DNA of 64,000 nt from Gammaproteobacteria bacterium (lineage in GTDB: Bacteria > Pseudomonadota > Gammaproteobacteria > Steroidobacterales > GCA-2729495), in NCBI GenBank assembly GCA_030746435.1, contig JASLMV010000002.1, positions 1 to 64,000 on the forward strand, given 5' to 3'. Below are positions 1-64,000 of this stretch, in pieces; the first letter of the stretch is position 1; every line of letters begins with the position of its first letter. Made by a program: the position numbers and the translations under genes. A model generated the notes under the pieces. That model saw only the letters and a list, made by a program, of their open reading frames with translations. It was not told the origin of the DNA and searched no databases.

Positions 1-1848
1 GTCCTCCAGGCAGGCGGCTGCTTCGTTGACCAGTGACAGTATCAGTCGTTGCTGAACAACCGGTTCGGCAGGAGGTGTGTCCGCCTGTTTGCGAGGTTTG
101 CCGTCCTCCCAATAGTAGAAACCGCGCCCGGATTTTTCACCCAGTCGTTTGTCTGCGACGAGTTGTTTCAGTGCCGGAGGCAGGGGGCGATGTATCGTGT
201 CTGCCAGTATCGTGGCAACGTGCACGAGTATGTCGAGCCCGACGCTGTCGGCGAGTTCGAGTGGCCCGACCGGCATCCCGAAATCGCGTGCCGCCTGATC
301 GATGCTTTCCGGCGCAACGCCTTCTTCCCGCAGGCGAATAGCCTCGTCGAGGTATGGCGCCAGAATCCGGTTCACGAGAAAGCCAGGTGAGCCGCGGCAG
401 GGTAGCGGCAGTTTGCCAATCTGTTTTACAAACGCTGTGGCGACGTCGATCGCCGCGTGCAGTGTCGTCGATGTATGCACGACTTCTACAAGCGGCATCA
501 GGGCAACCGGGTTAAAAAAATGCAGGCCCACGAGCCGTTGCGGCGACTTCATTGCACTGGCAATCTGTTTTAGAGGAATGCTGGATGTGTTGGTGGCTAG
601 CAGCGCATCCGGCCTCGCACGTTCCTCGACTTCCCTGAATAAGGCCTGCTTCGCATCGAGGTCTTCGAATATCGCTTCAACGACCAGGTCAGCGCTGTGC
701 GCGCCTTCGCCTGTCAGGTCGCCGACCAGCCGTTCGCTGGCCTCGGCAATCCGGTCTGAGTCTTTGAGCTTGCGTTTAAAAACAGACTGCGCTTTTTCGA
801 GCCCGCCATCCACGAAGCGTTTTTCACGGTCCTGCAAGGTGACCGATAGTCCGCGGATGGCACACCATGCCGCGATATCGGCACCCATCGTGCCTGCACC
901 GATCACATGCACGTGCCGGAATTCGACATCCGCCGCTTTCGCAAGTCCCTTGAGTCGATCCTGCAGGAAGAACACGCGCACCAGGTTTTGCGAGGCGGGA
1001 GTGAACACGAGCCTGGCAAAGGACCGCGCCTCCGCGTCGAAACCGGACGGGCCCGCACCAAATTTTTGCCACAGATCGATGATTGCCTGTGGGGCCGGGT
1101 AGTGGGCGGGATTCGCCTTGAGCGCAACCTGCTTGCGCAGCACTTTGGCTAACAGTGGCCTTACAGGTGCGAGGTTTAGCAACAGGTCAGGAAATGGCAT
1201 GCGCCGGCGTGCCGGTGTGCGCAGTGCAAGCTCTGCCGCATCTGTTCGCCAGGTTTCCCGGCTAGTAATCCGGTCAATGAGTTTTTGTCGCAGTGCTTTG
1301 CCCGGTTTCAGCGGTTTGCCGGTGAGCATCAACTGCATGGCGTTGCGCACACCCATGAGTTGCACAGCACGAACGGTACCGCCGAGCCCCGGGTGTACAC
1401 CTAGCTGAACTTCCGGCAGGCCCAGGGTCGAACGATCCGACTCTGTCGCAATACGCCAGTCGCAGGCCAGCGCGAGTTCGAGTCCACCGCCAAGTGCAAT
1501 GCCATTAATTGCGGCAACTGTCGGGAAGGGGAGGGCTGCGAGCCGGTCAAGTATTTTCTGGCCTGTGCGTATCTGCTCATAGGCCTGATCTTCCGATTGC
1601 AGCTCCGGGAATTCGTTGACATCGGCGCCCGCGACGAAACCCGTATCCTTGTGGGAAAAAATAATGAGGCCGTTCGGTGGGGCTGTGTACAGTGCGTCCA
1701 GGACTGTATCGAGTTCGAGCAGCACCTGGCGGGACAGCACGTTGGTGCTGCCGTCCGTGCGTAATCCCAGCCAGGCGATGTCCGAGGGATCTGTCTCGAG
1801 TGTCCAGTTCCGTACCCGGGCGCCGGTATCGGATTGTTCATCGCTCAT
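1..1848 (-). CDS. Fatty acid beta-oxidation multifunctional enzyme, alpha subunit (FadJ/FadB-like), partial
   Basis: The frame is open from an ATG at 1848 to the left edge (616 codons), so the C-terminus lies outside the window; full-length relatives have about 700-730 residues. The N-terminal crotonase domain (residues 1-190) has the enoyl-CoA hydratase segment GGGLELALACDWRI, with probable catalytic Glu124 and Glu146. A 3-hydroxyacyl-CoA dehydrogenase domain follows, with the NAD-binding motif GAGTMG near residue 316 and NTSS further on. It would hydrate enoyl-CoA and oxidise 3-hydroxyacyl-CoA in the cytoplasm. The next gene on the same strand ends 1 base upstream, suggesting cotranscription. 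FadB and FadJ cannot be told apart from the visible part. Confidence 0.9.
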   Translation of the reverse strand, partial: MSDEQSDTGARVRNWTLETDPSDIAWLGLRTDGSTNVLSRQVLLELDTVLDALYTAPPNGLIIFSHKDTGFVAGADVNEFPELQSEDQAYEQIRTGQKILDRLAALPFPTVAAINGIALGGGLELALACDWRIATESDRSTLGLPEVQLGVHPGLGGTVRAVQLMGVRNAMQLMLTGKPLKPGKALRQKLIDRITSRETWRTDAAELALRTPARRRMPFPDLLLNLAPVRPLLAKVLRKQVALKANPAHYPAPQAIIDLWQKFGAGPSGFDAEARSFARLVFTPASQNLVRVFFLQDRLKGLAKAADVEFRHVHVIGAGTMGADIAAWCAIRGLSVTLQDREKRFVDGGLEKAQSVFKRKLKDSDRIAEASERLVGDLTGEGAHSADLVVEAIFEDLDAKQALFREVEERARPDALLATNTSSIPLKQIASAMKSPQRLVGLHFFNPVALMPLVEVVHTSTTLHAAIDVATAFVKQIGKLPLPCRGSPGFLVNRILAPYLDEAIRLREEGVAPESIDQAARDFGMPVGPLELADSVGLDILVHVATILADTIHRPLPPALKQLVADKRLGEKSGRGFYYWEDGKPRKQADTPPAEPVVQQRLILSLVNEAAACLED

Positions 1849-1849
1849 G

Positions 1850-2584
1850 TCAGCAGACCTCGAAGTCACACACGAGTGGCAGGTGATCCGAATGCGGTAC
1901 CCGCGGAATCTCGAAATCGGTTACCGCAATGCCCTCACTGCACAATACAAAATCGAGTTCCATGCGCGGCGCACGGGTAGGGTAGGAAGGCAGGCTTTCC
2001 GCATTGGCGCTGTGCAGGCCTGCCGCTTTCATAAACAGGAAAATTTCATCCTCTCCCCAGAATGTATTGAAGTCACCGGCCACAATGACCGGTTTGTCGC
2101 AGCGAGTGACCAGTTCATAGAGATGTCGCAACTGAAACTGGCGGTGCCGGTATTTTAGTGACAGGTGTACCAGAAAAATAGCAACATCATCGAGTTCGAG
2201 TTCGATGATCAGTCTTTTAATGCCGGTATCGAAATAATGGAAACGCTCACCGTGAACCCGGGGGCTGGCGAGGAATGCATTTGCCTGTTTGCGAATGATC
2301 GGCAAACGCTGATTTACCGAATCTTCGCTGTACTTGTTTTCGTAACAACTGTAATGGCCGAGTGCGTCGGCAATAACTTCCGCCTGGTTGATGCGTCCGC
2401 TGCGCATCGAACCGGTATCGACTTCAATTAGTCCGACGATGTCCGGATCCTGAGATCGTATAAACTCAATAATGCGGTCAAGCTCGCCTGCTTCCGCAAA
2501 CAGATAACGCGCACCGGGGAGGGGCACGGCGCTGGTTGCGCCGTTGCCCACGCCGTAACGAATGTTGTAAAGCAGGAGGCGCAT
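1850..2584 (-). CDS. Endonuclease/exonuclease/phosphatase (EEP) family hydrolase
   Basis: A 244-residue protein with the EEP fold pattern: an N-terminal LLLYNIRYG segment with the metal-site Asn, IVGLIEVD with the metal-binding Glu, VIVAGDFNTF with the Asp/Asn pair, and a C-terminal SDHLPLVCDF with the catalytic Asp-His. Members cleave phosphodiesters in nucleic acids, inositol phosphates or sphingomyelin, so the substrate cannot be read from sequence. No signal peptide or membrane segment is seen, so it is probably cytoplasmic. It lies 1 base upstream of the fadJ-like gene on the same strand. An AGG element precedes the ATG. Confidence 0.8.
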   Translation of the reverse strand: MRLLLYNIRYGVGNGATSAVPLPGARYLFAEAGELDRIIEFIRSQDPDIVGLIEVDTGSMRSGRINQAEVIADALGHYSCYENKYSEDSVNQRLPIIRKQANAFLASPRVHGERFHYFDTGIKRLIIELELDDVAIFLVHLSLKYRHRQFQLRHLYELVTRCDKPVIVAGDFNTFWGEDEIFLFMKAAGLHSANAESLPSYPTRAPRMELDFVLCSEGIAVTDFEIPRVPHSDHLPLVCDFEVC

Positions 2585-2698
2585 GACCTGTCGAGTTTAA
2601 GCTGTCCGCGCTTGCCGTTTCACCCGTTTTTGAGAAAATAGCGATAACGGCCCCGGCCGGCAGAGCCAGGCCCACCATTCAAGGCTGGAAGGCATACG

Positions 2699-3160
2699 AT
2701 GACTGGAAAAGACCCGATCCGATTGTTCGTTACCCATGAGTTTACGGACAGTGAAGACTATATGCGCGTATTCGAATACCTGGAGAGTCGTGATGGCTTC
2801 TTCTACATTAACTGCAGCAATCCCGAGGCCGGGGAGGGGGCGGGAGGACTGGAGGCGCAACAGGAGGAACTCCGTACCCAGATCAAGCAAGCGGAAGTGG
2901 TTATTTGTCCGGTCGGGTCCACGGGGCTTTCAGCCCTGGTGACATTCGAGTTAACCGTGGCCCAGGCATTCAAAATCCCCGTAGTCGCGATCAGCAGTTT
3001 TGGCAACACCGTGGTGATACCGGACAAACTGGCAGAAGCTGCCGCAAAAACCGTGGACTGGAATGACCGGGTGATTGTCGATGCCATTCGTCAGACAGCG
3101 CGAGGAGAAGATACCAATACGTGGGACGTGATCGATTTCGATCCCGACGAGTTCTCCTGA
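2699..3160 (+). CDS. Small TIR-like / flavodoxin-fold protein of unknown function
   Basis: A 153-residue soluble protein preceded by a good GGAAGG ribosome site. It starts with the beta strand IRLFVTHEF, has a helix rich in acidic residues, then a Gly-rich linker, and a second core with VVICPVGSTGLSALVTFEL and IPVVAIS. The alternation of hydrophobic strands and helices, and a position where a nucleotide or partner could be judged from the first strand, resemble the MTH538/DUF1863 TIR-like fold that includes the Thoeris ThsB proteins. The resemblance is weak and I cannot identify a catalytic residue. No ThsA-like or other defence gene is next to it, so a defence role is not supported. Confidence 0.45.
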   Translation: MTGKDPIRLFVTHEFTDSEDYMRVFEYLESRDGFFYINCSNPEAGEGAGGLEAQQEELRTQIKQAEVVICPVGSTGLSALVTFELTVAQAFKIPVVAISSFGNTVVIPDKLAEAAAKTVDWNDRVIVDAIRQTARGEDTNTWDVIDFDPDEFS

Positions 3161-3311
3161 GCCTAACGCCTGCAACGTATTAGAAGCACCGGGTATATCC
3201 ATATGATGCAGGGCCTGTTGTTGCCCAAGACGGCCTTGAGTAATATTGCCGCCCTTTGCCGGGGGCGGTACGGAAGCACCGGCCCTGTAAGCAGCGAAAC
3301 GGATTACCAGG

Positions 3312-4352
3312 ATGGCCAAACAGACAGATGCGCTCATAGTCGGCGCCGGCCCGTGCGGGTTATTTCAGATCTTCGAACTCGGTTTGCTCGGTATTAAAGC
3401 CGATATTCTTGACTCATTGCCCACCGCAGGCGGGCAGTGTACCGAGCTGTACCCGGACAAACCGATTTACGATATCCCCGCGGTGCTGGTGTGCACCGGT
3501 GAGGAGCTGATCGATAGCCTGCTGGAACAGGCCAAGCCTTTCGACCCGACCTTCCACCTGGGTGAGGAAGTTACCGAGGTGGAGCAGCAGGACGGCTATT
3601 TCCGGGTTGCAACCTCGAATGACCAGGAGTTTCATGCCAAAACGGTGTTTATCGCGGGCGGCGTAGGTTCGTTCCAGCCGCGGCGCTTTCGCCTGGACGG
3701 TATCGATGCCCTGGAGGGTACGAGCGTCCATTACCGGATTAAGGATCCCGGGCTGTTTGCCGGCAAGAAAGTAGTGGTATGCGGCGGCGGGGATTCGGCA
3801 CTCGACTGGGCCCTTGCGCTTGCCGATTCTGTGTCCGAACTGACCCTTGTGCACCGGCGGGAAGAATACCGCGCTGCACCTGCTACCGTTGACGCGGTCA
3901 AAAAGCTTGCCGCGGAAGGCAAGGTGCGCATCCTGGAAAATGCCAAAGCTACGGCTTTCACCGCCGAAGGTAAGCAAATCAGCTCGGTTGAGATCGCCGT
4001 CAAGGACGAAGCCCCCGTTACGCTGGAGGCCGATCACCTGATGGCATTCTTCGGTCTGGCTCCCAAGCTTGGGCCAATAGCGGAGTGGGGCTTCAACATC
4101 GCGAAGAAGGCGATTGAAGTCGATACCGAAAAATTCGAGACAAATATCCCCGGGATTTTTGCTATCGGCGATATCAATACCTACCCGGGTAAAAAGAAAC
4201 TGATACTCAGCGGTTTCCATGAAGCTGCACTGGCGGCATTTGCTGCCAAAGCCATCATTGAGCCCGGCAAGAAGGTAAATTTGCAGTACACGACGACGAG
4301 TCCGATCATGCATGAGCGCCTTGGTGTCGACGACCCGATGAAAGAGGACTGA
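3312..4352 (+). CDS. Ferredoxin--NADP+ reductase, type 2 (thioredoxin reductase-like)
   Basis: A 346-residue flavoprotein of the TrxR-like FNR group. Residues 8-16 (IVGAGPCGL) form the FAD dinucleotide fold, followed by PTAGGQCTELYP, which is typical of YumC-type reductases. The NADP site is VVVCGGGDSALDWA around residue 155, followed by VHRREEYRA. A second FAD segment, GIFAIGDINTYPGKKKL, lies near residue 275. The redox CxxC of true thioredoxin reductases is absent, which supports the FNR assignment. It would move electrons between NADPH and ferredoxin or flavodoxin in the cytoplasm. It converges on the channel gene at 4368 and ends in Glu-Asp-stop, as that gene does. Confidence 0.85.
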   Translation: MAKQTDALIVGAGPCGLFQIFELGLLGIKADILDSLPTAGGQCTELYPDKPIYDIPAVLVCTGEELIDSLLEQAKPFDPTFHLGEEVTEVEQQDGYFRVATSNDQEFHAKTVFIAGGVGSFQPRRFRLDGIDALEGTSVHYRIKDPGLFAGKKVVVCGGGDSALDWALALADSVSELTLVHRREEYRAAPATVDAVKKLAAEGKVRILENAKATAFTAEGKQISSVEIAVKDEAPVTLEADHLMAFFGLAPKLGPIAEWGFNIAKKAIEVDTEKFETNIPGIFAIGDINTYPGKKKLILSGFHEAALAAFAAKAIIEPGKKVNLQYTTTSPIMHERLGVDDPMKED

Positions 4353-4376
4353 TCGTTAAAGCATTACTCAGTCCTC
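4344..4376. terminator. Inverted repeat formed by two convergent gene ends
   Basis: GAGGACTGA at 4344-4352 and its exact complement TCAGTCCTC at 4368-4376 form a 9 bp stem around a 15-base loop. Each arm is the last two codons plus stop of one of the two convergent genes (both proteins end Glu-Asp). It may serve as a bidirectional terminator, but there is no long T run after either arm. Confidence 0.5.
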
Positions 4377-4814
4377 GGTGCGCCAGTAGCGCACCATTTC
4401 CAGGTAAGTGAACGAAGCTGACCAGGTAATCAGCAGCAGGCCGGTTACGCTTTCCATTCCCGCCATGAACCGCAACGGACCCACCGGCACCAGGTCACCG
4501 AAGCCCAGGGTCGAATAAACGGTTGCGGAAAAGTAAACGAAATCGATGAGCTGCAAAGAATAATTACTTAGCAGGGAACCGTAGCCGGGCACCATACTGA
4601 AGATCCAGTAACCGATCCCGAATATCCAGATTTCAACCGAGTGCAGCAGTAACAACCCATGTATCAGGAGTACGATCCTTAAACGTGGCCGAAGCTTTGT
4701 ATTCGCGATCCAGCGCGTGAAAAACCGCAGACCTTCGTAGTGGGATAAAACGGCAATCACGATAACTAAAAGTGTGGCCCCTGCCGTGTACAAATGCACT
4801 TTGTCGAGTATCAT
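4368..4814 (-). CDS. Potassium channel-like pore-domain membrane protein
   Basis: A 148-residue membrane protein with three or four hydrophobic segments (roughly residues 8-25, 48-75 and 115-140). The re-entrant pore loop before the last helix reads VYSTLGFGDLVPVG, where TLGFGD matches the K+ selectivity filter TVGYGD with conservative changes. It looks like a short two-pore-helix (Ion_trans_2) channel without the cytoplasmic TrkA/RCK domain. The Leu and Phe substitutions in the filter make strict K+ selectivity uncertain. A GGGACGGAG element lies just before the ATG. The gene stands alone, converging on the ferredoxin reductase. Confidence 0.75.
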   Translation of the reverse strand: MILDKVHLYTAGATLLVIVIAVLSHYEGLRFFTRWIANTKLRPRLRIVLLIHGLLLLHSVEIWIFGIGYWIFSMVPGYGSLLSNYSLQLIDFVYFSATVYSTLGFGDLVPVGPLRFMAGMESVTGLLLITWSASFTYLEMVRYWRTED

Positions 4815-5043
4815 CTCCGTCCCCTGGGTTGATCAGGCAACCTTAGCGCGATCCCGGGGCAGGTGGTATCTATGCCGATCTGGCACCGGGACCCCCATGG
4901 TCGCCCCGACTGGGTTACATATCCGGATTTTAAGCGCCTTTCCGGCCTCAAGGGCGGCAAAGTGCGACCCACATCGCGGAACCGAATCCCCGCCGTTACC
5001 TACTCTTACTCGTAGATGAGCACACGTTGGCTCAGGAGACCCC

Positions 5044-6222
5044 ATGCTTCTCGAAAAAATACTACAACAAGCGTCGAATACGGCCGGACTGCTCCTTCGG
5101 GATACCGTTTATGGCCCCGAGGGAAAGGCGCGCCTGTTACAGGAAGTTATGGGGCTTGCCAATGCAGAGACTTCGGGTTCGCGCTATATCATGTTCGGGG
5201 TTGTCCGGGATGATGAAGGCGAACTGCAATTCAAAGGGCTCGGTGACGGTGCGCTGGAAGAACTTCAGGGTTATGCCGATGTAATTGGTGACTCCATCGA
5301 ACCCAAGCTGCAGATCGAGCCTTTTTACGGTGATGTGCAGGGGTACCTGGTTGCTGCTCTCGAGGTACGGGGTTGCGCAAATCCGCCGTACGTCCTGAAA
5401 GTCGATGCAACTGCCAGTTTTGACCGTGGCGCCTGCTGGGTGCGCGAAGGTGGGTTGTTCCGCCCCGCACAGCGTGCCGATTTCGATCGCATGTACCGGA
5501 GCAACCGGAGCAAAGCGAAGGTTAGCGCAGGGAATAATGTCGTGCAGATTGGGTTTGATGACGATCCGACCAGGACGACAGTTAAGGTTGTTATGCGTGA
5601 TGTAGCAAACCCACCATCTAAACTCGCTGCCACACGGATAAAGGGCAAGATAGATGCCCAGCAAGAAGCGGAAAATAGAAATTTCGAAGACACCCAGGTT
5701 GCTCGACTTGTACACACACGCCTGTACGGTGGTGAGAAGGATTTTGAAGCGCAGGGTGTCAGCACCCTGGTGCAGGGCTACAACGCTGTACTGGAAGACC
5801 ACAAGGAAGAAGATGATTACTACTTTTTCGAAACCAATGCGGTGCGGCTGAACCTGTGCCTGGTGAATACCGGCCACAATACGCTCGAGGATGTCAGCTT
5901 GATCCTGACCTTCCCGCGCGCCGATCAGTTCAGGGTTGCGGAATATATGTACGGTGCGCCGGGCTCCAGGAGGTCATCCAGGGAATCCGAGCTGATGGGC
6001 TACCCGCGGGTCAAGTACTACAAATCGGTGGTCCAGGTGAAGCAGGAATATGATCTGCTCAAGCCGGATGAGGTATATACGGCATTCGAGCAGTCGCTGA
6101 GAATTGCCATATCGCCTGAACTGGCCGGCCGGAAAGCAAGGGTCCGTTATTCGCTGCAGGCCAAGGGGCTGAAAAGCACAGAAGAAGGCAAGCTGACAAT
6201 GCGCTTCCGCAAACCGGAATGA
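5044..6222 (+). CDS. AlbA_2/Schlafen-like domain protein of unknown function
   Basis: A 392-residue soluble protein with the ribosome site AGGAG 7 bases before the ATG. Residues 20-150 resemble the AlbA_2 (Schlafen, putative nucleic acid-binding) fold: LLQEVMGLANAETSGSRYIMFGV, then PFYGDVQGYLVAALEV and CWVREGGLFRPA, the usual order of an Asn/Ala-rich helix, a Gly-rich strand and an R-x-G-turn. The C-terminal 200 residues have beta-rich, immunoglobulin-like character and no motif I recognise. In other genomes the domain is often fused to helicases or HTH domains, which are absent here. It may bind or cleave RNA; that is inference only. Confidence 0.55.
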   Translation: MLLEKILQQASNTAGLLLRDTVYGPEGKARLLQEVMGLANAETSGSRYIMFGVVRDDEGELQFKGLGDGALEELQGYADVIGDSIEPKLQIEPFYGDVQGYLVAALEVRGCANPPYVLKVDATASFDRGACWVREGGLFRPAQRADFDRMYRSNRSKAKVSAGNNVVQIGFDDDPTRTTVKVVMRDVANPPSKLAATRIKGKIDAQQEAENRNFEDTQVARLVHTRLYGGEKDFEAQGVSTLVQGYNAVLEDHKEEDDYYFFETNAVRLNLCLVNTGHNTLEDVSLILTFPRADQFRVAEYMYGAPGSRRSSRESELMGYPRVKYYKSVVQVKQEYDLLKPDEVYTAFEQSLRIAISPELAGRKARVRYSLQAKGLKSTEEGKLTMRFRKPE

Positions 6223-6330
6223 TTCGGGCGGATTATAGCTGCGGTTGACCTTAAACCTAGGTTAAAGCATTAAAAAGAAGTCTTTAATACTGCTTCGCCC
6301 TTAATACTGACACCTGAGTACCCGTTTCCA

Positions 6331-7098
6331 ATGAATTGTTTTCGATGCCCTCGTGGCACCTGTATCCGTGTGGCTGCAGCCGCAGCCTTTTTATCAGCCT
6401 TACCTTCGTATGCCGGATCACCCCTGGTGACCGACGACACCGGCATCATAGAAGACGGTGTCTACGAGCTGACGGTCGCATTCAGCGGTGAAGAGACCGA
6501 CGAAGGCGACAGCTTTACGGCACCCGAATTCAAGACCGAATACGGGCTGGGTAACAACATGCATGTCGGATTCGGGTGGTCTCGTGCTGTCGTGAATCCG
6601 GAAGACGGCGAACGTAAGTCCGGGTTGGGGGAGGGCGAACTGCTGTTCAAATGGCAGTTTTACGAAGGGGACGGCACCGCACTGGTGCTCTCACCGGCCT
6701 ATGAGTTTCCCATGAACGGCTCTTCAAAAAAGCGCGGCCTGGTCGACGATGTACGCGTGTTTTCCCTGCCGGTGGTCGGCTCGGTGGAGAGTGGTGACTG
6801 GACCTTTACCGGTCAGATCGGTTACGACTCGACCTCGAGTGGTCCGAGCAGCCGGTTTTTTGGCTCCTGGGTCGGCTACAGCATTACGGAATCCGTGGAG
6901 TTGATGGCCGAAATGTACCGGGAAGAAGTTATCGGCGAAGCTGAGGACACCACCAACTGGCGCCTCGCGCTGACCGTGGGCGTAGGGGAAAACGGCGCCC
7001 TGATGTTCGGCTATGGCGGCAACGTGACCTCGGAACTGCCTGACGGCGAAGAAATCGACAACGATTTCTATATCGGTTACCTCTACGAAACCCGCTGA
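6331..7098 (+). CDS. Outer-membrane beta-barrel protein (MetA/phenol-pathway transporter-like)
   Basis: A 255-residue exported protein. The N-terminus has basic residues, then a hydrophobic stretch ending at SYA-G, consistent with a signal peptidase I site near residue 28. The mature part consists of alternating amphipathic strands rich in Gly, Tyr, Phe and acidic residues (for example FKTEYGLGNNMHVGFGW) and ends with an aromatic strand DFYIGYLYETR, as outer-membrane barrels do. The start of the mature protein (PLVTDDTG) resembles the transporter family found in phenol-degradation operons (Phenol_MetA_deg). No catabolic genes adjoin it, so the substrate is unknown. Confidence 0.65.
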   Translation: MNCFRCPRGTCIRVAAAAAFLSALPSYAGSPLVTDDTGIIEDGVYELTVAFSGEETDEGDSFTAPEFKTEYGLGNNMHVGFGWSRAVVNPEDGERKSGLGEGELLFKWQFYEGDGTALVLSPAYEFPMNGSSKKRGLVDDVRVFSLPVVGSVESGDWTFTGQIGYDSTSSGPSSRFFGSWVGYSITESVELMAEMYREEVIGEAEDTTNWRLALTVGVGENGALMFGYGGNVTSELPDGEEIDNDFYIGYLYETR

Positions 7099-7434
7099 TC
7101 AGCGGCCCGCTATATACACACCGGGTTCCATTTGCGGCCTCGGTTATGTAAGGCATGCCTGCGTGCGGCTGCGGTGCACAGCACCCTGAAAAGCCCCATT
7201 CATGCCGGCTTTGTTGCGGCTATTGGCAATAAGCTCGAAATCACAGTCGATATTTTGTTTAAAAGCCTGCATTTGCTGGATAATTTAGGGCATTATTACT
7301 AAGATAGTCCGCTCTGAAACGGGCTAATAATAGCGGCAGCGCAGCATAGACAATGTAAGCCGCACAGACGTCAACCCCCTGACTAAACGAAATTGATAAC
7401 GGGGCGGGGTTTTGACACTGGTCACGGCTGATAC
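7099..7434. other. Intergenic region without identifiable genes
   Basis: These 336 bases lie between two plus-strand genes for exported proteins. I see no open frame with coding character, no tRNA and no strong terminator. The last 100 bases are the likely promoter region of the next gene but contain no motif I can name with confidence. Confidence 0.5.
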
Positions 7435-7482
7435 ATGCCTGACGTTCATGCTTATGCGCTGCATAAAAACCGGGTTATGAAC

Positions 7483-8523
7483 ATGACATCAAATAGATTC
7501 AGAGGGCAGGCGAACGGTACGACCAGCCTGACCGCCATTTCCTTGCTGCTGGCAGGCGCGTGTGCACAGGCCGCCGTGCTCGAGGATTACGGACAATTCG
7601 AAATTTCCGCACATATCGGGTGCAGTACCGGCGAATACATACAGGAATACCTCATTATTCCCGGTAGTGCGTCATTCAATAGTTCGGCCGAGGCGACCGA
7701 TGCAGCGTTCTGCGGCGGCGGCGCAAGTGCGGAAGCCAGTGCCGACGTAACGATCGGCCCGAGCCAATACAGCCTTGATTTGCTTGTTTCCGGCAGCACC
7801 GACGGAGACTCTACGACGGATGCGCATGCAGGTCAGTGGGGAGGCGACAGGGCGCGTTTCACGCTGACGGAAAGCTCGACTATCAGCGTTACGGGCAGCG
7901 TGGACATTGAATTGTTCAGGGGCACGGGCACCGGGGAGGATGATGCCAACGGTTATTTCTATCTCTGGATCTTCGACGCCGATAACTACTACGAAGCCTC
8001 TGCCACTGCGCCACTGCAAACCGGTGCCTGGAACTGGGCTATAGATGACCAGTTTGCATTGCCCCCAGGTACCTACCAGGTAGAGGGCGGCATTTCGACC
8101 TATAGCAGCGCACCGACCTCGACGCACTCGGGAGCGATGGATGTCACCATGACCTTTAGCTCAGCGACACCGGTCGATATCGACTTTCTGCCCGGGGATG
8201 AGGCTAACGTGATCGACCACAAAGCCGATGTTGTCATACCGGTTGCGGTTCTTTCGGAGGTGGGGCTGTTTGACGCGACCCAGGTCGCTCCGCTATCGGT
8301 TCGGTTTGGCCCGTGGAAGGCGCCAAGCGTTGGCGTACCGGTCGTGGAGGATGTGGGCGGCGACTCGGCACCCGACCTCGTGTTCGGTTTCGATACGCGC
8401 GTGACCGGCATCTCCTGCGGCGACACCTCGGTTACGCTGGAAGGGGAAACCTACACCGGCGAAGCCGTGATAGGCACCGACACCATCGAAACGGTAGCCT
8501 GCACCTCTGTCTGCCACCCATAA
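7483..8523 (+). CDS. Exported protein with C-terminal beta-domain, function unknown
   Basis: An exported protein of about 346 residues. I place the start at the ATG at 7483, because the stretch from there (basic residues, then TSLTAISLLLAGACAQA) is a good signal peptide; ATGs at 7435 and 7477 are in frame and none has a clear ribosome site. The middle is Gly/Ser/Thr/Asp rich with predicted beta strands. The last 115 residues (from PVDIDFLPGDEANVI, through VVIPVAVLSEVGLFDATQV and LVFGFDTRVTGISCGD) match a repeat-type domain seen at the C-terminus of many secreted proteins of marine bacteria. Paired cysteines suggest disulfides. Probably cell surface or secreted; the role is unknown. Confidence 0.65.
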   Translation: MTSNRFRGQANGTTSLTAISLLLAGACAQAAVLEDYGQFEISAHIGCSTGEYIQEYLIIPGSASFNSSAEATDAAFCGGGASAEASADVTIGPSQYSLDLLVSGSTDGDSTTDAHAGQWGGDRARFTLTESSTISVTGSVDIELFRGTGTGEDDANGYFYLWIFDADNYYEASATAPLQTGAWNWAIDDQFALPPGTYQVEGGISTYSSAPTSTHSGAMDVTMTFSSATPVDIDFLPGDEANVIDHKADVVIPVAVLSEVGLFDATQVAPLSVRFGPWKAPSVGVPVVEDVGGDSAPDLVFGFDTRVTGISCGDTSVTLEGETYTGEAVIGTDTIETVACTSVCHP

Positions 8524-8602
8524 CCAGCCGGCAGCAGTTATGGATAAGCCGGTCTGGCGCTGCCTGGCCGGAGCCCTGAAGCGCTACTAAAGATATCCTA
8601 GC

Positions 8603-8624
8603 CCCGGAGTTGCCTTTCTCCGGG
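8603..8624. terminator. Weak hairpin after the exported protein gene
   Basis: CCCGGAG (8603-8609) and CTCCGGG (8618-8624) form a 7 bp stem with an 8-base loop about 80 bases after the plus-strand stop. There is no T run, so intrinsic termination is doubtful. Confidence 0.3.
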
Positions 8625-8780
8625 AGGGGTCAGGGCGCCGTTGATGGTACTGGATTGCGCATAATGTATATTATGTTAAATTACCCCTATATCTCCCCAA
8701 GGCCCCTCAGGCCGAACCTCGTTCCAGGCGCATCCCCCTTTCCCGCTTATCTAACGTCTTTTTAATAGTCACTGCGTTTG

Positions 8781-9938
8781 CTACAAGCAGTACTTCCTTA
8801 CAAACTCCTGCAGATACCTGATGGTCGGCTCTATCTGGTCCAGTTCCAGGTACTCGTCCGGCTGATGCGCCTGGTTGATCGAGCCCGGGCCCATCACCAG
8901 CGTCTCGATGCCCATTTGCGTCAGAAACGGCGCTTCCGTGGCGTATGCCACCGCCTCTGCAGATGCCCCGGTCAGCTTCTGGGCCGTTGTCACGATGTCG
9001 GCGCTCGCTGGCGTATCCATGGGCTCGGTGCCTTCGTGCAGCGCCTCGAAACTCACTTCCAGCGCAGGATCGGCGCTTTGAGCGGCATTTTCGGCACGCT
9101 TGTGCAGCTCTGCGCGTAATTCATCCCGATTTAGACCCGGTATAAATCGCAGGTCTATCTGCAGCTCGCAGCTGCCGCATATGCGGTTCGGGTTGTCGCC
9201 GCCGTGTATATGGCCCAGGTTCAGGGTGCTGTACGGGATCTTGAAGGAATCGTTAGTGAAAGACTCCTTTAAGTCATCACGCCAAGTTATTAATTCAGAA
9301 ATGATTTTATGCATACCTTCAAGTGCATTCCTGCCGAGCCCCGGATCGCTGGAATGGCCGCTCTGCCCCTGTACGCGGATCGCTTCCATGAAGATGCCCT
9401 TGTGCATCCGGATAGGCTTCAGGTCCGTGGGCTCACCAATCACGGCGTAACGCGCTTTGGGTTTGCCGGCGGCCACCAGCGCCCGGGCGCCCGCCATGCT
9501 GCTTTCCTCGTCGGCGGTGGCCAGCAAGATCACCGGTTGTTTCAGACTGGCCGGATCGAGGTCTGCACAGGCCGCCATGGCCAGTGCAAGAAAAGACTTC
9601 ATGTCGGCCGTGCCGAGGCCGTAAAAGCGGTTGTTGCGTTCCGTCAGCGTAAACGGGTCGCTGGACCACAGTTCCTCGTTGTAGGGCACGGTGTCAGTGT
9701 GGCCGGACAGGATCAGGCCGCCCTCGCCTTTACCCAGGCTCGCTATCAGGTTCTGTTTGCCGGGTTTGCCGGGCAGGTCCTGGATTTCGACCTGCCACCC
9801 TGCCCCCTCCAGCCGTGCGGCCAGCCCGGCGATGACCGGCGCGTTCGGCATGTCCCATTCGGCAGACACGCTGCTGACCGACGGCGTGCCGATCAGTTCG
9901 CGGATGTGCGCATGCAGTGCGTTGGTGTCGATGCTCAC
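8781..9938 (-). CDS. argE: Acetylornithine deacetylase (ArgE)
   Basis: A 385-residue M20-family metallohydrolase that releases acetate from N-acetylornithine in the linear arginine pathway. The metal and catalytic motifs are SGHTDTVPYN (His, Asp), YGLGTADMKSF (bridging Asp), ATADEESSM (catalytic Glu pair) and VIGEPTDLKP (metal Glu). QSGHSSDP is in the dimerisation domain and GPGSINQAHQPDEYL holds the last metal His. The IGEPT and GTADMK patterns favour ArgE over the related DapE. The start is GTG at 9938 with a weak ribosome site. It lies 20 bases downstream of ccmI on the same strand, so it may be read through from the ccm operon. Confidence 0.88.
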   Translation of the reverse strand: MSIDTNALHAHIRELIGTPSVSSVSAEWDMPNAPVIAGLAARLEGAGWQVEIQDLPGKPGKQNLIASLGKGEGGLILSGHTDTVPYNEELWSSDPFTLTERNNRFYGLGTADMKSFLALAMAACADLDPASLKQPVILLATADEESSMAGARALVAAGKPKARYAVIGEPTDLKPIRMHKGIFMEAIRVQGQSGHSSDPGLGRNALEGMHKIISELITWRDDLKESFTNDSFKIPYSTLNLGHIHGGDNPNRICGSCELQIDLRFIPGLNRDELRAELHKRAENAAQSADPALEVSFEALHEGTEPMDTPASADIVTTAQKLTGASAEAVAYATEAPFLTQMGIETLVMGPGSINQAHQPDEYLELDQIEPTIRYLQEFVRKYCL

Positions 9939-9958
9939 TAAACGGCTGGCATTAATGC

Positions 9959-10969
9959 TTAGTCGACTACAGAGTCAATGAGTATATCGGCCTTCAGATT
10001 GCCGTTGTCGTCTGCTGCAGGAATCGCTTCACCGTAAAGGTCGCCGCTGGCTGCAATCGGGTCGCCGCTTTGTGATATGCGGGCAATGACTTCAAGTTCC
10101 CGCACGTCCGCCAGGCTGCGGCCGGGCACCATCAGGTTCGCGTCGCCGAATTCCAGCGACTGCGGAAAACTGCCGACGGAAACGCGCCTGACGGCCAGCG
10201 GTGGCCGTGGCTGGTTGACATCGCGCGCGATCAGAAATAAATACCGGTTCGCGGTGTCCTGTTGTGCGAGTTCCGGGCTGATACTTACGGTGGCGCTGAT
10301 AACGGTGCCGGCAGCTGCGGGTGCCGCGCCGCCCATCGAGGCGAGTTGCTGTTGCAGGGCCATGCGCGCATCCGCCGGCATTTGCGGGTCGTTGAGCACC
10401 ACGGTCCAGCGTTTGACAGCCAGGTCGTTCTGGCCCCGAGCCGCGGCGCTTAGGCCCCCATACCAGTTTGCCCTGGAATCATCGGGCCGCTCACTCAGCG
10501 CGAATTCCAGCAAATCGACTGCGCTGGTTTTGAGTGTGTCGCGGTTCGCCAGTATCAGGGCCTCGGCATAACTTATAGACACGTCCACATCCTTGCCGTC
10601 GGTTATCTCCCATGCCCGGCGCCAGGCGTCGGCCGCATCTGCATAGCGTTGCAGCCGGAGATAGGTGATGCCCAGCATCGAGAGGCCGTCCACCGTGGGT
10701 TCCAGGCGCATACGCTCGGCGAGGTTGCTCACCAGTTCGTCGACAGGCGGTTCTGAACCGGACGTTTGTGCCACGGACGTTCCGGCCTGCTCCTCATAGG
10801 AAGTTACCGACGAATATATCGTGTAGACCGCGACCGGAAAGGCAACGATGAGAACCGGCAACACGATACCGACCGCGCCTTCCTTGCGGTATTTCAGAAG
10901 CGGCACAATGACGAAGAGCAACGCGAGCAGCGTCAACCCCGCCCCGCCTGCATAAATCAATCCGTTCAA
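9959..10969 (-). CDS. ccmI: Cytochrome c maturation protein CcmI
   Basis: A 336-residue inner-membrane protein with two N-terminal transmembrane segments and a periplasmic region containing TPR-like helices (for example MLGITYLRLQRYADAADAWRRAW). CcmI binds the C-terminus of apocytochrome c and presents it to the CcmF/CcmH ligation complex. The start is a TTG at 10969 whose last bases overlap the ccmH stop (TTGA), with GAGGA upstream, so translation is probably coupled. The C-terminal 100 residues (from VISATVSISPEL) form a beta-rich domain found in long CcmI/CycH proteins. It is the last ccm gene of the operon. Confidence 0.88.
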   Translation of the reverse strand: MNGLIYAGGAGLTLLALLFVIVPLLKYRKEGAVGIVLPVLIVAFPVAVYTIYSSVTSYEEQAGTSVAQTSGSEPPVDELVSNLAERMRLEPTVDGLSMLGITYLRLQRYADAADAWRRAWEITDGKDVDVSISYAEALILANRDTLKTSAVDLLEFALSERPDDSRANWYGGLSAAARGQNDLAVKRWTVVLNDPQMPADARMALQQQLASMGGAAPAAAGTVISATVSISPELAQQDTANRYLFLIARDVNQPRPPLAVRRVSVGSFPQSLEFGDANLMVPGRSLADVRELEVIARISQSGDPIAASGDLYGEAIPAADDNGNLKADILIDSVVD

Positions 10970-11379
10970 GGCGCATCCTCATCGACAGGCAGGTTTTTGC
11001 GTCGCCTGACGTTCACGACCAGCGCGATAAAACCGACGGTCAACAACACAATCGGACCGAGCCATAACACCAGGTTCCAGGAGCGAAAGCGCGGTCTGTA
11101 CAGGACGAAATCGCCATAGCGTTCGACCAGGAAATCCTTGATCTCGGTTTCGTTACTGCCCTCCTCGATCATGCGGCGGATTTCACGCCGCAAATCCGCC
11201 GCCAGCGGCGCGGTCGAGTTAGCGATACTCTGGTTCTGGCAAACAAGGCAACGAACCTCTTCGGTAATCCTCTGGTACAGCTCGTCCTGGACCGGGTCCT
11301 CGAGCTTGTCCGACGGGTCGATTGCATGCGCCGGGAGCGACAGCCACAGCAGCAACGAAAACGTGAGTGCACGGATCAA
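10966..11379 (-). CDS. ccmH: Cytochrome c maturation protein CcmH
   Basis: A 137-residue exported, membrane-anchored thiol-redox protein. It has an N-terminal signal peptide (ending SLPAHA), the CcmH motif VRCLVCQNQ with active-site Cys44 and Cys47, a helical bundle, and one C-terminal transmembrane helix (LWLGPIVLLTVGFIALVVN). It reduces the CXXCH cysteines of apocytochrome c before heme attachment. The start is TTG at 11379, overlapping the ccmG stop as TTGA. It overlaps ccmI by 4 bases. The length fits the short CcmH type, with CcmI as a separate gene. Confidence 0.92.
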   Translation of the reverse strand: MIRALTFSLLLWLSLPAHAIDPSDKLEDPVQDELYQRITEEVRCLVCQNQSIANSTAPLAADLRREIRRMIEEGSNETEIKDFLVERYGDFVLYRPRFRSWNLVLWLGPIVLLTVGFIALVVNVRRRKNLPVDEDAP

Positions 11380-11930
11380 CTGCCCGCACCTGCAAGCATG
11401 GCGCGCGCGGATGTGATGCGCGGCAGGAATTCGGCAGCCCAGATTTCCGGTGTCAGCGGACCGATGTGCTTGTAACGGATGATCCCGTCAGCGTCGATCA
11501 GAAAGGTTTCCGGCGCGCCGTAAACGCCCCAGTCGATACCGGTAATATTGTCGCGATCTACCGCGTTTACCTCGTACGGATTGCCCCGTTCCAGCAGCCA
11601 TTTCAATGCAGCCTGGCGTTCGTCCTTCCAGTTGAGTCCGTAGATGGGCACATCGGTTGTGTGTGCGATCGTCAGCAGCATATCGTGCTCGCGGGCACAA
11701 CCGGGGCACCAACTCGCCCAGACATTGAACAGGCTGATCTTGCCCCTGAATTCCCGCTCGGTCATGCGTCGCTGGTCATCGTAAAGCGTAGGCAGATCGA
11801 ATGCGGGCGCTGCCTTGTCGATGAACGGCGAACTTACGAGCGTGGGATCTTTGTAAAGGCCCTGGTAAAAAATTGCGACCATGCCGGCGAACACAGCAAC
11901 AGGAATCAGGAATTTAAGTTTGCCGGCCAC
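11376..11930 (-). CDS. ccmG: Thiol:disulfide interchange protein CcmG (DsbE)
   Basis: A 184-residue thioredoxin-fold protein held in the membrane by one N-terminal helix (residues 5-22) and facing the periplasm. The active site is WASWCPGCAREH with Cys74 and Cys77, followed by the cis-Pro region APETFLIDADGII. It supplies reducing power to CcmH or apocytochrome c. The start codon is GTG at 11930. It overlaps ccmH by 4 bases and is 11 bases after ccmF. The Cys-Pro-Gly-Cys pair differs from the Cys-Pro-Thr-Cys of E. coli, a common variation. Confidence 0.92.
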   Translation of the reverse strand: MAGKLKFLIPVAVFAGMVAIFYQGLYKDPTLVSSPFIDKAAPAFDLPTLYDDQRRMTEREFRGKISLFNVWASWCPGCAREHDMLLTIAHTTDVPIYGLNWKDERQAALKWLLERGNPYEVNAVDRDNITGIDWGVYGAPETFLIDADGIIRYKHIGPLTPEIWAAEFLPRITSARAMLAGAGS

Positions 11931-11941
11931 GGGATGTCAGC

Positions 11942-13894
11942 CTATGCGGTTGCAGTCGCACCGTCGGCGGCTGCTTTCGCAGTTACGCGCTGACGGTAGC
12001 GCGGATCGCTGATAGCGACCAGTCCGCCGATCACCATCACGATACAACCCAACCAGATGAATCGGATCAGCGGTTTGTACTGTATGCGCACGCTCCAGGC
12101 ACCTCTGCCGAGTTGTTCGCCAAGCGCAATGAACAGGTCCCTGCCCAACCCGCCCTGGATGCCGGCCTCGGTCATCGGGTTGGTCTGCACACGGTACACA
12201 CGCTTTTCGGGTTTAAGTTGCGTTAATTCGGTGTCGTTGCGGGACACGGTAAACACGCCCTGTATCCCCTCGTAATTCGGCCCCGTAATCGGCAGCGTCT
12301 CGTCGAAACGGAAGGTATACCCGCCGATTTCACGCGTGTCACCGGGCCGCATGCTCTCGTCGGTAACCACCGTGTACGCAGACGTTACCGTGATACCGAG
12401 TACAGTCAGACCCAGCCCCAGGTGCGCCAGTTGCATGGCTACCATGCCGCGCGTAATGCGCGGGCCTTTGCCGACCACTTTCTTCGCCGGATCGATGAGT
12501 GAAGCAATAACCGTCCACAATCCAATCGTCACACCGACCGCCGTCAACAGCGACACGCTGCCGAAGACCAGCCACGGTATCAGTACGCCCGCGACCAGGG
12601 CGCCGAGTGCCGGCCACTTAAGCCTGCGAAACAATTCCCGTGGGTTGGCGCTGCGCCACGCGGTGTGCATGCCCACGCCTACCGCAAGTACCAGCGGCAA
12701 CATCGGAAACAGGAACACGAGTTCAAAGTACTGCGGCCCTACCGAGACCGAGCCGAGGTCGAACGCACCAAAGACAAGCGGCCCGAGCGTGCCGAGCAAC
12801 ACGACACCCGCCGCGATGACCAGCAGGATGCTGTTCAACAGGATAAAGGTCTCGCGTGAAAACGGGGCGAAACCCACCCTGGTCTCCAGCGAGCTGGCGC
12901 GGTATGCATACAAGGTCAGCGATGCACCTATCACGATGCCCAGGAATATCAGGATAAACAAACCGCGCGCCGGGTCGGACGCAAACGCATGCACGGAGAC
13001 AAGTACGCCGGAACGTACGATGAAAGTACCCAGCAGGCTCAGCGAAAACGCCGCGATGGCCATCAGCAAGGTCCAGCTTTTGAACAGGCCGCGTTTCTCC
13101 GTAACGGCGAGCGAATGCATCAACCCGGTACCCACGAGCCAGGGCATGAAGGCTGCATTTTCGACCGGATCCCAGAACCACCAGCCGCCCCAACCGAGTT
13201 CGTAATAGGCCCACCAGCTTCCCAGCGCGATACCCATGGTCAGGAACAGCCAGGCAGTCGTCGTCCACGGGCGCGTCCAGCGTGCCCACTGCTGGTCCAG
13301 GTTGCCGGCCAGCATCGCTGCGATGGCAAAGCCGAAAGCAACAGAGAAGCCGACGTAGCCCATGTACAGCATCGGCGGATGGATGATGAGTGCAGGATCT
13401 TGCAGCAGCGGGTTCAGGTCGCCGCCATTGAGCGGCGCCGGAAACAACCGGTCGAATGGATTGGAGGTCAGCAGGATGAACAACATGAAGCCGACCGCGA
13501 TCATGCCCATCACTGCCAGCACGCGGGCCACCACAGCATTCGGTAGGGTCTTGCTGAACGCAGCGACAGCACTGGTCCATAAGCCCAGGGTCACCGACCA
13601 GAGCAATAACGAGCCCTCGTGAGCGCCCCATACCGCCGCGACCTTGAACATCGTGGGCAGTGCGGTATTCGAATTCATTGCAACGTATTTGACCGAGAAG
13701 TCATTTTGCAGGAAAGCTACGATCAGGCAGCCGAAGGAAATTACCAGGAAGAAAAACTGCGCATGGGCCAGCGGCCGGGTCGTCGCGATCCAGGCCACGT
13801 TGCCCTGCTGTGCGCCGGCCAGCGGCAAAACCGACTGCAGCACGGCAATACAAAGGGCAATGACAAGAGCAATGTGGCCAAATTCAGGGATCAT
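11942..13894 (-). CDS. ccmF: Cytochrome c heme lyase subunit CcmF
   Basis: A 650-residue polytopic inner-membrane protein of the heme-handling family. The tryptophan-rich WWD signature GGWWFWDPVENAAFMPW lies near residue 240, and conserved heme-ligand histidines lie in AAVWGAHEGSLLLW and in the loops around it. A large periplasmic domain precedes the last transmembrane helix. CcmF takes heme from holo-CcmE and, with CcmH and CcmI, joins it to apocytochrome c. The length is normal for the family (about 640-660). It sits between ccmE and ccmG with gaps of about 10 bases. Confidence 0.95.
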   Translation of the reverse strand: MIPEFGHIALVIALCIAVLQSVLPLAGAQQGNVAWIATTRPLAHAQFFFLVISFGCLIVAFLQNDFSVKYVAMNSNTALPTMFKVAAVWGAHEGSLLLWSVTLGLWTSAVAAFSKTLPNAVVARVLAVMGMIAVGFMLFILLTSNPFDRLFPAPLNGGDLNPLLQDPALIIHPPMLYMGYVGFSVAFGFAIAAMLAGNLDQQWARWTRPWTTTAWLFLTMGIALGSWWAYYELGWGGWWFWDPVENAAFMPWLVGTGLMHSLAVTEKRGLFKSWTLLMAIAAFSLSLLGTFIVRSGVLVSVHAFASDPARGLFILIFLGIVIGASLTLYAYRASSLETRVGFAPFSRETFILLNSILLVIAAGVVLLGTLGPLVFGAFDLGSVSVGPQYFELVFLFPMLPLVLAVGVGMHTAWRSANPRELFRRLKWPALGALVAGVLIPWLVFGSVSLLTAVGVTIGLWTVIASLIDPAKKVVGKGPRITRGMVAMQLAHLGLGLTVLGITVTSAYTVVTDESMRPGDTREIGGYTFRFDETLPITGPNYEGIQGVFTVSRNDTELTQLKPEKRVYRVQTNPMTEAGIQGGLGRDLFIALGEQLGRGAWSVRIQYKPLIRFIWLGCIVMVIGGLVAISDPRYRQRVTAKAAADGATATA

Positions 13895-13903
13895 GGGTCT
13901 GCT

Positions 13904-14368
13904 TCAGGTCGGGTCTTCTACCAGCGTGTCCATCGCATTGGCCGGATGGCCCTTTTCTTCGAGCATCTTTGCAACTTCGGGGCTCATGTAGTTTTCGTCG
14001 TGCTTGGCGAGTACTTCGTCTGCCACGAACACTCCGTCTGCGCGCAGCATGCCGGTTGCAACCATGCCCTGCCCCTCGGTGAACAGGTCGGGCAACACGC
14101 CAGTGTAGGAAACAGTTACGATCTCTACGTTATCGGTAACCATGAATATTGCTTCGAGGCTGCCCGGCTCGCGGTGGAAACTGCCGTCGACGACCAGTCC
14201 GCCAAGCCTGAAAGCTTTATCAACAGGCGCTTCGCCCTTAACTATTTCTTCGGGCCCGAAGAAATACATGGTGTTCATGTCGAGTGCGCGCAGCACGAGC
14301 GTCGCCGCGATGCTTACACCGACGAAAACAATAGCGACCGCTAGCATGCGTTGTCTGCGTGGAGTCAT
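13904..14368 (-). CDS. ccmE: Periplasmic heme chaperone CcmE
   Basis: A 154-residue protein with an N-terminal membrane anchor (residues 8-27) and a periplasmic OB-fold. His123 in LAKHDENY is the expected covalent heme attachment residue and Tyr127 the conserved axial partner (HxxxY). FFGPEEI and FRLGGLVVDGS match the family core. It carries heme from CcmABCD to CcmF. The ATG overlaps the ccmD stop, and AGGAAAGG lies 6 bases upstream. Confidence 0.93.
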   Translation of the reverse strand: MTPRRQRMLAVAIVFVGVSIAATLVLRALDMNTMYFFGPEEIVKGEAPVDKAFRLGGLVVDGSFHREPGSLEAIFMVTDNVEIVTVSYTGVLPDLFTEGQGMVATGMLRADGVFVADEVLAKHDENYMSPEVAKMLEEKGHPANAMDTLVEDPT

Positions 14369-14532
14369 GGTGTCCTTTCCTGGCTACTGAGCCGTTGTCT
14401 TTTCAGGCGTTCCCGCGTATTGGCCAGGTTGCGCCGTGCAAACCAAACGATCGCAACCAGTACAACAAAGCTGAGGGAATACGCACTCCATACATAGGTG
14501 CCGTAACCACCCATTGCAAAAAAATCGCTCAT
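14365..14532 (-). CDS. ccmD: Heme exporter accessory protein CcmD
   Basis: A 55-residue gene that fits exactly between ccmC and ccmE, overlapping each by 4 bases. The product begins MSDFFAMGGYGTYVW, has one transmembrane helix (about residues 16-31) and then a basic tail with RRNLANTRERLKR. These are the hallmarks of CcmD, which helps release holo-CcmE from the CcmABC complex. I read the frame directly from the sequence: ATG at 14532, TGA at 14365-14367. Confidence 0.9.
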   Translation of the reverse strand: MSDFFAMGGYGTYVWSAYSLSFVVLVAIVWFARRNLANTRERLKRQRLSSQERTP

Positions 14533-15278
14533 GCACCACGCCCTTCCCTACCGATGAGTTCGCCAACCCAGCGGGCATTTTTCTCGCGTTCAAGTACCTG
14601 TGCGCGGATTCCGGTCATGAGTAGCGCCAGCATGAGTAACTGGTACGCGAGAATCATAACCAGTAACGGCCAGAGCATGTCGGCCGCAATCGACGGCGCT
14701 TCCAGTTTGCTTAAAGACGCCGGCTGGTGGAGTGAGTTCCACCACTCCACCGAAAAATGAATGATAGGAATGTTCACAACGCCGACCACCGCAAGCACGC
14801 CGCTCGCGCGGTCGGCCTGCCTGGTTTCGGCCAGCGCCTGGCGCAGGAACATATAGCCAAGGTACAGAAAAAACAATATCAGTTGCGAGGTCAGCCGCGG
14901 ATCCCATACCCACCAGGTGCCCCACATAGGCTGACCCCAGATAGCGCCGGTCACCAGCGACAAAAAAGTGAATGCAGCACCGATAGGTGCGCAGGCAACC
15001 GCGACACAAAATGCGAGTTTCATACGCCAGATCAGTCCGATAGCCGATGCCACGGCCATGGTCACGTAGGAAAACATCGACAGGTACGAGCTTGGCACGT
15101 GCACGTAGATGATCCGGTAACCGTCGCCCTGCATGTAATCTGCCGGCGCCACGATCAGGCCGCCGTACAGCCCGATGCCCAGCAGTATCAGTGCCGGCCA
15201 GAACAACCACGGCTCCAGTACCGTCGCCGTGCGGTAGAAGTGTGGCGGTGATGCAAGTTTATGAAACCAGGTCCACAT
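14529..15278 (-). CDS. ccmC: Heme exporter / heme-handling protein CcmC
   Basis: A 249-residue protein with six transmembrane helices. The WWD signature GQPMWGTWWVWDPRLTS lies near residue 125, flanked by the histidines that bind heme (VHVPSSYLSM and the IIHFSVEWWN segment). CcmC loads heme onto CcmE. It ends 4 bases into ccmD. About 120 bases separate its start from ccmB, the largest gap inside the operon. Confidence 0.94.
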   Translation of the reverse strand: MWTWFHKLASPPHFYRTATVLEPWLFWPALILLGIGLYGGLIVAPADYMQGDGYRIIYVHVPSSYLSMFSYVTMAVASAIGLIWRMKLAFCVAVACAPIGAAFTFLSLVTGAIWGQPMWGTWWVWDPRLTSQLILFFLYLGYMFLRQALAETRQADRASGVLAVVGVVNIPIIHFSVEWWNSLHQPASLSKLEAPSIAADMLWPLLVMILAYQLLMLALLMTGIRAQVLEREKNARWVGELIGREGRGA

Positions 15279-15400
15279 AGTTTTTATTCGGTGTCAGCGC
15301 CGCCCGTTTTCGGCGCGCGGCCATATTACTACAGAGGGGCTGTCGTATTTACGCTGAAACGCCCGGTTCCAGTGCCTTTCGCCGCGCTGCAGGGGCATGT

Positions 15401-16069
15401 TCAATCGAGGCTCACCCGTACCGCGGCCGCCGTCGCGAACGGCGCCAGTGTCAGTGCCAGCACGCTGATGCCGCCCAGCAGATACAGTGGCCCGGCGATG
15501 GATTGTCCCGAGGCAGCCAGGTCAGCTGCCCGGGCACCAAAGATCAGCACCGGCACCGTGAGCGGCAGCAACAGGAGCGCGAGCAAGCCACTGGCCTGGC
15601 GCAACCCGGCCGTGAGTGCGGCACCGACCGAACCGATCAGGCTCAGCGCCGGCGTACCGGCCAGCAGGGTGAGTACGAGTCCGGGTATCGCGTCTACCGG
15701 CATACCGAAAGCGAGCACCAAAACGGGCGACAGCACGACAAGCGGTAACTCGGTGACCAGCCAGTGCGCTATCGTCTTGGCCAGCAACATGAAACTCAGC
15801 GGTTCCTTATCGAGTGCCAGTTGTTCGAGGGTGCCGTCCTCGAAGTCGTCCCGGAACAGGGAATTCAGTGACAGCAGGGTTGCGAGTAATGCTGCCACCC
15901 AGATCGCACCCGGGCCGATATTGTTGAGCATCTCGATGTCCTGCCCTACCGCGAGCGGGAACAGCGTGCAGACGATGATGAAAAACATCAGCGGCATCAC
16001 GAGGTCGGACCAGCGGCGTACCGCCACCGTCAGTTCGCGTCGCAGGACCAGGAGGAATGCGCTGATCAT
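15401..16069 (-). CDS. ccmB: Heme exporter permease CcmB
   Basis: A 222-residue inner-membrane permease with six predicted helices. It opens with a cytoplasmic FLLVLRRELTVAVRRWSD and contains LNSLFRDDFEDGTLEQL, the conserved loop of CcmB that meets the CcmA ATPase. With CcmA it forms the ABC unit that drives release of holo-CcmE. Its ATG overlaps the ccmA stop (ATGA), so the two are translationally coupled. Confidence 0.92.
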   Translation of the reverse strand: MISAFLLVLRRELTVAVRRWSDLVMPLMFFIIVCTLFPLAVGQDIEMLNNIGPGAIWVAALLATLLSLNSLFRDDFEDGTLEQLALDKEPLSFMLLAKTIAHWLVTELPLVVLSPVLVLAFGMPVDAIPGLVLTLLAGTPALSLIGSVGAALTAGLRQASGLLALLLLPLTVPVLIFGARAADLAASGQSIAGPLYLLGGISVLALTLAPFATAAAVRVSLD

Positions 16070-16701
16070 GTATCGCCTCCCGGGAGTTCCAGTATGGTTT
16101 CCCGGTCAGGTTCGACCTGGCTGGCCTGGTGGGCCGCGATCATCAGCAGGCCGCCCAGCGACAGGTGGTGGTTAAAACGTTTGCCGAGCCACTCGATACC
16201 GGCCGCATCAAGGTTGGTAAAGGGTTCGTCGAGCACCCAGAGTTGTGCGCCCGAGCCGAGTACCCGGGCCAGCGCCGCCCGGCGTTTCTGGCCGGCCGAC
16301 AGGTTGCGGGTCGGCAGGTCAGCGCATGCGGTCAGGCGCAAACCGTGCAGGAGTTCATTCTGGTTGGTATGGCGGCCACGCAGTATCGCTGCGAAGCGCA
16401 GATTCTCGCGGGTACTCAGGTCGCCCTTGAGTCCGTTCGTGTGGCCGGCGTATGCAAGGTGGGCATAAAAGTCGGGCCGGTTGCGGTGAACGGCAACACC
16501 CTGCCAGAGGATTTCTCCCGTTTCCGGCTGGCTCAGGCCGCACAGCGTCCTTAGCAAGGTGGTTTTGCCGCAGCCATTCGGGCCCCGCACGGTCAGTGCC
16601 TGCCCCGCCTCGAGCCGGCCGGTGAGACTTTGCTGCAGGCAGCGATCGCCCCGCCACAGGGCCAGTTCCCGCCATTCGAGCCTGTAGCTTGCAGTATCCA
16701 T
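16066..16701 (-). CDS. ccmA: Cytochrome c biogenesis ATP-binding protein CcmA
   Basis: A 211-residue ABC ATPase. Walker A is GPNGCGKTTLL, the signature motif is NLSAGQKRR, and Walker B is LWVLDEPFTNLD. The frame extends to 16782, but I chose the ATG at 16701 (MDTASYRLEW), because the extra 27 residues are not family-like and an AGG lies just upstream. It is the first gene of the ccmA-ccmI operon, whose promoter should lie in the 230 bases shared with the divergent Spy-like gene. Confidence 0.92.
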   Translation of the reverse strand: MDTASYRLEWRELALWRGDRCLQQSLTGRLEAGQALTVRGPNGCGKTTLLRTLCGLSQPETGEILWQGVAVHRNRPDFYAHLAYAGHTNGLKGDLSTRENLRFAAILRGRHTNQNELLHGLRLTACADLPTRNLSAGQKRRAALARVLGSGAQLWVLDEPFTNLDAAGIEWLGKRFNHHLSLGGLLMIAAHQASQVEPDRETILELPGGDT

Positions 16702-16929
16702 ACGCGCCTGAGAGTCCCTGAACCTTCCCTGCCCTATGGTGCGGCAGCGTAGCCCCATAAGGCACCGGGACGCAATAGCCAAGTATTACTGTAGATATCC
16801 CTGTTAACAGACTGTAAACAAAAAACTTTCTATTCAACCCGGCTTGGTACAACTGTTGTGGTAAACCCTAGCTACAGTGAGGCGTTAGTGCTTTATGATG
16901 CAGGAATAGTTACACAGGAAGGATTCCTC

Positions 16930-17532
16930 ATGACTCATTCAATGAAATTAGCAGGCGCGTTGCTGCTGGCGTGTTTCGTTACCCTGACCGCGCAGGCGGG
17001 TGCCCACAAATCAGGCGCGGACGGCGACTCCGGTGACCGGCACGGCCGGCATTTTGGCGGCAGACACTTTGGCGGACCTCGCGGCGGTATGGACATGATG
17101 CCGGGCTTCGGTAAGGAAATAGACCTCTCCGATGAGCAGAAAGAGGAGATGGCGGCACTCATGGGCATTTACGGACCGCGGTTGAAGGAACTGCGCGAAC
17201 GCGGTGACGCGAAGCGTAAGGAACTCATGGCCCTGGCGCCGGACGACCCCGCATACGATGACCTGACCGAAGACGTTAGCGAAGACGTCGGCAAGGCCGC
17301 GGCCGAGCTCGTGGTCCTGTTGGCCGAAATGCAGGCGAACGCATATGGCATCCTCACAGATGAACAGCAGGCCAAGTACCTCGAACTGCGGGCGAGCAGC
17401 AAGGAGCGCATGCAGGAGCGGCGGGACGCCTGGCGTGAGCGGCGCGAACAGTATCGCGGTAAACGCGGTAAGCACAAGCACGGCGACCACGATCACAGCA
17501 AGCACGACCATGGTGACGAGGACGACGGTTAA
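16930..17532 (+). CDS. Spy/CpxP-like periplasmic protein with His-rich tail
   Basis: A 200-residue exported protein. AGGAAGG lies 7 bases before the chosen ATG at 16930, and the product begins with a signal peptide ending LTAQAGA. The mature protein starts with a Gly/His/Arg-rich stretch, then a helical region holding LSDEQKEEM and LTDEQQAKYLELR, two copies of the LTxxQ pattern of the Spy/CpxP family. The tail carries about seven histidines alternating with Asp, Lys and Gly, a likely metal-binding sequence. Spy-type proteins act as periplasmic chaperones or metal-stress sensors. The gene is divergent from ccmA, and its stop overlaps that of the next gene. Confidence 0.75.
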   Translation: MTHSMKLAGALLLACFVTLTAQAGAHKSGADGDSGDRHGRHFGGRHFGGPRGGMDMMPGFGKEIDLSDEQKEEMAALMGIYGPRLKELRERGDAKRKELMALAPDDPAYDDLTEDVSEDVGKAAAELVVLLAEMQANAYGILTDEQQAKYLELRASSKERMQERRDAWRERREQYRGKRGKHKHGDHDHSKHDHGDEDDG

Positions 17533-18266
17533 ACGTCAGCCGGTTTACATTCGTACAACGTCCAGCGGTACAGGTTGTTTACGCACAACTCGTCGCGCAC
17601 GAGCCTGAAGGCCGGGTATTCGCGGAATACCGCTTTCGATACACCTATCGAAAACAAATACGGGACCAGGATTTTTCTGTCCGGTTCTTTTTGAGCTGCG
17701 CACTGTATGTGTTCGAGCATCAGCTTCAGAACATCGGGCCCGAAGGGATGGTACATGTGCAGTACAAGGTCGCCGGACGGCAATTCATAGTCGAGTGCGT
17801 TGCCACACCACAGTTCGACATCGCAGGATAGCTTGCCGCTGAGCTTCGCCAGGTTGGCTTCCGCAATGCCGTGCAAGGCCCGCGATATCTCCACGCCGAT
17901 GACCTTTTTAAAAGGGAACTCGGCGGCTACGAACAGCACCCTGCCCTTGCCGGAACCGTAGTCGACGAAACTGTAGTCTTGATACTCGATATCCAGCTCG
18001 CGCACCAGGTGGCGCGTCACGCGCGGCGGCGAACCGAGGTAGAGGTTCGACTGCCACTTTGTAGCCTCGTCTTCGATATCCAGTTCGCTGGTCGGCACCA
18101 TGCCGCCGGTGTCTGTCCCGTGTTGCCGGTCGAAAGACCGGTCGCTGAAGGGTTTGTAGGACAGCAGGTAAATGAGTAAATAGCGCAGCGTCATCCAGAA
18201 ACCGATCAGGCCGATCGATTCGCGCACGACGCGCCGCATGTCCTGCCACGAAGACGAGTTTGCCAA
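17529..18266 (-). CDS. Class I SAM-dependent methyltransferase-like protein
   Basis: A 245-residue protein with a hydrophobic N-terminal stretch (IGFWMTLRYLLIYLL) and then a Rossmann methyltransferase core. Motif I reads FVDYGSGKGRVLFVAA, followed by VIGVEISRALHGIAEANL and the motif IV region LVLHMYHPFGPDVL. The substrate is not evident. The long frame starts with TTG at 18266; an ATG at 18239 is an alternative. It converges on the Spy-like gene, with four shared bases (TTAA) forming both stops. Confidence 0.75.
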   Translation of the reverse strand: MANSSSWQDMRRVVRESIGLIGFWMTLRYLLIYLLSYKPFSDRSFDRQHGTDTGGMVPTSELDIEDEATKWQSNLYLGSPPRVTRHLVRELDIEYQDYSFVDYGSGKGRVLFVAAEFPFKKVIGVEISRALHGIAEANLAKLSGKLSCDVELWCGNALDYELPSGDLVLHMYHPFGPDVLKLMLEHIQCAAQKEPDRKILVPYLFSIGVSKAVFREYPAFRLVRDELCVNNLYRWTLYECKPADV

Positions 18267-18339
18267 CGGTTTTATATCCCCTGAATACGCAACCGGGAAT
18301 TTGCCCGGGACGGGTCAGAGTGTAAGGCAGTTACGGGTT

Positions 18340-19035
18340 TTAAAGTGAGCTGGATGTAACGACCGGGTTGGTGCCGCCGAGCAGGCGAAAACTGAAGGTC
18401 TCGCGTATGCCGGAAATCATGATCGGTTCACCGTTTTCCTGTGCTGGCGTGTAACGGAAACGTGACACGGCATCGATGGCACTGTTCAGGAATATCGGGC
18501 TGCTGGAGCTGACGATCTTGATGTTTTGCACCATGCCCTGCTGGTTCACGCTGAACTCGACAACGACATCTCCTTCAACCTGGTTGGTCCAGGCATTGCG
18601 CGGGTAATTTGGCATGACCTTGACCAGTGCTTTCGCGCTGCCGTCAGCTTCGACGTCTTCACCCTCTTCGGGGGTATCTTCGACGAAGGGCAATGCAGAA
18701 TTCCGGTCTGCGCAGATCCGGCAATTTTCCACCACGATCTGTGCATCGCGTAGCGGCTGGCCCTGCCAGGAGAGACTGGCCTTTCCTCCGACCACGAGTG
18801 CTGAAAAAGGCTGGCCGTCAATCAGGTAATCCACCCTTGAGCAGGCGTCGCTGTCGCTTTCGATAGCAACGTCCATGTCGTTAAGGCTGACGCTGGCTGA
18901 ACAGGTCTCGATAACCTGGGTACAGTCACAGCGAAGTTCCGCACGTGCATTACCGGCCGGTAACGCCATCGCGACGGCTAGAAATACGGCAGGAATGATG
19001 GGTACTGCCCCTGGTATGAGTGTCTTGGTATCCAC
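18340..19035 (-). CDS. Exported protein with TonB C-terminal domain
   Basis: A 231-residue protein starting at a GTG. It has a signal peptide (ending GNARA), a Cys-rich middle (paired cysteines in CDCTQVIETC and ENCRICAD) and a C-terminal TonB_C domain: MPNYPRNAWTNQVEGDVVVEFSVNQ, IVSSSSPIFLNSAIDAVSRFRYTPA. The Pro-rich spacer and membrane anchor of a working TonB are missing. It is probably periplasmic and does not energise outer-membrane transport in the normal way. The C-terminal domain could bind an outer-membrane or peptidoglycan partner. Confidence 0.7.
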   Translation of the reverse strand: MDTKTLIPGAVPIIPAVFLAVAMALPAGNARAELRCDCTQVIETCSASVSLNDMDVAIESDSDACSRVDYLIDGQPFSALVVGGKASLSWQGQPLRDAQIVVENCRICADRNSALPFVEDTPEEGEDVEADGSAKALVKVMPNYPRNAWTNQVEGDVVVEFSVNQQGMVQNIKIVSSSSPIFLNSAIDAVSRFRYTPAQENGEPIMISGIRETFSFRLLGGTNPVVTSSSL

Positions 19036-19120
19036 AGCTTTTTCCCTGGCGCTGAGCGCCTGTGCTGATTAACTAGTCACGATACCGGGATTAATGCGCT
19101 CCGGCAATTGAACATAAGTG

Positions 19121-19156
19121 ATACCGCAAGCAACTAAGCATGCGGGTATTTTTTTT
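19121..19156 (+). terminator. Isolated rho-independent terminator-like element
   Basis: ATACC-GCA (19121-19128) can pair with TGC-G-GGTAT (19141-19149), leaving one bulged G, and is followed by eight T residues (19149-19156). It is oriented for a plus-strand transcript, but the upstream gene (TonB-C) is on the minus strand. Confidence 0.5.
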
Positions 19157-19302
19157 GCACCCCGGGTCCAGACTTAAAATAATGTCATTAAAAGGCCTCA
19201 TCTCCGGCCGTCACACAACACCAGCTTGCGAGCCTGTTCAGGCAGGCGTAGATTGGTTTCTCAATAACTAATGACAACGCCAAGCCAACCTGTTGTGAAT
19301 AT

Positions 19303-19383
19303 ATGCTGAAACGGATCGCCGGATTTGCCTTCGCCCTGTGCCTGCTGCTGGGCGTGAAAGGCAGGGTAAGCCCGGGCGGGTAA
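19303..19383 (+). CDS. Very small ORF resembling a signal peptide
   Basis: The ATG at 19303 opens 26 codons that read as a basic start and hydrophobic core (LKRIAGFAFALCLLLGV) and then stop after a short Gly-rich tail. It could be the remnant of a lost exported protein, a small membrane peptide, or chance. No ribosome site is evident. Confidence 0.25.
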   Translation: MLKRIAGFAFALCLLLGVKGRVSPGG

Positions 19384-19627
19384 ATCCATTAATCCCGGCA
19401 CAGCTTGTGTATCGGTAAGGTTAAACTTAATCTTGGTAAATCATTAGGTTGGGTAGCTGTTTTACTGTTAGTTTTTAAGCTCTGGATGCTCGCATACCTA
19501 TATAAACTTGATACACTCCGGTGCAAATTAATAAACAAGGTAGCTGGCAGCGCACAAAAACCTAACTTTAATAGCCGCCCCCGCCAGCATTGATTCTTTT
19601 CGAATGAGCTCACGAGATTCCGCACGA

Positions 19628-20356
19628 ATGGACACTGAAGTAACCCTGACCGACGACCAGAAAACCCAGGAGTATTTCGACAAGCACGTTCCGAAATACG
19701 GTCAGAACCGTTTCAAGTTTATGACGGCATTTCTGAACGAGTACGCCAAACCGGGCGAATCGTTGATCGACGTCGGCTGCGGTACCGGTAAAACGCTGAA
19801 GCTTGTAAAGGAATCGACGCCGATCGGGCACCTGGCCGGCCTGGACGTTTCTGCCTCGAGCCTGAAGGCAACCGCCGAGGCGACGGGGTGCGAGACGGAG
19901 CATGGTTCGATCCTCGACCAAAACTTCGTAGACAGCCGTGACGGTAAATACGACTATGCGGTGCTCGGGGCCGTACTCCACCACGTCATCGAGAAGAACC
20001 GTGCCGAATGCAACCAGTCCGCACGGCTGACCATTGCCAATTCATTAAGGATCGTCCGCCCTGGTGGGCACCTTTTTATTATGGAGCCCACTTTCGAGCC
20101 GCGCTTTATGACCTGGCTCGTATTCTGGCTAAAGAAAACGGTTGGGCCGTTCGTCCCCGGCCGGCTGCACGTCGGGTCGGAGTGGATCAACATAGGGCAT
20201 CCGATAGCCAGTTACTACTCCGAGCGGCAACTGGCTGACATGGTCGATGCACAGGATGCAGAAGTCGTGCAGCACTACGTGCACGGTCGTGGCAGTAAGC
20301 TCGGGTTCCTGAAGCTCGCAAACATCGGCTACATACTGAAACGGCCGGCGGGCTAG
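19628..20356 (+). CDS. Class I SAM-dependent methyltransferase
   Basis: A 242-residue methyltransferase (an ATG 24 bases upstream at 19604 would add 8 residues). Motif I is LIDVGCGTGKTLKLV, motif II is LAGLDVSASSLKATAEA, and motif IV is DYAVLGAVLHHVIE; the LRIVRPGGHLFIMEP segment is typical of UbiE/SmtA-like enzymes. The C-terminal part is more hydrophobic and may bind a lipid-like acceptor. The methyl acceptor is unknown. The gene stands apart from its neighbours. Confidence 0.8.
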   Translation: MDTEVTLTDDQKTQEYFDKHVPKYGQNRFKFMTAFLNEYAKPGESLIDVGCGTGKTLKLVKESTPIGHLAGLDVSASSLKATAEATGCETEHGSILDQNFVDSRDGKYDYAVLGAVLHHVIEKNRAECNQSARLTIANSLRIVRPGGHLFIMEPTFEPRFMTWLVFWLKKTVGPFVPGRLHVGSEWINIGHPIASYYSERQLADMVDAQDAEVVQHYVHGRGSKLGFLKLANIGYILKRPAG

Positions 20357-20451
20357 TGCTGAGTTAGTGCCGCCCGGGGTGAGACCCGAACTTACCTTTT
20401 GCGGCCTTTGTGGGATAATCGCCGCGCTGCAGTCCGGCTGAACCCAATCAA

Positions 20452-20925
20452 ATGCTTATTAAAAGCTACTCCTACTACTTCTTCGAAGTGCTCTCGGGCA
20501 CCCTGCTGTCGGTCCCCGGCATGTTGGCGCTGCTTTTCGTGGCGGCCGGGCTGGGGATTTTCCTGTTCCTGAAGTCACCGGGTAACACGCGCCGTTACCA
20601 GTTGTCAGGCATATTATTGCTGGCGGGTCTTATCGGACTGACCGTCGTGTTCTATTCGACAGAAATCGATTTCGAGCAATCGGACGAACTGCTGTTGACG
20701 GCAAAGGAATTTGCCGATGATGCGGATTGCGGCAGGGCTTTAACTTCCTGGACGACCAGTGGAATCGGCCTTACAAACCCCTGCAAACAAGGTTGCTATC
20801 GCGGGCTGACGACCCGCCAGCAGTTGCGGATGCGCCATTTTCCGCCGTGGCCGGAATCCCGGCGGGAGTTCCAGTGCTGGGTCAGGAAGCAGCCGGTCAT
20901 GGCCCCGGCCGGCACACCCGAATAG
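20452..20925 (+). CDS. Small membrane protein of unknown function
   Basis: A 157-residue protein with two predicted transmembrane helices (about residues 19-38 and 47-67) and a C-terminal soluble part with six cysteines. Its last third has a pattern I take to be a conserved domain: NPCKQGCYRGLTTRQQLRMRHFPPWPESRREFQCWVR. The cysteines could bind metal or form disulfides. I do not recognise the family. It ends directly before the stop of the convergent SGNH hydrolase (adjacent, no gap). Confidence 0.6.
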   Translation: MLIKSYSYYFFEVLSGTLLSVPGMLALLFVAAGLGIFLFLKSPGNTRRYQLSGILLLAGLIGLTVVFYSTEIDFEQSDELLLTAKEFADDADCGRALTSWTTSGIGLTNPCKQGCYRGLTTRQQLRMRHFPPWPESRREFQCWVRKQPVMAPAGTPE

Positions 20926-22059
20926 CTATAATGGTTGCATCCCCTGCCTGACGAGCGGCGCAACCGTTGCGGTAAATATTCCGGCCTTGATTTTATTGCC
21001 TTCCGGGGAGAAATGGATGGAGTCTGTGTAACAGCAGCCCCGCCGCATTCCCCTCCATAAATTGACTTTCGGCAGATCGGCCACTTCCTCGGCAAACGGG
21101 ACGAGCGGTACATCACGCGCGGCCGCCACGCGTTCGATGGCGGCGTTGTTCTGCCGGATCCCTTCCTCCCACGCAAAGGCGGGCAAATAGTCGTTCCAGT
21201 GGACGATGTCAGGCCTGATCGCGAAGGTGGCGAGTACAGGTTGTACGCCACGCGCCTGCAGCGAGGTGATCATGTAGTCCAGGTTGCGCTCGAAGGCGCC
21301 TGAATCACTTGCAAAGAAATTAGCCAGCCGGTCGTCATCGCTGTTAGGCAGGTTCTCCGTCTTCCAGACCATGTTTGTCAGGTCGTAATTATCGGAAAAG
21401 GCAACAGGGTTCAAAACTTTCAGAGCGATGCGATAGGTCTCGAATCTCGTCAGTCCGGGCGGATTGTGCGTGTTCGATCTGCGCCAGTGGAAATAATCTT
21501 CCTGGTAATCGTTAAAGATGCGCGGGAACAGGTCATTAAAGCCGTGGTAGATCACGACCATGTCCGGGTCCAGCGGCAAAATCTGATAAAAGAGGCGGTG
21601 CAGGCTTTCGGCGGTTGTCGAGCCGGTCAGGCCGGCATTGATGACTTCGATCTTGTCGGTTTGCAGCCGCTCCTGCAGATTCTTCTGCAAATAGACCGGG
21701 TATGCATCGGACCAGTGCTGGTAAACCGCAAAGGTGGTCGATCCGCCGATAGCGACGATCCTGTAGGTGCCTGCGGGCTTCTCGGGGCTGATGTCTTCGC
21801 CGCGGAAGCCCAGGTTGTTAATCCGTTCGCCACGCTCCTTGCTGTATCCCGGTTTGAGGTTATAGGCGGAGTAAGGATGAACGTAGTACATACCGGGGCC
21901 GTCCCGCACATCGATCGGCGCCCTCGCCTTGCCAAGCTGGTCGAAGAACGTTGGGAACATGTCCGATGACTTGATGGTGCGCAATCCGACCTCGGCCAGT
22001 ACCAGCGCCAGCAGGAGGCTGGTGGCAATCAGCAAGAGTGTTTTCCTGGTATTGGTCAT
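20926..22059 (-). CDS. SGNH/GDSL-family hydrolase, membrane-anchored or exported
   Basis: A 377-residue protein with an N-terminal hydrophobic segment (residues 7-22), probably an uncleaved anchor or signal. The SGNH blocks are IVAIGGSTTF with nucleophile Ser107, VINAGLTGS with the oxyanion Gly, VVIYHGFNDL with the Asn, and DSIHFSPEGN with the catalytic Asp and His. Such enzymes deacylate sugars, lipids or peptidoglycan in the periplasm. The length and the conserved HPYSAYNLKPGYS segment resemble proteins found near polysaccharide genes. The upstream minus-strand methyltransferase may be in the same unit (gap about 80 bases). Confidence 0.75.
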   Translation of the reverse strand: MTNTRKTLLLIATSLLLALVLAEVGLRTIKSSDMFPTFFDQLGKARAPIDVRDGPGMYYVHPYSAYNLKPGYSKERGERINNLGFRGEDISPEKPAGTYRIVAIGGSTTFAVYQHWSDAYPVYLQKNLQERLQTDKIEVINAGLTGSTTAESLHRLFYQILPLDPDMVVIYHGFNDLFPRIFNDYQEDYFHWRRSNTHNPPGLTRFETYRIALKVLNPVAFSDNYDLTNMVWKTENLPNSDDDRLANFFASDSGAFERNLDYMITSLQARGVQPVLATFAIRPDIVHWNDYLPAFAWEEGIRQNNAAIERVAAARDVPLVPFAEEVADLPKVNLWRGMRRGCCYTDSIHFSPEGNKIKAGIFTATVAPLVRQGMQPL

Positions 22060-22142
22060 GTGAATCCGTTACGGGGTGCAGGGGCTAACTATAAACTTTT
22101 TGCGAACCTGAATCGCAATGCTGGCCGGGGTGAATATCCCGG

Positions 22143-23021
22143 CTATTTCGTAAGCACGTAGATTGCATTTGCCGTAAAGAATTCACGCACGAAAGGGATG
22201 TACGATACCAGCTGGCAGAATATACGTACCACAAAGGGCCCCTGGAAGTTTACGTAAACCCGGCGCTCGATCTTTAGCCCTGTTTCCCCGCACAGGTGCT
22301 CGAAGCGCCATAAGGTCAGCCTGTTGAGAAATTCGTCGTCCTCGACCGAACCGCTTTCGAGTGACTGACGGAAGCGGTTGGTTCGCTGCTCGTCTTCATC
22401 CTTATCCTGCCATGCCGGGTTGAAATCCGGGAGTTCGGCAATCCGCGCACACACCTCGGTGCGCTTGCGGTAGTTCAGAAACAGGTGCACCCAGGGGATG
22501 GGAATATAGTTACGGCCATGGTGCCCGTAGGGATGAAACCAGGGTTGCCAGTGGATCAGCACTTTGCCGCCAGGCCGGAGGACACGCAGCCACTCTTTCA
22601 TGATGGCTTCATACTCCATGACGTGCTCCATCACATCGAAGCAGGCTATGACATCGACGGAGGCATCGTCGAGATCGATTCCGGTCGTGTTGGATGCACA
22701 AATAAACGAGACGGGTTCCCCGCGGACCTTGTTCTTTGCCACTGCAATGCTGCGTGCATCTATATCCACCCCGATGCAGGATTTCGCACCCAGGCTGTTC
22801 AGGATTAACGCGAGGTCGCCGTCGCCGCAGCCGAAGTCGAGCACATCCTTACCCGCAATCATGTCGGCACCGAAAAACTTCAGGAATTCCGTTTCGAGTT
22901 CCTCGTGCCGCCATTCGTCGTACTTCTCGACAGTCGAATACGAGGAACCCTCAAGGGCCGAAACTCCGGCCAGGACGGGGGCCCTGCGTTTGGCGATTTG
23001 AAAGGCAATTTCCTGGATCAC
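22143..23021 (-). CDS. Class I SAM-dependent methyltransferase
   Basis: A 292-residue methyltransferase starting at GTG (23021). Motif I is VLDFGCGDGDLALILNSLG, then CIGVDIDARSIAVAKNK, the acidic loop VDVIACFDVMEHVMEYE and LRVLRPGGKVLIHWQPWF. The pattern resembles methyltransferases that act on lipids or glycan precursors. The C-terminal hydrophobic stretch (about the last 40 residues, VNFQGPFVVRIFCQLVSYIPF) might contact the membrane. It precedes the SGNH hydrolase on the same strand, so a surface-polymer modification pair is possible. Confidence 0.78.
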   Translation of the reverse strand: MIQEIAFQIAKRRAPVLAGVSALEGSSYSTVEKYDEWRHEELETEFLKFFGADMIAGKDVLDFGCGDGDLALILNSLGAKSCIGVDIDARSIAVAKNKVRGEPVSFICASNTTGIDLDDASVDVIACFDVMEHVMEYEAIMKEWLRVLRPGGKVLIHWQPWFHPYGHHGRNYIPIPWVHLFLNYRKRTEVCARIAELPDFNPAWQDKDEDEQRTNRFRQSLESGSVEDDEFLNRLTLWRFEHLCGETGLKIERRVYVNFQGPFVVRIFCQLVSYIPFVREFFTANAIYVLTK

Positions 23022-23270
23022 TGCAACGTCCTGTATTAGCGCGTCGCCCCCGACGCGTTTGAACCAGCCTGAGGTGCAGATTCTATAAACAGCTTACAGC
23101 GTTACCAAGTCGGCGCTGGAAGTGGTGTTATGCCTGCCGGTTAAAGGCCAAAGGTTTAACTTAACAGGGCTCCGGCAAGGGGTTGGGTCGACCCGAGGTT
23201 TTCCGGGAACTGCGTTTCGTTGCCTGTTTCTCTCCTATTGAATCGGCAACTCATCGAATAAATGGGGTCA

Positions 23271-23296
23271 GAGTAAAAACTGGTTCCGTGGAACCA
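23271..23296 (-). terminator. Terminator of tRNA-Leu
   Basis: Read on the minus strand just after the tRNA, TGGTTCC and GGAACCA form a 7 bp stem with a 2-base loop (23281-23296), followed by GTTTTTACTC. This fits a short rho-independent terminator 13 bases past the CCA end. Confidence 0.6.
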
Positions 23297-23309
23297 ATCC
23301 AAACGAAGT

Positions 23310-23396
23310 TGGTGCCCGGGGCGAGACTTGAACTCGCACGACCTCTCGGTCAACGGATTTTAAGTCCGCAGCGTCTACCAATTCCGCCACCCGGGC
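23310..23396 (-). tRNA. tRNA-Leu (UAA)
   Basis: An 87-nt class II tRNA on the minus strand. Acceptor arms GCCCGGG and CCCGGGC pair at 23390-23396 and 23314-23320, the discriminator is A and the CCA is encoded (23310-23312). The anticodon loop reads CUUAAAA (anticodon UAA). It has a long variable arm (GUUGACCGAGAGGUCGU region) and a TTCAAGTC T-loop. It corresponds to leuZ of the E. coli glyW-cysT-leuZ array, but here a protein gene separates it from tRNA-Cys. Confidence 0.95.
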
Positions 23397-23527
23397 TCAG
23401 GATGGGCGGCAATTATCGTCTTTTGTTGATTGGGTCTGCAAATGGCTGTCGGTGTCATTTGAAAAAGTGTTTCTTCACGCCTTATCCCGCGATGCTGTGG
23501 CTGCTCTGATTTTCCCGGTTATCCCGT

Positions 23528-24328
23528 TCAGGGAAAGAGCAAATCGATACCCGCTTGAAACGAAAGTGCGTGTACCGCTAAGTGGGAAGTATCATATGGC
23601 AAATAAGCCAGGAAGAAGTCCGCATAGTTTCGGTCGAGTAGCAGGTAGTAAAATCCGCTGACCGAATAAACATTGCCCTCCGTAGCTGCCGAAAGAATCA
23701 GGTTAACCGGCAGTTCGTTCGTCATATCGGCCAGTTGCTGCTCAAGTTCTATGGTCAGTTCGGCCTGATACCAAAAGGTGCCGTCTGAACTCAGAAACGA
23801 CAAGAAGTTACGCGCTCCGGGGGTTTTGAACAGCATCGCGAGGGCGACGAAATATCCGCTGAGAGAATGACCTGCAAGCGTTCGGTTTGCCGGGTCGGTG
23901 CGATATTGTGCGTCTATGAAAGGAATCAGTTCGAGCGTGAGAAAATCGTAATACTGACGGGCACCGGGCATGGTGAAGTCAATTTTTCGACGCTCTGTGC
24001 CCGTGTTGCCAATAGACACCAAAATGACTTCCCGGGCGTTGGCATCAAGAATATCCGCGCTTTCATCGAAGTGCGGCTCGGCATCCAACTCATAGATCAC
24101 CGGGTAGTCCAGGTTGGATGTTGCGTACCCGTCCGGCAGGTACACGTAAACGGGATATGTCCATCCCGTTTGGGTGGAAGCTATGTTTTGTGGTGCCAGT
24201 CGCGTGCCGACGAAAGGATCCGTATCCTCATCGCTGGACCCGCCTCCTCCGCCACAGCCGGAAAGCAGAATGGCACTCAGGATTATGGACAGGCAGCGAA
24301 CCGCAAACATCGCGTTCAAGTATGCCAT
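23528..24328 (-). CDS. Lipoprotein of the esterase (alpha/beta hydrolase) family
   Basis: A 266-residue protein. The longer frame (to 24586) runs through the tRNA-Cys gene, so I start at ATG 24328, with GAGGGG about 8 bases upstream. The N-terminus carries a lipobox (LLSGC) with lipidated Cys25, then a Gly/Ser linker. The hydrolase core has YPVYVYLPDGYATSN, PVIYELDAEP and the nucleophile elbow LAGHSLSGYF, and a C-terminal DTSHLAVHA His region, like esterase D/IroE proteins. It would hydrolyse esters at the periplasmic face of the inner or outer membrane. It is inserted between tRNA-Cys and tRNA-Leu. Confidence 0.75.
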   Translation of the reverse strand: MAYLNAMFAVRCLSIILSAILLSGCGGGGGSSDEDTDPFVGTRLAPQNIASTQTGWTYPVYVYLPDGYATSNLDYPVIYELDAEPHFDESADILDANAREVILVSIGNTGTERRKIDFTMPGARQYYDFLTLELIPFIDAQYRTDPANRTLAGHSLSGYFVALAMLFKTPGARNFLSFLSSDGTFWYQAELTIELEQQLADMTNELPVNLILSAATEGNVYSVSGFYYLLLDRNYADFFLAYLPYDTSHLAVHALSFQAGIDLLFP

Positions 24329-24366
24329 CCCGCCCCTCGGGGGAATATAGAAAAGAAGCGGGAAAA

Positions 24367-24440
24367 TGGAGGCTAGGGTCGGAATCGAACCGGCGTACAC
24401 GGAGTTGCAGTCCGCTGCATAACCACTCTGCCACCTAGCC
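24367..24440 (-). tRNA. tRNA-Cys (GCA)
   Basis: A 74-nt tRNA on the minus strand. Acceptor arms GGCTAGG and CCTAGCC pair, the discriminator is T and the CCA is encoded at 24367-24369. The anticodon loop is ACUGCAACU (anticodon GCA), and the T-loop reads TTCGATTC. It is the middle member of the ancestral Gly-Cys-Leu tRNA array. Confidence 0.95.
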
Positions 24441-24484
24441 TTGGGGTGAGAACGGGTTGAGGCCGGGCGGCACTTTAGCACAAG

Positions 24485-24514
24485 AAAGGCCCGGCGTTCG
24501 CACGCCGGGCCTTT
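24485..24514 (-). terminator. Terminator between tRNA-Gly and tRNA-Cys
   Basis: AAAGGCCCGGCG (24485-24496) and CGCCGGGCCTTT (24503-24514) form a perfect 12 bp stem with a 6-base loop. On the minus strand it follows tRNA-Gly by 11 bases and ends in CCTTTCTTG. It is a strong intrinsic terminator that should partly separate tRNA-Gly from tRNA-Cys. Confidence 0.75.
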
Positions 24515-24525
24515 GCTTTGAAGCA

Positions 24526-24601
24526 TGGAGCGGGCAACCAGGTTCGAACTGGCGACCTCAACCTTGGCAAGGTTGCGCTCTACCAACTGAGCTATGCCCG
24601 C
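24526..24601 (-). tRNA. tRNA-Gly (GCC)
   Basis: A 76-nt tRNA on the minus strand. Acceptor arms GCGGGCA and TGCCCGC pair, the discriminator is T and the CCA is encoded at 24526-24528. The anticodon loop CUUGCCAAG holds GCC, and the T-loop is GTTCGAAC. It lies 36 bases after pgsA, as in E. coli (pgsA-glyW). Confidence 0.95.
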
Positions 24602-24637
24602 TTCGGGAGGCCTATCTTAAGGCCGGTCCGGGCGGTG

Positions 24638-25246
24638 TCAAGAAGGCTCGCCGGTGGCCGTGAGGTGCGGCCAGGCGGCCTTGAGATAGATGTACATCGA
24701 CCAGATGGTCAATACCGCAGCTGCAACAACCAGCCCGAAGCCAATTCCGTAGGCCGGGATAAAGCCGAATATCGGGTAAGTGAAAAGCATGGCGCCTACA
24801 CCAACCAGTTGCAGGATGGTTTTCATCTTCGCGATTCCTGTTACCGCGACCTGGTGGCGCTCACCCAGTTCAGCCATCCATTCACGCAACGCCGAGATAA
24901 CGATTTCCCGGCCAATGATTATTGCGGCACAAACCGCGAGAATGTTCTCGTGCTTCGGTACCAATACCAGTTCATGTTGTGGCGCCGCCCACAGGATCAG
25001 TACCAGCGCTGTCGCCACCATGAGCTTGTCTGCGACCGGATCGAGGAAGGCGCCAAAGCGCGATGTCATGTTCAGCTTGCGTGCGAGATAACCATCGAGC
25101 CAGTCGGTTAGTCCGGCCAGCGCGAAGATGACCGCTGCAATCGGCTTCGACCACTCGCCCGGCAGCATGAACACGAGCACCACCATCGGGATCGCGGCAA
25201 TCCTGATCCATGTCAGCATCAGTGCAATGTTGAATTTTGCTGCCAC
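24638..25246 (-). CDS. pgsA: CDP-diacylglycerol--glycerol-3-phosphate 3-phosphatidyltransferase
   Basis: A 202-residue inner-membrane enzyme that makes phosphatidylglycerol phosphate, the committed step to phosphatidylglycerol. The CDP-alcohol phosphatidyltransferase motif DG-x2-AR-x8-G-x3-D-x3-D is complete in WLDGYLARKLNMTSRFGAFL, continuing DPVADKLM. Four or five transmembrane helices follow. The start is GTG at 25246 (the N-terminus AAKFNIALMLTWIRI matches the family). It follows uvrC by about 80 bases on the same strand and precedes the tRNA array. Confidence 0.95.
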   Translation of the reverse strand: MAAKFNIALMLTWIRIAAIPMVVLVFMLPGEWSKPIAAVIFALAGLTDWLDGYLARKLNMTSRFGAFLDPVADKLMVATALVLILWAAPQHELVLVPKHENILAVCAAIIIGREIVISALREWMAELGERHQVAVTGIAKMKTILQLVGVGAMLFTYPIFGFIPAYGIGFGLVVAAAVLTIWSMYIYLKAAWPHLTATGEPS

Positions 25247-25326
25247 AATAATCCGTCTGAAGACTGTTTAACGGAGGCTATATTAACGCGGTATCACCCA
25301 CTAACGGAATGATGGACGATACGGTT

Positions 25327-27150
25327 TCAACGATCATGAAAGCGGCCATAGATTTTTTCCGCAAGTCCGGGGCTGATGCCGGGTACCTTTTTGAGGTCAC
25401 TCACCCCTGCCCGCCTGACGCCCTGCAGGCCACCGAAAAACCGCAACAGTTCGCGGCGCTTTTTAGGGCCTATGCCGGGGATGCCTTCCAGCGGCGACTG
25501 CTGCCTCGATTTGCCGCGGCGTTGCCGGTGCGCCGTAATCGCAAAGCGATGGGCCTCGTCGCGGATCTGCTGAATGACGTGCAGCGCAGGCGAGTCGCCC
25601 GCGAGCGACAAAGCGCGACTGGCGCCGTGTACGTGAATAATTTCTTTGCCGGGCCGGCGCTCAGGGCCCTTGGCAACGGCGGCCAGCACCGGCCCGTCGA
25701 ATTCCAGCTCATCGAGTTCCTTTGCCGCTGCACTTAACTGCCCCTTGCCCCCGTCCACCAGGATCAGGTCCGGCACCGGCGCTTCACCGTTCCTGACGCG
25801 CGTATAACGTCTGCGGATGGCCTGGGCGATCGCGCCGTAGTCGTCCCCTGCTTCGACGTCCTTGATATTGAAGCGCCGGTAGTCTGCCTTGACCGGGCCT
25901 TCGCCGCCGAACACCACACAGGATGCAACCGTCTGGTCGCCGCCGGTATGGCTGATATCGAAACACTCGATGCGTCCCGGGGTTGTGCCGAGCTGCAGGG
26001 CGTCGGCCAGTGCCTGTAGCTGTTTGTCTATCGTGGCCCTGCCCGCGAGTTTCATCAGCAGGGCTTCGCGCGCGTTCGCTTCGGCCATTTCGATCCAGCC
26101 CCGCCTGCTGCCGCGTACGTTGGCGCGGATGGATACCTTTGTATTGCCCCGCGCCAGCGTTTCTTCGAGTACCGCCGCATCGCCCGGTAAGGCATTAACA
26201 AGAATCTCCCGTGGCACCGGACCACTGAAATAGTGCTGGCTGATGAACGCGCGCATTACCTCGTCGGCACCGTGTTCGGCGTTGCTGTGCGGGAAGAAAC
26301 TGCGGCTGCCGAGTACGCGTCCGCCGCGGATCATCACGGCCACCACCGCCCATGAACCACCCTGCCCGAACACCGCCAGCGCATCTGTATCGATGTGTTT
26401 TTCGTCCGTGATGGACTGCCGGGACTGCAGGCTCTTGATCGCGGCAATCTGGTCGCGCAGCTGCGCGGCCTGCTCATATTGTTTGACTTCCGCAGCCCTG
26501 TCCATGCGTTGCGCGAGGTCTTTGACGACACTCTCGTCCTTGCCTTCCAGGAACAGGATTGCGTGTTTGACATCGCGTGCGTAGTCGTTGGCTTCGATCA
26601 GACCGACGCAGGGTGCCGTGCACCGCTTGATCTGGTTCTGCAGGCACGGGCGCGTGCGGTTGGCAAAAAAGGTTTCGTCGCAGGGTCGCACCCGGAACAA
26701 TTTCTGCACGTGCGTGAGTATCTGCCGGACCGCCGCCGCATTCGGGTACGGGCCGAGGAAACGGCCGCCCGTGTTCCGGGCTCCCCGGTGAAACTCGAAG
26801 GCCGGAAATTCCCTGTCGGTGCTCACGTGTATATAGGGATACCCTTTGCCGTCTCTCAGCAGCACGTTGAAATACGGCTGGTGCTCCTTGATCAGGTTCA
26901 GTTCGAGCAACAGCGCCTCTTTCTCGGAACCCGTGACGGTGATCTGCACGTCGTGCGTCTGGGCCATCAGCGCCATGGTTTTCGGGTGATGTGCCTTGCT
27001 ACCGAAATAGCTGGACACACGCTTCTTCAGGTCGCGGGCCTTGCCGACGTAGATGACGGCGCCCTCCGCGTCGAGCATCCGGTAGACACCGGGTTTGTGG
27101 GTCAGCGTCTGCAGGAAAGACTTCTGGTCGAAAGCGCTCTTGTCGTTCAT
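25327..27150 (-). CDS. uvrC: Excinuclease ABC subunit C
   Basis: A 607-residue nucleotide-excision-repair nuclease. The N-terminal GIY-YIG domain contains PGVYRMLDAEGAVIYVGKA; LEGKDESVVKDLAQRMDRAAE is the UvrB-binding UVR helix, preceded by the four cysteines of CDETFFANRTRPCLQNQIKRC. The RNase H-like half includes IECFDISHTGGDQTVASCVV and ILVDGGKGQL, and helix-hairpin-helix repeats (LEGIPGIGPKKRRELL, VPGISPGLAEKIY) end the protein. UvrC makes both incisions around lesions. I prefer ATG 27150 (MNDKSAFDQ); ATG 27168 would overlap the upstream gene by 17 bases. Confidence 0.95.
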   Translation of the reverse strand: MNDKSAFDQKSFLQTLTHKPGVYRMLDAEGAVIYVGKARDLKKRVSSYFGSKAHHPKTMALMAQTHDVQITVTGSEKEALLLELNLIKEHQPYFNVLLRDGKGYPYIHVSTDREFPAFEFHRGARNTGGRFLGPYPNAAAVRQILTHVQKLFRVRPCDETFFANRTRPCLQNQIKRCTAPCVGLIEANDYARDVKHAILFLEGKDESVVKDLAQRMDRAAEVKQYEQAAQLRDQIAAIKSLQSRQSITDEKHIDTDALAVFGQGGSWAVVAVMIRGGRVLGSRSFFPHSNAEHGADEVMRAFISQHYFSGPVPREILVNALPGDAAVLEETLARGNTKVSIRANVRGSRRGWIEMAEANAREALLMKLAGRATIDKQLQALADALQLGTTPGRIECFDISHTGGDQTVASCVVFGGEGPVKADYRRFNIKDVEAGDDYGAIAQAIRRRYTRVRNGEAPVPDLILVDGGKGQLSAAAKELDELEFDGPVLAAVAKGPERRPGKEIIHVHGASRALSLAGDSPALHVIQQIRDEAHRFAITAHRQRRGKSRQQSPLEGIPGIGPKKRRELLRFFGGLQGVRRAGVSDLKKVPGISPGLAEKIYGRFHDR

Positions 27151-27151
27151 G

Positions 27152-27793
27152 TCAGGCAGCGGCCGCATCCAGGTGTTGTCTGGCCGTTGCGAATACGCTG
27201 TCGAACATGGCCGGTGTCAGGCGCCGGGTCTGCGTGTTGTAGCGACTGCAATGGTAGGAACTGAGCAAACGCAAACCGCCGGGCAGGCTGAATTCGCTGC
27301 CGTGGCCGAATGCGTAATCGGCCTGTCGTAACCCGAAAGCCTTCAGTACGGCCCGGTGGGCGACGCCACCCAGCGCGAGCACGATACCGCCAGCCGGCAG
27401 GCTTGCAAGTTCATCGGCCAGGTAGTCGTTGCAGGCCTTTACTTCGGCACCGGTCGGCTTGTTTTGCGGCGGCAGGCAACGCACCGCATTGGTAATCCGG
27501 CAATCGATTAGTTCCAGTCCGTCGTCCGGCGCTACGGCCTCGGGCTGGTTGGCGAAGCCGTTCGCGTGCAGGGTCGTATACAAAAGAATCCCGGCATGGT
27601 CACCCGTAAACGGTCTGCCGGTCGCATTAGCTCCGTGCATACCCGGCGCGAGCCCAACCACGAGCAACCGTGCCCGCGGGTCGCCGAAGGACGGCACCGG
27701 CCGCGCATGGTAGTCCGGATGCTTTTGCCGCACTTCGGTGAGGAACCCGGCCAGCCGCTCACAGCGGGTGCAGTTGAGATCGAATGCGCTCAT
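27152..27793 (-). CDS. Uracil-DNA glycosylase, family 5 (UDGb type)
   Basis: A 213-residue base-excision-repair enzyme. Motif A reads VVGLAPGMHGANATGRPFTGDHAG, where family 5 lacks the acidic catalytic residue of other groups; motif B is SSYHCSRYNTQTRRLT, with the His and the family-typical ending. N-terminal cysteines (LNCTRCERL) and LPPQNKPTGAEVKAC supply ligands for the expected 4Fe-4S cluster. It removes uracil, and often hypoxanthine, from DNA. It lies 1 base before uvrC, giving a two-gene DNA-repair unit upstream of pgsA. Confidence 0.88.
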   Translation of the reverse strand: MSAFDLNCTRCERLAGFLTEVRQKHPDYHARPVPSFGDPRARLLVVGLAPGMHGANATGRPFTGDHAGILLYTTLHANGFANQPEAVAPDDGLELIDCRITNAVRCLPPQNKPTGAEVKACNDYLADELASLPAGGIVLALGGVAHRAVLKAFGLRQADYAFGHGSEFSLPGGLRLLSSYHCSRYNTQTRRLTPAMFDSVFATARQHLDAAAA

Positions 27794-27824
27794 GGTGACG
27801 TTAGCTTAACCGCTATATGGCTCA

Positions 27825-27893
27825 TGTAGGAGCGGCTTTAGCCGCCGGGAACGAGCGCAGGGGTAGTTGTGGGCGCGGCTTTAGCCGCGAACC
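27825..27893. repeat. REP-type palindromic repeats, cluster 1
   Basis: Two copies of a core GCGGCTTTAGCCGC (27832-27845 and about 27875-27888), preceded by TGTAGGA or TTGTGGGC and followed by CGGG or GAACCC. The same element recurs near 33123-33346 and 44589-44779. It resembles the GTAG-type REPs of Pseudomonas and Stenotrophomonas. A partial inverted copy lies at 28087-28104. Confidence 0.8.
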
Positions 27894-28090
27894 CGCCGAA
27901 CTAAAACGTATTGCTGAATCCCGGGTACTCGATTCGAGCGGCATGTCGGAAAGTTCTTTCGCAAATGGCGGTATTCGAAAGGTATGTGGGTTCGCGGCTA
28001 TCTCCGAATCCTACGGATTCTCCGAAATAAATTCCGACGTTTAGCCTTCCAGGCGTTTTTCTGCCGCCTGAAAGCCTGTCGTCATTTAAA

Positions 28091-28203
28091 GCCGCTCCCA
28101 CAGCCAGTCCTTAGCAACGGCAGCCGCTCCCACAGCCAGTCCTTAGCAACGGCAGCCGCTCCCACAGCCAGTCCTTAGCAACGGCAACCGCTCCCACAGC
28201 CGG
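28091..28203 (+). repeat. 32 bp tandem repeat derived from a REP element
   Basis: Three identical 32-base units (28091-28122, 28123-28154, 28155-28186) plus a partial fourth (to 28203) with one G-to-A change. Each unit begins GCCGCTCCCACAGCCAG, which is the inverted REP arm, and ends TTAGCAACGGCA. The array seems to have grown by duplication of a single REP end and its flank. Confidence 0.85.
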
Positions 28204-28428
28204 AACCTGGCAATTGCGGCCGCCACGTCGTCTACTCTTTCTTACCTCCGGCAGTGCGGCACTTAGCGATTTGCGCGAGCGTTCGGAGAACGCGGTGCTA
28301 CGCGACCTGCAAGCGTCGTCGTGAGCGCCGGGAGGCAGGATGCCGCAGGCGCGAACGTCGATTCGAGGAGCACAGGGAGGTGCGATGAGATTAAGCGTTA
28401 TGGTCGCGTAGTGCCGAGGGCCTAATCG

Positions 28429-29790
28429 CTAGCGCCGCAGGCCTGCCAACAACATTGCCATTTCCATCGCCTGCTCATAGTTAAGGCGCGGATCGACCTG
28501 CGTGTGGTAGGCGCGTTCCAGATCGGCGTCTTGCAGGCCGCGTGCACCGCCGGTGCATTCGGTAACGTTCTCGCCCGTCAGTTCGAAGTGCACGCCGCCC
28601 ATCCAGGTGCCCATTTTCTGGTGGATGCGGAACGATGCCTCGAGTTCCGCAAGAATGTTCTCGAAGCGCCGGGTTTTAAGGCCCGTCGATGAGGTTTCCG
28701 TGTTGCCGTGCATGGGGTCGCACATCCACAGCACGCGGGCGTCCGTGCCGGCGACCGTTTCGATCAGTCTGGGCAGACCGTCCTCGACCGCATCTGCGCC
28801 GAAACGGTGGATCAGCGTCAGACGCCCGGGCACGTTGCCGGGGTTGAGTTTCTCGATTAGCGCCAGCAGCCAGTCGGCCGTCATCCCCGGACCCAGCTTG
28901 ATGCCCATCGGGTTGACGATGCCGCGGAAGTACTCGACATGGGCGTCGTCGACGGCGGCCGTGCGCATCCCGATCCACGGGAAGTGGGTGCACAGGTTGT
29001 ACCATTTGTCCCGGTGTTCCAGAAACCGTGTCTGCGCCTGTTCGTAAGGTAACTGCAGCCCCTCATGCGAGGTGTAGAACTCCACCCGGCGGGTCGCGTG
29101 GACCTGGTTGCCCGAAATCGACTCGAAGAAATCCAGCGACTTCGAAATGGCACCGGTGATTTCGTGGTATTCGTCGGCCAGCGGCGAATGTTGTACCCAG
29201 TCGAGGTCCCAGTTCTCGGGGTGGTGCAGGTCGGCAAAACCGCCGTCAATCAGCGAGCGGATGAAATTCAGCGTCAGCGCGGCGCGTTCGTAACCCCGCA
29301 GCATCAGGTCCGGATCAGGTACACGGTCTTCCGAGGTGAAGTTGCCTCGGTTGACGAGGTCTCCCCGGAAGCTCGGCAAGGACTCCCCGTTGCGCGTTTC
29401 CATATCCGCCGAACGGGGTTTGGCGTACTGCCCGCCCATGCGACCGATGCGTATGATCGGTTTCTGCAGGCCGTACAGCAGCACGAGGCTCATCTGCAGC
29501 AGGATCTTGAGTTTCTGGGCGATGATCTCGGAACGGCAGTCTGCGAAGGTTTCAGCACAGTCGCCGCCCTGGAGCACGAACGCATTGCCGGCCTGGGCGG
29601 CAGCGATATGGTCGCGCAGGGCTTCCACTTCCCAACTGGTTACCAGCGGCGGCAGTTCACCGAGGCGCGTGACGACCTCCTCGACCCGCGTGGGGTCGGG
29701 GTACACTGGTTGCTGGCTGGCATTGCAGGCCTGCCAACTGTCCGGGCGCCAGCTGTGTTTGTCCTTAGTCATGGTTGCGGAATATGCCAT
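28429..29790 (-). CDS. 3-deoxy-7-phosphoheptulonate synthase, class II
   Basis: A 453-residue enzyme that joins phosphoenolpyruvate and erythrose 4-phosphate, the first shikimate-pathway step. It is the plant-type class II form: FVLQGGDCAETFADC holds the metal-binding Cys, RIGRMGGQYAKPRS follows, and WMCDPMHGNTE and FELTGENVTECTGG carry the other metal and substrate ligands. Class II enzymes differ from the E. coli AroF/G/H type and often serve specialised aromatic pathways, though many bacteria use them for housekeeping. An in-frame ATG at 29772 is an alternative start; neither has a clear ribosome site. Confidence 0.92.
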   Translation of the reverse strand: MAYSATMTKDKHSWRPDSWQACNASQQPVYPDPTRVEEVVTRLGELPPLVTSWEVEALRDHIAAAQAGNAFVLQGGDCAETFADCRSEIIAQKLKILLQMSLVLLYGLQKPIIRIGRMGGQYAKPRSADMETRNGESLPSFRGDLVNRGNFTSEDRVPDPDLMLRGYERAALTLNFIRSLIDGGFADLHHPENWDLDWVQHSPLADEYHEITGAISKSLDFFESISGNQVHATRRVEFYTSHEGLQLPYEQAQTRFLEHRDKWYNLCTHFPWIGMRTAAVDDAHVEYFRGIVNPMGIKLGPGMTADWLLALIEKLNPGNVPGRLTLIHRFGADAVEDGLPRLIETVAGTDARVLWMCDPMHGNTETSSTGLKTRRFENILAELEASFRIHQKMGTWMGGVHFELTGENVTECTGGARGLQDADLERAYHTQVDPRLNYEQAMEMAMLLAGLRR

Positions 29791-29823
29791 AAGTAGCTGG
29801 CATATTTAAGGAAATAGATCGCT

Positions 29824-30750
29824 TTAGCAGCAGGGCTGGTTTTCGGCGGCGGCTTCGGCGCTTACGCTGTCGTAAACGATCTTCACCCAGCGTTCCGGCG
29901 GCATGAAATCCCAGGCCCATTTCTCATCGAAATTGTAGCTGGGTCGCAGTTTCAGCACCTCCTCGACCGTTTTGCCCTCCTCGACCAGTGCTTTAACCCG
30001 GCTGTGTACGGTGGCCAGCATCAGCCTGAATTCTTTCAGGCCCTCGATATCGCTGACCGGGCCGTGACCGGGGATCAGTTCCATATCGGCGTTCAGCATA
30101 GGCAGCATGGCGTCGATCGCAGCGATCATGCCCTGCACCGAGCCGCCCGCGCTGATATCGACGACCGGGTACATGCCGTTGAAAAACAGGTCGCCGAGGT
30201 GGGCAATATTGGCTTCCACGAATATCAGAATTGCGTCGCCGTCGGTGTGCGCCGGCGGCAGGTGCATGGCTTTAATCGTGTGGCCGTTCAGGTGCAGGGT
30301 CAGCGTGTTGTCGAAGGTCACCACCGGCAGCGCCGCGTCGGGCGATGCAGGTGTCTCATTATTAAAGAGTGCCGATGACTGCTTTGTGCTCATGCGCATA
30401 CGCACATTGTCGTGCGCGATGATCTGCGCGCCCTTCTCGCCGAAGTGCTTATTGCCGCCCGTGTGGTCGAAATGCCAGTGGGTGTTGAATACCATTTTTA
30501 CGGGATCGTTGCTGATCGTGGCAATTGCAGCTTCGATTTTCTCGGCCAGCGGCGGCATATCGTCATCGATAATAAAAGTGCCGTCTTTACCGCTGATCAC
30601 GCCAATATTGCCGCCCATGCCCATCAGTACATGGATGTTGTCGGTCACGGGAATGACCTTGACGGCAACGTCGTCAGCCGACTGTGCGTGTGCGACGGTG
30701 CCGCAAACAAGCAGCGCCAGCAGCGCGCAGGAGTATTTAAAGCATTGCAT
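29824..30750 (-). CDS. Exported MBL-fold metallohydrolase
   Basis: A 308-residue protein with a signal peptide (ending TVAHAQS). The metallo-beta-lactamase core carries FNTHWHFDHTGGN (HxHxDH metal motif), LPPAHTDGDA (His), HLGDLFFNG (Asp) and LIPGHGPVSD (His), so both zinc sites look complete. Periplasmic relatives hydrolyse thioesters, lactones or related small molecules; a beta-lactamase role is not shown. It stands alone on the minus strand, divergent from nfeD. Confidence 0.8.
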   Translation of the reverse strand: MQCFKYSCALLALLVCGTVAHAQSADDVAVKVIPVTDNIHVLMGMGGNIGVISGKDGTFIIDDDMPPLAEKIEAAIATISNDPVKMVFNTHWHFDHTGGNKHFGEKGAQIIAHDNVRMRMSTKQSSALFNNETPASPDAALPVVTFDNTLTLHLNGHTIKAMHLPPAHTDGDAILIFVEANIAHLGDLFFNGMYPVVDISAGGSVQGMIAAIDAMLPMLNADMELIPGHGPVSDIEGLKEFRLMLATVHSRVKALVEEGKTVEEVLKLRPSYNFDEKWAWDFMPPERWVKIVYDSVSAEAAAENQPCC

Positions 30751-30871
30751 TGGATAAGCCCGTTGTTATTCGTGGTCAGACGCTGCATACCTTAGCATGC
30801 CGCCCCAGCAGTGGTTCGCACGGCGCCATGCCGCCCTGCTATTATGAATATCCACGCCCGAGAGCTTGTTG

Positions 30872-32257
30872 ATGCGGATGGTTAATGCGGTGTTGAAGCA
30901 ACTTGTAATGCTCGCCACGTTCATGCTGGCGTGCACTGCACAAGCGGCCGCGGGCGACGCGCTGGTCATCCGGATCGACTCGGGTATTGGCCCCGCGTCG
31001 GCCGGTTTCGTACTCGAAGGCATCAGCAAGGCCGAGGATGAAGGCTACGAGTTGCTGATAATCGAGATGGATACGCCCGGCGGCCTCGATTCGGCCATGC
31101 GCGACATCATCAAGGCGATACTGGCATCCGAAGTACCGGTCGTGAGTTTTGTGTCGCCCGGCGGTTCCCGTGCCGCAAGTGCCGGTACCTACATCCTGTA
31201 TGCCAGCCATGTCGCGGCCATGACGCCGGCGAGCAACCTGGGTGCGGCGACACCCGTGCAAATCGGTGGAGGCTCGCCGCAGCCGCCTTCATTCCCTGAG
31301 CCCGAAACTGATGAAGAGGACGAAACCGAGGACGAAGGCGATGAAGCCGCTGATGCAGAGGACATGCCCGAAGACGCGATGAAGGCAAAGATGGTCAACG
31401 ACGCCGTTGCGTATATCAAAGGTCTTGCGGAACTGCGGGGCCGTAACGAGGAATGGGCTGAGCGCGCCGTGCGGGAAGCCGTGAGCCTCACGTCCAGCGA
31501 GGCACTCGAGCAGAACGTGATCGATATCGTGGCCGAAGACATAGACGACCTGCTGGCCCAGCTCGACGGTTTCGAGCTCGAAGTCGACGGCGAAACCGTG
31601 ACGCTGGCAACCGCGGACCTCGATGTCGAGTACCTCGAACCCGACTGGCGTACCCGGCTGCTGACGATCATTACCGACCCAAGCGTTGCTTACCTGCTGA
31701 TGCTGGCGGGCATCTATGGCCTGCTGCTCGAAGGCTACAACCCCGGCGCGATGGTGCCCGGGATCGTCGGCGCTATCTGCCTGCTCCTCGCACTGTTTGC
31801 GTTCCAGGTATTGCCCGTCAATTATGCGGGGCTGGCGCTGATATTGCTCGGGGTGATGCTGATGATTGCCGAAGGCTTTGCCCCGAGTTTCGGTGTACTC
31901 GGCCTGGGCGGGCTTGCGGCCTTCGTGTTCGGTTCGATTATCCTGATGGATGCCGATGTGCCCGGCTTCGGGATTTCGCAGGGGCTGATTGGCGGTATCG
32001 CGACAGCGGCCGGCTTGCTCATGCTCGGCATGGTTTACATGCTGATGCGGTCGCGCCATCGCCCGGTCGTTTCCGGTGCCGAAGGTATGATCGGGCACAC
32101 GGCCGAGGCACTGGAGGATTTCGATTCGGACGGCGCAGTATTTCTGGACGGTGAGCGCTGGCATGCCGTTTCAACCGTGCCGGTCAAAAAAGGTCAGAAA
32201 GTACAGGTAATAGCAGTCAGGGGGTTGATAGCTGACGTTAAGCCCATAAATCACTAG
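30872..32257 (+). CDS. NfeD-like membrane serine protease (ClpP-class)
   Basis: A 461-residue membrane protein. After a signal/anchor segment come the ClpP-like strands, with MDTPGGLDSAMRDIIKAI, then SRAASAGTYIL with nucleophile Ser104, and the catalytic Lys in KMVNDAVAYIKGLAELRGRN near residue 173. Five transmembrane helices and a C-terminal OB-fold NfeD domain (GMIGHTAEAL to VIAVRGLIADV) follow. It cleaves the C-terminus of its stomatin-like partner. Start: ATG 30872 with GAGAG upstream; TTG codons at 30866 and 30869 are less likely. An acidic insert of about 26 residues (143-168) lies between the catalytic residues. Confidence 0.85.
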   Translation: MRMVNAVLKQLVMLATFMLACTAQAAAGDALVIRIDSGIGPASAGFVLEGISKAEDEGYELLIIEMDTPGGLDSAMRDIIKAILASEVPVVSFVSPGGSRAASAGTYILYASHVAAMTPASNLGAATPVQIGGGSPQPPSFPEPETDEEDETEDEGDEAADAEDMPEDAMKAKMVNDAVAYIKGLAELRGRNEEWAERAVREAVSLTSSEALEQNVIDIVAEDIDDLLAQLDGFELEVDGETVTLATADLDVEYLEPDWRTRLLTIITDPSVAYLLMLAGIYGLLLEGYNPGAMVPGIVGAICLLLALFAFQVLPVNYAGLALILLGVMLMIAEGFAPSFGVLGLGGLAAFVFGSIILMDADVPGFGISQGLIGGIATAAGLLMLGMVYMLMRSRHRPVVSGAEGMIGHTAEALEDFDSDGAVFLDGERWHAVSTVPVKKGQKVQVIAVRGLIADVKPINH

Positions 32258-32287
32258 TACGAACAGCGAAGACTTGAGGCAGGTTCG

Positions 32288-33061
32288 ATGACATTTACAT
32301 TCACAATAATTGCGTTAATTGCGGCGCTCATATTCAGCTCGATCAAGATCCTTAAAGAGTATGAACGCGGTGTGGTTTTCTTACTCGGCCGGTTCCAGCG
32401 CGTCAAAGGACCAGGAATCATCATCATCATCCCGGTCATCCAGCAGATGGTGCGTGTCGATCTGCGGGTCATCACAATGGATGTGCCGACCCAGGATGTC
32501 ATTTCCCGCGACAATGTTTCGGTCAAGGTCAATGCCGTTGTGTATTTTCGCATCGTGGATCCTGAACGGGCCATCATCCAGGTCGCGAACGTGTTCGAGG
32601 CTACGAGCCAGCTCGCACAAACCACCCTGCGCTCGGTACTCGGCCAGCACGAACTCGACGAAATGCTTTCTGAACGCGACAAGCTGAACGCCGATATCCA
32701 GGAAATCCTCGACCGGCAGACCGATGCGTGGGGTATTAAAGTTTCAGCGGTCGAAATCAAACACGTGGATATCGACGAAAGCATGATCCGGGCGATCGCC
32801 GCGCAGGCCGAAGCGGAGCGTTCCCGGCGTGCCAAGATCATTCATGCAGAAGGCGAAATGCAGGCTGCGGAAAAGCTGGCCGCCGCCGCCGCCACCCTGG
32901 CATCACAGGGCCAGGCGCTGCAGTTAAGGTATCTGCAAACCTTGACGGAAATATCCAACGAAACCAGCAATACGATCATATTCCCGCTGCCGATGGATCT
33001 GATCGAACCGATCATGAGTGCCGCCAAGAAGCTGGGTGACAACGGGCCGCCGACAGCTTAG
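32288..33061 (+). CDS. Slipin/stomatin-like SPFH protein, partner of NfeD
   Basis: A 257-residue membrane protein with an N-terminal hydrophobic helix and an SPFH (band 7) domain: [41 protein letters not shown], then a coiled-coil region [23 protein letters not shown]. It ends with a hydrophobic IIFPLPMDL, the sort of segment cleaved by NfeD in archaeal pairs. It likely forms oligomeric membrane microdomains. It begins 30 bases after nfeD on the same strand, the classic NfeD-slipin operon. Confidence 0.88.
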
Positions 33062-33122
33062 CGCCCCGCTGAGTAGTTGTACTGATAAGTTATAGACACG
33101 GCTGACACAATTATTTAAGCGC

Positions 33123-33346
33123 TGTAGGGACGGCTTTAGCCGCGAAGCATTAAACGCCAGGGACAAATTGGCCTGTAGGAGCGGCTTTAGCCGCGAACCC
33201 ACTGATCGTACAACGTTGCGCTGAATTCAGGTAAACAGGATTCGGGCGTCACCCCGGAAAGATTTTCCGTCACCGGCAACCTTAGATGGGCTTAAGGGTT
33301 CGCGGCTAAAGCCGCTCCCACAGTGATGTTTCCAGCCGCTCCTACA
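33123..33346. repeat. REP-type palindromic repeats, cluster 2
   Basis: Four copies of the same element as cluster 1: forward at 33123-33146 and 33174-33200, inverted at 33296-33322, and a half copy at 33334-33346. Each has the core GCGGCTTTAGCCGC or its complement (the half copy keeps only one arm). The last copy overlaps the end of mazG, supplying part of its final ATG and TAG codons. Confidence 0.82.
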
Positions 33347-34118
33347 TTTTGATTTCCTGCCAGCGCTCCTCAAGCTCATCTGCCGAAACATCCGACCAGT
33401 CGAGCTTGTCGCGGGCCAGTGACGCTTCCAGCCGTGTAAATCGTTCCGAGAACTTGCGGTTTGCCTGCCTGAGTGCCTGTTCCGGGTTCACCTCCAGGTG
33501 CCGCGCCAGGCTGGTCATCGCGAGTAACAGGTCACCGAACTCTTCTGCTATGTGCTTCTTGTCGCGGTCCTGCCGGGCGCGTTCCAGTTCCGCGAGTTCC
33601 TCGTGCAGTTTGCCGATCACGGCGTCGGCACCGGTCCAGTCGAAGCCGACCCGGGCGGCTCTTTTGCCGGTCTTGGCCGCGAGTGTGAGTGCAGGCAACG
33701 ATGTCGTGAGTCCGTCCAGCACACCCTCGCCCTCCTTGCCCGCCGCCAGCCGTTCGGCCGTTTTGTGTGCTTCCCATGCCTGGTGTTGATCGTCGGCGGT
33801 CCCGGCCTGTTTGCCGGCAAACACGTGCGGGTGTCGGCGCACCAGTTTCTCGCTGATACCCCGCGCCACGTCGGCAAAATCGAACAGGCGCTGCTCACGG
33901 GCCATCTGGGCGTGGAACACCACCTGCAACAGCAGGTCCCCGAGTTCCTCGCGCAGGTCGTTCATCTCGCCCCGCTCGATGGCATCAGCGACCTCGTAAG
34001 CCTCTTCGACCGTGTACGGCGCGATGCTGGCGAAATCCTGGTCTATATCCCAGGGGCAGCCCTTATCGGGATCGCGCAGCTGTGCCATTACTTCAAGTAA
34101 TTTATTAATATCATTCAT
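33342..34118 (-). CDS. mazG: Nucleoside triphosphate pyrophosphohydrolase MazG
   Basis: A 258-residue house-cleaning enzyme that hydrolyses (d)NTPs to monophosphates plus pyrophosphate. The N-terminal domain carries the metal motif EEAYEVADAIERGEMNDLREELGD with its EExxE and ExxD acidic residues, and the second domain repeats it (ELERARQDRDKKHIAEEFGDLL). The length matches E. coli MazG (263). The ATG gives MNDINKLLEVMAQLRDP, typical of the family. The stop lies within a REP half-copy. It begins 10 bases after the Nudix gene on the same strand. Confidence 0.92.
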   Translation of the reverse strand: MNDINKLLEVMAQLRDPDKGCPWDIDQDFASIAPYTVEEAYEVADAIERGEMNDLREELGDLLLQVVFHAQMAREQRLFDFADVARGISEKLVRRHPHVFAGKQAGTADDQHQAWEAHKTAERLAAGKEGEGVLDGLTTSLPALTLAAKTGKRAARVGFDWTGADAVIGKLHEELAELERARQDRDKKHIAEEFGDLLLAMTSLARHLEVNPEQALRQANRKFSERFTRLEASLARDKLDWSDVSADELEERWQEIKM

Positions 34119-34127
34119 TAGTCTTTG

Positions 34128-34730
34128 TTATTTAAGTAATTTAATAAATTCTCTAATAATCTTGGCCGTGGCGCCCCAGATACGGTGATCCTCCCACCGG
34201 TATTCCCAGGTCGCGAGGCTGATCCCGTCGATTTCCCGGTCCTCGCGCACGCAGTTGCGTTCATCCAGCAGGAAATCGAGCGGCACCTCGAACACGCTGG
34301 CCACCTCGCGCGGATCCGGCCGAACGTCGAAGGCTTCGGTCACGAAGCCGATCACGGGAACGACTGCATAGCCGGTAGGGACCGCCTGTGTTTTCAGGTA
34401 GCCGGCCGGTTCGACCGCGGCCGGCGGCAGCCCGACTTCTTCGTGGGCCTCGCGCAACGCCGTTGCAAGCAGGTCCGGGTCACCCGGTTCCGAACGGCCA
34501 CCCGGAAACGCGATCTGGCCGGGATGTTCGGGCAGGTCATGCGTCCTTTCGGTCAGCATGAGCGAGATAGCGCCGTTGTCATCCAGCAACGGGATCAGCA
34601 CGGCCGCCGGCCGCAGCGGCATGCTAAACCACGCATCGAGGGTCGCCTGTGAAATACCGTCCCGGGCTTCCGCGGCCGGGTCCTGCGGCAGGCCGGAGCC
34701 GCTCAGGCGGTGGATGATGTGCTCGCGCAC
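34128..34730 (-). CDS. Nudix hydrolase, CoA pyrophosphatase (NudL-like)
   Basis: A 200-residue Nudix hydrolase. The Nudix box GX5EX7REUXEEXGU is complete: GGRSEPGDPDLLATALREAHE followed by EVGL. The CoA-specific UPF0035 region is present just before it (LMLTERTHDLPEHPGQIAF). These enzymes split coenzyme A or acyl-CoA to phosphopantetheine and 3',5'-ADP. The start is GTG at 34730. It lies 10 bases from fumC and 10 bases from mazG, forming a fumC-nudL-mazG run on the minus strand. Confidence 0.88.
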   Translation of the reverse strand: MREHIIHRLSGSGLPQDPAAEARDGISQATLDAWFSMPLRPAAVLIPLLDDNGAISLMLTERTHDLPEHPGQIAFPGGRSEPGDPDLLATALREAHEEVGLPPAAVEPAGYLKTQAVPTGYAVVPVIGFVTEAFDVRPDPREVASVFEVPLDFLLDERNCVREDREIDGISLATWEYRWEDHRIWGATAKIIREFIKLLK

Positions 34731-34740
34731 CGCGTTTGCC

Positions 34741-36129
34741 TCAGGACTTTATGCCGCCCTTGGTGAGTTCCGCTGCGTCGAGGAGCCGGTCCAGTTCCTT
34801 GTCGGTCAGGTCGGTCTGCTCTTTTGCTACGTCCCGGACCGGCCGCCCTTCCTGGTAGGCCTGCTTGGCGATTGCCGCGCCCTTTTCATATCCGATGATA
34901 CTGTTCAGCGCAGTGACCAGAATCGGGTTCCGGTCCAGTGCCTCGTTCAGCTTGTCCTCGTTCACAGTGAACCCTGCGATGGCCTTGTCCGCGAGCAGCG
35001 CGGCACCGTTGCCCAGAATTTCTGCACTCTGCAACAGGTTGTAGGCCACGACCGGCAACATGACGTTGAGCTGAAAATTGCCGGACTGGCCGGCGGCCGT
35101 GATTGCGGCGTCGTTGCCAATGACCTGTACGCTGACCATCGCGAGCGCTTCGGGAATGACCGGGTTGACCTTGCCCGGCATGATGCTGCTGCCTGGCTGC
35201 AACGACGGTAGCGCGATTTCTGCCAGCCCCGCGAGTGGCCCGCTGTTCATCCAGCGCAGGTCGTTGGCAATTTTCGTGACCGATACCGCAACCGTTTTCA
35301 TTTGCGCCGACAGTTCGACCGCGCCATCGACGCTCGCAAGCGCCTCGAAGAAATTATTGGCCGGCCGGAACGATATCCCGGTTTGTTCGCTGAGCAGAAC
35401 GGCAACCTTGCCGCCGAACTTGGGATGCGCATTGATCCCGGTACCGACGGCCGTGCCGCCCTGGGCAAGTTGCGTGAGCCTTGGTAAGCAGCCTTCGATG
35501 CGTTCGATACCGTGGGTAATCTGGCTCGCCCAGCCACCGAGCTCCTGGCCCATGCGTACCGGCATTGCATCCATCAGGTGCGTGCGTCCGGTTTTAATAA
35601 CCGAGTCTGTTTCAACCGCTTTTGCCTCGATGGTTTCCTGCAGGTGGCGCAGTCCGGGCAGCAGGATTTCGTGCACGCTTAAAGCAGCGCTCAGGTGCAC
35701 CGCGGTCGGGATCACATCGTTGCTGCTTTGACCCATGTTGACGTCGTCATTCGGGTGTATTTCGCTGCCGAGTTTCTCGCTGGCGAGGTGCGCGATGACC
35801 TCGTTGGCGTTCATATTCGAGCTCGTGCCCGAACCGGTCTGGAACACGTCAATCGGGAAATGCTTGTCGTGCTGCCCTTCCGCAACTTCGAGCGCGGCGG
35901 CCTGGATTGCCTTCGTCTGTTTAGTCGGTATCAGCCCCAGTTCACTGTTGGCGCCGGCGGCTGCCCACTTGATAAGTCCGAGCGCGCGAATAAACTGACG
36001 TGGCATCGTCAGTCCGCTGATCGGAAAATTGTCTACCGCACGCTGGGTCTGTGCGCCCCACAGAGCATCTTCGGGTACGTGTAATTCACCCATGCTGTCA
36101 CGCTCGGTTCGGTAGCCTTTACTGCTCAT
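34741..36129 (-). CDS. fumC: Fumarate hydratase, class II
   Basis: A 462-residue iron-independent fumarase that interconverts fumarate and malate in the TCA cycle. The superfamily signature GSSIMPGKVNPVIPEA lies near residue 315, with the catalytic Ser in its loop; GSGTSSNMNANEVIA and GRTHLMDAMPVRMGQE are the other two active-site regions. The length matches E. coli FumC (467). Its promoter probably lies in the 158 bases shared with purB, which is divergent. Confidence 0.95.
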   Translation of the reverse strand: MSSKGYRTERDSMGELHVPEDALWGAQTQRAVDNFPISGLTMPRQFIRALGLIKWAAAGANSELGLIPTKQTKAIQAAALEVAEGQHDKHFPIDVFQTGSGTSSNMNANEVIAHLASEKLGSEIHPNDDVNMGQSSNDVIPTAVHLSAALSVHEILLPGLRHLQETIEAKAVETDSVIKTGRTHLMDAMPVRMGQELGGWASQITHGIERIEGCLPRLTQLAQGGTAVGTGINAHPKFGGKVAVLLSEQTGISFRPANNFFEALASVDGAVELSAQMKTVAVSVTKIANDLRWMNSGPLAGLAEIALPSLQPGSSIMPGKVNPVIPEALAMVSVQVIGNDAAITAAGQSGNFQLNVMLPVVAYNLLQSAEILGNGAALLADKAIAGFTVNEDKLNEALDRNPILVTALNSIIGYEKGAAIAKQAYQEGRPVRDVAKEQTDLTDKELDRLLDAAELTKGGIKS

Positions 36130-36242
36130 TCCGGATTATCCCCTGTTACGCTCTTTGCTGAGCGTTGTATTTTCAATCCCTGAAGTCCAGCCATGCAGCC
36201 CGAGCGTTCAAATCCAAAGACGACAGGGGCATTGGTGTATGA

Positions 36243-37673
<1,431 letters not shown>

Positions 37674-37859
37674 GCTACTGAAAATAGTTGTTTAACTTAA
37701 GACATGATCGTAATTCTTTGCCGTAAACCGTGACGTGGTTTGTACGGTCGGGCGGGCGTAATTCCTACAATTGTTGCCCCGGGGAAACCTAAGCAGTGTC
37801 GGCCCTTCCGCCTGTCACTACACGGTTATCCGGGCCGTCTGCAGTTGCAGGTTTGCCCT

Positions 37860-38360
37860 ATGTTGGAACAGGACATCGAGCCAGAACGCCGCATCGTCGC
37901 CACTTTCGAAGAGGTGCGTGACGCCGTGCTCGAAGTAGCTTCCTGCGCCGAGCGGTCGATCACGATACAGACCCCCGACCTGGAGCCTGGCATCTACGAT
38001 TGCGAAGAGTTTCTGGAAATAGTAAAGCAGCTTATGCTCGCCAAGTGCTATGCGCGTATCCGGGTACTCGTCACCAATCCGTCAAAGGCCGTGCGCAGCG
38101 GCAACCATTTTATCGCGCTGATGCGCCGGCTGAATGCCTACCTGGATGTCCGCAATTTGCACACCGACTATCGCGGCAAGTTCAACGATGCGTTTATTAT
38201 TGCAGACGAGTCGGCCGTCCTTTACCGGACTGACGGCCGCCGCTATGACGGTATACTGGGCAGCGGCGAGCCCGCCATCGCACGCTTGCACCTCGAGGCA
38301 TTCGAGAAGCCCTGGGAAGAGTCGGCGTTCAACGTGGAGGAGCACCGGGGCCAGATCTGA
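37860..38360 (+). CDS. PLD-like domain protein of unknown function (DUF7931-like)
   Basis: A 166-residue soluble protein. The frame runs back to 37740, but the first 40 residues lack family character, so I start at ATG 37860 (MLEQDIEPERRIV). The core, AERSITIQTPDLEP, ARIRVLVTNPSKAVRSGNHFIALMRRLN and DAFIIADESAVLYR, follows the strand order of a phospholipase D half-domain but lacks the HxK catalytic pair. It is thus probably non-catalytic or binding. I recall similar proteins as DUF7931. It lies 186 bases after purB, and nudJ follows in 38 bases. Confidence 0.6.
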   Translation: MLEQDIEPERRIVATFEEVRDAVLEVASCAERSITIQTPDLEPGIYDCEEFLEIVKQLMLAKCYARIRVLVTNPSKAVRSGNHFIALMRRLNAYLDVRNLHTDYRGKFNDAFIIADESAVLYRTDGRRYDGILGSGEPAIARLHLEAFEKPWEESAFNVEEHRGQI

Positions 38361-38398
38361 CAAGGTAAGGAAACAAGAAAAAGAAAAAGGACTTTCAA

Positions 38399-38875
38399 AT
38401 GCATCCCATCCACCTGACCGTCGCGGCGGTCGTTGAAAAACATGGCCGTTTCCTCGTTGTGGAGGAAAACGTCGGCGGGCGCGAGGTTATCAACCAGCCG
38501 GCAGGCCATGTCGAACCGGGCGAGTCCCTGATCGATGCCGTGGTCCGCGAGATGCTGGAGGAAACGGCCTGGCAGTTTTCTCCGGTGGCGATCAACGGCG
38601 TGTACCTCTGGACCCATCCCGAAACCGGCGAACGTTTCCTGCGCGTAGTCTTCTGCGGTAACTGTCACGACCACGACAGCCAGCGCGCACTGGACAGCGG
38701 CATTATCCGCACGCTCTGGTTAACCCAGCATGAGCTCGAATCGCGGTCGGCTGACCTGCGAAGTCCAATGGTGTTGCGCGCGATCCGGGATTACCGTGAC
38801 GGTTCCCGGTTCCCGGTAAACATGTTTCAGCAACTCGACCTCGAAGAACTGGCCACGCGCGCCGCAGTCGTCTGA
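38399..38875 (+). CDS. nudJ: Nudix hydrolase NudJ
   Basis: A 158-residue Nudix enzyme. The box is complete: GHVEPGESLIDAVVREMLEE, with the REMLEE acidic pair. Preceding it is FLVVEENVGGREVINQPA, typical of NudJ (YmfB), which hydrolyses nucleoside tri- and diphosphates and HMP pyrophosphate. An AAGGA element lies 8 bases before the ATG. The gap to mnmA is 28 bases, and the nudJ-mnmA pair matches E. coli. Confidence 0.88.
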   Translation: MHPIHLTVAAVVEKHGRFLVVEENVGGREVINQPAGHVEPGESLIDAVVREMLEETAWQFSPVAINGVYLWTHPETGERFLRVVFCGNCHDHDSQRALDSGIIRTLWLTQHELESRSADLRSPMVLRAIRDYRDGSRFPVNMFQQLDLEELATRAAVV

Positions 38876-38903
38876 ACGCACCCCGCTGCTACAATTAGCC
38901 GCT

Positions 38904-40037
38904 ATGGCCTCTCCCTCTGACACGACGGTCATCGTCGGGATCTCCGGCGGTGTCGATTCCGCTGTTGCTGCTTTGTTATTGCAGCAGCAGGACTATCGTG
39001 TGGAGGGGCTGCATATGACCAACTGGGACGAGGCGGACGATTACTGTTCGGCGGCCGAGGACTACCAGGACGCGCGCCAAGTCTGCGCCGATATCGGCAT
39101 TCCCCTGCACCATGTCAACTTTGCCCGCGAGTACCGCGAGAAAGTATTTGCCGATTTCCTGGAGGAGTACCGGCAGGGCCGCACCCCGAACCCTGACGTG
39201 GCCTGCAACCGCTACATCAAGTTCGGCAATTTCCTCGCATACGCGGACCGGCTCGGTGCCGACTACATTGCGACCGGCCATTACGCACGCGTGGATAACA
39301 CCGGGGCGCAGCCACGCCTGCTTAAGGGGGTCGACAGCAACAAGGACCAGACTTATTTTTTGCACGCGATCCGGCCGGAAGTTTTGCCGCAGGTTATGTT
39401 TCCACTCGGGGAGCTGGCGAAGCCGGAGGTCCGCAAGCTTGCGAACGACTACGGCCTGGCCAACTACGCAAAACGCGACAGCACCGGCATCTGCTTTATC
39501 GGCGAACGCCCTTTCAGGGAGTTCCTGCAGAACTTTATTCCGGCCCGGCCGGGCAAAATGGAAACGCCCGAAGGCCAGGTCGTCGGCGAGCACGAGGGGC
39601 TGATGTATTACACCTTTGGCCAGCGCGAGGGGCTCGGCATCGGCGGCGTTAAAGGCTATCCGGATGCGCCCTGGTATGTCGCGGGCAAAGACCTCGACCG
39701 GAACGTGCTGGTCGTCGTGCAGGGGCATGAACATCCCCTGCTCTGGTCGTCCGGTATGACCGTGACCGATGCGCGCTGGCTGGCCGGAGAACTGCCCGCG
39801 GATTCGTTCGCTTGCAGCGTGCGCACGCGTTACCGGCAGACCGAAATCGGTTGTCATGCCGATGTGCAGGACACAGGAACACTCGCGGTCCGGTTCGATG
39901 AGCCCGTCTGGGCGGTCACGCCGGGACAGTACGCCGTGTTTTATGCGGAGGATGTCTGCCTCGGCGGCGGCACCATCGAGTCGGCGACCGGCATCGTCGA
40001 TCCCGGGCTGTCCCCGGCACGTGCCGCCGGGGGCTGA
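38904..40037 (+). CDS. mnmA: tRNA-specific 2-thiouridylase MnmA
   Basis: A 377-residue enzyme that thiolates U34 of tRNA Lys, Glu and Gln. The PP-loop SGGVDSAV lies at residues 11-18 (ISGGVDSAVAALL); NPDVACNRYIKF holds the first catalytic Cys, and DSTGICFIGE holds the second. The length fits E. coli MnmA (368). GHYARV and the central domain FTFGQREGLGIGG-like segment (here YTFGQREGLGIGG) are conserved. It is the last gene of the nudJ-mnmA pair; acnA follows in 100 bases. Confidence 0.95.
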   Translation: MASPSDTTVIVGISGGVDSAVAALLLQQQDYRVEGLHMTNWDEADDYCSAAEDYQDARQVCADIGIPLHHVNFAREYREKVFADFLEEYRQGRTPNPDVACNRYIKFGNFLAYADRLGADYIATGHYARVDNTGAQPRLLKGVDSNKDQTYFLHAIRPEVLPQVMFPLGELAKPEVRKLANDYGLANYAKRDSTGICFIGERPFREFLQNFIPARPGKMETPEGQVVGEHEGLMYYTFGQREGLGIGGVKGYPDAPWYVAGKDLDRNVLVVVQGHEHPLLWSSGMTVTDARWLAGELPADSFACSVRTRYRQTEIGCHADVQDTGTLAVRFDEPVWAVTPGQYAVFYAEDVCLGGGTIESATGIVDPGLSPARAAGG

Positions 40038-40137
40038 CTCCCATCTGCGCCTGTGGGCGGGTTCCGCTATAATCCCGCGCCTCATTGAGCCCCCGGGCGC
40101 TGATCCGGGCGTTACGCTACCAACTCCGGAGTAAAAA

Positions 40138-42804
40138 ATGGCGCAGCCGATCGATGCCAAAGCGACCCTTTCCGTTAACGGGACCGACTACACGATTTAC
40201 AGTCTGGATGCAGTCACGGAAGGCGACGTCAGCCGGCTGCCCTTCTCACTGAAAGTATTACTCGAAAATCTGCTGCGGCACGCTGCCGACGGCGATGTGC
40301 AGGCAGCCGATATCAGCACGCTGGCGAACTGGGATGCGAATGCGGACCCGAGCCAGGAAATCTCCTTTACCCCGGGCCGGGTCATCCTGCAGGACTTTAC
40401 GGGCGTGCCCGCGGTCGTCGACCTGGCAGCGATGCGTGATGCGGTCGTGAAACTGGGTGGCGACGCCGATTCCATTAATCCCCTCTCCCCGGCCGAACTC
40501 GTTATTGATCACTCGGTGCAGGTCGACAACTACGGTACGAGCAATGCGCTCGACCTGAACACCAAGATCGAATTTCAGCGTAACCGTGAGCGCTATTCCT
40601 TCCTCCGCTGGGGTCAGGATGCATTCGATAACTTCCGGGTCGTGCCGCCGAATACGGGCATCGTCCACCAGGTCAACATCGAATACCTCGCCCGCGTCGT
40701 TTTCGACTCGACCAAAGATGGCGAACGTGTCGCCTATCCCGATACGGTCGTCGGCACCGATTCGCATACCACGATGGTGAACGGACTCGGCGTGCTCGGC
40801 TGGGGCGTCGGCGGCATCGAAGCCGAAGCTGCGATGCTGGGCCAGCCGGTCACGATGCTGATACCGCAGGTTATCGGTTTCAAATTGTCGGGAGAACTGT
40901 CGGAAGGTACGACCGCGACCGACCTTGTGCTCACCGTAACCCAGATGCTGCGCGAGAAAGACGTCGTTGGTAAGTTCGTAGAGTTCTTCGGCGACGGCCT
41001 GTCGAACCTGCCCCTGTCCGATCGCGCCACGCTTAGCAACATGGCACCGGAATTCGGCAGCACCTGCGGCATTTTCCCGATCGACAACGAGACCATCCGT
41101 TACCTCGAGACTTCCGGCCGCGATGCCGAACAGATCGAGCTGATTACCGCTTATGCGAAAGCGCAGGGCCTGTGGCGCGAGGACGGCCAGCCTGATCCTG
41201 TATACACCGACGTGCTGGAGCTCGACATGGCTACGGTGGTCCCCTCGCTTGCCGGACCGAAGCGCCCGCAGGATCGGATACCGCTAACGGCTGCGCAGGA
41301 TTTCTACCGCAGGGACCGCGACAACAGCGACGAGCAAAGTGCGACCGTCGAAGGCCCCGACGGCAGCTTCGAGTTAAAAGACGGCGCAGTAGCAATAGCC
41401 GCCATCACGAGCTGCACGAATACCTCGAACCCCTCGGTCATGATCGCGGCAGGTCTCGTCGCGCGTAAAGCACGCGAAAAAGGCCTGACGACCAAACCCT
41501 GGGTGAAGACCAGTCTCGCGCCCGGGTCGCGCGTGGTTACAAATTATCTTGAACAGGCCGACCTGATCGAAGACCTTGCTGCACTCGGCTTTAACGTCGT
41601 GGGTTACGGTTGCACGACCTGCATCGGCAACTCCGGACCGCTGCGCCCGGAAATAGAAGCCGCAATCAGGGACAATGACCTTATTGCCACGAGCGTGCTG
41701 TCGGGTAACCGTAACTTCGAAGGGCGTATCCACCAGTTTGTGAAGATGAATTACCTAGCGTCGCCGCCGCTGGTCGTTGCTTATGCCCTCGCCGGTTCTA
41801 TGGATATGGATGTCGTCGAAGAGCCACTCGGCAACGACCGGGACGGTAACCCCGTTTACCTCAAAGACATCTGGCCCAGCCAGAAAGAAGTCGCCGATAT
41901 GGTCCGGCAGAACATCGACCGTGAGATGTTCATAAAGAGCTACGAGGAAGTGTTCGCAGGCGACTCGAACTGGAACCGGATCGATGCACCAAGCGGCCAG
42001 ATCTATGCCTGGGACGACACATCTACCTACGTGAAAAACCCGCCTTATTTTGACGGCATGACGAAAGAGCCGGCCGCACGCGGCGAGATAAGGGGCGCCC
42101 GGTTGCTCGCCCTGCTCGGCGACTCGGTCACGACTGACCATATATCGCCCGCCGGTTCGATCGCCGAAGACAGCCCCGCGGGAGCTTACCTCAGGGAAAA
42201 AGGCGTGAGCCGCGGCGATTTCAACTCCTACGGTTCGCGCCGCGGTAACCACGAAGTGATGATGCGCGGTACGTTCGCCAACATTCGCCTCCGTAACCTG
42301 CTTGCTCCCGGCACCGAGGGTGGCTGGACGCGTATGCAGCCCGATGGTGAGCAAATAGCGATTTACGACGCGGCCATGGCTTACCAGGAGGCCGGTACCC
42401 CGCTCATGGTAATCGCGGGCAAGGAATACGGTACCGGTTCCTCACGTGACTGGGCCGCCAAGGGTACGGTACTGCTCGGCGTCAAGGCCGTGCTCGTCGA
42501 AAGTTTCGAGCGTATCCACCGTTCGAACCTCGTGGGCATGGGCGTGCTGCCGCTGCAGTTCAACGACGGCGACAATGCCGAGAGCCTCGGCCTGACGGGT
42601 TCGGAAAGCTTCGACATCCTGGGGCTTGCCGAGGGTTCGCCGACCGAGCTTACCGTGGTGGCGACCGCAGAAGACGGCACTAAGAAAGAATTCCAGGCGC
42701 GGGTGCGTATCGATACGCCGAAGGAATGGGACTACTACAACAACGGCGGCATCCTGCACTACGTGCTGCGTCAGCTGGCCTCGGCTACTGCAGCTGCAGC
42801 CTGA
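40138..42804 (+). CDS. acnA: Aconitate hydratase A
   Basis: An 888-residue iron-sulfur enzyme that isomerises citrate to isocitrate in the TCA cycle. The cluster cysteines are in [14 protein letters not shown] (one) and [14 protein letters not shown] (two). Further family marks are [21 protein letters not shown] and the swivel-domain loop [17 protein letters not shown]. The length is that of the AcnA/IRP type (about 890), not AcnB. It lies on the plus strand, with a hairpin 23 bases after the stop. Confidence 0.96.
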
Positions 42805-42826
42805 AGTCTTTTACCGCAGTATCTCA

Positions 42827-42849
42827 GATAAGGTTGATTCGACCTTATC
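42827..42849. terminator. Hairpin between acnA and a convergent gene
   Basis: GATAAGGT (42827-42834) and ACCTTATC (42842-42849) form a perfect 8 bp stem with a 7-base loop, 22 bases after the acnA stop. The T run (TTGTTTTTAA) comes 14 bases later, so its efficiency as an intrinsic terminator is uncertain. Confidence 0.5.
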
Positions 42850-42873
42850 CTTCTAACATATTGTTTTTAAATA

Positions 42874-43638
42874 CTATCCAATAAGCCACTGTGGGCTGGT
42901 CTGCCACGCCCTGTTCAGGCAGTGCTCAAAGCGGCGGTAATCCGGCTCGAAACGGCCTACCAGCTGCCAGTAGCGCTTCGAATGGTTCATGTGCTCCAGG
43001 TGGCAGAGTTCGTGGATCACCACGTAACGCAGTTCCTCCGGAGACCTCAGTAGCAAGGCCGCATTCAGGCTGAGCGTGCCGGTCGTGGAGCAACTCCCCC
43101 AGCGGGTGGTCTGCAGCCTTATCTGCACGCGTTTGGGGCTCAGGCCGGTGAAATCCTTCTGTACCGCTACGGCTTCTTTCAGGACCGGCCTTGCTTTGCG
43201 CTTCAGCCAGTCGCGCAGCAACGGCCAGCATTCGGCAGGCGTTAGCTTGCGCGCATCGATCCGGATAATTCCCTGCCGTTCGGCTACCCGGTTGCGGTCG
43301 CTGCAGTTGTAATGCACCGGCAGGTGTTCGCCGATCGCCGGCAGTTCGATGCGGTCCGGCAGGTTTTGCTCTGCAGGCCGCAGCTTGCGGAACTCACCGC
43401 GCGTGCGTTCGATCCAGGCGCTGTTTTCATGGACGAAAGCTTCTATCTCCCGGGGCCGTGTCCGTGGGTGCACGACAACTTCCACACCGCCGTGGGGAAA
43501 CACCTGTATTTTGGGATTGCGCACCCGTTTGCTCGTGCGCACGCGCCACCCGAGAGGCTCGACCGGTGCATTACTGTCGCTGTCGTCCAGCAGACTGTAT
43601 TGCATGACCGGTGGGGTTTGGCTGGTTGAGTTGCTCAC
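42874..43638 (-). CDS. YgjP-like zinc metalloprotease (WLM/DUF45 family)
   Basis: A protein of about 254 residues. The HExxH-like site is VIHELCHLEHMNHSKRYW, preceded by the family's TTRWGSCSTTGTLSLNAALL. DUF45/M48-type proteins (E. coli YgjP) are putative zinc peptidases. I place the start at GTG 43638, which has AGGGA upstream and does not overlap tatD; the frame extends to 43941 but that would cover the tatD start. ATG 43605 is another option (243 residues). It is divergent from tatD. Confidence 0.85.
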   Translation of the reverse strand: MSNSTSQTPPVMQYSLLDDSDSNAPVEPLGWRVRTSKRVRNPKIQVFPHGGVEVVVHPRTRPREIEAFVHENSAWIERTRGEFRKLRPAEQNLPDRIELPAIGEHLPVHYNCSDRNRVAERQGIIRIDARKLTPAECWPLLRDWLKRKARPVLKEAVAVQKDFTGLSPKRVQIRLQTTRWGSCSTTGTLSLNAALLLRSPEELRYVVIHELCHLEHMNHSKRYWQLVGRFEPDYRRFEHCLNRAWQTSPQWLIG

Positions 43639-43734
43639 GCCTGTCCCTGGCAATATTTCTGTGCCGCAAAGTCCTGTTAAGCTTGCCGCCGCCTGCCGGC
43701 ATGATCGCACGGCAACCGGCACGCTGCCAAACCC

Positions 43735-44526
43735 ATGCATGAGCTTATCGACATCGGCGCCAACCTGACCCACGACAGCTTCGACGCGGACCGCGATGCC
43801 GTGCTGGAGCGGGCGCTGGCTGTTGGCGTGAAGCGTCTTATCGTTACCGGCGCAAGTGACGACGGCAATCATAAGGCCGCCGAACTGGCTGCGACCCGTC
43901 CAGGAGTCCTGTACGCGACCGCCGGCGTACATCCGCACCACGCGAGTGACTATACGGAGGCATCAGGTGAGCTGATAGGTGAACTGGCAGGCAGGCAGGA
44001 AGTCGTTGCCGTTGGCGAATGCGGGCTGGACTACTTCCGCAACTTCTCGCCGCCCGATGCGCAACGTGAAGCGTTCCGGGCGCAACTCGGGATCGCGGTG
44101 GAAACGGGCAAACCCGTGTTCCTGCATCAGCGCGATGCGCACGACGATTTCGTGAAAATTCTGAATGAGCATATCGCCGGTATATCCGGCGGTGTCGCGC
44201 ACTGTTTCACCGGCACGCCTGACCAAATGCATACCTACCTCGACCTGGGTTTGTACATCGGTATAACCGGCTGGGTATGCGACGAACGGCGCGGTTATGA
44301 TTTGCAGGCAGCAGTGCGCGAGTTACCGCCGGAATGTTTGTTGCTCGAAACCGATGCGCCCTACCTCGTGCCGCGTGACCTGCCCGAGAAACTGTCCGGC
44401 AGACGTAACGAACCCTGCGTATTGCCGCACATACTCAAAACGGTTGCAGGGCTGATGGGTCGCGACGAGGCGGAAGTCGCAACCGCGGCTACGCGCAACA
44501 GCGAAACCCTATTCGGGCTGAAATAA
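43735..44526 (+). CDS. TatD-family metal-dependent hydrolase
   Basis: A 263-residue TIM-barrel hydrolase with metal ligands in LIDIGANLTHDSF (in place of the usual HCH pattern), AVGECGLDYFR (Glu), VFLHQRDAHDDF (His), GVAHCFTG (His) and LLLETDAPYL (Asp). It thus has N-terminal D-x-G-A-N-L where most TatD proteins have D-x-H-x-H, as in E. coli TatD. These proteins are 3'-5' exonucleases or deoxyribonucleases involved in DNA repair and turnover. It is divergent from the YgjP-like gene. Confidence 0.9.
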   Translation: MHELIDIGANLTHDSFDADRDAVLERALAVGVKRLIVTGASDDGNHKAAELAATRPGVLYATAGVHPHHASDYTEASGELIGELAGRQEVVAVGECGLDYFRNFSPPDAQREAFRAQLGIAVETGKPVFLHQRDAHDDFVKILNEHIAGISGGVAHCFTGTPDQMHTYLDLGLYIGITGWVCDERRGYDLQAAVRELPPECLLLETDAPYLVPRDLPEKLSGRRNEPCVLPHILKTVAGLMGRDEAEVATAATRNSETLFGLK

Positions 44527-44588
44527 ACGGGCATAGCTCGTGTTTGCCGCGCTCTTATCGGGCCGTTGTGTGGTTCCGCCGTTCAAGC

Positions 44589-44779
44589 TGTAGGAGCGGC
44601 TTTAGCCGCGAACCCACCTTTCTGTCCGATATTAGCAGTTGCGGAAAAGCTGTCTGATCCCGGATCAGGCCGAGCTGCAATCATTCATACGATCTGGGTT
44701 CGGTAGGTTCGCGGCTAAAGCCGCTCCCACGATGATATTTCCAGTATTGGCTGTAATCTTGGTAACGGCTTTAGCCGTT
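44589..44779. repeat. REP-type palindromic repeats, cluster 3
   Basis: A forward copy (44589-44615, core GCGGCTTTAGCCGC), an inverted copy (44706-44730) and a third, altered palindrome AACGGCTTTAGCCGTT (44764-44779). The third copy carries the same change on both arms, so base pairing is kept. The cluster lies between tatD and the NERD-like gene. Confidence 0.82.
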
Positions 44780-44783
44780 CCTG

Positions 44784-45359
44784 CTAGTTCCCGACCAGCT
44801 CGCCTACCTGCTTGCCGGTAGCTGCGCTGCGCAGCAGTTCCCACGAGGGCCAGTAAGCATCGGGCGCGGCGCTCTGCTGCGCGTGTTCGGCTTCCAGTTC
44901 ACCAACGAGTTTGTCGAGCCCGACCACGTGCTTGGGGCTGCCCTTGCTGAAGTCTGCGGTTGACGTGAACGCCACGTAACCGATCACGGGCACGTCCGGT
45001 ACCATGCGCTTTACTGCGGCGGTGCGGTCATACAGGCCGGGTTGCGGGTTGCTGAAGGTGAAGCGTTTCTCGCCGGTAATGACTGCCCATTCTTCCATGC
45101 CGTCGCTGCCGAACACATTGCCCACAACATCTTTAACGTCCACGATGACAATGCCCCGAGGGCACAGCATGGCGTACTCGATATGGATTTCACCGCCCTC
45201 CCCGTCGGGAATCAGGAAGTGCGACAGGAATGCTTTGCTGGCGCGCCTGAACCGCACGGCGGGATCGGCACCTTTACGCTTGCCGACCAGCAGCACCAAG
45301 GTAACGGCAAGTACAACTGCCGCAACAGCCAGTCCGATTGTCGTCGGGTCAAGTGGCAT
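44784..45359 (-). CDS. NERD-like (nuclease-related) domain membrane protein
   Basis: A 191-residue protein with an N-terminal transmembrane helix (residues 7-25, TIGLAVAAVVLAVTLVLLV) and a NERD-type restriction-fold core: EGGEIHIEYAMLCPRGIVIVDVKDVVGNVFGSD, then FSNPQPGLYDRTAAVK. The Asp-x-Lys (DVKD) is the usual catalytic position of such nucleases. NERD proteins are often membrane-linked and of unknown target. It lies 9 bases after thrC on the same strand, so it may be cotranscribed with the thr genes. Confidence 0.65.
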   Translation of the reverse strand: MPLDPTTIGLAVAAVVLAVTLVLLVGKRKGADPAVRFRRASKAFLSHFLIPDGEGGEIHIEYAMLCPRGIVIVDVKDVVGNVFGSDGMEEWAVITGEKRFTFSNPQPGLYDRTAAVKRMVPDVPVIGYVAFTSTADFSKGSPKHVVGLDKLVGELEAEHAQQSAAPDAYWPSWELLRSAATGKQVGELVGN

Positions 45360-45368
45360 GGTAGTGCG

Positions 45369-46667
45369 TTAAAGGCGTGCGGTAATTTCGCTGATATCAG
45401 GCTCTATGGTATCGAAGTGTGACGGCCACTCCAGTATACGCGCGAGTTCATCCGGCACGGGGATAGCTTCGCCCACCAGGGGTTCGACGATGTCATCGAA
45501 CTTTGCAGCGTGTGCGGTAGCCACGATTATCCAGTGGTTGCCCTTCCGCTCCTGCGCAAGCAGGTTGCGGTAAACGTGGAAACCGGTCGCGGTGTGCGGG
45601 CAGCAAATCAGTCCCGAGCGCGCGAACTCGGTACGTATCTGCTCACGTATCTCGTCGTCGCTGACCGAAAATGAGCGCAGCTTCTCCCGCAGGGCATCCG
45701 CATCGCCCCAGAGCTGGCGCAACCGTTCCATGTTGCTCGGATCACCGACATCCATCGCGGAGGCCAGGGTTGCGACGCTGCTGCGCGGTTCCCAGTTGCC
45801 GCTGTCGAGATAATCCGGGATCGTGCGGTTCGCGTTAGTGGCAAGGATCATATCTGCAACCGGGAAGCCCATCTGTTTCGCCCACGCGCATGCGAACGCG
45901 TTGCCGAGGTTGCCGGTCGGCACGATGTAGTTACTCGGTTCGCCGTTCGCGGCAAGGTAATCGAGGCTCGACTGTGCGTAATAAACCGATTGCGGTAATA
46001 ACCGGCCGACGTTAATGCTGTTAGCCGAACACAAATTATGCTCGGCACTTATGGCCGCGTCGGCAAAGAGCGCCTTCGCCAGCCGCTGGCAGTCGTCGAA
46101 TTCGCCTTTGACCGCGAGCGAAATAATGTTGTCACCCCAGCAGGTGAGCTGGTGTTCCTGGCGCGGGGATACGCGACCGTCGGGGAACAGCACCACGACA
46201 CGGGTGCCCGGGCGCTGGTGGAAGGCTGCAGCGACGGCCCCGCCGGTGTCGCCCGAGGTGGCGACGACTATGGTGGCAGGCCGGGTATCGTCCCGCCGCC
46301 GGATGATGCGCGACATGGTGGCTGCCAGGAAGCGGGCGCCGAAATCCTTGAAGGCCGCGGTCGGGCCATGGAACAACTCGAGCACCGATAGTTTCTGCTT
46401 GCCGGTCTCGATCTGTCGAAGCGGCGCTGCGAAAGTGAATGCATCGGCACAGATTTCATCCAACTCACCCGACAGTTCGGAACCGTCAAAGAAAGGCTTC
46501 AATACGAGTTGCGCGAGTTCGCGGATCGGCACATGGGCCGGCATGTCGGCCGGATCGAAGTGCGGCAGTTCGACGGGTACGAACAGGCCGCCATCGGGTG
46601 CGGTGCCGCTCATGATGGCGTCTTCCAGTGCAACCGGTGCTCCGCCACGGGTGCTTTGGTAATTCAT
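45369..46667 (-). CDS. thrC: Threonine synthase
   Basis: A 432-residue PLP enzyme that converts O-phosphohomoserine to threonine. The PLP lysine is in HGPTAAFKDFGARFLAATM, and the phosphate-binding loop is VATSGDTGGAVAAAFH. The start MNYQSTRGGAPVALEDAI (ATG 46667) is typical for the proteobacterial type. Its length fits E. coli ThrC (428). It starts 2 bases after the thrA stop. No homoserine kinase (thrB) gene lies between them, unlike E. coli. Confidence 0.95.
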   Translation of the reverse strand: MNYQSTRGGAPVALEDAIMSGTAPDGGLFVPVELPHFDPADMPAHVPIRELAQLVLKPFFDGSELSGELDEICADAFTFAAPLRQIETGKQKLSVLELFHGPTAAFKDFGARFLAATMSRIIRRRDDTRPATIVVATSGDTGGAVAAAFHQRPGTRVVVLFPDGRVSPRQEHQLTCWGDNIISLAVKGEFDDCQRLAKALFADAAISAEHNLCSANSINVGRLLPQSVYYAQSSLDYLAANGEPSNYIVPTGNLGNAFACAWAKQMGFPVADMILATNANRTIPDYLDSGNWEPRSSVATLASAMDVGDPSNMERLRQLWGDADALREKLRSFSVSDDEIREQIRTEFARSGLICCPHTATGFHVYRNLLAQERKGNHWIIVATAHAAKFDDIVEPLVGEAIPVPDELARILEWPSHFDTIEPDISEITARL

Positions 46668-46669
46668 GA

Positions 46670-49180
46670 CTACGAACCCGGTGCGCCGAGGTAACGGGCC
46701 AGCCGTAACAGGTCAGCGAACACTCCGGCAGCGGTAACCGCCGGTCCGGCACCCGGCCCCTGCACGACCAGCGGGTTGTCGCTGTAACGATCGGAAACGA
46801 AGCGCACGATGTTGTCGGTCAGGTTGATATGCGCAAAGGCGTGTTCGACAGGGAGCGATACAAGCCGCACGGCTGCATTGCCGTCCTTGTCGAGGCTGCC
46901 CACGTAGCGCAGTACCTGCCCGGCGTCTGCGGCTTGCCGGTAGCGCCCGAGCATGTCGTCGTCATAGTTCGACAATGAGTCCAGGAACTCATCGATAGAA
47001 CCGTCGGCCAGTTTTTTCGGGACGAGGCTCTCAACCTCGATATTACTGAGTTCCAGCTTCAGGCCGAGTTCGCGCGCCAGGATGATCAGCTTGCGGGCTA
47101 CGTCCATGCCCGACAGGTCATCACGCGGATCTGGCTCTGTGTAGCCGTTGTCACGCGCTGCACGCACGATGGCCGAAAACGTGTCCGAACCGTCGAAGAC
47201 ATTAAACAAGTACGCCAAAGTGCCTGAGAGTATTCCTTCTATAGACAGTATCTCGTCGCCGGTTTCTTTCAGGTCGCGCAGGGTCTGGATAATCGGCAGG
47301 CCCGCTCCGACGCTGGTTTCGTACATGAAATGAGTGCCGTGTGAACGTCGTGAGCTGTAAAGCTTCTCGCAGTACTCGAGCGGGCCGCTCTGGGCTTTCT
47401 TGTTGGCGGTAACCACGTGCATGCCCTGTTCGAACCAGTCGGCATAGCGCCCCGACACCTCGTCGCTGGCGGTGCAGTCGATCATGACGGCATGGGGCAG
47501 ATGTTCGGCGTTTATGTGCGCATCGAAACGTGCCCAGTCGAGCGGCTCGCTTTCTTTTTCCAGCAGCGCTTGCCAGTGGCCGAGGTCGATGCTCCGTTCC
47601 GCCAGCACCATGCGAGTGGAGCTCGCGATACCGCGTACCCTGAAGTCCAGGTTGAACGCATCGTGCAGATCCTCGATCTGTGCGGCAAGCTGGGCCAGCA
47701 GGGTTGCACCGACGTTACCCGGCCCGATCAGTCCGAGCGACAGGGTTTCGGCAGATAAGTAAAAACCGGCATGCGCGGCGCGTAACGCCCGGGTCGCAAC
47801 CTCCGAGTCGATCACTGCCGAGATGTTACGCTCGGACGAGCCCTGGGCTATCGCACGCACGTTGATGCCCGCGTTACCAAGCGCGCCGAAAAAGTGCGAG
47901 GCAATACCGGGGACACCCGCCATGCCGTCGCCGACGACCGCAATGATGCTGCAGTCAGGCCGGATTTCTACACGCTGGATTTGGTTCTGTTCGAGCTCAA
48001 CGGTAAAGGCACGGCGCACGACGGTTTCGACGTTCGCGGCCATATCGCCGGGCACGGCAAAACAGATCGAATGTTCCGAACTTGCCTGCGAAATCAGGAT
48101 CACCGAGATGCCGGCGCTCCGCAGCGCGCCGAACAGCCGGTCGGCAGTGCCGGGCACGCCGATCATGCCGGTGCCCTCCAGGTTTACGAGGGCCACGTTC
48201 TCGACGGTGGTGATGCCCTTGATAGCCTGCCCGGCTTCGGCGGTACTGCTGACCTTCGAACCCGCAGCGTCGGACTCAAAAGTATTTTTGATAAATATGG
48301 GTATGCCCCGCTCCACGGCCGGCGACATGGTTTGCGGATGTATCACCTTGGCGCCGAAGTAAGCGAGCTCCATGGCTTCGTTGTAAGTCAGCTCGTGTAT
48401 CACCGCGGCTTCGGGCACACGGTTCGGGTCGGCGCTCATCACTCCGCCCACGTCGGTCCAGATGGTAATTTCCGCAGCGCCCAGCAGCGCCCCGATTATC
48501 GATGCACTGTAGTCGCTGCCGTTGCGGCCCAGTGTGGTTTGCAGCCCTTCCGGGTCGCTTGCAATGAAGCCGGTGATAATCGCGATGGCAGCAGGATCCT
48601 GCGGAAAGTGTTCGGCAACGCGTTCGGCCGAGCTGTCCCATAACACGGCCGGGCCGAGTTCACCCGGCTCTACAACCAGGAGCTGGCGTGCATCGACCCA
48701 GTGAACGACCCGTTTGAGCGGATCGCTGCCCTGTTCCTGCTGCAGCAGGGCCGCGAGCAGCCGGGTCGACCAGATCTCGCCGTAACCGGCAACCACGTCG
48801 CGACTGCGTTGTGCGGCCGAACGCACCAATGTAACGGCGCTCAGTATGTCACCGATATCGCCGAGCTCTTCTTCGAAAGGCCGCAACAGTTCATCGCGAT
48901 CGGCTTCATTACCAAGCAGTTCCGCGACGGTTTGCCGGTAACGTTCGCGTATGCCGTCGATACCGGCGGTGACCGATTCGTTCGCCGACGCTTCTGCGTC
49001 AGAAATCAATTGCAGGAGCGCATTGGTCATCCCGCCCATAGCGGAGACTACGACGGCCTGGCGCACACTCGCCTGGGCGTGCAGCAATTCCGCCACGCGC
49101 CTGTAGCAATCCGCGTCGGCAACGCTGGTGCCGCCGAACTTATGGACTACCCAATCCGATTTACTACTTCCTGCGTTCAC
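46670..49180 (-). CDS. thrA: Bifunctional aspartokinase / homoserine dehydrogenase I
   Basis: An 836-residue enzyme (E. coli ThrA has 820) for the first and third steps from aspartate to homoserine. The kinase part begins VVHKFGGTSVADADCY, then two ACT-type regulatory repeats (for example MIGVPGTADRLFGALRSAGIS and MAGVPGIASHFFGALGNAGINV) bind threonine. The dehydrogenase half has LIGPGNVGATLLAQL (NAD(P)-binding) and EPDPRDDLSGMDVARKLIIL. I start at GTG 49180, with AGGAA 6 bases upstream; the ATG at 49258 adds 26 residues that are not family-like. It is probably feedback inhibited by threonine. No thr attenuator is recognised upstream. Confidence 0.94.
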   Translation of the reverse strand: MNAGSSKSDWVVHKFGGTSVADADCYRRVAELLHAQASVRQAVVVSAMGGMTNALLQLISDAEASANESVTAGIDGIRERYRQTVAELLGNEADRDELLRPFEEELGDIGDILSAVTLVRSAAQRSRDVVAGYGEIWSTRLLAALLQQEQGSDPLKRVVHWVDARQLLVVEPGELGPAVLWDSSAERVAEHFPQDPAAIAIITGFIASDPEGLQTTLGRNGSDYSASIIGALLGAAEITIWTDVGGVMSADPNRVPEAAVIHELTYNEAMELAYFGAKVIHPQTMSPAVERGIPIFIKNTFESDAAGSKVSSTAEAGQAIKGITTVENVALVNLEGTGMIGVPGTADRLFGALRSAGISVILISQASSEHSICFAVPGDMAANVETVVRRAFTVELEQNQIQRVEIRPDCSIIAVVGDGMAGVPGIASHFFGALGNAGINVRAIAQGSSERNISAVIDSEVATRALRAAHAGFYLSAETLSLGLIGPGNVGATLLAQLAAQIEDLHDAFNLDFRVRGIASSTRMVLAERSIDLGHWQALLEKESEPLDWARFDAHINAEHLPHAVMIDCTASDEVSGRYADWFEQGMHVVTANKKAQSGPLEYCEKLYSSRRSHGTHFMYETSVGAGLPIIQTLRDLKETGDEILSIEGILSGTLAYLFNVFDGSDTFSAIVRAARDNGYTEPDPRDDLSGMDVARKLIILARELGLKLELSNIEVESLVPKKLADGSIDEFLDSLSNYDDDMLGRYRQAADAGQVLRYVGSLDKDGNAAVRLVSLPVEHAFAHINLTDNIVRFVSDRYSDNPLVVQGPGAGPAVTAAGVFADLLRLARYLGAPGS

Positions 49181-49345
49181 TGGTATTCCTGTGTGCTGCG
49201 CTATTCCGGGCGCCTGCCGCGGCGCACGGGCGCGTATGATAACCGTATCTGCGGCCAAAAAAGTGCGTCAGAGCCGTTTTTGGGGAATCGCCTGCAGTGC
49301 CCGATTTCACTTGCAAGCGGCACACGAGCCAGCAACAATGCCGCC

Positions 49346-50194
49346 ATGCACATGGGCGCCAAAGAATTTCGTGACTGGGACCACAAGGCTGTGACCTTGC
49401 TGGGCATGTCCGGCGTGGGCAAAACCACCATGGCCAACCACCTGCCGCAGAGCAGTTGGTTCCATTATTCGGGCGACTACCGGATCGGTACCCGGTACCT
49501 GGACGAGCCGATCATGGACAACATCAAGAAGAAGGCCATGAAGGTCGGTTTCCTGCGCGACCTGCTGCGCAGCGATTCGATTTATATCGCCAACAACATC
49601 ACCGTGCACAACCTCGAGCCTATTTCCTCGTTCCTCGGCAAACCCGGCTCGGAAGAACTGGGTGGCCTGCCGCTGGACGAGTTCCTGCGCCGCCAGCGCC
49701 TGCACCGCGAAGCAGAAAACAGGGCGATGGTGGATGTTAAGGCGTTCATGGCAAAAGCGCAGGAAATTTATGGCTATCAGCACTTCCTGAACGATACGGG
49801 CGGGAGCGTGTGCGAACTGAATAGCCCGGAAGCCGAACGTGTGCTTGCCGAAAACACGGTACTTATTTATATACGTGCCGACGACGACATGGAGCAGGAA
49901 CTCATCGACCGTGCCGCCACGAACCCTAAACCGCTCTATTACAACGAGGATTTCCTCCACGCCAGCCTCGACACCTATATAAAGAATGAAGAGCTTTCCG
50001 GCGTGGACGAGATGGACCCGCAGAAGTTCGGTAGCTGGATTTTTCCGGAACTCGTCAGGCACCGCAGACCTCTGTACCAGGCGCTGGCCGACAAGTATGG
50101 CTATACCATTACCGCGGCCGAGGCACAGCAGGTCGGTAGCGAAAGTGATTTTCTCGAGCTTGTCGAACTGGCTATCGGCCGCTCCGAGGGCTGA
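49346..50194 (+). CDS. P-loop ATPase of unassigned function
   Basis: A 282-residue soluble protein. Its frame extends back to 48701 through thrA's complementary strand, so I use ATG 49346 (or 49352). Walker A is LLGMSGVGKTTMAN (residues 18-30), followed by SSWFHYSGDYRIGTRYLDEP, HNLEPISSFLGKPGSEELGG, and VLIYIRADDDMEQELIDRA. The size and core resemble small nucleoside- or shikimate-kinase folds (a glycine-rich loop, LID-like region and acidic end), but I recognise no substrate motif. It is divergent from thrA, with about 165 bases between the starts. Confidence 0.65.
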   Translation: MHMGAKEFRDWDHKAVTLLGMSGVGKTTMANHLPQSSWFHYSGDYRIGTRYLDEPIMDNIKKKAMKVGFLRDLLRSDSIYIANNITVHNLEPISSFLGKPGSEELGGLPLDEFLRRQRLHREAENRAMVDVKAFMAKAQEIYGYQHFLNDTGGSVCELNSPEAERVLAENTVLIYIRADDDMEQELIDRAATNPKPLYYNEDFLHASLDTYIKNEELSGVDEMDPQKFGSWIFPELVRHRRPLYQALADKYGYTITAAEAQQVGSESDFLELVELAIGRSEG

Positions 50195-50212
50195 AAAAAT
50201 CCCAGACGCTCT

Positions 50213-50229
50213 CCTGACCTTTGGTCAGG
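50213..50229. other. Small hairpin after the P-loop gene
   Basis: CCTGACC-TTT-GGTCAGG is a perfect 7 bp inverted repeat with a 3-base loop, 19 bases after the ATPase stop. No T run follows, so it may be a rho-dependent or weak terminator, or a regulatory site. Confidence 0.35.
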
Positions 50230-50286
50230 TTGAGTCGCTACGCGACTTATTAAAAGCATGTCCGAATACACGCAAATTCCAATCCG

Positions 50287-51198
50287 GTGTCAAAAAATTG
50301 GGCCACAAGCTTTTGGTCGTCTTTAGTGACTGAATGGACTAAAAATAGTGCTGATGTGCTCGGCTATGAAATGGCCTGGGTCGAGATGGGCACCGGGGAT
50401 CCGATCGTCTTCCTGCACGGTAACCCGACTTCTTCTTTCCTCTGGCGAAACATTATGCCGGAGCTCGAAACATCCGGCCGCTGTATCGCGCCGGACCTTA
50501 TCGGCATGGGCGACTCTGCCAGGCTGCCGGATTCCGGCGCCGGTCGCTATGACTTTCACACCCACAGCAAGTTTCTCGATGCTCTCCTCGAGCATCTCGA
50601 CGTCGGCGAGCGGGTAACGCTCGTCGTGCATGACTGGGGTTCAGGCCTCGGTTTCGACTGGGCACGCCGGCACAGCTATGCGGTTGCAGGTATCGCGTAC
50701 ATGGAAGCATTCGTCCGGCCGCTGCACTGGTCCGAGTGGCCGGAGGCCATTCAACCGATTTTTGAAGGACTACGGTCCGAAGCCGGCGAGTCGATGATCC
50801 TCGACAAGAATATTTTTGTGGAACGCATACTCCCGGCATCTATCATGCGCAAACTCACCGACGACGAAATGGACGAATACCGGCGCCCGTTTATTGAGTC
50901 CGGCGAAGCGCGGCGCCCCATGCTCGACTGGCCGCGCCAGATACCGTTTGACGGCGAACCTGCCGATGTTTACGAACGCGTGCAGGCCTACGCCGACTGG
51001 ATGAGCGCGAATGATATTCCAAAGCTGTTTGTAAACGCCGACCCGGGTGCGGTCCTGATCGGCCCGCAACGCGAGTTCTGTCGCGGCTGGCGGAACCAGA
51101 CAGAGGTCACGGTCAGGGGCATACACTTTATCCAGGAAGATTCGGCAGCCGAGATTGCCTCGGCCCTGCGCGACTGGCACGCAACGCTTCCAGGCTGA
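50287..51198 (+). CDS. Haloalkane dehalogenase (HLD-II / DhaA-like)
   Basis: A 303-residue alpha/beta hydrolase that would convert haloalkanes to alcohols plus halide. With a GTG start at 50287, the nucleophile is Asp116 in VVHDWGSGLGF, Trp117 and Asn46 (HGNPTSS) are the halide-binding pair, Glu140 (MEAFVRPLHW) is the family II acid, and GIHFIQED carries the catalytic His. The N-terminus is uncertain: a GTG at 50326 (shortened by 13) is also possible and neither start has a good ribosome site. The family includes enzymes with no proved haloalkane activity in marine bacteria. Confidence 0.82.
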   Translation: MSKNWATSFWSSLVTEWTKNSADVLGYEMAWVEMGTGDPIVFLHGNPTSSFLWRNIMPELETSGRCIAPDLIGMGDSARLPDSGAGRYDFHTHSKFLDALLEHLDVGERVTLVVHDWGSGLGFDWARRHSYAVAGIAYMEAFVRPLHWSEWPEAIQPIFEGLRSEAGESMILDKNIFVERILPASIMRKLTDDEMDEYRRPFIESGEARRPMLDWPRQIPFDGEPADVYERVQAYADWMSANDIPKLFVNADPGAVLIGPQREFCRGWRNQTEVTVRGIHFIQEDSAAEIASALRDWHATLPG

Positions 51199-51206
51199 AA
51201 AAATCA

Positions 51207-52055
51207 TCAGGCACCGTCCTGCACAAAATCACTGCTGTCCTTAAGCGCTGCTTCCGCCCTTGTGAGTTCCTTGCCAATATAAGCTGCGTGCTCGAGCCGT
51301 GTTACCCAGCCATCTTCGATGATGGTGAGGTACAGGTCGCGCGCGCCGGTCCCCTCGATCGTGTGCAGCAGTCGTTCCTTGTAATCGTAATGCTCGACCA
51401 ACAACCGCCCCGATTCCAGATTGATAATGAAGTAACCGGCCTTGTCGAGCTTGATGAGCTTCGGGTCGTGCGTTCGTGCCCGCAGGTACTCCTGTGTGTT
51501 GCCCGCATCGGCTTCGATGGCTTCGCCTTCTGTGGCAACCGCCTGACCGGCCAGTTCTGCGACTTTCGTGATGATTTTCTGCGGGTCGGTTTCGCCGATC
51601 ATGTCGACGGGTTGCACCTGCCCCCTGAAGGAGTCGACCTCTTCTGTACTCGTGTTCGGCAGGACCGGGCGCATCCCGGGTGAACCAACTATTTCTTTGG
51701 TTGCATCGATGCCGTTTTCGAACAATGCGGAGAGGGTTGCACCCGTCAGGTGCTTCGGAGGCTCCGCACCTGCGAGTACCAGGTATTGGATGGCGCGGTT
51801 ACCGAGTATGTTCCTGACGATTTTTTCTATACCGATATTCTCGGTCTCGACCTTGCCGACGATACACAGCCCCTCCGGTTCCAGTTCGCTGATCTCACGC
51901 GCCAGGTCAACGGATCCCAGGGTCGTAACGGCTACCGGCGCCTGCGGGTCGTGGACGAAGTACTTGCCGGGCACGAATGGCCAGCGGCGTTTGCGTTTAC
52001 GAGTTGTTGCGAAGGTTCTGGTCAGGAAAAAGCCAAAGTCTTCCGCTTTACCCAT
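51207..52055 (-). CDS. MtrA-like corrinoid-binding protein fused to a DUF4346-like domain
   Basis: A 282-residue protein. The ATG at 52055 has a strong GGGGAGGG about 8 bases upstream (a longer frame to 52331 is unlikely). Residues 25-175 match the corrinoid subunit MtrA of methanogen methyl-H4MPT:coenzyme M methyltransferase: WPFVPGKYFVHDPQAPVAVT, then KVETENIGIEKIVRNILGN, LVLAGAEPPKHLTG and VQPVDMIGETDP. His102 in PKHLTG (codon 51750-51752) aligns with archaeal His84, the cobalt ligand. Residues 195-282 (HDPKLIKLDKAGYFII to SSDFVQDG) resemble DUF4346. The C-terminal membrane helix of archaeal MtrA is absent, so the protein should be soluble. It may carry methyl groups on a corrinoid. Confidence 0.82.
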   Translation of the reverse strand: MGKAEDFGFFLTRTFATTRKRKRRWPFVPGKYFVHDPQAPVAVTTLGSVDLAREISELEPEGLCIVGKVETENIGIEKIVRNILGNRAIQYLVLAGAEPPKHLTGATLSALFENGIDATKEIVGSPGMRPVLPNTSTEEVDSFRGQVQPVDMIGETDPQKIITKVAELAGQAVATEGEAIEADAGNTQEYLRARTHDPKLIKLDKAGYFIINLESGRLLVEHYDYKERLLHTIEGTGARDLYLTIIEDGWVTRLEHAAYIGKELTRAEAALKDSSDFVQDGA

Positions 52056-52102
52056 TTTTTTACCCTCCCCGCTCAGAATATTGATGATGGCCGTATCCTG
52101 CA

Positions 52103-52119
52103 GGCAATGTATCATTGCC
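52103..52119. promoter_or_regulatory. 17 bp palindrome in the divergent mtrA-like/methyltransferase region
   Basis: GGCAATG-TAT-CATTGCC has perfect 7-base arms. It sits near the middle of the 105-base gap between the starts of the MtrA-like gene (52055) and the methyltransferase (52161). It has the size and place of an operator for a dimeric repressor or activator of both genes. No regulator gene is adjacent. Confidence 0.55.
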
Positions 52120-52160
52120 AACGCAAACTTTAAGAATAGCGTTGATCTGCAGAGCAGCAA

Positions 52161-52772
52161 ATGGGCATCTGGAACGATAAGGTCTTGCCGCGGCTCATTG
52201 ACCGTGGCATGCGCAGAGAAGAGTTGGAGGAGCACCGTTACCGTGCCGCTCCGCTGGCGACCGGTCGCGTACTTGAACTTGGCGTAGGTTCGGGCCTGAA
52301 TTTTGTGCACTACGGCAATGCGGTCGAGCATCTGTTTGCGCTCGAACCCTCAGCACATTTGCGGGAGCAGGCGGAAGAACCGGCTGCAGATGTGCCCTTC
52401 GGCATCGATTTCCTCGACGCGTCGGCCGAGGCCATACCCCTGGATACGGGTGAGGTCGATACCGTAGTCAGCTCCTGGACCCTGTGCTCAATCCCCGACC
52501 TGGAAACCTCGCTGCAGGAGATCAGGCGGGTTTTGAAACCGGACGGCAAGCTGGTGTTTATTGAGCACGGGCGTTCTCCGGATCCGCGTATTGCCCGCTG
52601 GCAGGACCGGCTCGTGCCTTTATCCACGCGCCTGCTGGGCTGCAGCCTGAACCGGCCGATGGATACGCTGATAAATGACGCCGGTTTCAATATGCTGGAG
52701 TTGGAAAAGGACTATCTTGAAGGGCCCAAACTGATCGCCTATCACTATATTGGTCAGGCACGTCCTGCCTGA
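52161..52772 (+). CDS. Class I SAM-dependent methyltransferase (METTL7/UbiE-like)
   Basis: A 203-residue soluble methyltransferase. Motif I is RVLELGVGSGLNFVHYG, then LFALEPSAHLREQAEE, the acidic loop VDTVVSSWTLCSIPDLETS and LKPDGKLVFIEHG, with a CSLNRPMDTLINDAGF end that recalls METTL7-like thiol methyltransferases. The substrate is unknown. It is divergent from the MtrA-like gene and may share the palindrome at 52103-52119 with it. An exported helical protein gene (amber codon) follows in 20 bases on the same strand. Confidence 0.8.
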   Translation: MGIWNDKVLPRLIDRGMRREELEEHRYRAAPLATGRVLELGVGSGLNFVHYGNAVEHLFALEPSAHLREQAEEPAADVPFGIDFLDASAEAIPLDTGEVDTVVSSWTLCSIPDLETSLQEIRRVLKPDGKLVFIEHGRSPDPRIARWQDRLVPLSTRLLGCSLNRPMDTLINDAGFNMLELEKDYLEGPKLIAYHYIGQARPA

Positions 52773-52792
52773 ATCACAAGGGATAAAAAACC

Positions 52793-53272
52793 ATGTCTGC
52801 CTGCAAATTATCCAAGCCGTTAGCCATCATCTTGTGTGCCGCATTGACCTGCCCGATCGCAGCAGTTGCGGGATCTCATTCGCAGGAAGTCATAATCGTA
52901 AGCGAACAACTCGAAGAAAACCGGCGGCTGGTCGTTGCCGAGAACATGAACCTGGAGCCGGACTAGGAGGAAGGGTTCTGGAGGGTTTATGACGAGTACC
53001 GGCAGGAGGCGGTCGAAATCGAAAAAAACCGCTTCGAACTATTGCGGGAATTCCGGAAAGGCTACGACACGCTGACGAGCGAACAGGCCGAGGTTATGGT
53101 GCTCACGTATCTTGACCTCGAGGAAGAGACGAACAGCCTGCGGGAAGATTATGTGCGCGAATTCAACACCGTGATCTCGGCGAAGCAGACACTGCGTTTT
53201 TTCCAGATTGATGTACGCGTCGACTCAATAATCCGTACCGAAATTTCCGTTAGCAACCCGTTGGTGGAATAA
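52793..53272 (+). pseudogene. Exported helical protein gene interrupted by an in-frame amber codon
   Basis: The ATG at 52793 opens a signal peptide (LSKPLAIILCAALTCPIAAVAG), then 57 sense codons to a TAG at 52964-52966. The same frame continues for 101 sense codons to TAA at 53270-53272. The joined product (158 residues plus the amber site) has the pattern of a known periplasmic family: ENMNLEPD-stop-EEGFWRVYDEYRQEA, TSEQAEVMVLTYLDLEEETNSLREDYV and LRFFQIDVRVDSIIRTEI. A Shine-Dalgarno-like AGGAGGAAGG follows the TAG, but no in-frame start is well placed to use it. A nonsense mutation, read-through or sequencing error could explain this. Confidence 0.7.
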
Positions 53273-53277
53273 AACTC

Positions 53278-54282
53278 ATGATTACCAGAACACTGGTCCT
53301 GCTGGCCCTGTTAACGGTTTTCGGGCCCGCAGTCGGGGACGAGCGGTTTCCCGCGCCTGCCAGCCTGAGCCCCGAAGCGCAGGCCTATCTCAATAAGGCG
53401 AAGACCGGCGCGATGCTGCAGTCGGTTGATGTTACGGACCCGAAGATGATGGCGACCATGCGCAGGGCCCTCGGCGGGATGTTCCTGCGCATGGCGAAGA
53501 AGATTGACCCGGACGTTTACACGACAGAGCAGGACCTCGGCGGAATCAAGGGCTACTGGATTAACAACCCGATGCCTGAAGTGCCCGGCAAGGTCATCAT
53601 GTATTTCCACGGCGGCGGTTATATCCTGGGTTCGGCACAGGAAAACCTGGGTAGCGGGATACGGATTTCACGCGCCAGCAATATCCCCGTCCTTTCCGTG
53701 GAATTCAGGCTTGCACCGGAACACCCTTTCCCCGCCGGCCTAGAAGATTCGCTCAAGGCGTACCGCTGGATGCTCGACAATGGCTACGAAGGCAAAGACA
53801 TCGCGATCTACGGCGATTCCTCTGGCGGCGGCCAGGTGCTGGCGATCGCCCTCGCCGCACGCGACCGGGGCTGGGATCTGCCGGCAGCCGTTGTGGCCAT
53901 TTCTCCGCTCACCGATATGACGGAACAGGGCGACACCCGCATTATCCTGAAAGACGTTGACCCGATTATTCGGACCGTGTCGACCGGCCGCTACGAGCAT
54001 TTCACCGACGGCGAAAGCAAAACTCACCCGTTGATATCGCCCCTGTATGCAGACTACAAGGACTTTCCTCCGCTCCTTATCCAGGTAGGTACCCGGGAAA
54101 TACTGTTGAGCGATGCTACCCGTCTCGCACAGGTTGCGCGCGCGGCGGGCGTGGAAGTCGTGCTCGACGTCTGGGATGGCATGTGGCACGGTTGGCACGA
54201 CAGCCCGGATGTACCGGAGGCCGAGCAGGCCTGTGAGGCCGTTGCGGACTTTGTAGTTGCACATTTCGACGGCGCTATGTAA
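53278..54282 (+). CDS. Exported alpha/beta hydrolase, hormone-sensitive-lipase (HSL) family
   Basis: A 334-residue protein with a signal peptide (ending GPAVGDE). HSL marks are the oxyanion HGGG in YFHGGGYILG, RLAPEHPFPA, and the nucleophile elbow YGDSSGGGQ; the catalytic Asp and His are in the regions QVGTREILLSDA and WHGWHD. It is an esterase or lipase, probably periplasmic. It starts 5 bases after the stop of the amber-containing gene, so the two are likely cotranscribed. Confidence 0.88.
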   Translation: MITRTLVLLALLTVFGPAVGDERFPAPASLSPEAQAYLNKAKTGAMLQSVDVTDPKMMATMRRALGGMFLRMAKKIDPDVYTTEQDLGGIKGYWINNPMPEVPGKVIMYFHGGGYILGSAQENLGSGIRISRASNIPVLSVEFRLAPEHPFPAGLEDSLKAYRWMLDNGYEGKDIAIYGDSSGGGQVLAIALAARDRGWDLPAAVVAISPLTDMTEQGDTRIILKDVDPIIRTVSTGRYEHFTDGESKTHPLISPLYADYKDFPPLLIQVGTREILLSDATRLAQVARAAGVEVVLDVWDGMWHGWHDSPDVPEAEQACEAVADFVVAHFDGAM

Positions 54283-54375
54283 AAAGCGCAGCAGAAAAAC
54301 GCCCGGGGTGTGTACCAACCGCAATCGCCTTGGGCTAGACTTCGTAATTACCGCGTCGAATAAATAATCGCCTGA

Positions 54376-55587
54376 ATGAATAACAATAACGGGCCGCAAG
54401 GCCCTCTCCACGGCATCCGTGTCCTTGAACTGGGGCAGCTTATCGCTGGTCCCTATACCGGGTCTTTCCTGGGGTACTTCGGTGCCGAAATCATCAAGGT
54501 TGAACAGCCGGGTTGCGGCGATCCGTTGCGTACCTGGCGCATGATGGATGGCGACACCTCGGTCTGGTGGGCCAGCATTGCGCGCAACAAGAAAAGCATT
54601 ACCGCTAACCTGCGCACCAAAGAAGGCAGCGATATCGTGCGCAGGCTTGCGGCGGAGTGTGATGTCCTGATCGAAAACTTCCGGCCGGGCGCCATGGAAA
54701 AATGGGACCTCGGGCCCGATGAACTGCGCAAGGACAACCCCGGGCTTATTTATGCGCGCGTGTCCGGCTACGGCCAGGACGGACCCTATTCAAGCCGCCT
54801 GGGCTTTGCGTCCGTGTGCGAAGGTTTCGGCGGGTTCCGTTACCTGAACGGCTTCCCGGACCGCCCGCCCGTGCGCCCGAATCTGAGCATGGGTGACACG
54901 CTGGCGGCACTCCACACGGCCCTCGGTATCGTGATGGCGTGCGTGCGCAAACTGAATGATCCGGAAAAACGCGGCCAGGTTATCGATGTCGCGATTTACG
55001 AGGCCGTTTACAGCATGCTCGAGTCGGTCGTGCCTGAATATGACCGCGGCGGCGTTGTACGCGAATGCTCGGGTTCTACGTTAACCGGCATCGTACCGAC
55101 GAATACCTACCGCTGTTCCGACGGCAAGGACGTAATCATCGGCGCCAACGGCGACTCCATCTTCAAGCGCCTGTGTATCGCGATGGGCCGCCCGGAAATG
55201 GGTGATGACCCCCGTTTCGCGAGCAATAACGACCGGGTCGAACACGAACCGGAAATCGACGCCGTAATCGAAGCCTGGATGAAAACCATGACCGGCGATG
55301 AGGCGCTCAAAGTTCTGGAAGAAGCGCAGGTGCCCTCCGGTCCGATCTACAGTGTTGCCGATATGCTGGTCGACGAGCAGTACAACGCCCGCGGCATGTT
55401 TGAAACCGTGGAGTCCAACGGCAAGCCACTGAAGGTGCCGGCTATGATTCCGAAGATGAGTGAAACACCCGGCACAACCCGCACGACGGCGCCGTCACTC
55501 GGTGCCCACACCGAGGAAGTCCTGGGTTCGCTGCTGGGTATGTCGGCTGAAGAGATTGCGAAACTCAAGGATGCCGGCGCGATCTGA
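54376..55587 (+). CDS. Class III CoA-transferase (CaiB/BaiF family)
   Basis: A 403-residue enzyme that exchanges CoA between carboxylic acids. The N-terminus LHGIRVLELGQLIAGPYTG and KVEQPGCGDPLRTW, and the catalytic region NFRPGAMEKWDLGPDEL, are typical; the expected nucleophilic Asp lies near residue 165-175 (SMGDTLAALHTALG). Substrates range from carnitine to aromatic and sugar-derived acids and cannot be chosen from sequence. It converges on the SDR gene (gap 5 bases). Confidence 0.88.
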   Translation: MNNNNGPQGPLHGIRVLELGQLIAGPYTGSFLGYFGAEIIKVEQPGCGDPLRTWRMMDGDTSVWWASIARNKKSITANLRTKEGSDIVRRLAAECDVLIENFRPGAMEKWDLGPDELRKDNPGLIYARVSGYGQDGPYSSRLGFASVCEGFGGFRYLNGFPDRPPVRPNLSMGDTLAALHTALGIVMACVRKLNDPEKRGQVIDVAIYEAVYSMLESVVPEYDRGGVVRECSGSTLTGIVPTNTYRCSDGKDVIIGANGDSIFKRLCIAMGRPEMGDDPRFASNNDRVEHEPEIDAVIEAWMKTMTGDEALKVLEEAQVPSGPIYSVADMLVDEQYNARGMFETVESNGKPLKVPAMIPKMSETPGTTRTTAPSLGAHTEEVLGSLLGMSAEEIAKLKDAGAI

Positions 55588-55592
55588 CAGCG

Positions 55593-56465
55593 TCAGGCTG
55601 CTTTCGCCAGTTCGGTTACTTCCACCGCGTACGCCCAGATTCTGCGCCTCAGTTCCGCATCGTCAGTAACCTTCGAAGGGTCCTTCGGTTTACGGTTTTC
55701 CCAGTACTGACCGGTCTGGCCGTCAACTTCCGCGCCGGTCACAAGGAAAATATGCGTACGGGCCCCGCTTTCCGGCGACGGCAGGAAAGGTCTGGCAAGT
55801 TTTATAGCTAGCCCCCACAGGCCGCGCATATTTCTGTAGACATTGGTTCCGACGAAATAACCGGGTGAGACGGCATAGACTGACACGCCTGTGCCGTCCA
55901 GCATTTCCGCAAGGTCACGGGAGACTGCGACAAGGCAGAACTTTGAACGCGCATAGGCCTGGAACCCACAGCCGTGGTTCACCTTGTCCCACTTCCTGCG
56001 GTTATCGATGTCGTCCCAGTCGAGGCCTTGCGCCGATTTATGGGCCTCCGAGGCGATATTGATTATGCGTGCCGGTGACGATGCCCTGAGCTTATCCAGC
56101 AGCAGGTTGGTTAACAAAAATGGCCCCAGAAAATTGGTGGCCATCGTCAGTTCGAAACCATCCGCACTTTCCCGGCGGATCGATTCAACAATTCCCGCAT
56201 TGTTCACCAGGATATCCAGCCGGTCGTAGTCACGGTTTATCCGGTCGGCAAGTCGCCGCACGTCTGCAAATGAACTGATATCGCATTCGATGAATTCGAT
56301 ATCGTTATTTCCGGTTGCTGCGATGATTTCATCGCGCGCCTCGAGGCCGTTAGGCACATCTATATCGACGCAGATGAGCCGCATTCCTGCTTTTGCAGCG
56401 CTTATAGCCGTGAGCCTGCCCATGCCGCTCGCGGTGCCGGTAATCAGGCAGGTTTTTTGGGTCAT
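55593..56465 (-). CDS. Short-chain dehydrogenase/reductase (SDR)
   Basis: A 290-residue oxidoreductase. The nucleotide motif is TGTASGMG (TGxxxGxG), NNAGIVESIRR is the NNAG element, IINIASEAHKS has the catalytic Ser, and YARSKF is the Y-x3-K pair. The classical form with a C-terminal extension resembles retinol dehydrogenase-like SDRs that use NADP. It is divergent from the MarR gene across the 18 bp palindrome at 56520-56537, so it is a likely target of that regulator. Confidence 0.88.
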   Translation of the reverse strand: MTQKTCLITGTASGMGRLTAISAAKAGMRLICVDIDVPNGLEARDEIIAATGNNDIEFIECDISSFADVRRLADRINRDYDRLDILVNNAGIVESIRRESADGFELTMATNFLGPFLLTNLLLDKLRASSPARIINIASEAHKSAQGLDWDDIDNRRKWDKVNHGCGFQAYARSKFCLVAVSRDLAEMLDGTGVSVYAVSPGYFVGTNVYRNMRGLWGLAIKLARPFLPSPESGARTHIFLVTGAEVDGQTGQYWENRKPKDPSKVTDDAELRRRIWAYAVEVTELAKAA

Positions 56466-56519
56466 AAGGGTTGTTGCCCGGTTTGTTAAGGGGTGGTTAT
56501 TTGGGGCGCGAAAGCATAG

Positions 56520-56537
56520 TATATGTAATTACATATA
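56520..56537. promoter_or_regulatory. Perfect 18 bp palindrome, probable MarR operator
   Basis: TATATGTAATTACATATA is a perfect palindrome, extended by ATAG and CTAT with one extra base. It is located 24 bases before the marR ATG and 54 bases before the SDR ATG on the opposite strand. MarR-family dimers bind AT-rich inverted repeats of this size. It probably covers the -10 region of marR and so could mediate autoregulation. Confidence 0.75.
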
Positions 56538-56561
56538 GCTATACTCTGCAGCGATTTTCCT

Positions 56562-57038
56562 ATGGAATCGAACATCTCGAAACTTCGCAAGTCGGCGCCG
56601 GCGGCCAAGGGTGTGCCGGTCGATCCGGATATGTTGCCATACATGCTCAATCGCCTGACTTCCCGGGCCAACCAGATCTGGGTAAAACAACTTCGCGACC
56701 ATGGCCTGACCATTGGTCGCTGGCACGTGCTCAGCGTCCTCGCCCGCTACGACGGCAGCCGCATTGGCACCATCGCCGACCTGAGCGGTGGTGAGCAACC
56801 TGCCGTGAGCCGGGTGATCGACCAGATGGAACGCGACGGATTGGTTAGCCGCCGTCATTCGCTGGACGACAGCCGTGCCGTCGAGGTCTGGCTTACCAAA
56901 CGCGGCCGCCAGGTCAACGACGAATTACTACCCGAGGCAGAAGAATTTGTCGCCCGCATGCTGCGTTCATTTGATGAAGACGAGATAAACCAGCTTGCCG
57001 GCTTCCTCGAGCGGCTGATGGCCGATATGAGCGAATAA
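56562..57038 (+). CDS. MarR-family transcriptional regulator
   Basis: A 158-residue winged-helix regulator. The dimerisation helix is TSRANQIWVKQLRDHGLTIGRWHVLSVL, the recognition helix lies in IADLSGGEQPAVSRVIDQMERDGLV, and the wing is SRRHSLDDSRAVEVWLTKRGR. MarR proteins usually release DNA on binding a phenolic or CoA-linked ligand, which fits the neighbouring CoA-transferase, SDR and transporter genes. It ends directly before the stop of the convergent MFS gene (adjacent bases). Confidence 0.9.
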   Translation: MESNISKLRKSAPAAKGVPVDPDMLPYMLNRLTSRANQIWVKQLRDHGLTIGRWHVLSVLARYDGSRIGTIADLSGGEQPAVSRVIDQMERDGLVSRRHSLDDSRAVEVWLTKRGRQVNDELLPEAEEFVARMLRSFDEDEINQLAGFLERLMADMSE

Positions 57039-58340
57039 TCAGGCGGTTTCCCGTTCGCCCGGCGCAATGACGCGCACTATCGCTGTAACAACCAGTAGCA
57101 CAGCCTGCAGCGCGCCGACCACGATGAACGGGCCGGCCGGCCGCCACTCATCGAACCAGATGCCCCCGAAATAACTGAAGATCAGTATGCCCAGCGCGCC
57201 GAACATGCCGTTCATACCGATGACGGCCGCGCGTTCCTTACGCGCCGCTTCCTGCCCTACCAGGCCGATCGATGCCATGATGGCACTGCCCGAGCCCAGC
57301 GTCAGGATGATGAAAAACGGAAACATGGCGTAGTCGAGCGGACTCGTTACGAACACCATCGACAGGTAGCCGGTGCTGGCGAAGAACATCGCGACGATCA
57401 TCGCGGTTACGCGGTTTACCTTGTCCATGATCCAGCCGAATAGCGGTTGCCAGATCACGGAGACTAACTGCATCGCGACCAGGATAAGCCCGAAACGCGC
57501 CATCGCCTGGCCCGGATTCATGTCCCATTTGGAAGCATCCTGTATTGCCCACAGCGACAGGAACATACCCTTGATCACGAGGTCGGAGCGGCCCGTAAAT
57601 GCGCACGCAAATGACAGGCAGATACGCGGGTTACGCATGGCCCTGAGGCCGGCCGTTGCCAGCCGGGCATAGTCGGGGCGCTCCCTGATGGCAGCGGGTG
57701 TGCCGCCCCTGAGTCCCTTGTGAAAAATCAACGCCGAAACCATGCACAACCCGGCGCACAGCAAATACATGACCTTGCCGCCGGTAACTGCGTCATAGCC
57801 GCCCGCCTGGACCAGCGCCGGTACCTGCGCAATCGCGCCGCCGACAAACATGACGCCAAACGTATTCATCATGGAGCTGATACCGATCATCTTGCCGCGC
57901 GAACGGCCCTGCGGGTAATCGTTGGTCAGTGTCGCGATAATCGTGGCCGATGCGGATGCGCCGACCGCGTAAATCATCCGGTAAACGAACAGTTCATCGA
58001 AGGTCGTTGCGTACGGATACAAACCGTAGCCGAGACCGATCGCGATTATTGCCAGGATTAGCATGGGCCGGCGGCCGATTTTGTCGCCCAGCACGCCGAA
58101 CAGCGGCATCATGATGATCATCACGATTTCGGTCCAGACCGAGAGTATCCCGGTAAGCTGGCCCTGCTGGGCCCTGGGGATGGCCAGGTGTTCGGTCAGC
58201 ACATAACCCTGCAGCAGGCTCATCCCGGACAACATCCCTATCGATACAAAGGATGCGTACAACTTCGCGATGGCATTGCCACGGGTTATGCCCGGCGTGA
58301 GCCAGATAGGACCCAGACGGTGTGCGATGGCTTCTTGCAT
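57039..58340 (-). CDS. Major facilitator superfamily transporter
   Basis: A 433-residue inner-membrane protein with twelve predicted helices. Motif A is GVLGDKIGRRPM between helices 2 and 3, and the second half has the related GWIMDKVNRVT. The likely role is proton-coupled uptake or efflux of an organic acid. The convergent position next to MarR, and the SDR and CoA-transferase genes nearby, suggest a shared substrate. No residues identify it. Confidence 0.82.
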   Translation of the reverse strand: MQEAIAHRLGPIWLTPGITRGNAIAKLYASFVSIGMLSGMSLLQGYVLTEHLAIPRAQQGQLTGILSVWTEIVMIIMMPLFGVLGDKIGRRPMLILAIIAIGLGYGLYPYATTFDELFVYRMIYAVGASASATIIATLTNDYPQGRSRGKMIGISSMMNTFGVMFVGGAIAQVPALVQAGGYDAVTGGKVMYLLCAGLCMVSALIFHKGLRGGTPAAIRERPDYARLATAGLRAMRNPRICLSFACAFTGRSDLVIKGMFLSLWAIQDASKWDMNPGQAMARFGLILVAMQLVSVIWQPLFGWIMDKVNRVTAMIVAMFFASTGYLSMVFVTSPLDYAMFPFFIILTLGSGSAIMASIGLVGQEAARKERAAVIGMNGMFGALGILIFSYFGGIWFDEWRPAGPFIVVGALQAVLLVVTAIVRVIAPGERETA

Positions 58341-58458
58341 TGCTGTTATTGCCGTTGTTGGGCTTTAACCATGGCTTATCTGCCCGGGACCTTAGGAATC
58401 GCTCGGCTCCGCATCCATCTGTTGGCGTGTGCGGCCCGGCTCGCCCCGGTCGACAGGG

Positions 58459-58492
58459 GCTTTACCTAGAATGCCCTCCCTTGCGGTAAAGC
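58459..58492. promoter_or_regulatory. 8 bp inverted repeat upstream of an unassigned gene
   Basis: GCTTTACC (58459-58466) and GGTAAAGC (58485-58492) are exact complements around an 18-base spacer, 20 bases before the ATG of the next gene. It may be an operator or a 5' leader hairpin; nothing else identifies it. Confidence 0.4.
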
Positions 58493-58511
58493 TTAAGGCG
58501 CAGTTTTTATA

Positions 58512-59261
58512 ATGAGTGACACCCCCTATTCCTTTGAATTCATCGAGCGACTGATCGATAAAAGCCTCGCGGCACTGGACTGGGAAGAACGGCCGGGCGC
58601 AGACGGCGGGCCGTACATGTCGCTCACTTTTGCCGAGAATCCGGACCAGGGTGCGGGTTACGTTCGGGTCTGGGGTGCGCCCACGGGGCCGATGGACCGG
58701 ATGATCCATATGCGTATGCAGGCCGGGCCCGTGGAAACGCAACTCCTGTTCCTGTTCGGCCGTTCCGACACGTCCATGCCGCACCTGCATGCCCAGGTGG
58801 TGCAGTTCCCGCCGGCCGGCTATGTCTACAACATCGACCTGATTCCACGGCTGGATGCAATTGACCACCCGGAATGGTTCGAAAAGGTGTTCGGGCCGTT
58901 GCGCAGGCCTTATAAGAAGGCCGTTTCCAACCGGGATAACAGCTGCGCGCAGGCACCGGCAAACCCGGCGCTGGCCGTGTTCATGTCGCCATGGGGTATC
59001 GGCAGTGCGCATACCGATCGAGATGAACTCGACCGGGTCGAGCCGAGCATCGTTGCCTACATGGACCACTACCTTGTGCTGGCGGCAGACAGCTGGGACG
59101 TTGCCGACCCGGCAGGTCAGGCGGCCCGTGACCAGCGGCACATGGAGCGCTTTTTCGCAGATGACCTCGACCCTCGCGCCTGGAACGGTGTCTACCGCAT
59201 AATCGGGGAAGAGAGCGGCCGGGCAGTGAAAGCGCTGTTCCAGTCCCCGTTACCTGCATAA
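58512..59261 (+). CDS. Unassigned protein, possibly bilin/chlorophyll catabolite reductase-like
   Basis: A 249-residue soluble protein without signal or membrane segment. I do not recognise it with confidence. MPHLHAQVVQFPPAGYVYNIDLIPRLD, then WFEKVFGPLRRPYKKAVSN and a Pro/Trp segment MSPWGIGSAHTD follow the order of the ferredoxin-dependent bilin reductase / red chlorophyll catabolite reductase fold (a strand with Pro-Arg-x-Asp, then acidic helix, then Ser-Pro strand). That resemblance is weak and could be chance. The gene follows the 8 bp inverted repeat and precedes the epimerase-like gene by 50 bases, so they may be one unit. Confidence 0.5.
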   Translation: MSDTPYSFEFIERLIDKSLAALDWEERPGADGGPYMSLTFAENPDQGAGYVRVWGAPTGPMDRMIHMRMQAGPVETQLLFLFGRSDTSMPHLHAQVVQFPPAGYVYNIDLIPRLDAIDHPEWFEKVFGPLRRPYKKAVSNRDNSCAQAPANPALAVFMSPWGIGSAHTDRDELDRVEPSIVAYMDHYLVLAADSWDVADPAGQAARDQRHMERFFADDLDPRAWNGVYRIIGEESGRAVKALFQSPLPA

Positions 59262-59311
59262 TTAACATTTAATATAATTAATAAGATATTGATATTATTG
59301 GAGTAAATAAT

Positions 59312-60187
59312 ATGAAGATCGCAATCATCGGTGCGGCCTACACGGGTTTTGCCGCAGCTGAATACCTCAGGGCTAAAGGCCATGAGATCTCGGTAACCAC
59401 GACCGGCGAGCGCCGTGTGCCGGAACTGGAAGCGGTGGCGGACCGCGTGGTCGTGATGAAGGGCAGCGATCGCGACAAGATGCGTGAATTGATTGCGGGC
59501 CAGGATGTTTTACTGCTGACGATGGCGGGCGGCATGGTCGAACGTGACGGCAAATACGTCATGGACCTCGACCTGTACAGGGACGCTTATGTAGGCACGG
59601 CTGAATCGGTTGTTGAGGCTATCGATGCGGCGCCGGACCTCAGGCAGATCGTCTTTACAGGTTCGTGGAGCGCTTACGGTAACGCCGGCGGTGCGGATGA
59701 AGTAGACGAAGACACGCCGGCTACCCCCGCGTCGCCCTTCGCGCAGGTGTACATCGATACCGAAAACCTGCTGTTCGGGATTGAAACACCGGAACGCAGG
59801 GTCTGTGTGTACCGTACCGGCACTATCTACGGTCCGCAGGTGGGCTTCGTGCCGCGCGGATTACAGGCATCTACCCTGCCGATGGCGGGCCAGGCCGTGC
59901 CCTTCGACGGCAACGCGCCGGCGGCCATTATCCACCGCGACGACGTCGTCAGGGCGCTCGAGTTTGCGGTCGATAACAGGCTCTCGGGCATCTACAACCT
60001 CATCAATGACGTGACGGAAAAGAAAGAAGTCTTCTTCGGCAAGATCATTGCAGATGCAGGCGCCGAGCCGATTAACTGGGTCGGGGCAGGCACCGGCCCC
60101 AAGAGCCTGTCCAACCGGAAACTCAAGGATGCCGGCTTCAGTCTGGGCGACCCCGACACGGCCCGGGATGGCAGCAGTTTCCTGTAG
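59312..60187 (+). CDS. NAD(P)-binding epimerase/dehydratase-like protein
   Basis: A 291-residue extended-SDR protein. It begins MKIAIIGAAYTGFAAAEYL, a modified GxxGxxG NAD(P) motif, followed by VLLLTMAGGM and the active-site region VFTGSWSAYG (Ser) and YIDTENLLFG (a Tyr-x3-Asn-like position). The classical YxxxK is changed to Tyr-x-x-x-Glu, so the reaction may differ from that of typical epimerases, or it may act as a reductase. GGAG lies 7 bases before the ATG in an AT-rich leader of about 45 bases. Confidence 0.75.
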   Translation: MKIAIIGAAYTGFAAAEYLRAKGHEISVTTTGERRVPELEAVADRVVVMKGSDRDKMRELIAGQDVLLLTMAGGMVERDGKYVMDLDLYRDAYVGTAESVVEAIDAAPDLRQIVFTGSWSAYGNAGGADEVDEDTPATPASPFAQVYIDTENLLFGIETPERRVCVYRTGTIYGPQVGFVPRGLQASTLPMAGQAVPFDGNAPAAIIHRDDVVRALEFAVDNRLSGIYNLINDVTEKKEVFFGKIIADAGAEPINWVGAGTGPKSLSNRKLKDAGFSLGDPDTARDGSSFL

Positions 60188-60335
60188 ATAGATTTACACG
60201 GTTGAAATCGGCCTTATGTTAAAGGCTCGCGGGGGCCGGTTTTAGCGGATTCGGGCGGTGCTTTTGGGATTCCGGTCACGTCGAGCGGGCGCGCTTTAAC
60301 AGAAACTAGGCGGAATTCTGTCCAATGCACCGCCG

Positions 60336-62528
60336 ATGATTGCGAATCCTGCCGAAACCGATGTGTTTGCCGATTATGGCGCCTTCCTGAATGCGTTGCT
60401 CCCGCAGGCGCAGGGCTTCATGTTCCATGACCGTCACGGCCGGTTATTCTGGAGCAATAACCCGCCCGACGGGAGTTTATTGACCGACGAATATCACGCG
60501 ACGCTTGCAAAGCTTCTCCAGCACGGCGACTTGCCCGGCGAACAGGCCAAGATCCCGTTGAAGGACTGCACGGCATTCCTTATCCGGGTCCTGACCGACA
60601 AAGGTAAGCTGCTCGGCGTGGTGACAGCGCTGGCTGACCGGGAAATGGCGGGCATGCCCTACCAGTTCTGCGCCGACCTGCTGGCACCGGCAACGCGCAG
60701 CCTGTCGCGGGAACTGAGTCTGCGCATGCATCTGCTGGGGGCTACCCGTAAACTGAAAAACCATGGCGGCGAGCACAATTTCCTCTCTGCACTGGCCGGT
60801 AAGGTACATAAGAGTGGCCGCTGGGAAGACGCCATACACAACGTCCTCGTATTGTGCATGGAACAGTTCTCGCTCGACGGTGCGATGTTTCTTATGCCCG
60901 AGCGTAACCAGCGGGTCGTAGCCGGCAGCAGGCCTGCCGACAACGCTGAGGTCGAGCTCTGGTTCGAAAGCATGCAGGACCTCGTGGCTGAATCAGGCGG
61001 CAATGCTGCTGACGCACTCGCCAAACGGCAGCCACCGAACGCGAGGGCCCGGTCACGTTCCTGGCCGATCCTGCAGGAAGGTCACCTGGTCGGGATAATG
61101 GCGTTGTCTCGTCCAGGCAAGGCACCTATCTGGAGCACCCACACGGTAGCCCTGATCGAGTTTGCGGTATCAACTATCGAGCACGTGCTCGAACGCAATT
61201 TCGACCCGCTCACGGGCCTGATCAACTGGCCCGGTTTCGAGACTGCTCTGGACGCAGCCTGCGGTGACTTGGAAGACCAGTACACTCTGATGTACCTCGA
61301 TGTGGACCAGATGCATGTCGTAAACGATACCTTCGGGCGTGATACGGGTGATGAAATACTGCACCGCTTTGCCGATATTCTGAATGACAAGCTCGACGGT
61401 CACATGATTACGCGCGTAACCAGCGACAGTTTTGCAGTTTTGCTTAAGTCTGTTGAGCTGGATGCGGCCGAGGAACTGGGTAAAGAAGTGTGCAAGGCTC
61501 TAAAAGAACTCGATTACTCCAGCGGTGGTCAGATTTTCCGGCCATCGGTCAGCATCGGCGTGGCACAACTCGTGCCCACCGAAGACGGGTTCCGCAATGT
61601 GCTTGCCCCCGCTCAGATTGCCTGCCAGGCCGCGAAAGATCGGGGCCGCGGTCGTGTGGAAGTCTACATGGCGTCCGACGACAGCATTGTCCGGCGCATG
61701 GATGACTTGAACCAGGTGGGGTCTATACGCGGTGCTATCGAGGCCGGCCGTCTCGTGCTGTTCGCGCAGCCTATTGTGAGGCTGGGTGGTGCCGACGATA
61801 TCGCAAACTACGAATTACTGGTGCGCATGCTTAACACGGCCGACGAACCTGTCGAGCCGGCGGAGTTCCTCGGCGCCGCCGAACGTTACCACCTTATGCA
61901 GGAACTCGACCGCTGGGTCGTGAACAAGGCGATCGAATCACTTGTCGCCAAACCGAAGGCTATAGACGGCCGCGTGTTGCAGTTCGCCGTTAACCTGTCC
62001 GGCCAGAGTATCGGCAACGAACAGTTCCTGGATTTCCTGAGTGGTGAGCTTGACCGTACCGGCGTGAAGACCGAGCGCCTGTGTTTCGAAATCACCGAAA
62101 CCGTGGCCGTAGCCAACCTGAAGAAAGCCCAGAACTTCATGAACGTGCTCAAGGAAAAGGGTTGCCATTTCTCGCTGGACGATTTCGGTACCGGCCTCAG
62201 CTCATTCGCATACCTCAAGATGTTCCCGGTCGACAAGCTGAAGATCGACGGAAGTTTTGTGCAGGATGTCTGCAAAAATGATGTTTCCCGCTCCATGGTT
62301 TCAGCCATTGCAGAAATCGCGCGTGTGATGGGCCTCGAAACGGTCGCCGAGTACGTGGAAGACGAAAGCACCCTTAAGGCCATTCGCGAGATGGGGGTGA
62401 ACTGGGCGCAGGGATACCATGTAGGCGAACCTATGCGTTTGAGCTACGTGCTCGGCGAGAGCACTATCGTCGATGAGGTAGATATCGCGGAAGTCGATAC
62501 TTCCATGATCGCCAAGCTGCCCGTCTGA
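60336..62528 (+). CDS. GGDEF/EAL protein, probable c-di-GMP phosphodiesterase
   Basis: A 730-residue signalling protein without membrane segments. Residues 1-170 are a PAS/sensor-like part and about 170-285 a GAF-like part (LCMEQFSLDGAMFLM). The GGDEF domain (290-450) has VTSDSF in place of the GGDEF site and is thus inactive as a cyclase. The EAL domain (470-720) keeps the key residues: YELLVRML (Glu), NLSGQSI, CFEITETVAV, SLDDFGTGLSSFAYL, DKLKIDGSFV, ETVAEYVED. It should hydrolyse c-di-GMP, perhaps with GTP bound at the degenerate GGDEF site. Confidence 0.85.
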   Translation: MIANPAETDVFADYGAFLNALLPQAQGFMFHDRHGRLFWSNNPPDGSLLTDEYHATLAKLLQHGDLPGEQAKIPLKDCTAFLIRVLTDKGKLLGVVTALADREMAGMPYQFCADLLAPATRSLSRELSLRMHLLGATRKLKNHGGEHNFLSALAGKVHKSGRWEDAIHNVLVLCMEQFSLDGAMFLMPERNQRVVAGSRPADNAEVELWFESMQDLVAESGGNAADALAKRQPPNARARSRSWPILQEGHLVGIMALSRPGKAPIWSTHTVALIEFAVSTIEHVLERNFDPLTGLINWPGFETALDAACGDLEDQYTLMYLDVDQMHVVNDTFGRDTGDEILHRFADILNDKLDGHMITRVTSDSFAVLLKSVELDAAEELGKEVCKALKELDYSSGGQIFRPSVSIGVAQLVPTEDGFRNVLAPAQIACQAAKDRGRGRVEVYMASDDSIVRRMDDLNQVGSIRGAIEAGRLVLFAQPIVRLGGADDIANYELLVRMLNTADEPVEPAEFLGAAERYHLMQELDRWVVNKAIESLVAKPKAIDGRVLQFAVNLSGQSIGNEQFLDFLSGELDRTGVKTERLCFEITETVAVANLKKAQNFMNVLKEKGCHFSLDDFGTGLSSFAYLKMFPVDKLKIDGSFVQDVCKNDVSRSMVSAIAEIARVMGLETVAEYVEDESTLKAIREMGVNWAQGYHVGEPMRLSYVLGESTIVDEVDIAEVDTSMIAKLPV

Positions 62529-62549
62529 TTTGTCTTCTAATCGAAATCT

Positions 62550-62568
62550 GGCAGCCTTCCCGGCTGCC
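62550..62568 (+). terminator. Hairpin after the GGDEF/EAL gene
   Basis: GGCAGCC (62550-62556) and GGCTGCC (62562-62568) form a perfect 7 bp stem around TTCCC, 22 bases after the stop. Only GTTAG follows, so it is terminator-like but without a T run. Confidence 0.45.
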
Positions 62569-62749
62569 GTTAGCCTCTGCGCGCATGAAGGCCGGGCCTG
62601 TCTGCAGCGCTCCGATAAGTGGCTCATTCGCTCCGCTGCTTGGTCAGGGGCGGCGTCCCGCGGCGGCCTCCCGGATGCGCCGGTTAGAATCGCGCGCTCA
62701 CTGTCGCTTACTTACTATTGCTCAATATTACCGACATGGAGGCCCACCG

Positions 62750-64000
62750 GTGCATGACCTGAGATCATTTGCCGATGAACTCGAAAAGAACGGCGAACTG
62801 GTCCGTATCAGCAAGGAAGTTGACCGTCGCTTCGAACTGCCCGCCCTGCTCGTTCAACTCGAAAAATCCGGGAAAGCCTTTATTTTCGACAACGTGCGTG
62901 ATGCATCCTTCCCGCTGATCGGTGGGTTGCTGACGAGTGCTGCGCGGCTGGGCCGATCTGTAGGTCAGGATACCTCCGCCGGCTACACCCACAGGGAGCA
63001 TGCCCGGACCTATGCCCGGGGCGTGCAGTCCCCGGTAGAACCGGTAGTGGTGGAAACAGCGCCCGTGAAAGAGGTGGTGGTTACCGGTGGCGACATAGAT
63101 CTGTCGCAACTGCCGGTACCCACATTCTTCGAACTCGACAGCGGGCCGTTTATGACCGGCGCGGTCGGGCTCAGCTACGATCCTGAGCACGGTCAGCTCA
63201 ACATGGGTTTCTACCGTGGCTGGGTAACGGGTAAAGACACCCTCGTCGTCAACGCGAGCTCCATGAGCGATCTGCGCCGGATATATGCGGCGGCCGATGA
63301 GGCCGGCGGACAGATGCCAATAGCGCTGGCTATTGGCGTTCCCCCGGCACTGCTGATGTGTGCCTCGGGCAAGACACCGCCCGGTGTGTCCGAACTGGCT
63401 ATCGCCGGTGGCCTGCTGGGGAAGCCGGTCGAACTGGTGAAATGCGAAACCAGCGATCTGCTGGTGCCGGCCAACGCGGAAATAATTATCGAAGGCATGG
63501 TAGATACCTCGAACAGGGTCGAGAACACCCTCGGTGAATTTGCCGATCAGTATGGCCCCGAGGTGGCCCCCGTTACGACGGTAACCGCTATCACGCATCG
63601 AAAGGACGCGCTGTACTATTCGATCATGGCCGGCCGCAACGCCGAGCACAATTCGATCGGTGCCGTTTCCGCTTATGGCATGCAGAATGTTGTCGAGACG
63701 ACGCTGCGTGAGCAGTTTCCGAATATCAAGGAAATCAACGTAGCCTGCGAGCCGAAGCTCGGTACGATGCTGCATATGTTCATATCGATCGATAAAAGCA
63801 ATGATGACGAACCGGGCAAGCTGCTGGATGCGGCTTTTGCGGCCCATGCCGGGCTGTTCCCGGTAGGCGTGGTTACCAAGCGCATAGTCATAGTGGACAG
63901 CGATATCGATGTATATGACCTCGAAGACGTCGAGTGGGCTATCTGGTCGCGGCTGTCATGTGCCGACAAAATTCGGACTATCCCGGACGTGCACAGCTGG
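62750..64000 (+). CDS. UbiD-family decarboxylase, partial
   Basis: The frame is open from a GTG at 62750, with GGAGG 9 bases upstream, to the right edge (417 codons; the family has about 490), so the C-terminus is missing. It begins HDLRSFADELEKNGELVRI, and has SQLPVPTFFELDSGPFMTGA, LNMGFYRGWVTGKDTL (the prenyl-FMN/Mn binding region), ALAIGVPPALLMCAS, and PANAEIIIEGMVDTSNRVEN. It would use prenylated FMN to decarboxylate an aromatic or alpha,beta-unsaturated acid. The 3-octaprenyl-4-hydroxybenzoate (UbiD) role or a catabolic role cannot be decided; no ubiX is in view. Confidence 0.85.
   Translation, partial: MHDLRSFADELEKNGELVRISKEVDRRFELPALLVQLEKSGKAFIFDNVRDASFPLIGGLLTSAARLGRSVGQDTSAGYTHREHARTYARGVQSPVEPVVVETAPVKEVVVTGGDIDLSQLPVPTFFELDSGPFMTGAVGLSYDPEHGQLNMGFYRGWVTGKDTLVVNASSMSDLRRIYAAADEAGGQMPIALAIGVPPALLMCASGKTPPGVSELAIAGGLLGKPVELVKCETSDLLVPANAEIIIEGMVDTSNRVENTLGEFADQYGPEVAPVTTVTAITHRKDALYYSIMAGRNAEHNSIGAVSAYGMQNVVETTLREQFPNIKEINVACEPKLGTMLHMFISIDKSNDDEPGKLLDAAFAAHAGLFPVGVVTKRIVIVDSDIDVYDLEDVEWAIWSRLSCADKIRTIPDVHSW

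Follow-up and report, generated by a model that had tools for sequence, protein, structure and literature searches.

A gammaproteobacterial gene in which an MtrA-type domain is joined to a DUF4346 domain is best read, with a modest preference and by homology, as encoding a putative soluble corrinoid methyl carrier, MtrA-like in fold, that has a pterin-associated domain in the same chain. An earlier note on this DNA had proposed a soluble corrinoid methyl carrier, which still appears the likeliest reading, and had placed it in a pathway not yet described in bacteria, which has to be narrowed: bacterial MtrA homologues have been published (the available parts of PMC4915002 and PMC9635834), and it is the MtrH-less, DUF4346-fused form that is unusual. 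Bacterial MtrA as a category is known and this form is a rare variant of it, set apart by the DUF4346 fusion and by a genome in which MtrH, Mch and the RACo reactivase are all unmatched. As far as we know, MtrA-fold corrinoid proteins have a single established function, in the sodium-pumping step of methanogenesis. Finding a soluble bacterial MtrA in a genome lacking MtrH and Mch matches raises the question of what else this cofactor site is used for, one that can be tested with proteins that can probably be expressed.

The gene and its product

The features of the gene are given below in positions of the window, which is the whole stretch of 64,000 nucleotides that was analysed.

51207 to 52055, minus strand (52055 to 51207): mtrA-DUF4346 gene, 282 amino acids (ORF list with translation, Pfam, relatives)
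52063 to 52070, minus strand: ribosome-binding site GGGGAGGG, 7 bases upstream of the ATG
51519 to 51998, minus strand: MtrA (PF04208) corrinoid-binding domain, residues 20-179 (Pfam and fold match to 5laa_B)
51216 to 51449, minus strand: PterinBD-DUF4346 (PF14251) domain, residues 203-280 (Pfam)

The coordinates in the earlier note were right, with the minus strand as the coding strand, and every sequence block it had quoted was found in the translation. The strong ribosome site that it described is GGGGAGGG, a good site ending 7 bases 5' of the ATG. An alternative start at 52331, which would give 374 residues, is unlikely, and the 282-residue start is favoured because the conservation of relatives begins at or beside that methionine. 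A chance reading frame is excluded by the profile scores, the 56-63% identity to relatives from other genomes and an excess of differences between relatives at third codon positions, present in all five pairs compared. The GC content of the gene (57.4%) is about that of the window (58.5%), so composition gives no foreign mark. The protein contains one cysteine in total, and its maximum 19-residue Kyte-Doolittle mean of 0.9 agrees with the lack of a membrane anchor noted before. Across the 2.43-Mb genome (96.84% complete), it is the sole match to PF04208 and the sole match to PF14251 (E up to 0.001).

The MtrA domain

The PF04208 profile matched the window protein over positions 3-160 of 173 with 133.1 bits (cut-off 25) and an E of 1e-38, confirming the MtrA homology that had been seen by eye, and in a search of PDB sequences MtrA chains were the only matches below E 0.01. 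Structure prediction gave a mean pLDDT of 70.7, low at residues 1-27 and in the linker 177-203 and between 72 and 95 per 10-residue block across residues 31-170. Comparison of this model with cobalamin-bound MtrA (5laa_B), as had been suggested earlier, recovered the Rossmann-like MtrA fold (Z 22.9, rmsd 1.8, 151 residues aligned). In Foldseek, MtrA structures alone stood out (E 3.8e-13, TMt 0.83), and the best fold other than MtrA was succinyl-CoA synthetase, at Z 9.2.

The likeness to MtrA and to its cytoplasmic homologue (PF04208; PDB 5laa, 5l8x) covers the whole domain, with 36-37% identity over the structure match, and includes the cobalt-ligand His, the Glu-His linkage and the tail-pocket residues of methanogen MtrA. 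Unlike methanogen MtrA, the window protein has no membrane anchor (as in cytoplasmic MtrA homologues), adds DUF4346, sits in a bacterial host without Mch where MtrH was not found, and scores 121.1 bits against TIGR01111, the equivalog model of Mtr complex subunit A, below the cut-off of 249.15. NF002128, a 390-position NCBIfam equivalog named Mtr subunit A, already spans MtrA plus DUF4346 and can be aligned to the window protein across both domains, at profile positions 103-370 and 295.5 bits, short of the 568 bits required. The window protein has no counterpart to roughly the first 100 positions of the profile, where long-form relatives have a Cys-rich region.

Relatives and their distribution

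A scan of a genome collection with two peptide patterns returned 55 stretches, 10 of which encode a relative at 56-62% identity; this count is a lower bound because only stretches with the patterns were tested. These relatives came from metagenome-assembled genomes of Gammaproteobacteria (or its orders or genera), Alphaproteobacteria/Rhodospirillaceae and KSB1. Sampled surveys, each including the window's own genome, gave matches in 5 of 60 relatives, 8 of 396 genomes of the order and 8 of 369 of the class, the last made up of three short forms, four long forms and one DUF4346-only protein. No match was present in the four other genomes of the same genus that were sampled. When the phylum sample was searched with NF002128, 33 of 398 genomes matched, and a strong match spanning both domains was found only in the window's genome (295 bits) and in G499 (519 bits). 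Weak matches in G473 and G425 covered MtrA positions of the profile, and the remainder fell at its DUF4346 end, mostly in ORFs of ~500 residues. A small match in G1127 (E 4e-4) lay outside any nameable ORF. The distribution of MtrA-DUF4346 is patchy.

Three forms were distinguished. The short form comprises the window protein and 11 others. The long form, counted at 7 loci, carries an N-terminal Cys-rich extension with KCWRCGC ... CLGCEVCWP in most members, and its loci include plasmid ones, in Paraburkholderia (L024) and in Planococcus (L026). The degenerate form was found at four loci:

L011 7212-8075; L012 1905-2807; L093 5698-6597; L094 7077-8066: degenerate MtrA-DUF4346, with an SLC12-type gene directly 3'

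PF04208 matches in the two degenerate proteins scanned were weak (3.3e-12 and 6.5e-7). The tree, which was midpoint-rooted for drawing only and left 7 of 22 inner branches open, separated a group of short and degenerate forms from the long and archaeal ones (100/99). Several stretches overlap in origin: G251 is the same DNA as the genome of L016, and L017, L020 and L022 are the same DNA as the G017, G030 and G010 stretches. Between L014 and L016 the gene shows 26 base differences; both are within the 12 short forms, and L016 is outside the 11 loci used for the ArsR count below. The L025 and L026 proteins are identical and were counted once, and a third Planococcus plasmid (H3) is outside the count.

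The predicted corrinoid site

Crystallographic work on MtrA gives His84 as the cobalt ligand, hydrogen-bonded by Glu54, with side-chain contacts to cobalamin from Thr53, Asn55, Asn64 and Tyr18, backbone contacts from Asp17, Lys52, Gly57, Asn82 and Ile111, and the base packed by Val61 (available parts of PMC4915002). The corresponding codons in the window are:

51750 to 51752, minus strand: His102 codon (CAC), equivalent of the cobalt-ligand His84 (alignment; site from PMC4915002)
51837 to 51845, minus strand: Thr71-Glu72-Asn73, equivalents of Thr53/Glu54/Asn55 (alignment; roles from PMC4915002)

The earlier pairing of His102 with His84 held, the CAC at 51752-51750 aligning with the MtrA ligand, and Glu72, Thr71, Asn73, Asn82 and Tyr32 of the window protein also align with MtrA corrinoid-site residues. 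The alignment compared the 12 short forms, window protein included, with 7 long forms, 4 degenerate forms and 2 archaeal MtrA fragments. In MtrA numbering, Tyr18, Thr53, Glu54, Asn55, Gly57, Asn64 and His84 are identical in all 12 short and all 7 long forms, and positions 17, 52, 61, 82 and 111 are variable in the bacterial forms or unlike the archaeal residue. Among the four degenerate forms, Thr53, Glu54, Asn55 and Gly57 are replaced in every one and His84 in three (in L093 a His occupies this column, in an uncertain part of the alignment), with Tyr18 kept in all four and Asn64 in three. The intact site of the short and long forms, set against its loss in the degenerate form, provides an internal contrast that argues for a corrinoid site, and we regard the window protein as having a predicted one. 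By strong homology, its MtrA domain would hold a cobamide base-off, with His102 as the lower ligand backed by Glu72, and a methyl group would most likely be shuttled on the cobalt, as in MtrA.

DUF4346 as a candidate pterin-associated module

The fusion to DUF4346 proposed in the earlier note was borne out by the PF14251 profile, which scored 72.5 bits (cut-off 29.6; E 5.1e-20). Predicted alone, the domain had a mean pLDDT of 87.7, and nothing passed E 0.001 in a fold search with it; the highest Z, 6.2, was to a ribosomal protein and may reflect a common arrangement. A DUF4346 profile search of PDB sequences reached only E 0.93, and no solved relative was found. As DUF4346 alone lacks a convincing PDB match, the case for pterin binding is made from the family name and the domain partners. 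Residues 189-280 align with the C-terminal end of the DHPS-like model TIGR00284 at E 3.9e-10, far under the whole-protein cut-off of that model, and the 500-residue L040 protein combines Thymidylat_synt with PF14251; the thymidylate-synthase domain was checked in this one of the ~500-residue DUF4346 ORFs. These DHPS-like and thymidylate-synthase-like proteins resemble the window protein in the C-terminal domain, whereas L040 has no MtrA match at Pfam level. Because a related domain ends both kinds of protein and its Pfam name is PterinBD, DUF4346 is read as a candidate pterin-associated module, one that would serve the MtrA domain in cis for docking or binding. The alignment of this domain left out L018, L035 and N_L093.

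By eye, the N-terminal part of the thymidylate-synthase-like protein with C-terminal DUF4346 (L040 6425-7927, in G386) looks like an MtrA domain. Many of the phylum-sample genomes have DUF4346 ORFs of ~500 residues. In the degenerate form, most of the corrinoid site is gone and DUF4346 is still well conserved.

One-carbon and cobamide context

The earlier note had seen no further Mtr subunit in the window, and for MtrH, which binds methyl-H4MPT, this extends to the whole genome (G000, completeness 96.84), in which none was found. None of the 13 short-form genomes had MtrH over the cut-off, and the weak matches below it (E 3.6e-4) in G251 and G805 are the same place in the same genome. Mch, chosen as the marker of the H4MPT (methanopterin) one-carbon pathway, was found in none of the 17 short- or long-form genomes; the three controls (M. 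jannaschii, H. volcanii, M. acetivorans) were positive. A methanopterin-dependent Mtr reaction was rejected on these two results. With no MtrH or Mch match in the genome, methyl chemistry would be tied to tetrahydrofolate or another donor, folate or SAM being likelier donors since both markers are missing. RACo_C_ter, the chosen marker of ATP-driven corrinoid reactivation, was found in 2 of the 17 genomes (G803 and G808), not in that of the window.

The host, judged by its sequence, uses cobamides, since it encodes a MetH, a methylmalonyl-CoA mutase and an IcmF-like mutase, which make up its three PF02310 matches. MetH has Met_synt_B12 (429.6 bits), S-methyl_trans, Pterin_bind and B12-binding domains, and the IcmF-like mutase has MeaB and mutase domains. 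The MtrA-like protein as sole methionine route was rejected, since the genome encodes MetH.

MtrA-type proteins outside methanogenesis have precedents. According to the available parts of these sources, many archaeal and bacterial lineages carry MtrAH (PMC9635834), Asgard archaea have MtrA-like and MtrAH fusion proteins (PMC11291895), and in methanogens MtrA is predicted to be the methyl donor of MesA (PMC7857596). The MtrAH systems (PMC9635834, PMC11291895) share with the present protein an MtrA-type protein outside methanogenesis, but all 13 short-form genomes lack MtrH over the cut-off. In the literature searched, no description of an MtrH-less, DUF4346-fused MtrA form was found. No paper on DUF4346, alone or with MtrA, was found in a search that most subscription journals fall outside. 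As a domain common to thymidylate-synthase-like and DHPS-like proteins for which no solved structure was found, DUF4346 is of interest in its own right as a candidate pterin module.

Methyl carrier or cobamide handling

Some observations weigh against the preferred reading as a methyl carrier: RACo_C_ter, which bears on how Co(I) would be regenerated, is found in only 2 of 17 genomes, not including the window's, the short forms have no conserved partner, and the distribution is patchy. The strongest alternative, which we nevertheless consider unlikely, is a protein that binds cobamide for the storage, sensing or delivery of B12 or cobalt and transfers no methyl group. The absence of MtrH over the cut-off (0 of 13) and the scarcity of the reactivase (2 of 17) fit such a role, as do CbtA-type cobalt transporter genes near two short-form loci, L014 (CbtA, 211.8 bits, cut-off 182.9) and L019 (PF09490, 107.3 bits, cut-off 30.7). 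Thiocyanate hydrolase is a cobalt enzyme, however, and its presence nearby could also explain CbtA. The degenerate form, which is directly followed by an AA_permease and SLC12-domain gene at all four loci (L011, L012, L093 and L094), indicates that the scaffold can persist without the site; its own role is probably non-corrinoid. Against storage or sensing, the His-Glu linkage is invariant in the short and long forms and is not obviously needed for storage.

Metal and sulfur settings of the subfamilies

Metal(loid) or organometal methylation or demethylation, in which the Cys-rich N-terminus would bind the metal and the corrinoid would move the methyl group, is suggested by the long form and is an improbable role for the window protein, which has one Cys and no Cys-rich domain and none of whose 12 neighbouring ORFs scanned is a metal gene. 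An ArsR-type regulator lies 0.7 to ~6 kb from the gene at 6 of 7 long-form loci (L026, L036, L037, L038, L039 and L096), compared with one of 11 short-form loci and none of the 4 degenerate ones; the profile used for this count was derived from the regulators of the long form and is biased toward long forms, and at L024 it found none. MerC exceeds the Pfam cut-off at L036 and L096, but the NCBIfam MerC models score the L036 gene at 38.1 bits (cut-off 170) and 27.9 bits (cut-off 140), far under. Heavy-metal P-type ATPase genes are present at L026 and L038, a cation efflux gene at L039 and thioredoxin and DsbD-like genes at L036, and the motifs KCWRCGC and CLGCEVCWP point in the same direction as these clusters. 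No MtrA paper was found in the literature searched under HgcA and metal topics. The occurrence of the long form in metal-resistance clusters provides a concrete and testable link of an MtrA-type corrinoid protein to metals. At L022 (8620-10603), an ArsR-type gene is followed by genes that by eye are arsenate-reductase-like and ACR3-like, ~4 kb from a short-form gene.

Less probable still is an accessory role in thiocyanate or one-carbon sulfur catabolism of sulfur oxidisers, with the gene carried from there into other hosts. Thiocyanate hydrolase gamma (TIGR03887; 391.8 bits in L021) is over the cut-off in 4 of 13 short-form genomes (4 of 12 without a duplicate) and in 9 of 369 genomes of the class sample; the comparison of 4 of 12 with 8 of 366 other genomes gives a one-sided Fisher p of 2.5e-4 in a post hoc test that ignores kinship. 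The hydrolase lies within 8 kb of the short-form gene at L014, L021 and G367, and at L014 TusA and DsrE-type genes are also present. Set against this, the window's genome has no match to the gamma subunit, a short-form match is missing from eight of the nine class-sample genomes that carry the hydrolase, and for L019 the hydrolase is known at genome level only. A literature search pairing thiocyanate hydrolase with corrinoid or MtrA had no mention of the hydrolase among the matches listed. An SQR-like protein near some short form scored under the cut-off, and an L014 neighbour once thought to be DUF1641-like had no Pfam or NCBIfam match. L014, L019, L021 and L035 carry short-form genes in genomes with thiocyanate hydrolase, some with CbtA and sulfur genes nearby.

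The subfamilies look as though they have been recruited to different jobs, thiocyanate or sulfur chemistry for some short forms and metal resistance for the long form. Extended to the whole family, the methyl-carrier reading becomes a doubtful, speculative proposal: a folate-linked, MtrH-independent carrier uniting a corrinoid site with a pterin-binding module would have been redeployed by bacteria for non-methanogenic tasks, with the long form in metal(loid) methylation or demethylation, some short forms in thiocyanate or sulfur chemistry and one site-less branch as partner of an SLC12-type transporter.

Neighbours of the window gene

The genes around mtrA-DUF4346 that could be compared with other loci are:

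50287 to 51198, plus strand: haloalkane dehalogenase, convergent neighbour (NF002938, 411 bits, cut-off 241)
52161 to 52772, plus strand: class I SAM methyltransferase, divergent neighbour, 105 bp intergenic (Methyltransf_11, 5.9e-20)
55593 to 56465, minus strand: short-chain dehydrogenase (adh_short; 44% identity to L013 6124-7032)
56562 to 57038, plus strand: MarR-type regulator (MarR; 50% identity over 121 aa to L013 8100-8672)

While the earlier note had named the dehalogenase and the methyltransferase correctly, they were rejected as pathway partners: with blastp at E 1e-5 on flanks of 2-8 kb, no homologue of either turned up among the 10 further short-form loci that were compared. No conserved operon partner was seen among the short forms, and the survey of related genomes that had been suggested for the neighbours likewise yielded none common to these loci. 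That the gene is a horizontally acquired hitch-hiker with no present role is very improbable; it would suit the patchy distribution, the lack of matches in the four other same-genus genomes and the lack of a shared operon, but not the third-position bias in 5 of 5 pairs, the site kept whole in all 12 short forms or the good ribosome site.

The window has an MFS transporter gene at 57039-58340, and in L018 (38%) and L020 (55%), too, a relative of it is located a few kb away from the MtrA gene; MFS genes are common, and nothing is drawn from this. In the tree the window protein is closest to L013 (86/97, not a starred branch), and this locus has the short-chain dehydrogenase and MarR genes in common with the window, and between them at L013 7036-8106 lies a gene for a DUF169 protein with a PCP_red domain.
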